IMG/VR virus record: IMGVR_UViG_3300042309_000417
Coordinates: 1 to 25,302 of that record
Length of the DNA stretch: 25,302 nt
Reading direction: 5' to 3' (one strand)
From: a virus
The notes below the pieces were generated by a model. That model saw only the letters and a list, made by a program, of their open reading frames with translations, searched no databases and was not told the DNA's origin. This document shows positions 1 through 25,302 of the stretch, in pieces (positions within the stretch are counted from its first letter, which is position 1; every line of letters starts with the position of its first letter). The position numbers and the translations under genes were made by a program.

Positions 1-36
1 GACTTGCGGGACGAAGGTGGTCGGGACGGTTGGCAT
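1..36 (-). CDS. 5' end of next late virion gene (partial, cut by left edge)
   Basis: An ATG at 36 opens a frame that runs off the left edge and encodes MPTVPTTFVPQV. It lies 7 bases after the stop of the gp14-like gene. A GAGG ribosome site overlaps that stop codon and sits five bases before the ATG. In T7 and similar podoviruses the genes after gp14 encode the large internal virion proteins gp15 and gp16, so this could be the start of such a protein. Only 12 residues are visible, so that identity is inferred from gene order alone. Confidence 0.65.
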   Translation of the reverse strand, partial: MPTVPTTFVPQV

Positions 37-43
37 GGGTACC

Positions 44-829
44 TCAGAATCGTTCGGTGGCTACGCCTTGCAGCAGTTCGTCGATGCGCTTGTTGCGGGC
101 CCAGTTGGCGCCGATATCGACCGCGCTTCCGAGCAGGCTAGTAGCCGCCCCGAAGCCCGGCATGATCGTGCCGGCTGCGCTCGACAGGTTCCGGCTTGAC
201 AGTTCAGCCATCGTGGCCTGCGTGCCAAGATTGAACGCCTGCAACCGGGCAGCTTCCTGCGCCCGGACGGTCGAGGCGTTGATGGCGAGGCGGTCGATCT
301 CCTTGACCAGGTCCATGCTGGCGACGACTTCCTTTGCCGTCCCCTGCCCAAGCGCAATGCCTCGAGCAGCCATCCCGGTGCGGGCGCCGGCACGGGCCTG
401 ACCTGCCCGCATGGTGTACTGGCCGGCTGCGGCCTGCCCCTGCTGCCCGACCTGCGTGGCGGTGAATTCGGCTGCCCGGCGGTTGATGCGCGTCATCTGC
501 GCGGCGAACGCCGCGTTCTGCGCCTGCATCTTGAGCTGGTTCTGCTGCGACTTCAGCGAGTAGTACGACCCAATGGCCCCGGTAAACGCGCCGAAGATCG
601 ACGCGATGTTGCCGCCGATCTGCAAGCCCTCGGCCAACTGCAAGCCCTCGGCCAACTGCGATCCGAGCGTGAACCGTTCGCCGACGGTCGGCACGTCTCC
701 CGGGGTCAGCGAGAACTCTGGACGCATGACCAAATTACCGCCGCTGGCTGGGTACGGCAAAGTTTGGAGCGGGTTGCCAGTCATTCCTGCACCGCGCTGT
801 TGTTCCAGAGTCATTAGGAATTGGCTCAT
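44..829 (-). CDS. Internal virion core protein, T7 gp14-like
   Basis: This 261-residue protein has no signal peptide. A Gly/Ala-rich hydrophobic stretch (about residues 72-90) is followed by a long Gln/Ala/Arg-rich helical region (about 92-215) and a second hydrophobic Gly/Ala stretch near the C-terminus (about 220-240). This layout, and its place directly after the adaptor and nozzle genes, match the gp14-type ejection protein of T7-like podoviruses, which leaves the capsid and helps form the DNA channel across the envelope. The protein carries an exact six-residue tandem duplication (LAEGLQ twice, residues about 58-70). It starts 3 bases after the nozzle stop. The call rests on composition and gene order, since family sequence identity is low; a generic virion structural protein is the alternative. 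Confidence 0.65.
   Translation of the reverse strand: MSQFLMTLEQQRGAGMTGNPLQTLPYPASGGNLVMRPEFSLTPGDVPTVGERFTLGSQLAEGLQLAEGLQIGGNIASIFGAFTGAIGSYYSLKSQQNQLKMQAQNAAFAAQMTRINRRAAEFTATQVGQQGQAAAGQYTMRAGQARAGARTGMAARGIALGQGTAKEVVASMDLVKEIDRLAINASTVRAQEAARLQAFNLGTQATMAELSSRNLSSAAGTIMPGFGAATSLLGSAVDIGANWARNKRIDELLQGVATERF
623..658. repeat. Two perfect 18-bp tandem copies inside the gp14-like gene
   Basis: The unit CAAGCCCTCGGCCAACTG occurs at 623-640 and again, without change, at 641-658. It is in frame and gives the LAEGLQ LAEGLQ duplication. Perfect identity, including third codon positions, points to a recent slippage or duplication event. Confidence 0.9.
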
Positions 830-831
830 CG

Positions 832-3525
832 TCAGTCTCCTAGCGCAACTTCAAGGGTCAGACCCACAACCGTCAGGGGCAATGGGTCGGCTTGCCGGAT
901 GTACACCTGACCGCCGGCCCGCCAGGCTGGCTTCAGGTCAACGTCGATCTCGTCGCTCTTCAGGCTCGGCGGGGTGCCGTAGGGCTCGGTCGTGCGCTGC
1001 TTGGCCTCCACGAGCCGGTCAGCCGTCGGGCCCACGAAGATCCCGCTCGACTTGAACACCCGCAGGTACGCCTTGTTGACGTTCTTATAACGCCCCTGCC
1101 CGTAACCGTCGATGCTCATCACCGCCGGCAGGGTCTGTAGATCGCTTTCGTAGGGCAGGCCGACGTGGATCAGGACTGCGGCCCGGTCTAGCGTCACGGA
1201 GCCGCTGGAGACGGTTTCCTGCGGCTGTACAGCCCCGTCTGCGAGGATGCTGACCGTAGCCCCCTCCAGATGCCCCAAGCCGCTCACGCTGTCTCTGGCG
1301 AACGCCCAGACGGTCGTGGCGGTGTTGCGCAGGGCGACGGGCAGCGTGACGTCAACCCGGGCGGTCGCCACCGTCGTGCTGCTCGTGCCGATAATGCGAA
1401 GTCGGTACTTGTTGCCAGCCGTGTCGGTCAGGACGATGGCGTCATTGATGTCGGTCGTGGCCGGGAACGCGAAGATCGGGGTGCTGGACGTGATCGTCAG
1501 CACGTCTGACGGCCCCCAAGTCGTGCCGCCAGAGACAGTTACGGTCGTTGCCGTGGTGTTCGTGCCGTCGTACGTCAGGCCCGCGTCCACGAAGAAGCAC
1601 GCCTCAAGGGTCGTGATCTGCCGGCTAGCCATCCGTTCGATGTAGCGGACCGAATTGCCGTTGATCGTGCGCTTGACGACCACGTACACGCGGTCCTCGT
1701 TGCCCTCGGCTACGGCGGTGCATGATTCATACAGGCCCAGTGTGTCGTGCTGCGCCCAAGCTCCGATCTGCTGCTCGGGCATGTAGGTCAGGCTCAACAG
1801 GTTGCCGTTGCTGCTGACAAACCACAGGATCGGCTGCGGGCTCTTGCTGTAGCACATATCCACCAGCGTCAGGTCATCGAACAGGTGGGCGGCCCGGATC
1901 GACAGGTCGCCCGTCACGAAGCCGCTAGCCTGCCACGAGTAGCCGAGCTCGCGCACGTGACCGCCTCGGGCAGCGCAGTACACGACCGTGTTGTTCACGA
2001 TCTCGGGCTGGACGTCGTTGGCACCGATGTACGACTGGGGTCGCACGCTGATGGTGGTCGGCGTCAGCGCGTCGGAGTTGATCGGGCTGACACGCCATTC
2101 CGCGCTGCTGGTCAACAGCAGCAACTGGGTCAGCGGGACGATGTGATTGATTGTGTTGAGTTCGCGGGCAGCCACGCGGATGCTGATACGGTCGCTGTCC
2201 TTGACCGGCAACGAGTAGGACAGGTCGCTCTCCGTGCCCGAGCGAGTCATCCAGATTGTCTGTGGCGCGTTGTTCGTGCCGGCGAAGATGCGCCGCTGCT
2301 CGAAGTACGACACCGAGCGCGGGTAGTTGTTTGCGCTGTTGAACGGAGTTTCGACAATGGGCGGCGTGATGCCCATGTCCGGCGCAATGTTGTCATCGTC
2401 AAACGACGTGGCAGCCGTCTGTCCGATGTAGCCGAACAGGCCGCTCTGACGCTTGTACACGTTGTACCGGAGCGCCCCCGCGACTGCGCTCCAGCTGATC
2501 GTGTTCTTGGCGCCAATGGCGTTCAGGTTGTTGATGACGTTGCCGCTCGGGCTTGCCGCGCTCTCGTCCACCGCGTTCTGCGCAATGGCCGTCACGACGT
2601 AGTAGTTGTCGAAGTCGAGGCTCTTGTCACCGAACTGCACGAACCCGCCGCTCGCCCATGCGGTGTAGGCCGTCGTATCGACCGGGACGCCAGTGTCGTA
2701 CGCCTTGACTGAGAACGTGTTCGTGGCCGGCGTCGTGTTGACGAGGTAAAACCCACTCAACTGCGTCATGGTGCCACCATTGACGTACACGCTGTCGCCG
2801 ATGGCGAACCCGTGATTGCCGACCGTGGTCACGACGCCGGGGTTGGCCTGCGTGATGCCCGTGATGTTGAGCGCGTCACCGCGGCTGGCCGTTACCGTCG
2901 GGGCGCCAGGCACAGCGACCGGGGCAACGAACGTGATCGCCGTCAGCGTCCACGTCGTGGCACCAAGGCGGCGCAGTTCACGCGGCGCGTGATTAGGGTG
3001 CACGAGCGTCAGGACGTCGCCAGACTGCACGTAGTGGATCGAGAACAGGTCGGCCTCTTGGTAGGGCGACGGGATCTCGTAGGCGCTTGACGGCAGCGGA
3101 TACCAGTACGTGGCGTTGGGCGGTGCGTTGCCGGTCGTGGCCGCGATGCAGTAGTAGTTCGTGCCGCCAGAGGACACCAAGTCACCCACCACGTAGGCGG
3201 TTGCGCCGTTGTAGGCAGCCGGCGACCCGGCCTGCAACGTGCTGCCCTGCGTGTGGAATCGGATATAGCCCTGACCAAACTCAAGCACCATCGTCTGCGT
3301 CGTGCTGTACGTGAACGGCAGCAGTCGCGTGCGCTTGGTGCTGTCCTTGACCGTTGCCACGTAGAACGTGCCAGGCCGGTTCTCTGCCGGACCCTGCGGG
3401 GTCGGGATGAAGTTCCGCATCTTGGCGGCACCAGTCTGGAACTTGATGTCATCAATACGCCCGAACATCTCCGGCGACAGTTCGCCGCCAGCGAACGACC
3501 TGTTGTAGATGCGGGTGCTTGGCAT
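832..3525 (-). CDS. Tail nozzle protein (tail tubular protein B, gp12-like) with inserted beta domains
   Basis: The 897-residue protein opens with the pattern NRSFAGGELSPEMFGRIDD (residues 8-26) and then GAAKMRNFIPTPQGP (32-46), which is typical of podovirus tail tubular or nozzle proteins that form the distal end of the short tail. Three inserted modules can be read. Residues about 104-143 look like a CBM5/12-type carbohydrate-binding fold (Tyr/Gly/Asp-Val/Cys spacing ending in W141). Residues about 222-295 look like an FCCH-type beta domain common in phage tail proteins. Residues about 303-388 resemble fibronectin type III (ISWSAVAGALRYNVYKR). The gene follows the gp11-like adaptor with a 3-base gap, the same order as T7 genes 11 and 12. 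The overall role is well supported; the module names are read by eye. Confidence 0.85.
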   Translation of the reverse strand: MPSTRIYNRSFAGGELSPEMFGRIDDIKFQTGAAKMRNFIPTPQGPAENRPGTFYVATVKDSTKRTRLLPFTYSTTQTMVLEFGQGYIRFHTQGSTLQAGSPAAYNGATAYVVGDLVSSGGTNYYCIAATTGNAPPNATYWYPLPSSAYEIPSPYQEADLFSIHYVQSGDVLTLVHPNHAPRELRRLGATTWTLTAITFVAPVAVPGAPTVTASRGDALNITGITQANPGVVTTVGNHGFAIGDSVYVNGGTMTQLSGFYLVNTTPATNTFSVKAYDTGVPVDTTAYTAWASGGFVQFGDKSLDFDNYYVVTAIAQNAVDESAASPSGNVINNLNAIGAKNTISWSAVAGALRYNVYKRQSGLFGYIGQTAATSFDDDNIAPDMGITPPIVETPFNSANNYPRSVSYFEQRRIFAGTNNAPQTIWMTRSGTESDLSYSLPVKDSDRISIRVAARELNTINHIVPLTQLLLLTSSAEWRVSPINSDALTPTTISVRPQSYIGANDVQPEIVNNTVVYCAARGGHVRELGYSWQASGFVTGDLSIRAAHLFDDLTLVDMCYSKSPQPILWFVSSNGNLLSLTYMPEQQIGAWAQHDTLGLYESCTAVAEGNEDRVYVVVKRTINGNSVRYIERMASRQITTLEACFFVDAGLTYDGTNTTATTVTVSGGTTWGPSDVLTITSSTPIFAFPATTDINDAIVLTDTAGNKYRLRIIGTSSTTVATARVDVTLPVALRNTATTVWAFARDSVSGLGHLEGATVSILADGAVQPQETVSSGSVTLDRAAVLIHVGLPYESDLQTLPAVMSIDGYGQGRYKNVNKAYLRVFKSSGIFVGPTADRLVEAKQRTTEPYGTPPSLKSDEIDVDLKPAWRAGGQVYIRQADPLPLTVVGLTLEVALGD

Positions 3526-3528
3526 TGG

Positions 3529-4209
3529 TCAGCGTCCTGCAATCCAGCCCGTGATGTGTTCCGGCTTAATGTTGCGCTGGTTGGCGTCAGACATGCGAGC
3601 CTGTTGCAGGTAGGCCATCATCATCTGCGCCTGCCGCTTGCCCTCAGCCGCGCCCTGATCGCCCTTGATGACCGGGCCAGCAAGCATGGCGGCGAGGTGG
3701 TGCGACAGCGCCATGACGAACAGCGGGTCGAACTTGGTCGGGTCCGTGATGAGCGCCTGGTATCGCAGCAGCGCGTTCTCTTGATCGGTATACAGCACCT
3801 TGTTGCCGGACGTGTCCGTCTCAATGCTGTACGGCTGCGGCACGTAACGCCCAGCTGCAACGAGCGGTGCGTAGTTGTGCAGGAAGTCTGGGGTATCGCT
3901 TGGAACAAACTTGGCTGCGTAGTCGTTCTCAGCGTCGTGCGGCAGCACGCTGACGGCAACCATCATGTTGCCGGGGCAGGCATAGGCGTACTTCCACATG
4001 GAGTACGGCATCGTCACCTGCGCAAGCAGTGCGCGGCGAGACGCGAAGTTCCATGCGTGCATCTGGAGCAGGCTGTCCCGGGCGATGGGGTAGAACCGAG
4101 CGCAGTGCTCGGCCTGAGCCGACCCTTCAGGCGGGTCGATGCTGGCGATGGAGGCATCGTCGCCGAGGTGCGCGAGTGCCAGATTGCAGATCTCAACCAC
4201 GCTTGCCAT
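3529..4209 (-). CDS. Head-to-tail adaptor (tail tubular protein A, gp11-like)
   Basis: The 226-residue protein begins with an N-terminal helix pattern, VVEICNLALAHLGDDASIAS (residues 4-23), followed by a PPEGSAQAEHCARFYPIAR segment. This is the usual signature of the T7 gp11-type adaptor, which joins the portal to the nozzle. The length is slightly above T7 gp11 (196 residues). The start is chosen for its very strong ribosome site, AGGAGG six bases before the ATG. It is the first gene after the hairpin terminator at 4224-4260, so it is either served by read-through or needs its own promoter. The nozzle gene follows directly. Confidence 0.85.
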   Translation of the reverse strand: MASVVEICNLALAHLGDDASIASIDPPEGSAQAEHCARFYPIARDSLLQMHAWNFASRRALLAQVTMPYSMWKYAYACPGNMMVAVSVLPHDAENDYAAKFVPSDTPDFLHNYAPLVAAGRYVPQPYSIETDTSGNKVLYTDQENALLRYQALITDPTKFDPLFVMALSHHLAAMLAGPVIKGDQGAAEGKRQAQMMMAYLQQARMSDANQRNIKPEHITGWIAGR

Positions 4210-4223
4210 TCGATCCTCCTAGG

Positions 4224-4260
4224 AAAAGAGGGGCGCCGGGTGTTTAGGCCGACGCCCCTC
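4224..4260 (-). terminator. Strong intrinsic terminator after the capsid block (Tphi-like position)
   Basis: On the minus strand the arm GAGGGGCGTCGG pairs with CCGGCGCCCCTC: a 12-bp stem with one G-T pair and a 9-base loop. TTTTCC follows directly. It lies between the small AT-hook-like gene (stop at 4280) and the adaptor gene (start at 4209). This is the site occupied by the late terminator Tphi in T7, between capsid gene 10 and adaptor gene 11. Confidence 0.88.
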
Positions 4261-4279
4261 CAGAGTCACATGCGTCGTA

Positions 4280-4477
4280 TCAGTCCGCCGTGACGGTGGT
4301 CTTGGCTGGCCGGCCTCGCTTGGGTCGCACCACAGGCACGACTTCAGGCTGCTCCGACTGGCTGGGCGCGTCGATGGGTTCGACGTTCTCGTTGGCAGGA
4401 CCGTTGTACTCGAAGACTTCGCCCTCCTTGCGGAGGCCGTTGTCGATGAAACACGTCACGAGTGCGCGGACTTTCAT
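4280..4477 (-). CDS. Small late protein with C-terminal AT-hook-like motif
   Basis: This 65-residue protein starts MKVRALVTCFIDNGLRKEGE. The open frame extends further upstream, but that part lies over the cement gene, and this ATG sits 1 base before the cement stop at 4479. The N-terminal half looks like a small beta-strand unit (KVRALVTCFIDN... GEVFEYNGP). An acidic, Pro-rich linker and a basic tail, VRPKRGRPAKTTV, with an AT-hook core (RGRP) follow. The position between cement and adaptor genes suggests a virion or assembly role. DNA contact is inferred from the motif only. I do not recognise a named family with certainty. Confidence 0.75.
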   Translation of the reverse strand: MKVRALVTCFIDNGLRKEGEVFEYNGPANENVEPIDAPSQSEQPEVVPVVRPKRGRPAKTTVTAD

Positions 4478-4478
4478 G

Positions 4479-4946
4479 TCAGGCGACCGTGAATCCGCTC
4501 GCGTAGAACTTGCGGCCATCCTGGATGTTGTGGACAATATCGCAGATGACCTTCACCGCGCCGACCGTTCCGGTCACATCAAAGCGACCGGACAGGAAGC
4601 GGCGACCAAGGCTAGCGACGCGGGGCGGAATCGGAACGACAATCACAGTTCCGTTCGGCGCGGCGGCCGACGGGATGTCAAGAGTCGTTCCGACGAATGC
4701 ACCGCTCGAGGCGATGACCTGGGCGTTCGTGCTCATGGCGGCGTCATCCGCAATGTAAACCTGGAACACGACATCGCCGGCACCAGTTCCATCAACCGTA
4801 ACCGTGTAGACCATGAACAGGTCAGCACCCTCGCCGATTTCGCGGGCCTGGAGCAGGTCGATGACGTTCTCGGTCACACGGTCGGCAGTGATGGCAGAGC
4901 TACCAGAGTCGCCATTTTCAAGCCGCAGGAATGAGTCAGTAATCAT
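4479..4946 (-). CDS. Capsid cement/decoration protein, Bbp16-like
   Basis: The 155-residue, beta-rich protein has no signal or membrane segment. The pattern ITADRVTENVIDLLQAREIGEGADLFMVYTVTV (residues about 19-51), then a central VFQVYIADD and a C-terminal GRRFLSGRFDVTGTVGAVKVICDIV, resembles the Bbp16 family of BPP-1, whose member forms the cement layer over the major capsid protein. It lies directly downstream of the capsid gene, as in BPP-1-like phages. The ATG is preceded by AGAGAG. The family assignment is from remembered patterns. Confidence 0.75.
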   Translation of the reverse strand: MITDSFLRLENGDSGSSAITADRVTENVIDLLQAREIGEGADLFMVYTVTVDGTGAGDVVFQVYIADDAAMSTNAQVIASSGAFVGTTLDIPSAAAPNGTVIVVPIPPRVASLGRRFLSGRFDVTGTVGAVKVICDIVHNIQDGRKFYASGFTVA

Positions 4947-4973
4947 TGTTGTTCTCTCTTTCTGTATGTGCGA

Positions 4974-5996
4974 TTAGGACACGGTGGATTCGGTGTTGAG
5001 GATCGTGTCAACGCGACGGCACGGAACGCCCTGGTACGACAGCCAGTTCTGCGGAGTGCCGAACTGCGACAGACCCCTCTGAACATCAAGAACGTTCTGC
5101 GAACGATCCATTGCCTGGATGGCAAGACCGGAGTAGATGGTCCGGTTCATGTAGAACGCTGCGCGTCCCATGCCATGGTTCGGGATGCGAGCCAGCGCAA
5201 GGTTCATGCACTTGACGAGCTGAGTCGCAACATTCGACGCCTGCGTGTTAGTAGTTGCCTTCAGGTCGCTGATGTCAATGTTGCAGATTCGCACGATATA
5301 GCGCCAATCCTTGACCACGAGACCGTTCTTCCACTGGTAACGAGTGGCATATGCCTGAAGGCGGCTGCCATCGCTGTTGTAGACGGTCTGTTCGCCGAGA
5401 TCCTCGTGCATGAGACCTGCGGTGCTGCCCTTCGGGAACGGGCAATAGACAGTGTTGTCGCCCCACACAACAAGATAGACCGACGAGTTGTCGGAACCGC
5501 TGCCGCCAGCAGAAATCACGTTATTTGCGCTGTTGCTTCCCGAGAGAGCCGAATAGCGCGGCGCAATGCCGAGGAACTGCTTCGGATCGATGGCCGGGTT
5601 GCCATAGAACAGCGTAGTCGCCATCGTCTGGTTCATGGCCTCAAGGAAGGCCACATCTTCGGACAGGCGGAACTGAGCGGTGTTGCCGTTCAGCATGGCG
5701 AGATCCTTATCGACCTCGCTGCGAGCCTCAAGGATGCCGCAGGCTTCATCGACCTGTGCAGTCGTGCTCTTGCTGTTCGGGATGCCCTGGTTGAGGGCGC
5801 GCCAGTAAACGGTCGGAAGGCCCGTGCGGATGACCACGCGGTCGCCGGTCGGCAAATTGCCTTCCTTGAAGACGCAGTCCTCGAGGATTTCGTTCGACTG
5901 CGAGAGGAGTTCCGCGATGACCGGGACGCGGCCATCCGGATCGGTGCGCTTGGCCCAGTCGGCCAGCGTCAGATTCGACGTAGAGAGAGTTGCCAT
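4974..5996 (-). CDS. Major capsid protein, BPP-1-like
   Basis: The 340-residue protein has the expected size for an HK97-type shell subunit without a large cleaved delta domain. Recognisable parts are TLADWAKRTDPDG near the N-terminus (residues about 10-22), a long middle helix region (ARSEVDKDLAMLNGNTAQFR...EDVAFLEAMNQ), the stretch KQFLGIAPRYSAL, and a C-terminal RYIVRICNIDIS plus NRTIYSGLAIQAM. These match capsid proteins of BPP-1-type podoviruses, for which an unusual topology of the HK97 fold has been reported. AAGGA precedes the ATG. The scaffold gene lies upstream and the cement gene downstream, so the assembly module is complete. Confidence 0.88.
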   Translation of the reverse strand: MATLSTSNLTLADWAKRTDPDGRVPVIAELLSQSNEILEDCVFKEGNLPTGDRVVIRTGLPTVYWRALNQGIPNSKSTTAQVDEACGILEARSEVDKDLAMLNGNTAQFRLSEDVAFLEAMNQTMATTLFYGNPAIDPKQFLGIAPRYSALSGSNSANNVISAGGSGSDNSSVYLVVWGDNTVYCPFPKGSTAGLMHEDLGEQTVYNSDGSRLQAYATRYQWKNGLVVKDWRYIVRICNIDISDLKATTNTQASNVATQLVKCMNLALARIPNHGMGRAAFYMNRTIYSGLAIQAMDRSQNVLDVQRGLSQFGTPQNWLSYQGVPCRRVDTILNTESTVS

Positions 5997-6021
5997 GTTG
6001 CGATTCCTTTGTAGGGGTTAG

Positions 6022-6696
6022 TTACGAGTACAGAACATCGGCCAGATCGGAGAACGACTTAGGGCCGGCCTTGGCCTGCCCGGTCGAGCCCGTCACGACA
6101 CGATCCTCACTGATTGCCTTGCCTGCGCGGAAGAACAACCGGACGATCTCCGGGTGATTCCCCAGCCCAGACTCGTTGAGCAGTGTGCGGAGTTCAGCGG
6201 TGCCGAACGCATCCAGCGCCTTCTTGGCAACGGACAGATTCTCGGCAAGCGCGGGGCCGCCGAATTCCTTGTCCTGCTTGGATGCCTCCATCCAAGCGCC
6301 TTGAACGGCCTGAATCTGAGCCATTTGACGTTCGGCCATCTTCGGGCCCATGACGTCAAGCAGCTTCTGCGCAGCGTCCTGACTCAGCTTGAGTTCCCGT
6401 GCGACCTCCGAGTACGCGGTGATGGTGTCACCGTCAAACTCCTGACCTTCAGGAGCCTTGAATTCGTACTTCTCAGGCGTGGTCGGCTTGGCGTCGGCGG
6501 GTGCCTCGGCGGCCTTCTCTGCCTGTCCGGTCACAGGGGCGTCCTGCGCCTTGGCCGTATCGGCGGGCGCAGTCTGAGGTGCAGACGCCCTCTGCTCGCC
6601 ATACAACTTCTCCGCCGTCGCGGAGGTGTTGCTGGCATTCGATGATGTGGGCGCCTCACTGGTTGGGGTCGCCAGCATCGTCGTTGGTTCGTTCAT
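6022..6696 (-). CDS. Capsid scaffolding protein
   Basis: The 224-residue protein has a long disordered Ala/Pro/Thr-rich N-terminus (about residues 1-75). A helical, charged C-terminal part follows, with PEKYEFKAPEGQEFD, then VARELKLSQDAAQKLLDVM, DKEFGGPALAENL and LGNHPEIVRLFFRAGKAISED. This is the usual pattern of scaffold proteins placed directly before the major capsid gene in such phages; database entries sometimes call them peptidases, but no catalytic motif is visible. The ATG at 6696 follows an AAGGAA site and overlaps the Bbp19-like gene by 41 bases, which suggests translational coupling. Confidence 0.8.
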   Translation of the reverse strand: MNEPTTMLATPTSEAPTSSNASNTSATAEKLYGEQRASAPQTAPADTAKAQDAPVTGQAEKAAEAPADAKPTTPEKYEFKAPEGQEFDGDTITAYSEVARELKLSQDAAQKLLDVMGPKMAERQMAQIQAVQGAWMEASKQDKEFGGPALAENLSVAKKALDAFGTAELRTLLNESGLGNHPEIVRLFFRAGKAISEDRVVTGSTGQAKAGPKSFSDLADVLYS

Positions 6697-7000
6697 TCGT
6701 GTGTTCCTTCAACATGACCGGATAAAGTTCCGGGCATACGGCATGGATAATACCAAGTAACTGTAGGCCGTAGTTACGGTTACCTTCAGAGAAGGCCATT
6801 GTCATGCTGTTGGTGGCGAACGAGGACCGGAACACTCCGGCCCTGTCCAGCAACCGCCACACCATGCGCCGGCCACGCTTGTTGTTCATCAGCCACTTGA
6901 CGTCGGCGGCCTCGTTCTCGCGCTCGAGGCGTTCACGCTGGTCGCGCTCGGCCTTGTTGCGCTCTTGTCCACGGATATCGAGTGGGTCGTAATTGCTCAC
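6656..7000 (-). CDS. Bbp19-like head morphogenesis protein
   Basis: This 114-residue protein has a charged helical N-terminus (Lys/Arg/Glu-rich, about residues 8-34) and a conserved-looking core, DVKWLMNNKRGRRMVWRLLD, followed by GNRNYGLQLLGII and CPELYPVMLKE. The core fits the Bbp19 family found beside scaffold genes in BPP-1-like phages; its exact role is not established. It begins at GTG (7000), which is the first possible start after an in-frame TAA, and no good ribosome site precedes it. The C-terminus overlaps the scaffold gene. Confidence 0.8.
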   Translation of the reverse strand: MSNYDPLDIRGQERNKAERDQRERLERENEAADVKWLMNNKRGRRMVWRLLDRAGVFRSSFATNSMTMAFSEGNRNYGLQLLGIIHAVCPELYPVMLKEHTNERTNDDAGDPNQ

Positions 7001-7040
7001 GTCGGAACTTTATGGAGTTACTGATTTCCTACGGGCACCG

Positions 7041-7835
7041 TCACGTGCTGGTGATCTTGAGATTCCATGCCTCGAGCGTAATGAACTCGTTGGCGGTTGC
7101 AATCTGCCCGGTGATGGCGAACGTCTGCGCGATGCCGAATCCGCCAGTCGGGGTCATGGTGACGTTTGCGCCAGTTGACGCACCGTGTCCGGGTGCCGCA
7201 AGAGCGTTTGAAACTAGGGTCGTGGCTGTGTTCGCCCACGCCTGCTTATCAACGGACAAGCTCACGTTCGATGCGGCAACAGTCTGCGAATACCATCCGG
7301 CATCGCCGATGTTGACCTTGAAGATCTTGTTGTTGGCGCTTCCCGTCATCGCAAACAGCGCGTCAATCTCAAGTTCCATGCCTGGTTTGATCGCGTTCGC
7401 CGGAATGGTCACCGAAGCAAGAGTAATGTCGTTACCGACAACCGTCACGGTTGGAGTGCCGAGACCGGCAGCGTGCGGGTAGTTGATGGTGATCTTCGTA
7501 GTGTCCGCGCTGACATCGGTGACGGTGTACAGGCCGTTGACGCCAGTACCGCCAGCCCAAGTGACGCTTACAAGCTTGTTCTGCGCGACTGCGTTCGTGA
7601 GGCTATGGATGCCGGCGCTCACCAAACGCACGCTGCCGCTGCTGTCCTCGTAGGTCAGCGTGGTGAAAGTCGCGGCAGGAGCGACGATTGACACAGCTGT
7701 GGTTGTAGTGGCGTAAGTCGGCTCGTTCCGCATGATCTGGAAGTACTTCTCGCCTCCGTCCGCGTCCTTGATGCCAACGATGTCGTTGGTCGTATTGTCG
7801 TACAGGAAATTGTTGCCTTGCTTCAGGTATGGCAT
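7041..7835 (-). CDS. Virion structural protein, possible head fibre or decoration, unassigned
   Basis: The 264-residue protein is rich in Thr, Val, Ala and Ser and is predicted to be mainly beta. The N-terminal part has the form KQGNNFLYDNTTNDIVGIKD and looks like an attachment segment. The middle (about residues 75-120) reads like an FCCH-type beta module (HSLTN... VSVTWAGGTGVNGLYTVTDVS). The C-terminal half (about 140-264) has an NNKIFKVNIGDAGWYSQTV segment seen in phage surface proteins. It is placed between portal and scaffold module, and AGGA precedes the ATG. I cannot assign a family; a head fibre or capsid decoration fits the context best. Confidence 0.7.
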   Translation of the reverse strand: MPYLKQGNNFLYDNTTNDIVGIKDADGGEKYFQIMRNEPTYATTTTAVSIVAPAATFTTLTYEDSSGSVRLVSAGIHSLTNAVAQNKLVSVTWAGGTGVNGLYTVTDVSADTTKITINYPHAAGLGTPTVTVVGNDITLASVTIPANAIKPGMELEIDALFAMTGSANNKIFKVNIGDAGWYSQTVAASNVSLSVDKQAWANTATTLVSNALAAPGHGASTGANVTMTPTGGFGIAQTFAITGQIATANEFITLEAWNLKITST

Positions 7836-7845
7836 GGTGGTCCTT

Positions 7846-9558
7846 TCAAACTTCCAGCGCCGATGGGCTGGTGTATCCGCTGAACATGTTCATCACGTCG
7901 GTCAATGCGTTCTGTTGCCCAGTCGGAGCCTGCGCCATGTTCTTGACGGTCTGCGACGACTGCTGCAACGCAGCCGCCTGCTCCTTGGCCGCCATCGCTT
8001 GGTTGCGGGCGGTGCGAATTGCTGCGACTTCCTTGTCGGCGATGATGAGCGACGGGTCCACGCCGAGCATGTCGGCGTAGATGTCGGCCCATTGGTCGCT
8101 GTCGAACTTGTCGAGGATGTCCGGCTTCATCGTGGCGATCTGGCCGAGGTTACCGACGAAGCGGTCGACCGAGTTCGTGCCGATGGCACGCTGCGCCTGG
8201 GCGAGCATGCTGACGAACTCGACGTTCAGGTCCATGCCCTGCAACTCCTCGGGCGCCGGCGGGATGATGCCGCCCTGCAACATGCGCGTGAACGTGATGT
8301 CCACGAGCGGGTCGAGCAGTTCGTTGTGCAGGCGCTCGAGCACGGGCCCGAGCATGAGCAACTTCTCCTCGTGGCGCTCGGCGACCTCGGTGGCCGTCAT
8401 GCGGGTGTTCGGCTGGCCCGCCAGCATCAGGAACATGTCGGCATAGAACGCACCACGCACGCGCTCGCGGCAGTCCTGAATGTCGTTGAGCAGGTACTGG
8501 AGGTTCAGGTTGACCTCGAACGCCGTCTTGATGCCGGCTGACGCGCCGTCCACGAACGAGATGCCACCGGGCAGCGTCTCGACGTCGCGGTTCTTCATCG
8601 ACACGGGCACCTGGAGCGGCGGCTTCGTCTGGTAGTCGATGGCCTGGGCCTTGCGCAACTGCTCGTGCTGTAGCTGCTTGATGTCGCCAAGCGCCTCCAT
8701 GCCGGGGCTGTTGCCGTAGATGTCGCCGCCGGCGGTGGCCCAGCGCGGGACGAGCGCGGGGAACTGCTCGAACCCGCTCTCTCGCAGGAACACGCCGTCC
8801 TCGCCGCCGACCTCGAAGTACCACGAACCCCACGGCATGTTCTTGTTGTCGAGCTTCTTGTGGTCGCGGTCGGATCGCGGTTCGATGGCGTGGATGACTG
8901 GAATCCACTGATCTAGCGTGCCTCGATCCCACATGTTGCGCACGGTCGTGGAGCAGTTCTTGTAGCCGAACTCCTTGACCATCGCAGCCACCGTCATCTC
9001 GAACTCGCGGTACAACGTGTCAACGCGGCCCTGCGCGTCGGTGGCAATGCAGTACTCGCCCGTCGTGACGGGGTAGTGATGGATGACGTTCTTGAAGTCG
9101 GGCAGCACGATGCTCGTGGCCGTACCGAACGCGCCGAGTTCCTCGTACATCGTGTGCAGGGCGCGGTAGGTGTTGGACTTCTGAAACACCAACTGCATGC
9201 GGCGCGTTACGTCGTCCAGCCACAACTTGACGGGCTGGTAGGAGTTCAGTTCCGGGTCGGCAGTCGCCAGCCTGAACCACTGTCGTGCCGGGCTGGTCGC
9301 GCCAGCCATCATGCCGGCTCCGAGCGTGCGCAGTGCGCGGGTGCCGGTGTTGTCGTAGATGTTGTTGTGCCGGCGCCAGCCCTTGTCGCGGTCTTGGCGG
9401 AAATAGCGCCCGTTGCGCGGGAGCAGGTAGGTGGTGATCTCCTGCCAGTGCGAGAGCCACGACGCACGCTCAGACTTGAGCTGCCCCCACCGCGTGAACA
9501 GCTTGTCGCGTGTCGGTGCGCTGGGGTATGACTGTGCGTCGCTGGTGTATTCGCTCAC
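7846..9558 (-). CDS. Portal protein (head-to-tail connector)
   Basis: The 570-residue protein matches the podovirus head-tail connector family in length and pattern. The N-terminus has WQEITTYLLPRNGRYF, NIYDNTGTRALRTLGAGMMAG and SPARQWFRL; a middle region has YRALHTMYEELGAFGTA; later come GNSPGMEALGDIKQLQ and PNTRMTATEVAERHEEKLLMLGPVLERL. Twelve such subunits form the ring through which DNA enters and leaves the head. It lies after TerL, GNAT and the Ala-rich gene and before the capsid module, which is the normal place. The C-terminal about 40 residues are Gln/Ala-rich, like the barrel region of related portals. Confidence 0.93.
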   Translation of the reverse strand: MSEYTSDAQSYPSAPTRDKLFTRWGQLKSERASWLSHWQEITTYLLPRNGRYFRQDRDKGWRRHNNIYDNTGTRALRTLGAGMMAGATSPARQWFRLATADPELNSYQPVKLWLDDVTRRMQLVFQKSNTYRALHTMYEELGAFGTATSIVLPDFKNVIHHYPVTTGEYCIATDAQGRVDTLYREFEMTVAAMVKEFGYKNCSTTVRNMWDRGTLDQWIPVIHAIEPRSDRDHKKLDNKNMPWGSWYFEVGGEDGVFLRESGFEQFPALVPRWATAGGDIYGNSPGMEALGDIKQLQHEQLRKAQAIDYQTKPPLQVPVSMKNRDVETLPGGISFVDGASAGIKTAFEVNLNLQYLLNDIQDCRERVRGAFYADMFLMLAGQPNTRMTATEVAERHEEKLLMLGPVLERLHNELLDPLVDITFTRMLQGGIIPPAPEELQGMDLNVEFVSMLAQAQRAIGTNSVDRFVGNLGQIATMKPDILDKFDSDQWADIYADMLGVDPSLIIADKEVAAIRTARNQAMAAKEQAAALQQSSQTVKNMAQAPTGQQNALTDVMNMFSGYTSPSALEV

Positions 9559-9560
9559 GA

Positions 9561-9902
9561 TTACCCTCCGAGGAGTGAACTGCGACCGAGCGCCAAATCC
9601 TGCGGGTTGACGCCGGTCGGTCCAGTCAGCATGGTGCTGGTAGGTCCGCCACCTGCGCCTTCCGCTGCGCCAGCCATGATCTCGCCCATGTTGGGCTGCC
9701 GGCGGTTGGCTGCGGCCATAGCCTGGGCGCTGCGTCGCTGCTGCGATGCTGCCTGTGCGCTCGCCTGCGTTTGCGCTCGCCGCTGCTCGCCGAGCGCCTG
9801 CTCTTGTGCCTTATCGGCCCGTTCTCCGGCGTACACGGCGTACCCGGTTCCTGCGGCTGCTGCCGCTGCTGCCGCTGCTGCGATTGCAATTTCGATTCCC
9901 AT
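9561..9902 (-). CDS. Small portal-adjacent protein with N-terminal poly-Ala segment
   Basis: This 113-residue protein starts MGIEIAIA followed by a run of ten alanines and GTGYAVYAGE, which together form a possible membrane-spanning helix (about residues 4-25). A Gln/Ala/Arg helical part (30-70) and a Gly/Pro/Ser-rich C-terminus with TSTMLTGPTGVNPQDLALGRSSLLGG follow. Proteins with this C-terminal pattern are common just upstream of podovirus portal genes; their function is unknown to me. Its stop lies 2 bases before the portal start. The alanine run is encoded by mixed GCN codons at about 9851-9886. A role in head completion or ejection is only a guess. Confidence 0.75.
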   Translation of the reverse strand: MGIEIAIAAAAAAAAAAGTGYAVYAGERADKAQEQALGEQRRAQTQASAQAASQQRRSAQAMAAANRRQPNMGEIMAGAAEGAGGGPTSTMLTGPTGVNPQDLALGRSSLLGG

Positions 9903-9903
9903 A

Positions 9904-10341
9904 TCAAAGCTCCTTCATCATCACGATATCTGCGGGGAGGTATCCATGCTTCGCCATCGACTCGTGCAACTTTGTTCCAGATCTCGTGTGCCACAACACG
10001 CGACACGCGCCTCGTGATCTTGCTTCTGCTTCTGCAACGCGAATCATCCGACCACCGATAACGCCTCGGTATGCCGGATCGACAAACAAAGCATCGTTTG
10101 CGGCGATGATGATTGCTGGGTTGTGCATTGTCGGTGTGACGAGCATTGTGCAATAACCAACCATTCGACTTTCATCAAACGCCGCGAGCGCGAACATGAG
10201 TTTAGCATCGACAAGTGTTTGATATTGTTCTGCTGATGGATTGAATGGGAAATCAAATCCCGTTTCCGCCCAGTTAGCCGCCATCAGTTCGTGGATCAGG
10301 GGCATGAAATCCTTAGGCTGAATGAGGCAGATGTTGACCAT
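9904..10341 (-). CDS. GNAT-family N-acetyltransferase
   Basis: The 145-residue protein has the GNAT layout: an N-terminal helix pair (PKDFMPLIHELMAANW), a central strand region (MVGYCTMLVTP), an acetyl-CoA motif A (LFVDPAYRGVIGGRMIRVAEAEARSRG) and a C-terminal strand-helix (RVLWHTRSGTKLHESMAKHGY). The pyrophosphate loop RGVIGG is a degenerate form of the usual (Q/R)xxGx(G/A). The substrate is unknown; GNAT genes between terminase and portal recur in podoviruses. Its base composition is clearly less GC-rich than the terminase and portal genes on either side, which suggests separate acquisition. No clear ribosome site precedes the ATG. Confidence 0.85.
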   Translation of the reverse strand: MVNICLIQPKDFMPLIHELMAANWAETGFDFPFNPSAEQYQTLVDAKLMFALAAFDESRMVGYCTMLVTPTMHNPAIIIAANDALFVDPAYRGVIGGRMIRVAEAEARSRGACRVLWHTRSGTKLHESMAKHGYLPADIVMMKEL

Positions 10342-10353
10342 GAATTTGCGGCC

Positions 10354-11679
10354 TTACTGGTTGTGCATGCCCTCGTATGGGTCGTAGTCGCCTGGTCGAG
10401 TGTCGATCCGGTCGCGCACCTCGCGTGGGAGTTGCTTGCCCACGGGGAACGCGAACGTCAGAGCCAGCGCGTCGGCGATGTCCGGGCTGGCCCCGCCCTG
10501 TAGCCGGCGCTTGATCTCGTCTTTGGACTCGAGCACCCGTCTGCCGTTGCTGTCGTACGAGTACGTTGGGGTTGCGAGTTCAGCCTTCAGGAACGGGTCG
10601 TTGGGAATCGAGCCGCCCTGCTCCATCCACTCGCGCATCGTCCACCACATCTCGGTGCGCTTGTTGACGAACAAGCCGGGGTTGTTGGCCTTTCCGCCGA
10701 AGTTGATCTCGACGATCCCGTAGCCCAACTGGCGCAGCCGGTCGATCACGCCGGCCCCGCCGCCGACGTCGATGAACACGCCGTCTGGGTCGCGCTCCTC
10801 GATGACGTTGGCGACACGGCCAGCCAGGCCCATGTTGTCGATCCCACGGTAGACCTGCGGCTCAAACACGACGAGCCCTTGGCGCAGCATGATGACGCTT
10901 CGGTCATCACCGAACCTGGCCGGGTCAACGCCGACAACCAGCGGAGCGTCCACGATGTCGCCGTCTGAGTATCGGCGCCGTGCCGCTGACTCAGCTTCGG
11001 ACAGCGTAATGAGCTGATCGTCGCCGGCTGCGCTGAAGTCGCACAGGTACTCGCGTGCGAACGCCGACTCTGGCATGTCGCGGCGCAAGCGCTTGACCTC
11101 GTCACGGTCGATGGCGTCCGTATCATCGACGGTATAGAGGGCAGACCACCAGTCCTCGAGGCCGTTGGAGCGGTAGAACAGCTCGCTGAACAGGTTGATT
11201 CCAGACGGCGTTCCGATGAACATCGCCCAGCCCTTGCGGTCGGACAGGGCAGGCTGAACGATGTCGGTCCAGACCTCGGGCTTGATCTGTGCGACCTCGT
11301 CAATCACGCAGCCGTCGAGACGGACGCCGCGCAGGGCGTCGGGGTTGTCGCCGCCGAACAGGCGGATGGTCGCGCCGTTGTGTTTGAACACGACGGCCAG
11401 ATCCACCTCGTTGATGTCGATGGCCCCGGTCGTGCGCATCGGGCGCAGTTTGTCCTTGAGACGCGCCCAAGCGATGGCCTTGGCCTGGCGCAGGAACGGA
11501 GCGATGTACACGTAGAACCCGAGCGGCTGCTTGCATTTCAAAGCCTTGTCCAGAAGCTCCATGATGGCAAGTTCCGTCTTGCCAGCACGTCGGTGCAGGG
11601 CGAGAACGGTGAACCTCTTGCGCTTCAGGTGACATTCCCGCTGCCACTGGCGCGGGTTGTAGTCAAGACTTATCGGCAC
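10354..11679 (-). CDS. Terminase large subunit
   Basis: This 441-residue DNA-packaging motor has both enzymatic halves. The N-terminal ATPase shows Walker A HRRAGKT (29-35, K34), Walker B CVIDE (D127, E128) and a coupling-type GTPSG (156-160). The C-terminal RNase H-like nuclease shows acidic residues at D252 (VVGVDPARFGDD), D304 (VFIDVGGG) and D403 (DIADALALTF). It pumps DNA through the portal and cuts genome ends. The start is a GTG at 11679 that overlaps the TerS stop by 17 bases, and no good ribosome site is seen, so coupling to TerS translation is likely. The length is typical of T7/Sf6-size enzymes. Confidence 0.95.
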   Translation of the reverse strand: MPISLDYNPRQWQRECHLKRKRFTVLALHRRAGKTELAIMELLDKALKCKQPLGFYVYIAPFLRQAKAIAWARLKDKLRPMRTTGAIDINEVDLAVVFKHNGATIRLFGGDNPDALRGVRLDGCVIDEVAQIKPEVWTDIVQPALSDRKGWAMFIGTPSGINLFSELFYRSNGLEDWWSALYTVDDTDAIDRDEVKRLRRDMPESAFAREYLCDFSAAGDDQLITLSEAESAARRRYSDGDIVDAPLVVGVDPARFGDDRSVIMLRQGLVVFEPQVYRGIDNMGLAGRVANVIEERDPDGVFIDVGGGAGVIDRLRQLGYGIVEINFGGKANNPGLFVNKRTEMWWTMREWMEQGGSIPNDPFLKAELATPTYSYDSNGRRVLESKDEIKRRLQGGASPDIADALALTFAFPVGKQLPREVRDRIDTRPGDYDPYEGMHNQ

Positions 11680-12217
11680 TTGGCACGCCCGTGATGACGG
11701 TCAGGTTCACGCCGCCGGCATGGTCCACGCCGACCTTGTCGCCGTACTTCTTGGGGTTCCACTTGGCGAGGAGCTTGAGCCGCGTCTCGACCTGGAGGCG
11801 ACGCCATGCGACTTCGACCTGATCGGCTGGCTTGGTGTCGGCCAGTTCCTTGCACTCGTCGGCGATCACGTCGTGCCCGTCCTCGCGTGCGCGTGCGATG
11901 CGTGCCACAAAGTCTGGATCCTTGTCCATCCAGTGGTACACCGTTCGCCATTCCGGGTTTCCGGGCTGCCTGCACCATTCCCGCAGCGGCTTGCCCAACG
12001 TGAGCCAAGCGACCAGGTCGTCGGCTAGGTCTTGCGGTACTGGCTCTGGCGGTCGGCCTAGCGGGCGCGGCGCTTGGCTGCCTTCGCCTTGTCCGCCCGC
12101 ACGAACTTCTTTGCGACGGACATAGGGACGCCGACCTTCTTTGCGAACGACCGGGAGTGCGCTGCCGCCTGCATCAGTCGCTTCTGTGCGGGTGATTTGC
12201 TTGGCATCAGGTTTCAT
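11663..12217 (-). CDS. Terminase small subunit
   Basis: The protein starts at the ATG at 12217 (MKPDAKQITRTEATDAG) and has 184 residues; the frame is open further upstream, but that part lies over another small gene. A basic, Arg/Pro-rich N-terminal region precedes a helix-turn-helix pattern, LVAWLTLGKPLREWCRQPGN with RTVYHWMDKDPDFVARIARA. A helical segment ending VEWAWRR-like VEVAWRRLQVETRLKLLAKW and NPKKYGDKV follows. This is the Sf6-type TerS architecture, which recognises the packaging site. It overlaps the upstream ORF by 11 bases and TerL by 17 bases. Confidence 0.85.
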   Translation of the reverse strand: MKPDAKQITRTEATDAGGSALPVVRKEGRRPYVRRKEVRAGGQGEGSQAPRPLGRPPEPVPQDLADDLVAWLTLGKPLREWCRQPGNPEWRTVYHWMDKDPDFVARIARAREDGHDVIADECKELADTKPADQVEVAWRRLQVETRLKLLAKWNPKKYGDKVGVDHAGGVNLTVITGVPSADKS

Positions 12218-12452
12218 TCTTGTATGAAAGATGGATTTCCAGTCCAACGGATTCGGCGATGGCGATTGCGCTGGCGAGGTTGCAGCCCTTGCGCCTGATC
12301 TTGGGGGCGTCAGAAAGCAGGCACCGCACGTTGTGTGCCGCCATGCGGTCCTCGGCGTCCATGCGAACAGCCAGCGCGTTGGTGACCTGTCCGGTCTGTG
12401 CCATGTGCTCGCGCACGGCGGCCTTCCAGTCATCGAAGCTTCGTACGATCAT
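12207..12452 (-). CDS. Small hypothetical protein upstream of TerS
   Basis: This 81-residue protein begins MIVRSFDDWKAAVREHMAQTG. It is helical and soluble, with a segment ALAVRMDAEDRMAAHNVRCLLSD and a C-terminal IAIAESVGLEIHLSYKNET. I recognise no family. Its stop overlaps the TerS ATG by 11 bases, so the two are probably translated together. An extended -10 promoter element lies just before the ATG with no ribosome site between, which leaves leaderless translation open. Confidence 0.7.
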   Translation of the reverse strand: MIVRSFDDWKAAVREHMAQTGQVTNALAVRMDAEDRMAAHNVRCLLSDAPKIRRKGCNLASAIAIAESVGLEIHLSYKNET

Positions 12453-12458
12453 GGCGTG

Positions 12459-12467
12459 ATTATATCA
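12459..12467 (-). promoter_or_regulatory. Candidate extended -10 promoter before the TerS operon
   Basis: On the minus strand the sequence TGATATAAT is a perfect TATAAT with the TGn extension. No convincing -35 box stands 16-18 bases upstream, as is often true for extended -10 promoters. Transcription would begin at about 12452, at or beside the ATG of the next gene. The element also overlaps the TGA stop of the upstream gene. Confidence 0.45.
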
Positions 12468-12749
12468 GTCCTTGGTGCTGTTTATGCCGAAATCTTGGAT
12501 AGTTGCCGCCCAGACTAGTCGCGGTGTGCCCGGCCCCATCCACCGTGCCTCGATCTCGTCGGTGACGAAGCACCGTGCTTCGACCTGGGTCATGCCCTGA
12601 TCGTCGCGTAGGCGGGCTGCGATCATGTCCGCGCTGTAGACGACCACGGGCGGCCCTGCCTCGCCGGCGCGGGGGTAGTGCACGCCGAGGATGCAGTCAT
12701 CGAGGCCCGCCAGCAGCACCTGCTTCGACGACTTGCGTTTGCGTGCCAT
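12465..12749 (-). CDS. Conserved small phage hypothetical protein
   Basis: The likely start is the ATG at 12749 (MARKRKSSKQVLLAGLDDCI), giving 94 residues; the frame is open further upstream but that stretch is the shadow of the replication gene. The core pattern LAGLDDCILGV, then VVVYSADMIAARLRDDQGMTQVEA and ARWMGPGTPRLVWAATI resembles a widespread small phage protein of unknown role. It overlaps the end of the DUF1376-type gene by 53 bases. No strong ribosome site is visible, so coupling is possible. Confidence 0.72.
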   Translation of the reverse strand: MARKRKSSKQVLLAGLDDCILGVHYPRAGEAGPPVVVYSADMIAARLRDDQGMTQVEARCFVTDEIEARWMGPGTPRLVWAATIQDFGINSTKD

Positions 12750-13593
12750 GACCGGGATTGTACGGGGCGGCGAGTCGTGCCCTCCACACGGCTGCGATGT
12801 TCCGAACGCTCTTGTCGGCGAGATCGTTGCGCACGACGGTCGCTGGGGATTGACCGCCTTCGAGGTATTCGGCGAGCCATCGTCGGTACATGGCCTCGGC
12901 CTCGCCATCAGCGAGGCCGTTGGTTCGCAGTTTGGCGAGCGTGAGCTCGCGCTCCTGCTCGACCTTGGCGGTCATCACGGCGATCCCGTCGGCAATGACC
13001 TCGTCCTCGGTGACGGCCCTCTGCTGTCCGTCCTCCCCCTTGACATACCAATCCCCCGCCCCCGCCCGTTCGACCCGTGTCCGCCAGGCTGGCTCGCGCA
13101 TGAGCAAACGCTTCATCGCGTCACGAGCAAGGGGGGTAGGGGGGGTTTTGATTCTCTTTGACTCTGATTCTGATTCTGACTCTGAATGGCATTGCGTGGG
13201 CAATGCTCGCGCACTGCTCGCGCATTGCGTCGGCATTGCGGGCGCAGTGCGTGCGCATGGTTCTGGGCGCTTGTGACGGGCTGCCGCAGCACGCTTCGCG
13301 TTGTTGCTAACTGCTTCTGCCTTCTCAACTTGCGTGCTTCTGACGGTCTCCAATTTGGCATTTCGCAGCCGTCCGTCCTCGTCGGTGCGCTTGAACTTGT
13401 CTCGGATTATCAGCCAGTCACCTTCCTGCATCTGCATTGCGCCCGCAATGCGTGCGCATTGCTCCATGCAGTCCGGAACGCTGCCGTTGTCCCACTGGAA
13501 CACCAGCAGGCTGATGTAGATCCCGCGCTGGGCAGCCGACATGTGGCCGACCGACGCGGCCCATTCCTTCGTGTACAGGGGAAACCAATGCAT
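12697..13593 (-). CDS. DUF1376 (YdaU-like) replication-associated protein
   Basis: From the ATG at 13593 the protein has 298 residues; a longer TTG start at 13626 exists, but a GGAAGG ribosome site favours the ATG. The N-terminus MHWFPLYTKEWAASVGHMSAAQRGIYISLLVFQWDN is the DUF1376 signature, found in phage and prophage replication proteins with a winged-helix fold. A low-complexity linker follows, with Cys/Ala/Pro-rich and Ser-Glu repeats (about residues 98-150), then a helical C-terminus. It is the first gene of the leftward block and sits beside the divergent control region. Its linker DNA contains repeated GCATTGCG elements, which suggests an origin inside the gene, as in lambda O. Confidence 0.85.
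   Translation of the reverse strand: MHWFPLYTKEWAASVGHMSAAQRGIYISLLVFQWDNGSVPDCMEQCARIAGAMQMQEGDWLIIRDKFKRTDEDGRLRNAKLETVRSTQVEKAEAVSNNAKRAAAARHKRPEPCARTAPAMPTQCASSARALPTQCHSESESESESKRIKTPPTPLARDAMKRLLMREPAWRTRVERAGAGDWYVKGEDGQQRAVTEDEVIADGIAVMTAKVEQERELTLAKLRTNGLADGEAEAMYRRWLAEYLEGGQSPATVVRNDLADKSVRNIAAVWRARLAAPYNPGHGTQTQVVEAGAAGGPR
13131..13260. repeat. Iteron-like array with G-tract and hexamer repeat inside the replication gene
   Basis: A run of six Gs, TA and then seven Gs (13131-13145) is followed by a period-6 repeat of the form CTGANT (about 13162-13186). The octamer GCATTGCG follows at 13189-13196, 13222-13229 and 13233-13240, with the inverted form at 13200-13206 and near copies at 13210-13218 and 13244-13251. 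Further copies occur at 13434-13441, 13445-13452 (inverted) and 13456-13462. The arrangement resembles phage origins that lie within the initiator gene. Confidence 0.5.
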
Positions 13594-13930
13594 GATTCTG
13601 CCTTCCGTCCGCCATGTAGCGGACAAATGAAATCCTGAGGAGACAGCGGGGAGCGAGTGCGAGCTGACCCGCTGCCCCCCAGGTTGGGTTGTTGAGCGTT
13701 TGCACTCGCTCTGGGGTCACAGTCTAGCGTGTCATTTCATCGGATGTTGGAGCAAATGCACTACACATTTGGACATCTGTAGCGCAATGGGACACAACGC
13801 CTGAGCGTCTGTCCCCGGCGGCAGGTTCCCGTTACCCCAATGTTCCGGCGCTGCGGCGTACCTCGCGGCCTTCAGGCAGCACCCATGTCGGCAGTCGAAT
13901 CCGACGTCACCGCGCCCCTATCCTACCGCC
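13594..13930. promoter_or_regulatory. Divergent intergenic control region
   Basis: These 337 bases separate the leftward late block from the rightward gene at 13931. I see no gene in them. They hold a 10-bp inverted repeat with 41 bases between arms (13651-13660 and 13702-13711), a 6-bp inverted repeat CAAATG/CATTTG with 7 bases between arms (13753-13771), and a 5-bp GTCGG/CCGAC pair (13887-13905). No convincing sigma70 promoter was found on either strand; a TATCCT at 13919-13924 is the best rightward -10 but lacks a good -35. Confidence 0.55.
13651..13711. repeat. 10-bp perfect inverted repeat in the control region
   Basis: GAGCGAGTGC at 13651-13660 is matched by its exact complement GCACTCGCTC at 13702-13711. 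The arms could form a long-loop hairpin or act as two half-sites for a regulator near the start of the replication gene. Confidence 0.6.
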
Positions 13931-14470
13931 ATGCGTCACGCCAACCTGCCGTACCACATCTATGTCAATGTGAACAATGTCGCGCTCGGTCCAGAGATGC
14001 CAGCCGGCACGACTCGCGGCATCCTGCACGGCATCTACTGCCGGCCCGGACAGGCCATCATGGGACACGTCCTGCTTGAGAGCGGAGCCCACTGGTCAGG
14101 GATGCTGTGGCATCTGATGAGCACCGGGTACACGTTCATGGAGCAGGCGCTGACGTTGCAGCCGTGGGGTGCGATGGGCGAGGACATCGAGGCCTGGCAC
14201 TGTCACTACCTAGAGGGACTAGTGTGCTCGTCAATCCGAGGAGTGGCATTGCACGGTCGTCACACCGGGATCATGATCGACTGGCGGGACGGGTTCAGCA
14301 GGTACCCCGACGAGCACAAACCGCTCAACATGGTGCACCTGAACGGCGGCCAGTTCGCGCTGCTCCCGAACAACTACCTGATGTTCAACGACAAGCACCT
14401 CGTGCGCCCGGCAGCACGTCCAACCGTCAGCAACTACCGGCGCAACTCCGAAGTCATTTGGGGTCCGTGA
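13931..14470 (+). CDS. Conserved phage hypothetical protein
   Basis: The 179-residue protein has no signal or membrane segment and is rich in His, Trp and Gly. Patterns such as GIYCRPGQAIMGHVLLESGAHWSGMLWHLM (about residues 34-63), a central GEDIEAWHCHYLEGLVC and a C-terminal HLNGGQFALLPNNYLMFND resemble a phage protein family I have seen but cannot name. No ribosome site precedes the ATG. It is a single rightward gene, facing the metalloprotease gene with a 17-base tail-to-tail overlap, so there is no room for a terminator between them. Confidence 0.7.
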   Translation: MRHANLPYHIYVNVNNVALGPEMPAGTTRGILHGIYCRPGQAIMGHVLLESGAHWSGMLWHLMSTGYTFMEQALTLQPWGAMGEDIEAWHCHYLEGLVCSSIRGVALHGRHTGIMIDWRDGFSRYPDEHKPLNMVHLNGGQFALLPNNYLMFNDKHLVRPAARPTVSNYRRNSEVIWGP

Positions 14471-14723
14471 GCCGGTACCCCAGTTTCCAGAGCAGGCGGC
14501 TGATGTCGTTGGCGGTCGAGGCGACGGCGTCCTCGTCGAGCTCCGGCCTAGCGGCGTGCAGCGCCTCGTGGATGATGGTGTCGAGCATCTCGTGCTCTGA
14601 CTGACCACGTCGTATGCGGATGATGCGCGTGTCGGCGCTGTCGCCGTGCTCGACCTCACCGAAGTTGGTGAGGTGATTCACGAACCTAAACACCCAGTAC
14701 CGTTGGCCCAGGCGTACGCGCAT
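14454..14723 (-). CDS. Small HExxH metalloprotease-like protein (SprT-like)
   Basis: This 89-residue protein carries the zinc-protease motif in MLDTIIHEALHAARPELDED: H52, E53 and H56, with E61 or E64 as possible third ligand. A C-terminal helix, ASTANDISRLLWKLGYRL, follows. The N-terminal half looks like the small beta sheet that precedes the active helix in SprT/WLM-type domains. The cleaved target is unknown. It is the last gene of the leftward cassette, 6 bases after the 44-residue gene, and its end overlaps the rightward gene by 17 bases. The activity is inferred from the motif. Confidence 0.75.
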   Translation of the reverse strand: MRVRLGQRYWVFRFVNHLTNFGEVEHGDSADTRIIRIRRGQSEHEMLDTIIHEALHAARPELDEDAVASTANDISRLLWKLGYRLTDPK

Positions 14724-14729
14724 GGTGAT

Positions 14730-14864
14730 TCACTTGAATCCGCGCTTCATTGCCTTATAAGCGGACGGGCTGACGGTGCTCTTGGACTTGGGTCGGCTGG
14801 TGCCGGCTGCCCGTCGTGCGTTGATGTTTGCGTACAGGCCGCGCTTTGCTGCTTTCTTTGCCAT
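14730..14864 (-). CDS. 44-residue basic protein
   Basis: This short gene reads MAKKAAKRGLYANINARRAA and ends SAYKAMKRGFK, with a Ser/Thr/Lys-rich middle. It is strongly basic. Very similar short proteins with the pattern G(L/Y)YANIN(A/K)(K/R)R occur in many phages, so I believe the gene is real. The ATG at 14864 is 2 bases after the stop of the 88-residue gene, behind a GAGG site. The function is unknown; nucleic-acid binding is only a guess from charge. Confidence 0.8.
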   Translation of the reverse strand: MAKKAAKRGLYANINARRAAGTSRPKSKSTVSPSAYKAMKRGFK

Positions 14865-14866
14865 GT

Positions 14867-15133
14867 TCAACCTCGTGAAGTCTTGCCGCTGCACTTCCAC
14901 TTTGCACGCGAGAGCCGCAGCGGGCTGTTCGGATCTCGTGCCGCCTTGGGATGCTGCTTCATCTGCGCGAACGAGCGTGCGCAGTAGGCGTCGCCCTTGG
15001 CGGTGCCAGGCTTGATGCGGTCGCCGCCGCCCTTGGCCTTGCCGGCCTGACCGTAGCTCACGGTTCGGGTGCGTCCCGTCTCCGGGTTGCGAACGGTCTT
15101 GGCGAATCTCTTTCCTTTTGCAGGTGTCGGCAT
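14867..15133 (-). CDS. 88-residue basic Gly/Lys-rich phage protein
   Basis: The protein has KGKRFAKTVRNPETGRTRTVSYGQAG, then KPGTAKGDAYCARSFAQM and a C-terminal LSRAKWKCSGKTSRG. This pattern is common to a small phage protein often found in structural or accessory regions; its role is not known to me. The two Cys residues and high charge could bind metal or nucleic acid, but nothing proves it. An AGGAG site precedes the ATG. The gene lies in one cassette with the phosphoesterase and the 44-residue protein. Confidence 0.8.
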   Translation of the reverse strand: MPTPAKGKRFAKTVRNPETGRTRTVSYGQAGKAKGGGDRIKPGTAKGDAYCARSFAQMKQHPKAARDPNSPLRLSRAKWKCSGKTSRG

Positions 15134-15165
15134 GTTGCTCCTATCTGTCCTTCTGAAATGGTCAG

Positions 15166-16098
15166 TTACTGCGCTTCGCGCACCTCGTACCGCAGTCTAC
15201 GCGCTGGGGTTCCGTTGACCCTAGCATGATCCATGTAGAACCGCAGCCATAGCGCACCCTTGGGCTTCGGCGGCATGCCCTTCTCGACAGCCCAGCCATT
15301 CTGTTCGCTGAACTCATCCTTGTAGCCGGGGCTGCGAACGTGCATCACGCGGTCGAGGTACGGGCGACCGTGCAGGGACAGACGCGCCCGCTGAATCGGC
15401 ATGATCCATTCGTCGTGCGTGTGGCCTGTCCAGATGATGTCGGCGTCCGGCAGGTACACCGCCATGCGTGCGGTCTGGATGGTGCCTCGGGTCACGGGAC
15501 CGCCGCCGCCGTACCCGTGGTGCATGTACATGACGATGCTGTTGCCGACAACCTGCCGGCGTTCCTTGTCGCGCACGAGGAACCGCACCCAGTTCGCGTA
15601 GCTGCCAGCGTACGCCTGGCAGGCGGGGTTGCGCGCCTTGAGCGCCTCAACGAGCCGCTCGTTCATGTCGGTCTCGTGACGCTTCTTGACGGCTGTCTCG
15701 TGGTTGCCGGGCGCGAAGAGCAGCGCCATGTCGGCGTTGGGCCCAACGTAGTCGGCGGTCGTTCGGATGACTGCATCGAGGTACTTGCCCTGCTGGTGCT
15801 CAGGCCGGCAAGCGGACGTGTCGCTACGCAAGTCGAATTTCCCTTGCATGAGGCATAGGAAATCCCCGTTGCTTAGCCAACGTGCATTGCGCTCCCGGCA
15901 CTGGCGCAAATGCCGGTCAAACATGGAGCGATCTGCATGGGCGTTATCGATGTGAGCGTCGGAGACCAGCAGAAATTGCTGCTCCCACGATGCTGATGGC
16001 ACGCGGCTCTCATCGTCGCTCATCTCGACGGTGAACGAACCCGGCTGATGCTGCACGATGCTGACCACGACATCAGAGTACGGATCTAAATAATGCAA
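15166..16098 (-). CDS. Calcineurin-like metallophosphoesterase
   Basis: The 310-residue protein has the full set of metal-binding motifs: SDAHID (D47, H49), NGD (D79), GNHE (N132, H133), HHG (H193, H194) and GHTH (H226, H228). It should hydrolyse phosphomono- or diesters; the substrate is unknown. The HHGYGGGGPVTRG segment belongs to a phage-specific subgroup I recall. The chosen start is a TTG at 16098, since the extra N-terminal strand region (PGSFTVEMSDDE) seems part of the fold; an ATG at 16023 is the alternative. It heads a leftward cassette that diverges from the early promoter at 16143. Confidence 0.85.
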   Translation of the reverse strand: MHYLDPYSDVVVSIVQHQPGSFTVEMSDDESRVPSASWEQQFLLVSDAHIDNAHADRSMFDRHLRQCRERNARWLSNGDFLCLMQGKFDLRSDTSACRPEHQQGKYLDAVIRTTADYVGPNADMALLFAPGNHETAVKKRHETDMNERLVEALKARNPACQAYAGSYANWVRFLVRDKERRQVVGNSIVMYMHHGYGGGGPVTRGTIQTARMAVYLPDADIIWTGHTHDEWIMPIQRARLSLHGRPYLDRVMHVRSPGYKDEFSEQNGWAVEKGMPPKPKGALWLRFYMDHARVNGTPARRLRYEVREAQ

Positions 16099-16142
16099 AC
16101 GCAGCCAACCAAAAAAATTGGCAAATGCTCATGTTGACCCCA

Positions 16143-16171
16143 TTGACACACGATATACAGGTCTGTATACT
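16143..16171 (+). promoter_or_regulatory. Sigma70 promoter of the first early operon
   Basis: A perfect -35 TTGACA (16143-16148), a 17-base spacer and a -10 TATACT (16166-16171) form a near-consensus host promoter. A run of seven As lies further upstream (16111-16117). Transcription should begin near 16178. The spacer and -10 are covered by a palindrome, so the promoter is probably regulated. Confidence 0.88.
16154..16169. promoter_or_regulatory. Operator-like palindrome over the first early promoter
   Basis: TATACAG GT CTGTATA is a perfect 7-bp inverted repeat around a GT centre. It overlaps the spacer and the -10 box, where a bound repressor would block RNA polymerase. A related but imperfect version lies in the second early promoter. 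No repressor gene is visible in the window. Confidence 0.6.
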
Positions 16172-16178
16172 TCACCAA

Positions 16179-16193
16179 GCCACATGACGTGGC
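16179..16193 (+). promoter_or_regulatory. 5' leader hairpin of the first early mRNA
   Basis: GCCAC-ATGAC-GTGGC forms a 5-bp stem with a 5-base loop starting at the predicted mRNA 5' end. Such hairpins can stabilise transcripts. The GAGG ribosome site at about 16200 lies outside it. Confidence 0.5.
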
Positions 16194-16207
16194 AGAAAGA
16201 GGATGAC

Positions 16208-16492
16208 ATGCACCACTCACCGTTCAAATTTCTCGATGTAACCAGCGCTGAGCGTGACGCTGGTATCCGTTCCGTTCTGACCTGCAAGCCAGACGGCAAG
16301 CCCAACTGGATTGCCGAAATCTCGCAGTCCGTGTGGGCCGTCGGGTTTAGCCGACGCGAGGCGGTCAAGGCCGCCGTCGCCAAGTACCGCTCAATCGTCG
16401 CCGCCGAGGCCAACGACGAGCCCGACCCCGACTGCGGCGGGGCGATGGACTCGACCGGCATGATCCACTCCGATGCCGAAGGGGGGCTGTGA
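16208..16492 (+). CDS. Small early hypothetical protein
   Basis: The start at 16208 (MHHSPFKFLDVTSAERDAGI) gives 94 residues and is preceded by GAGG; an upstream in-frame ATG at 16118 would lie before the promoter and is rejected. The body contains KPNWIAEISQSVWAVGFSRREAVKAAVAKYR, a strand-strand-helix pattern resembling a small HicB-like or double-stranded RNA-binding-type unit, but I cannot assign it. The C-terminus is acidic. It is the first gene of the early operon and shares a TGATG junction with the next gene. Confidence 0.75.
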   Translation: MHHSPFKFLDVTSAERDAGIRSVLTCKPDGKPNWIAEISQSVWAVGFSRREAVKAAVAKYRSIVAAEANDEPDPDCGGAMDSTGMIHSDAEGGL

Positions 16493-16806
16493 TGCACGGA
16501 CTCCCCCTGTTCGACATCGTCGAGGCTGCCCGACGGCGTGACGTTGGCATGACGCTGTCTGCGCAGGCCCGTGAGCTCCTGCTGACGCAGGCCCGCCTGC
16601 TGGCGCACGAGCACGCAGCACGGCATGGCACCGTGACCGCCGATGACGTGGCGGCGCTTATGTCCGCAGCCGGGATGAACTACGCTGACCTGGGCAATGC
16701 CGCCGGCAGCGTGTTCCGCGAGGGATTCGTCTGGACTGGCGACGTTCGCCAGTCAGCCCGTGTCAGTACTCACCGCCGCCTCGTGCGGGTTTGGAGGATC
16801 GCGTGA
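16492..16806 (+). CDS. Small early phage protein, possibly DNA binding
   Basis: The ATG at 16492 overlaps the previous stop (TGATG) and follows a purine-rich AAGGGGGG site. The 104-residue protein has a helical part (SAQARELLLTQARLLAHEHAA), then VTADDVAALMSAAGM and a conserved-looking AAGSVFREGFVWTG with STHRRLVRVWRI at the end. This pattern occurs in other phage early proteins of unknown function and could be a winged-helix fold. The end overlaps the next gene by 4 bases (GTGA). Confidence 0.75.
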   Translation: MHGLPLFDIVEAARRRDVGMTLSAQARELLLTQARLLAHEHAARHGTVTADDVAALMSAAGMNYADLGNAAGSVFREGFVWTGDVRQSARVSTHRRLVRVWRIA

Positions 16807-17123
16807 TCACCGAGCACACCATCGACCTCGATCTGGACTGGCTGGATGACGACAACGTCAAGGCCATCGAGTTCGCGCAGGAAAACCACGTCGTTGGCAT
16901 CATCACCGCGCACTGGTCCGAAGAGTCGTATGAGGACTTCGACCAACACGGCGGCTCCTACCCGTCAACAGCGTGGAAACTGTGGACCTGGACGCTTGAG
17001 GGCGTTCTCGTCAACGGCCATCAAATGCACATGCCTGACCTGCCTGCCGGCATCACGGCGGCGTTCGACGCGCACGGTTGCGAGAAGGAACTGATGCGCG
17101 AGCAGCCGAGGGGTACGCGATGA
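16803..17123 (+). CDS. Early hypothetical protein
   Basis: The start is set at the GTG at 16803, because GGAGG lies five to six bases before it and the GTGA overlap with the previous stop is typical of coupled genes; a TTG at 16791 is the alternative. The 106-residue protein is acidic and Trp-rich, with LDLDWLDDDNVKAIEFA, then a HWSEESYEDFDQHGG and WKLWTWTLEGVLVNGHQ. I recognise no family. It overlaps the lysozyme-like gene by 4 bases (ATGA). Confidence 0.72.
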   Translation: MITEHTIDLDLDWLDDDNVKAIEFAQENHVVGIITAHWSEESYEDFDQHGGSYPSTAWKLWTWTLEGVLVNGHQMHMPDLPAGITAAFDAHGCEKELMREQPRGTR

Positions 17124-17536
17124 TCGCTGTCATCATCGCAGCCGCGCTGGTCGTGCCGCCGCCTGCCGGCACAGACGTGAACCGCATCCTGACCGCCATC
17201 GCAGCCGTTGAGACTGGTGGCGAGCGTCAGCCGGACCGTGCCGTCGGCGACAACGGGAAGGCGCTCGGTCGTTTCCAGATCTGGGAGGTGTACTGGAAAG
17301 ACGCCTGCGAGTACGACAAGTCGCTTCGTTCGCGACCGTACACCGACGTCACCGACCCTGAATACGCCAGGCGCGTTGTCATCGCCTACCTGTCCCGCTA
17401 CGCACCGGACTGGTCGATTGACACGGTGTCGAGGATCCACAACGGAGGGCCACGTGGCGCAACAGGGAAGCGCCGGAGAGCCACGGACGGCTACGCGGCC
17501 AAGGCCGCACGGGAGTACGCACGATGCGATACTTGA
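17120..17536 (+). CDS. Lysozyme-like protein with hydrophobic N-terminus
   Basis: The ATG at 17120 is chosen since it forms an ATGA junction behind a GAGGGG site. The 138-residue protein starts with a short hydrophobic stretch (MIAVIIAAALVVPPPAG) that could be a signal or signal-arrest segment, though no N-terminal Lys/Arg is present. The rest has the lysozyme layout: a candidate catalytic E31 in IAAVETGGE, GRFQIWEVYW (about 50-59), AYLSRYAPDW and RIHNGGPRGATGK. The spacing resembles i-type (destabilase) lysozymes more than T4 lysozyme. A peptidoglycan-cutting role fits. Its place in an early operon, directly before a methyltransferase that overlaps it by 13 bases, is unusual for an endolysin. 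Confidence 0.72.
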   Translation: MIAVIIAAALVVPPPAGTDVNRILTAIAAVETGGERQPDRAVGDNGKALGRFQIWEVYWKDACEYDKSLRSRPYTDVTDPEYARRVVIAYLSRYAPDWSIDTVSRIHNGGPRGATGKRRRATDGYAAKAAREYARCDT

Positions 17537-19401
17537 GTGTGTGCAGCGGCATTGAGGCCGCGAGCGTGGCTTGGCATCACCTCGGGTGGGAGCCAGTTGG
17601 CTTCTCGGAGATCGAACCCTTTCCGGCGGCGGTGCTCGCGCATCGCTTCCCCAACATCCCCAACTACGGAGACATGACGAAGCATGAATCGTGGCCCATC
17701 ACCCGAGGTGCAATCGACCTTCTGGTCGGAGGTACTCCCTGTCAGTCATTCAGCGTCGCCGGGTTGCGACAAGGACTCGCCGACCCCCGCGGAAACCTCA
17801 TGCTCACCTACCTGGCGATCGCTGATCGACTGCGCCCGAGATGGATCGTGTGGGAAAATGTCCCCGGTGTTCTGTCCTCGAACGGAGGAAGGGATTTTGG
17901 AACCTTCCTCGGGGCGTTGGGCGAACTCGGGTATGGGTGGTGCTACCGATGCCTTGACGCTCAATACGTGCGAGTGGGGGGATGGCCCCGAGCCGTTCCG
18001 CAGCGCAGGCGACGTGTGTTCGTTGTCGGATGTTCTGGAGACTGGGGCGCTGCCGGAGAAGTACTCGCTCTCGCCGAGGGCTTGCAGCGGAATCTTGAGG
18101 CGCGCCGAGCGAAGGGGAAAGGAGTTGCCGCCGATGCTGAAGGCGGCGTTGGAGACGGTTGCTGCGGGACAGTCAGCAGCAAGTGGGCCAAGGGAACCGG
18201 AGGGCCGGCAGGAGACGAGTGCTACAACCTGATCGCGCAGCCGACCGCCTTCCGATGGCAGAACGACCGCGACGGCTTGCAGCAGGACGATGCCGTCGCC
18301 GCGCTGCGAGCTTCGCAGGGCGCGAGCGGGTTCCACGAGATGAATCACCCGGTGATCGCGCAGCCCGTCCCCTACGACCTGTTCCAGATCACCGCCCCGG
18401 TCAACCGACAGAACCGCGCACCTGGCGACCCGTGCCACACTCTCGCCAAGGACAATGCGGCGCACGCTGCGGTGGCGTTCCACCCGACGCAGGATCCCAT
18501 CAGCAGCACGGACGGATCGAGCCATTGCATGGGGACTGGCAGCAGCCGTGGCGATGCAACTATCGCTGTGGCGTTCACCGTTGACATGCAAGCCTGCAAG
18601 GGAAACGCGAATGTTGGCGACGGAAGCGTCAGCCCGACGCTGTGCAAGCCGAGCGGGAACGATGTGCATGCGGTCGCGCATGCGGAAACCTTGCAGCATC
18701 AAGGGTATGATGCGTTCCATGCCAGCACACAAGAAACCAACGCCGTTGCGACATTGCGAACATTGCGGAGCCAAATTGGAGAGGAAGCGTTTGCCGCGTG
18801 GGGACTTGGAATACTTGATTCACTTCAACCGCAGGAAGTATTGCGGTCGCGTTTGCATGGCCTTGGCATTCGATGCGCGACATTCAGCCGTAGTTGGCCC
18901 ATCGACTGCGCGATATCACGCAAGGAAGATCGTGCCACTTGGGCCATGCAATCGGTGCGGGAAGCCCAAGGCGAAGGATGTCCATCACTTGGATGGCAAC
19001 TACCTCAACAACTCGCCACAGAACTTGGAGCGTATTTGTCGGAGCTGCCACGTCCAGGCGCACAGACGGAAAGGTTCGTGCGCGATCTGTGGCTTGCCGG
19101 TGAAAGGATTGGGTTTCTGCGAGAAGCACTATCAGCGTTTCAAGAAGCACGGCGACCCGCGCATCGTGAAGGTCAACCAGCATTGCACGCCATGCAGGTC
19201 AGACGATTAACGGCAACCGAATGCGAGTTTTTACAGGGATTTCCGCGCAACTGGACGATGATCCCGTACCGAGGAAAGTCGCCAGAGGACTGCCCAGACG
19301 GGCCGAGGTACAAGGCACTCGGGAACTCGATGGCCTGCAATTGCATGAGTTGGATTGGCGAGCGTATCGCCGCGTATGAGGCACAAAATGGGAGCACTTG
19401 A
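17524..19401 (+). CDS. C5 cytosine DNA methyltransferase with a nested HNH frame
   Basis: The 625-residue protein has the motif series of C5 methyltransferases: SAM-binding VCSGIEA (6-12), catalytic GGTPCQSFS (C73), ENVPG (111-115) and VPQRRRRVFVVG (158-169). The C-terminal motifs are RRLTATECEFLQGFP (about 559-573) and KALGNSMA (about 596-603). It should methylate a cytosine in phage DNA, which often protects against host restriction. The part between motifs VIII and IX is nearly 400 residues, much longer than a usual recognition domain. About residues 396-562 are encoded by DNA that also carries an HNH endonuclease in another frame. The frame stays open throughout, so a single long product is possible, but an inactive or split enzyme cannot be excluded. 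Confidence 0.88.
   Translation: MRYLSVCSGIEAASVAWHHLGWEPVGFSEIEPFPAAVLAHRFPNIPNYGDMTKHESWPITRGAIDLLVGGTPCQSFSVAGLRQGLADPRGNLMLTYLAIADRLRPRWIVWENVPGVLSSNGGRDFGTFLGALGELGYGWCYRCLDAQYVRVGGWPRAVPQRRRRVFVVGCSGDWGAAGEVLALAEGLQRNLEARRAKGKGVAADAEGGVGDGCCGTVSSKWAKGTGGPAGDECYNLIAQPTAFRWQNDRDGLQQDDAVAALRASQGASGFHEMNHPVIAQPVPYDLFQITAPVNRQNRAPGDPCHTLAKDNAAHAAVAFHPTQDPISSTDGSSHCMGTGSSRGDATIAVAFTVDMQACKGNANVGDGSVSPTLCKPSGNDVHAVAHAETLQHQGYDAFHASTQETNAVATLRTLRSQIGEEAFAAWGLGILDSLQPQEVLRSRLHGLGIRCATFSRSWPIDCAISRKEDRATWAMQSVREAQGEGCPSLGWQLPQQLATELGAYLSELPRPGAQTERFVRDLWLAGERIGFLREALSAFQEARRPAHREGQPALHAMQVRRLTATECEFLQGFPRNWTMIPYRGKSPEDCPDGPRYKALGNSMACNCMSWIGERIAAYEAQNGST
17684..18232 (+). other. Possible nested ORF in the alternative frame of the methyltransferase gene
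   Basis: This 182-codon frame runs inside the 5' half of the methyltransferase gene. Its later part (LTLNTCEWGDG, VCSLSDVLETGALPEKYSLS, ACSGILRRAERRGKELPPML) resembles short phage proteins that I recall from methyltransferase loci. The methyltransferase frame here encodes motif VIII and is certainly real, so this frame is either a true overlapping gene or a shadow that databases have propagated. The ribosome site is weak (GGAG about 12 bases before the ATG). It shares its frame with the HNH gene downstream. Confidence 0.25.
18710..19210 (+). CDS. HNH endonuclease nested out of frame inside the methyltransferase gene
   Basis: The frame gives 166 residues from the ATG at 18710, where an AAGGG lies four bases before; the ATG at 18719 is an alternative. 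It has a Cys pair CEHCG, a second set YCGRVC, then a classic HNH core: CNRCGKPKAKDVHHLDGNY, NNSPQNLERICRSCHVQAH. A final CAICGLPVKGLGFCEKHYQRF with KKHGDP is a zinc-finger unit often seen at the end of phage HNH proteins. These are true family features and not noise from a shifted frame. It should nick or cut DNA, perhaps as a homing enzyme. Its TAA lies within the codons for the RRLT of methyltransferase motif IX. Confidence 0.75.
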   Translation: MRSMPAHKKPTPLRHCEHCGAKLERKRLPRGDLEYLIHFNRRKYCGRVCMALAFDARHSAVVGPSTARYHARKIVPLGPCNRCGKPKAKDVHHLDGNYLNNSPQNLERICRSCHVQAHRRKGSCAICGLPVKGLGFCEKHYQRFKKHGDPRIVKVNQHCTPCRSDD

Positions 19402-19582
19402 AAAACAACTGAAGGAACGCCTGCGGAAGGCAGCCCATGACTTCCCTCGCAATCGGATTGACCCGTGGATGGACGAGTTGCTTACCGCTGCGGTAACTCG
19501 TATCGAAGATCTTGAGCAGCACAATCAAATCCTGCAACGCAGGATCATGGAGATGCGCGATGAGCTACGAACCAAAGCCTGA
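19388..19582 (+). CDS. Small coiled-coil hypothetical protein
   Basis: The ATG at 19388 is chosen because GAGG stands six bases before it; the gene overlaps the methyltransferase end by 14 bases. The 64-residue protein is helical and charged (MGALEKQLKERLRKAAHDF), and its C-terminal half, VTRIEDLEQHNQILQRRIMEMRDEL, has heptad spacing of a coiled coil. No family is recognised. It overlaps the SSB-like gene by 23 bases. Confidence 0.68.
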   Translation: MGALEKQLKERLRKAAHDFPRNRIDPWMDELLTAAVTRIEDLEQHNQILQRRIMEMRDELRTKA

Positions 19583-19817
19583 CACCGGAGCGATCTTCCA
19601 GAACCGCAAGCAGCACGACCGCCAACCCGATTGGCGCGGGAACTGCATGGTCAATGGGGTGGTGATGGAGATCGCAGCCTGGACGAAGACGACGAGCAAG
19701 GGGACCGAGATGCTTTCACTGAAGTTCAGCCTTCCGCGTGAGCGCGAGGATGCACCAGCAGCGCCGGCCAAGCAGGTTAATCACCGCCCGCTCCCCGATA
19801 CCGACATCCCGTTCTGA
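19560..19817 (+). CDS. SSB-like protein with acidic DTDIPF tail
   Basis: The start at 19560 (MSYEPKPDTGAIFQNRKQHD) gives 85 residues. The pattern GAIFQN, then DWRGNCMVNGVVMEIAAWTKTTSKGTEMLSLKFSL is a small OB-fold-like beta unit seen in phage proteins. The C-terminus, PLPDTDIPF, closely resembles the tail of bacterial SSB (DDDIPF), which docks DNA-repair partners. Binding of single-stranded DNA is therefore likely but inferred. It works in the same operon as RusA, and ERF lies in the next transcription unit. Confidence 0.75.
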   Translation: MSYEPKPDTGAIFQNRKQHDRQPDWRGNCMVNGVVMEIAAWTKTTSKGTEMLSLKFSLPREREDAPAAPAKQVNHRPLPDTDIPF

Positions 19818-19825
19818 GGAACAAC

Positions 19826-20254
19826 ATGGCAAACGAAAACAAAGAACCAATCGCGGCACTGGCCGAGTTGTTGGGCGTTGGCGAATACACCGAGGTCAAC
19901 AGTATTGCAACAGAGGCCATCGGCGAGATTGAGGAGTTGCGAGCCAGCATGGATATGCCTGGCGAAGAACGCATGCTGCGACTGCTACGACGTGTCAACG
20001 ACCGAGACGAACAACAGTGCGCTGAGTATGCGGACTGGCTTACCAAGCGCGACATGGGAGAGCGTGACGGATTTGCAAGGAACAAAGTTCTAAACCGCAC
20101 TATGGCAATCGTGGAGGGAGTTCTGTGCAACTACGACAAGGTTGTCGATGGACATGGAAACACTCACGACATGTTTGATGAGCGGTCGAACATCTGCGAC
20201 AAGATTCGTAAGGAATTCAATCGCGTGTTCTGGAGGAAGGAAGAACCGCAATGA
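19826..20254 (+). CDS. Early hypothetical protein
   Basis: This 142-residue soluble protein is acidic and mainly helical, with IAALAELLGVGEYTEVNSI near the start, a central ERMLRLLRRVNDRDEQQCAEYADWL and a C-terminal NICDKIRKEFNRVFWRKEEPQ. AGGA precedes the ATG. No family is recognised. Codon and base use is less GC-rich than in the ERF and structural genes. It joins the next gene by an ATGA overlap. Confidence 0.75.
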   Translation: MANENKEPIAALAELLGVGEYTEVNSIATEAIGEIEELRASMDMPGEERMLRLLRRVNDRDEQQCAEYADWLTKRDMGERDGFARNKVLNRTMAIVEGVLCNYDKVVDGHGNTHDMFDERSNICDKIRKEFNRVFWRKEEPQ

Positions 20255-20496
20255 GAAGCAGCGAACTTGAATGCGCACTACTCGCGCTAGACGAGATGAA
20301 GGCGCAACTTGACGAAGCCAGGCGGGAACTAAAGGTGATGACGGAAGAGCATCGCCTAGCGTGTGAAGATCGAGACTTGATGCAGCGCGAGCGCGACGAA
20401 GCAAGGCGGATGTGGTGCGAACATGGCACTTACACCCACCCAAGGCAACTTGCAAAAGAAATGCGTTGGGACTGCTACAAGGAGGACGGCAAGTGA
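20251..20496 (+). CDS. Small coiled-coil early protein
   Basis: The 81-residue protein is nearly all coiled coil in its first 55 residues (LALDEMKAQLDEARREL, LMQRERDEARRMW) and ends in ARQL-type PRQLAKEMRWDCYKEDGK. The next gene repeats the same scheme (ERDEARR followed by a WDC motif), so the two are probably related by duplication. The function is unknown. It has ATGA and GTGA junctions on its two sides. Confidence 0.72.
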   Translation: MRSSELECALLALDEMKAQLDEARRELKVMTEEHRLACEDRDLMQRERDEARRMWCEHGTYTHPRQLAKEMRWDCYKEDGK

Positions 20497-20777
20497 GCAA
20501 TCTTGAATGGGATGTTTATATGGCAATCCTCCGTGACAAGTCTGATGACCCATCGGTTTGGGCGCGTAACAAACTTCAACAAATGGCATACCGCATTCAT
20601 GCCATCACCGCCGAGCGCGACGAGGCGAGGCGGGAGGTGTCGTTCCTAAGGCCGATCGTTTGTCTAGGAGCGCAGACCGCACACGAGTACGCCAAGCAGC
20701 GCGGCTGGGATTGTTTTGAACAAACCATGTGCAAGGAGGCACAACATGACCTTGAGGCAGACACGCATTCCGGCTGA
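20493..20777 (+). CDS. Small early protein related to its upstream neighbour
   Basis: Start at the GTG at 20493, seven bases after GGAGG and overlapping the previous stop as GTGA; an earlier ATG in this frame lies over the previous gene. The 94-residue protein has SNLEWDVYMAILRDKSDD, a helical ITAERDEARREVSFLRP and YAKQRGWDCFEQTM. The last two resemble ERDEARR and MRWDCY in the upstream gene. The function is unknown. It overlaps the following gene by 32 bases. Confidence 0.7.
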   Translation: MSNLEWDVYMAILRDKSDDPSVWARNKLQQMAYRIHAITAERDEARREVSFLRPIVCLGAQTAHEYAKQRGWDCFEQTMCKEAQHDLEADTHSG

Positions 20778-20973
20778 CTTTGGCACCGTGGTCCTGACGC
20801 TGAAGGGTGGCGAGTCCGCCATCCTGACGCTTGAGGACAAGGTTGTTGCCGTGTTCAGACCGAGCAGCAAGAAGGCGACCAAGGTTCGAGTTAGCGCACC
20901 AATGCAAATCGCCATCTGGCGCACCACTATCATTGAGGACGATGATGCACGACGACCTGATGCGCCGGATTGA
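20746..20973 (+). CDS. Small early hypothetical protein
   Basis: The ATG at 20746 has an excellent AAGGAGG site six bases upstream. The 75-residue protein is rich in beta-type residues (FGTVVLTLKGGESAILTLEDKVVAVF), followed by a basic KKATKVRV and an acidic end (EDDDARRPDAPD). No family is recognised. It overlaps the next gene by about 29 bases. Confidence 0.7.
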   Translation: MTLRQTRIPADFGTVVLTLKGGESAILTLEDKVVAVFRPSSKKATKVRVSAPMQIAIWRTTIIEDDDARRPDAPD

Positions 20974-21184
20974 TTCGTACCTCGCCGGAAACGCGCCGGA
21001 CCTGGACGGTGTCACGTTGGTGCGAGAGTGCCGTACTGCCTTGGCTTTGCGGACGCTACAGGCAAGCCTGCTCGAGCAACGCATCGAGGATCTGCGTGCA
21101 TCGCACATGCGTGCCCGCATCGCGCTACAGGATCTGATGACCAAGCATCAGGACACACTGCGATACATGCACAGGGACACGTGA
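20945..21184 (+). CDS. Small helical early protein
   Basis: Two adjacent ATGs occur at 20942 and 20945; the second has the better spacing (six bases) from GAGG. The 79-residue protein is helical (RRIDSYLAGNAPDLD, TALALRTLQASLLEQRIEDL) and has no recognised family. It shares a TGATG junction with the next gene. Confidence 0.65.
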   Translation: MHDDLMRRIDSYLAGNAPDLDGVTLVRECRTALALRTLQASLLEQRIEDLRASHMRARIALQDLMTKHQDTLRYMHRDT

Positions 21185-21486
21185 TGCCAGAGACTGACGA
21201 GGACATCATCGACCGCATTGATGTCCAGCCGTTCGTCAGCCCGATCTTGGCCGAGGCACGCGATGAAATCATTTACCTGCGCAACGAGATGGCGTTTCTC
21301 ATGCGCGGGTGCAACGAGCTCAAGCAAAGACTCCTGACCTATGAACGAACGCCTGATCGAGTTCACCGTTCCGGGCATGGCAGCACCGCAGGGAAGCAAG
21401 CGCCTGGTGCGCCTGCGGAACGGTCGGACGGTGATGTTCGACCAGTGCAAGCGCCTGAAGCCGTGGCGAGCCGCCGTCGCCTATGA
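21184..21486 (+). CDS. Small early protein overlapping the RusA gene
   Basis: The ATG at 21184 overlaps the previous stop. The first 52 residues look like a real protein, with DEDIIDRIDVQPFVSPILAE and ARDEIIYLRNEMAFLMRG. From about residue 53 the frame lies over the RusA gene and reads as low-complexity Arg/Pro/Ala, giving 100 residues in all and a 146-base overlap. The tail may be dispensable. The function is unknown. Confidence 0.55.
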   Translation: MPETDEDIIDRIDVQPFVSPILAEARDEIIYLRNEMAFLMRGCNELKQRLLTYERTPDRVHRSGHGSTAGKQAPGAPAERSDGDVRPVQAPEAVASRRRL

Positions 21487-21772
21487 GGCTGGGCGTGCTT
21501 GGGTCGGGCCGCCGGCTGAGGCTGCCTGCACCATCAGCGCCGAGTTCGTGTTTGAGCGGCCCAAGAGTCACTGGCGCAAGGCTGGCGAACTAACCAAGAC
21601 CGCGCCGCTGCACCCGGGCAAGCCGGACATCGACAAGCTTTGCCGCGCACTGCTCGACGGTCTGACCGGCGTCGTGATGGTCGATGACTCGCAAGTCGTG
21701 TGGCTGAACGCACATAAGCGTTACGGGTCGCAGTCAGAAACCTTTGTCACGATTTCTTACGCAGCCCGTTGA
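21341..21772 (+). CDS. rusA: RusA-like Holliday junction resolvase
   Basis: The 143-residue protein has the RusA layout: an N-terminal strand with PQGSKRLVRLRNGR (16-29), a middle FVFERPKSHW, and the metal-binding core HPGKPDIDKLCRALLDGL (91-108) with D96, D98 and D106, followed by VMVDDSQVV (D115, D116). RusA dimers cut four-way DNA junctions formed in recombination or replication, so this fits with the ERF and SSB-like genes nearby. Length and spacing are normal. It is the last gene before the second early promoter. Confidence 0.92.
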   Translation: MNERLIEFTVPGMAAPQGSKRLVRLRNGRTVMFDQCKRLKPWRAAVAYEAGRAWVGPPAEAACTISAEFVFERPKSHWRKAGELTKTAPLHPGKPDIDKLCRALLDGLTGVVMVDDSQVVWLNAHKRYGSQSETFVTISYAAR

Positions 21773-21795
21773 CAGCGTATAAGGGACTGTATAAA
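21769..21795 (+). promoter_or_regulatory. Second early promoter (before ERF)
   Basis: A perfect -35 TTGACA (21769-21774, overlapping the RusA stop) and a -10 TATAAA (21790-21795) stand 15 bases apart, which is shorter than ideal. Bases 21778-21793 differ at four of 16 positions from the palindrome in the first early promoter and keep its CTGTATA arm. Transcription would begin near 21802. Confidence 0.65.
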
Positions 21796-21803
21796 GTTCC
21801 CGC

Positions 21804-21822
21804 GTCGAACGTGGTGTTCGAC
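21804..21822 (+). promoter_or_regulatory. 5' leader hairpin before ERF
   Basis: GTCGAAC-GTGGT-GTTCGAC is a perfect 7-bp inverted repeat with a 5-base loop, beginning at the predicted mRNA 5' end. It could be a stabilising hairpin or an operator. The GAGG ribosome site (21830-21833) lies outside it. Confidence 0.6.
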
Positions 21823-21839
21823 ACACATTGAGGATGCAC

Positions 21840-22610
21840 ATGCGTACTAGTCAGACCATCGGGGCGCTCGCCAAGTCATTGGCAATCGCCAACACCCAGA
21901 TCAAGAACCCCAACCTTGACAGCGTCAACCCGCACTTCAAGAACCGCTACGCCAGCCTGGGCGCGATCCTGAACGCCATCCGCGTTCCGTTCGCCGCGCA
22001 GGGTCTGAGCCTCGTGCAGTCGATCAACACCGACAACGGCGTGGTGTCGGTCGAGACGACCGTCATGCACACCAGCGGCGAGTTCATCGCCGAGACTGTC
22101 AGCATGCCGTTCCCGGAACGCTCGACCGTGCAGACGCTCGGCTCGATCTGCACCTACCTGCGCCGGTACAGCGCCGCCGCGATGGCCGGCATCGTCGGCG
22201 AGGAGGACGAAGACGGCGAGCAGGACCGTCAGGAACGCGCCAGCAGCCCCGCAAAGCCCGCCCCTGCCCCCGCCAAGGCCACACCCGCCCCGAGGCCCAT
22301 CGAGACCGTTGAGGCCGTCAAGGAGCCCGCTAGGCCGTCAGCGCCCGCCGACGCCTACCCCGACAACTGGGAGGGTCAGGCCACCATCCTGCGCGTGGCC
22401 GAGCGCAAGGGCAAGCCCATCGCCATCCAGATCGACGGCGAGCACGGCACCGCTTGGATCACGACCGACGTCCCCGAGTTCGTGACGCTCGCCAAGGAAG
22501 CCGGCGAGGGCACGCTTGAACTGTCCCGCGTCAAGGGCACGCTCACCATCATGCGCTGGCGGCAGCCCAACGTGACCGTACCCGCGCCCACCACCGAACT
22601 CCCGTTCTGA
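21840..22610 (+). CDS. erf: ERF-family single-strand annealing protein
   Basis: The start is the ATG at 21840, six bases after GAGG; TTG 21828 and ATG 21834 are in-frame alternatives. The 256-residue protein has the ERF core, with NPHFKNRYASLGAILNAI (about residues 30-47), ETTVMHTSGEFI and the hallmark GSICTYLRRYSAAAMAGIVGEEDEDG (about 103-128). A Pro/Ala linker (about 135-175) and a C-terminal beta domain (WEGQATILRVAERKGKPIAI) follow, with an SSB-like tip, TTELPF. ERF proteins pair complementary single strands in phage recombination. Confidence 0.93.
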   Translation: MRTSQTIGALAKSLAIANTQIKNPNLDSVNPHFKNRYASLGAILNAIRVPFAAQGLSLVQSINTDNGVVSVETTVMHTSGEFIAETVSMPFPERSTVQTLGSICTYLRRYSAAAMAGIVGEEDEDGEQDRQERASSPAKPAPAPAKATPAPRPIETVEAVKEPARPSAPADAYPDNWEGQATILRVAERKGKPIAIQIDGEHGTAWITTDVPEFVTLAKEAGEGTLELSRVKGTLTIMRWRQPNVTVPAPTTELPF

Positions 22611-22623
22611 AAGGTGATTACAT

Positions 22624-23130
22624 ATGAGCCTGTACGCCATCTCGACTGACCTCGCCACCATCGTTGAACGCCTGCTCGACACCCCGGAATCGCCGGAGGT
22701 GCAGGCCGAACTGACCTGCGTTCTCGAAGGGCTCGACGCCGCCCTGACCGACAAGGCCGAGGACTACGTGCTCGTCATCAAGGAGCTCGAAGCCCGCGCC
22801 GAAGCCCGTACCGCCGAAGCCCGCCGCATGCGGGAACTCGCCGGCTGCGACATGGCGCTGGCCGAACGCCTCAAGGAACGCCTCAAGGGCGCAATGGAGG
22901 GCACCGGACGCCTGAAGATCGACACCGAGCGGTTCAAGATCAGCGTCCAGCGCAACGGCGGGAAACTCCCCGTCGCCATCGACCCGACCGCGATGGACCT
23001 GTGGGACGGCAAGTTCGTGCGCGTCAAGCGAGAGCCTGACGCCGACACGATCCGCCAGGCGCTCGAGGCCGGCGAGGAGGTCGTCGGCTGCTCCCTGATG
23101 GAGCGCGGAACCAGCCTGCGGGTACGCTGA
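22624..23130 (+). CDS. Gp157-family protein
   Basis: The 168-residue protein matches the siphovirus Gp157 family: a helical N-terminus (LYAISTDLATIVERLL), a central coiled coil (YVLVIKELEARAEARTAEARRMRELA) and a C-terminal beta part with LKIDTERFKISVQRNGGKLPVAID and VKREPDADTIRQALEAGEEVVGCSL. Members lie beside annealing proteins in many phages; the function is not settled, though phage resistance was reported for the founding member in Streptococcus. A clear AAGGTGA site precedes the ATG. It is the last gene of the early block. Confidence 0.88.
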   Translation: MSLYAISTDLATIVERLLDTPESPEVQAELTCVLEGLDAALTDKAEDYVLVIKELEARAEARTAEARRMRELAGCDMALAERLKERLKGAMEGTGRLKIDTERFKISVQRNGGKLPVAIDPTAMDLWDGKFVRVKREPDADTIRQALEAGEEVVGCSLMERGTSLRVR

Positions 23131-23153
23131 CCAAACGTCTCAGTCTCATCCTC

Positions 23154-23193
23154 GCCCCCGGTGGAACGCATGATGCGGGAAGCCGGGGGCTTT
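23154..23193 (+). terminator. Intrinsic terminator of the early block
   Basis: GCCCCCGG (23154-23161) pairs with CCGGGGGC (23183-23190) and is followed by TTT. The 21-base loop holds a small inner stem, CGCA-TGA-TGCG. The U-tract is short, so efficiency is uncertain, but the 8-bp GC stem directly after the last early gene makes the role clear. Confidence 0.78.
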
Positions 23194-23205
23194 CCATTAC
23201 GACAA

Positions 23206-23241
23206 CAGGCCCGACACGCATGGAGCTACGCGCCGGGCCTG
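23206..23241 (-). terminator. Candidate weak terminator of the right-hand leftward block
   Basis: An 8-bp stem, CAGGCCCG (23206-23213) with CGGGCCTG (23234-23241), encloses a 20-base loop. On the minus strand it is followed by TTGTCGT, which is a poor U-tract. Its position after the last leftward gene, back to back with the early terminator, supports the role. Confidence 0.45.
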
Positions 23242-23268
23242 CCCACCAGATGGCGGGATTTGTCGGTG

Positions 23269-23388
23269 TCAGATCTTGCTGCCGTACTTGCCACGCAGCA
23301 CCCAACCGGCGCCAACGCCAAGGACGAGTGCGAGGCCGGCGAACCAGATGTTGCCGAGGAAGTCGGAGAACGCGCTAGCGAGAATCAT
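23269..23388 (-). CDS. 39-residue membrane protein, possible holin-like
   Basis: The gene starts at an ATGA overlap with the lipoprotein gene and encodes MILASAFSDFLGNIWFAGLA followed by a hydrophobic stretch to about residue 31 and RGKYGSKI. One membrane helix (about 13-31) and a basic C-terminus are clear. Its size, helix and place after a spanin-like gene suggest a lysis or membrane role, such as a very small holin, but I cannot prove this from sequence. Confidence 0.68.
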   Translation of the reverse strand: MILASAFSDFLGNIWFAGLALVLGVGAGWVLRGKYGSKI

Positions 23389-23864
23389 CGTTTGCCTTTC
23401 TTGATGCGGCGATAGGCGGCATCGAAGACCGGGTCACGCGCCCGCATAGCCGCCACGAACTCCCGCTCGGATTCCGGGCGGGCAGGGTCTAGCATATCAG
23501 CAGCCAGTTCAGCGGTGGCAACCTGGCGCCTCGGCAGCCACCCGATGGCGATCCTCAGGGCCGTGAAGGCACCGCTCTGCCACAGGACAAACGCCACCGC
23601 CACGCCGGCCAGCGCGATCCCCCACCACTTCAGGGTGGACAGCCATGCCGGCACCCGGTCCTGCACCCCGGGCAACTCGCCGTGGATGTCGGCGGCCAGA
23701 CCGTCGATGACATCGGCATGGTGCACCACGACCGCGTCGTCGGCCTGCTGGCCGTGGTGGCGCAGAGTCTGGGCCTCGGCCCGGATCTCGTTGCTGCGGT
23801 CTGCAATGCGCTGCACGGGGCTGCAAGCAGCCAGCAGCAGGATGATGGCACTAGCCAATCTCAT
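23385..23864 (-). CDS. Lipoprotein with internal membrane segment, possible unimolecular spanin
   Basis: The ATG at 23864 is chosen because it yields a lipoprotein signal, MRLASAIILLLAAC, with lipobox LAAC and acceptor C14; the longer frame lies over the upstream gene. The 159-residue product has a periplasmic-type helical part (about 20-75), a membrane helix (KWWGIALAGVAVAFVLW, about 79-95) and a basic/acidic cytoplasmic tail (about 100-159). An outer-membrane anchor plus inner-membrane helix in one chain is the plan of u-spanins such as T1 gp11, which fuse the two membranes at lysis. The long cytoplasmic tail is unlike T1 gp11. The start overlaps the upstream gene by 14 bases. Confidence 0.75.
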   Translation of the reverse strand: MRLASAIILLLAACSPVQRIADRSNEIRAEAQTLRHHGQQADDAVVVHHADVIDGLAADIHGELPGVQDRVPAWLSTLKWWGIALAGVAVAFVLWQSGAFTALRIAIGWLPRRQVATAELAADMLDPARPESEREFVAAMRARDPVFDAAYRRIKKGKR

Positions 23865-24036
23865 CGAGCTGCTCGGGACGCACGAACTGGCCGTCGATAT
23901 AGCGGTCACCAATGGCTCCGCCGGTTCCATCGACCCACTCACCATCGAGGTTGCTGTGCACCCAATCCAGCCCACCCGGATCACCAACGATGATCAGGTC
24001 GATAACAACACCGTCTTGGATACGTGCAGCGATCAT
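23851..24036 (-). CDS. Small tail-associated protein
   Basis: This 61-residue protein reads MIAARIQDGVVIDLIIVGDP and ends IGDRYIDGQFVRPEQLDEIG. The plan (an N-terminal IQDGVVIDLIIV strand, a central WVDGTGG and a C-terminal IGDRYIDGQF) resembles short proteins encoded next to phage tail-fibre genes, some of which are fibre chaperones or fibre tips. It starts at an ATGA overlap with the glycine-rich gene, which supports a joint role. Confidence 0.75.
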   Translation of the reverse strand: MIAARIQDGVVIDLIIVGDPGGLDWVHSNLDGEWVDGTGGAIGDRYIDGQFVRPEQLDEIG

Positions 24037-24938
24037 GCCGTGAATGTCCCGCTGGTCGTGAGGACGTGCTTGGTGGAACCGCCAGCCGTAGTTGTGGTCA
24101 TCGTCCCGGTGAATGACACAGGACGTGCATTGCCGGGATAGCAGATGATGACTACCCCGTTGGCGCCCGATCCGCTCGTCGTGGTGGTCGAACCGCTGCC
24201 AGTACCACCAGCACCGCCACCACCGCTACCAGTGCTGGTTGCGCCGTTGGAGCCGGTCGTAACGTCAAGCCGACCGCCATTGCCGCCGACACCGCTGCCG
24301 CCTGTCGCTACGACGTTTGAACCCATCGTCCCGCCGCCACCACCACCCGCGTAAAACGAACCCTGAAACGAGTACCCAGATCCGCCAGTACCGGCTGCAC
24401 CGTTGCCGTTGGTGCCAGCCGACCCGAAACCGCCACCGCCTGCACCACGGTATGGAGTGACGTCAGGAGCCTGCTGTGCACCGCCGTTGTTGCCCTGACC
24501 GCTCGTGGCCGTACCAGCAGTCTGACCCGCGAATCCACCAGCACCACCGCCGCTACCACCATTACGACCGGGCAGGCTCGCGCCATTGCCACGACCACCA
24601 CCACCGCCACCAGTCATGGTCGCCAAACCGAGGTTGGTGATTGAGCTGTTGCCACCATCGTTGCCCGCACTTGCCCCCGTGACACCAGCGCCACCGAGCC
24701 CAATGGTCACGACGTACGTTGAGCCTGGCGTCAGCACGCTGGACGTACTGTGCAGCAGACCACCAGCACCGCCGCCGCCGCCACCGTACTGGTTGTTGGC
24801 CGTACCGCCGCCTGCACCGCCGGCAGCCACGACCAGAACCTCGGACACATACGGGCCGCCGAGCGACGTAAACGACAGCATCTGTGTGCTGGTCGAGTGC
24901 CGCATCGGGCGACGGAACCTACCTAGTTCGTACCGCAT
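24033..24938 (-). CDS. Glycine-rich tail adhesin-like protein
   Basis: The 301-residue protein has a short N-terminal part (MRYELGRFRRPMRHSTS), then VSEVLVVAAGGAGGG and at least nine runs of four or more glycine-type residues up to about residue 245. A C-terminal strand region, GVVIICYPGNARPVSF, follows. The SEVLVVAAGGAGGG opening and STYVVTIGLGGAG are typical of the glycine-rich domain of phage tail proteins. Polyglycine-II sandwiches built from such runs bind host receptors in the S16/T2-type gp38 adhesins, so receptor binding is likely here. It follows a tail protein gene with a 12-base gap. Confidence 0.82.
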   Translation of the reverse strand: MRYELGRFRRPMRHSTSTQMLSFTSLGGPYVSEVLVVAAGGAGGGTANNQYGGGGGGAGGLLHSTSSVLTPGSTYVVTIGLGGAGVTGASAGNDGGNSSITNLGLATMTGGGGGGRGNGASLPGRNGGSGGGAGGFAGQTAGTATSGQGNNGGAQQAPDVTPYRGAGGGGFGSAGTNGNGAAGTGGSGYSFQGSFYAGGGGGGTMGSNVVATGGSGVGGNGGRLDVTTGSNGATSTGSGGGGAGGTGSGSTTTTSGSGANGVVIICYPGNARPVSFTGTMTTTTAGGSTKHVLTTSGTFTA

Positions 24939-24950
24939 GACGCCCCCCGA

Positions 24951-25302
24951 TCAGAGGAATGCGTAGAAGCAGCCCATGGTGCCCGTGCTCGACTCGACAT
25001 GGATCGTGACGTACTGCATCCCGATGGTGTCGATCACCACGCCAGCCGGCGGAGTTCCGGCAGCAGCCGAAGTGCCGGGGCTGTAGACGTTCACCGTGGG
25101 GACGCCCGTAGCCACCGAAACCGCATGGAAGAAGTACTGCGTCACGCCGTTGACCGACAGGCTCGGGATGCTGCCTGCCGTGGCGTTGTACGAGCAGGTC
25201 ACTTCGGCCAGCAGCGTGGGAACGTAGATCGGCGTGCCGCTCGTCTGCGTATAGGTGGCCCAGCCGACCACGCGGAAACCAGGGGTGGTCGCGTTGTTGG
25301 CG
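24951..25302 (-). CDS. C-terminal part of a tail protein (cut by right edge)
   Basis: The frame is open to the right edge (first visible residues ANNATTPGFRVVGWATYTQT), so the GTG at 25271 is not a true start. About 116 residues are visible. They are rich in Thr, Ser, Val and Gly with strand patterns (LLAEVTCSYNATAGSIPSL, YVTIHVESSTGTMGCFYAFL), as in trimeric tail fibre or tail-tip proteins. It precedes the glycine-rich adhesin-like gene. The family cannot be told without the missing N-terminus. Confidence 0.75.
   Translation of the reverse strand, partial: ANNATTPGFRVVGWATYTQTSGTPIYVPTLLAEVTCSYNATAGSIPSLSVNGVTQYFFHAVSVATGVPTVNVYSPGTSAAAGTPPAGVVIDTIGMQYVTIHVESSTGTMGCFYAFL

Follow-up and report, generated by a model that had tools for sequence, protein, structure and literature searches.

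A lipoprotein gene with a micro-protein partner in uncultured phages, probably an unusual variant of the unimolecular spanin

Among the closest described counterparts of the locus reported here is gp11 of phage T1, a unimolecular spanin (u-spanin) of 133 aa with about 8 residues after its membrane helix and a periplasmic domain described as beta-rich, according to the available part of PMC6139136. In the same part of that source, none of the 58 u-spanins described has a periplasmic Cys, the shortest two-component spanin pair measures 62 residues, and 91 of 677 phage genomes have no recognised spanin, with BPP-1, which is related to the phages studied here, among them. Phages in which no spanin has been recognised still pose an unsolved problem. 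A cytoplasmic domain that is conserved, or a micro-protein as partner, was found described for no spanin in the available parts of PMC6139136, PMC7830690, PMC9239132, PMC11671585 and PMC12195039.

The window is the whole stretch of viral DNA that was analysed, with a length of 25,302 nucleotides. A sequence-only reading of it had proposed a lysis pair at 23269-23864, made of a u-spanin-like lipoprotein and a 39-residue membrane protein. The coordinates proved exact, and the lipobox, the membrane helix and the ATGA that joins the lipoprotein stop to the micro-protein start were all confirmed. Both are genuine genes, and their features are as follows.

23385..23864, minus strand: lipoprotein gene, 159 aa, ATG start (translation and conservation among relatives)
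23823..23864, minus strand: signal peptide (residues 1-13) and lipidated Cys14 (codon 23825-23823), from the sequence
23742..23819, minus strand: predicted periplasmic helix 1 (residues 16-41), from AlphaFold2
23655..23735, minus strand: predicted periplasmic helix 2 (residues 44-70), modelled as running antiparallel to helix 1, from AlphaFold2 and fold alignment
23574..23642, minus strand: inner-membrane helix (residues about 75-97), from hydropathy and models
23388..23573, minus strand: conserved cytoplasmic tail (residues 98-159), opening amphipathic and basic, GAFTALRIAIGWLPRR, from charge and conservation
23269..23388, minus strand: gene of the 39-aa micro-protein, with a single membrane helix at about residues 10-28, predicted N-out/C-in from sequence and charge
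23851..24036, minus strand: 61-aa upstream gene, context only, with a 14-nt overlap between its stop and the lipoprotein start
23206..23241, no strand assigned: 8-bp inverted repeat CAGGCCCG/CGGGCCTG beyond the pair, in the intergenic gap between convergent genes

The inverted repeat has no T run, and a terminator scan at 23206..23241 gave no consensus site; the gap that holds it is likely the end of the late operon.

Relatives were collected by a single-sequence search, which gave 39 loci from uncultured phages, and by an alignment search, which gave 161 IMG/VR stretches; 80 of the 161 were retained and distinct sequences from those were used. One relative lies in a contig binned to a Rubrivivax MAG. 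Locus L040 (genome G012) has a broken lipoprotein frame, probably an assembly fault, and was therefore not counted with the family. One deposited protein, A0A6J5P7G9 of an uncultured Caudovirales phage, is a family member with 43% identity over 157 columns, and it carries the generic name 'Lipoprotein' with no function assigned. The window lipoprotein gave no useful match in PHROGs, Pfam or NCBIfam, and tblastn at E up to 1 found no relative in 50,697 phage records.

The translation of 23864-23385 begins with MRLASAIILLLAACSPVQRI, in which the lipobox is LAAC at residues 11-14. Cys14 is invariant in all 74 lipoprotein sequences of our alignment (A4). Of the 76 distinct sequences, 73 have a spacing of exactly 60 from this Cys to Trp74; the outliers are one with 59, one with 71 and one without a lipobox match by regular expression. 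The region between anchor and membrane helix has 60 residues, and the distance from the GWLPR motif to the C-terminal end is 50-59 residues in 75 of the 76. The tail after the helix, for which about 60 residues had been suggested, has 62. Its invariant residues include R104, G108, P111, R112, E131, R134, E135, R141 and D144, and its amino acid identity is higher than that of the periplasmic part (0.66 against 0.58). The pN/pS values, 0.39 for the tail and 0.55 for the periplasmic part, are indicative only because synonymous changes are near saturation. By these alignments the tail is the best conserved part of the protein. Its first 20 residues carry a net charge of +3.6, compared with +0.3 before the helix (74 sequences), and the lipoprotein is therefore taken to be C-in, with the tail cytoplasmic as had been supposed.

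When compared with T1 gp11, the family has the same N-terminal lipobox, single inner-membrane helix and Nout/Cin topology, and a periplasmic Cys is likewise absent (0 of 74 sequences). On the other hand, it carries the 62-residue tail in place of a few residues, and its periplasmic models are all-helical, so that the mainly-beta periplasmic domain, a typical although not strictly defining u-spanin trait, is not predicted for it. There is no detectable sequence similarity between the window lipoprotein and gp11, and no homology between the micro-protein and the T1 holin. That the pair is an ordinary T1-type u-spanin plus holin, the version given by the sequence-only reading, fits the anatomy in outline but is contradicted by the helical fold, the long conserved tail, both missing homologies and the behaviour of the micro-gene, which stays with the lipoprotein while XhlA-like candidates lie elsewhere. 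We regard it as highly improbable, and the lipoprotein is not a T1-type u-spanin.

Two AlphaFold2 models of the lipoprotein were built, from alignments of 23 and 74 sequences, with mean pLDDT of 71.3 and 70.8 and pTM of 0.36 and 0.37. They place helices at residues 16-41 and 44-66/70 with a core pLDDT near 85-90, followed by a membrane helix at 73-97 and short tail helices. Both models and a re-alignment to the PDB concur on a hairpin over about residues 13-72. The nearest solved folds for residues about 13-71 are hairpins of Rop (ColE1 Rom), Ala2Ile2 variants, with Z of 8.2-8.4 and rmsd of 1.7-2.0 over 56-58 residues, and a sequence profile meets the same Rop variant weakly (0.083). Rop is a cytoplasmic RNA-binding protein, and the arrangement alone is shared; a Z near 8 for a helical hairpin may reflect only a common arrangement. 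A hydropathy correlation for the antiparallel register was not discriminating, as several registers score. The periplasmic region is thus predicted to be a Rop-like helical hairpin and not beta.

In such a hairpin the membrane helix comes to lie next to the lipid anchor. This predicted proximity would suit either a protein that stays entirely at the inner membrane or a fold-back fusogen in its closed end state. For membrane sorting, LolCDE requires about 10 unstructured residues starting at the Cys, and Asp at position +2 is a Lol avoidance signal, according to the available part of PMC11671585. In the models, helix 1 begins two residues after the lipid Cys, and outer-membrane delivery is doubtful because the helix starts right behind it with no unstructured linker. 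This predicted lack of a linker is the main result opposing a u-spanin reading. The sequence of T1 gp11 after its Cys looks flexible, unlike that of the window lipoprotein. At position +2, 72 of the 74 sequences have N or S, and the other 2 have Asp.

These results bear directly on the possibility that lipid and helix both sit in the inner membrane, with the hairpin in the periplasm and the tail acting in the cytoplasm, so that the lipoprotein and the micro-protein would together control lysis, for instance by holding back a holin or by gating the release of endolysin. The missing linker and the hairpin ends lying on one side agree with it, as do the conserved tail and the two sequences with Asp at +2. 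In some lineages a one-helix coiled-coil protein also overlaps the lipoprotein start. In its 88-aa type the helix is followed by RR, which fits N-out/C-in; the Mu releasin gp25 has the same topology according to the available part of PMC9239132. However, the predominance of N or S at +2 does not favour such retention, whole genomes would be left without a spanin, and the neighbouring coiled-coil proteins do not match DUF2730; they were accordingly rejected as DUF2730 releasins. We consider this explanation rather unlikely, though it is the strongest of the rivals to the u-spanin-like reading.

The micro-gene was counted over loci gathered by the lipoprotein. A micro-ORF of one blastp cluster follows the lipoprotein in 74 of 75 loci, starting anywhere from 11 nt ahead of the lipoprotein stop to 44 nt past it; the lone exception, L101, is where the contig ends (the same contig as L024). 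A hydropathy threshold recognises the micro-ORF in 73 of the 75, with lengths of 31-47 aa, and most loci have the ATGA overlap (56 at offset -1). From these counts the micro-gene appears inseparable from the lipoprotein gene. Among 29 representatives, the C-flank of the helix is more positive than the N-flank in every one, which makes N-out/C-in likely, and a small-xxx-Gly motif is present in 28. The window micro-protein, a very short query, had no PHROG, Pfam or NCBIfam match.

The pair was found on four unrelated phage backbones, on the late strand every time. Portal, capsid and terminase of the epsilon15/BPP-1-like type are common to the window and to G002, G003, G006, G010 and G020, and by tblastn these three proteins of the window group had no match in G009, G011, G021 and G022. 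G009 and G011 differ from these in their portal and capsid family; the genes for portal, capsid, terminase and DNA polymerase in G021 we take to be T7-like, and the portal and head genes of G022 Mu-like, both labels being our own reading of the gene families. Direct repeats of at least 100 bases at the ends of G002, G003, G009, G011 and G022 indicate that these five are probably complete. In G022 the pair lies downstream of the head and tail genes, while in G021 (L163) it lies between the scaffold and capsid genes, an uncommon site for a lysis gene. From this distribution the pair appears to move as a unit.

Several other genes of the window were recorded in the same comparison. A 179-aa protein at 13931-14470 (plus strand) is conserved in genomes of the epsilon15/BPP-1-like family and transcribed against its neighbours, and it has a local match to a PHROG named ferredoxin (4.8e-8). 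An 89-aa protein at 14454-14723 (minus strand) with a HEALH motif is kept across backbones and has no family match. A tiny basic protein at 14730-14900 (minus strand), containing NINARRAAGTSRPKSKSTVS, has look-alikes among the small basic genes of the unrelated backbones G009 and G011. An acetyltransferase-like gene at 9904-10341 (minus strand) lies between terminase and portal, as it does in sister phages.

By portal and capsid, the nearest named genomes are Limnohabitans phage DC33, zth2-2 and two Manatee Spring phages, with BPP-1 next by portal; the capsid proteins of DC33 and zth2-2 are about 80% identical to that of the window lineage. The taxonomy line of DC33 (L149, PQ492659.1) places it in Inoviridae, although it has the genes of a short-tailed phage. 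In DC33, zth2-2, ctEw122, ctQRb9 and BPP-1, the slot after the tail fibres at the end of the late operon is a lysis cassette. In that of DC33, an Rz (PHROG Rz-like spanin, 9.4e-8) with an LSGC lipoprotein embedded in it stands beside an L-Ala-D-Glu endolysin; that of zth2-2 holds an endolysin, a two-helix protein and an Rz with an embedded Rz1-like lipoprotein; that of ctEw122 a spanin-like lipoprotein, a lysozyme and one-helix proteins; and those of ctQRb9 and BPP-1 endolysins. By synteny with these sister phages, the position of our pair is the putative lysis slot. The Rz/Rz1 of DC33 and zth2-2 thus share the slot with the window pair but differ in consisting of a separate inner-membrane coiled-coil protein and a proline-rich lipoprotein, and no homology was found between them and the pair. 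None of the sister-phage lysis genes had a tblastn match in the window or in seven family genomes searched; the DC33 endolysin family occurs in 3 of 4 sister records and in 0 of 24 family records.

The slot also bears on the idea that the pair is a late envelope modifier unrelated to lysis, acting for example in superinfection exclusion. Lipoproteins with such roles are known, and the pair is mobile and can sit apart from other lysis genes, as in G021. The lysis slot of the sister phages, the late strand, and the finding of a single lipoprotein and no spanin in whole genomes point the other way, and we judge the idea unlikely.

The searches for another spanin were as follows. The Rz profile phrog_13 matched 0 of 12 family records (positive control DC33, 3.9e-8), and phrog_2466, which detects the positive controls DC33 and zth2-2, gave no true match in the 17 family records scanned, one of them the window; its two weak matches in G001 and G014 were rejected as an Ala-rich structural gene between the acetyltransferase-like gene and the portal. 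PF03245 matched 0 of 16, which is weak evidence because this detector also missed the evident Rz of DC33 and zth2-2. A six-frame lipobox scan, which replaced earlier scans that were too strict and missed family members, found one credible lipoprotein per genome, the family member, in the window and 8 of 9 relatives (G002, G003, G006, G009, G010, G011, G020 and G021). It recovers the DC33 Rz1, the ctEw122 lipoprotein and T1 gp11, and misses the embedded zth2-2 lipoprotein and the family member of G022, the latter because it has no K/R before the h-region. Eleven further lipobox ORFs in family genomes were set aside: none is called a gene, and 10 have no ribosome-site motif. As the sequence-only reading had stated for the window, Rz/Rz1 was not found in this fragment, nor in the whole relatives examined. 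Together, the lysis slot, the lack of a detectable Rz and the single credible lipoprotein support a spanin-like role.

The same searches weigh on a two-component arrangement in which the lipoprotein is the outer-membrane part and an upstream coiled-coil protein, or the micro-protein, the inner-membrane part. The upstream gene overlaps in several lineages, and one upstream coiled-coil protein has a weak Rz-like match (E 0.063). However, the window and most loci have no such upstream partner, the charges of the 88-aa type point to C-in, an inner-membrane helix is already present in the lipoprotein itself, and neither Rz profile revealed a separate partner. This arrangement is very unlikely.

The pair has no adjoining endolysin. 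One candidate for the lineage lies elsewhere in the window:

17120..17536, plus strand: Destabilase-type lysozyme with a hydrophobic N-terminus, candidate endolysin of the lineage (family match and tblastn)

It occurs in 6 of 23 family records, plus G003 by tblastn. As a phage endolysin this i-type-like lysozyme would be unusual, with no K/R in its N-terminus, a place on the early strand and a confinement to some lineages. The endolysin of the other lineages was not found, and a scan of three giant virion proteins (one partial) gave no Pfam domain explaining lysis. Whole relatives also encode a separate one-helix coiled-coil protein of 67-99 aa, whose position varies and which in the window's group is XhlA-like and a holin candidate. 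The sequence-only reading had named a separate Rz/Rz1 pair and a canonical holin elsewhere in the genome as evidence that would count against it; in the whole relatives no Rz/Rz1 turned up, and a holin-like XhlA candidate did. Since the micro-gene stays with the lipoprotein and these candidates lie elsewhere, the micro-protein is read as a partner first and a holin second; a holin role for it is doubtful, and on the sequence evidence the holin appears to be the weaker half of the lysis-pair reading.

At the level of sequence, the lipobox, the single membrane helix, the long conserved tail and the inseparable micro-gene are all borne out. As for the u-spanin claim itself, its plan, late position, lysis slot and lack of a competing spanin held, and homology to gp11 and a beta-rich domain did not. 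Many phages of Gram-negative hosts have this two-gene unit, and it is probably an unusual version of their outer-membrane lysis step. More specifically, we give an even chance to an alpha-helical, fold-back, u-spanin-like lipoprotein with an obligate micro-partner as the outer-membrane disrupting protein of the phage. In this mechanism the outer membrane would carry the acyl end and the inner membrane the helix, and the 58-residue stretch would span the periplasm in extended form while the wall is intact. Once the endolysin has removed the wall, the stretch would fold into an antiparallel helical hairpin, and its closure would bring the lipid anchor and the membrane helix, and hence both membranes, together. 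At the inner membrane, the N-out/C-in micro-protein may assist, as may the first, basic and amphipathic segment of the tail.

The u-spanin-like reading is supported by the lysis slot, the lack of another spanin or a periplasmic Cys, N or S at +2, the four backbones and the hairpin. Against it, 60 residues are short for a spanner; a tail better conserved than the periplasmic part is odd for a mere anchor; no endolysin adjoins the pair, and the G021 site lies between scaffold and capsid; and matches to predicted helical hairpins can be generic, with a low pTM. Overall, the pair is most likely a variant of the unimolecular spanin idea, unproven as yet. A bolder and rather less likely proposal is a second, structurally distinct u-spanin class that is alpha-helical, draws the two membranes together by closing its hairpin like class I viral fusion proteins, is aided by its conserved cytoplasmic tail and an obligate membrane partner of 31-47 residues, and travels as a mobile two-gene unit among unrelated phages.

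If the lipoprotein is not a spanin, the pair would be a widespread late membrane pair without a known function. If it is, a widespread group of uncultured phages would gain the spanin they have seemed to lack, and a conserved cytoplasmic side and a micro-protein partner would be established as features that a spanin can have.
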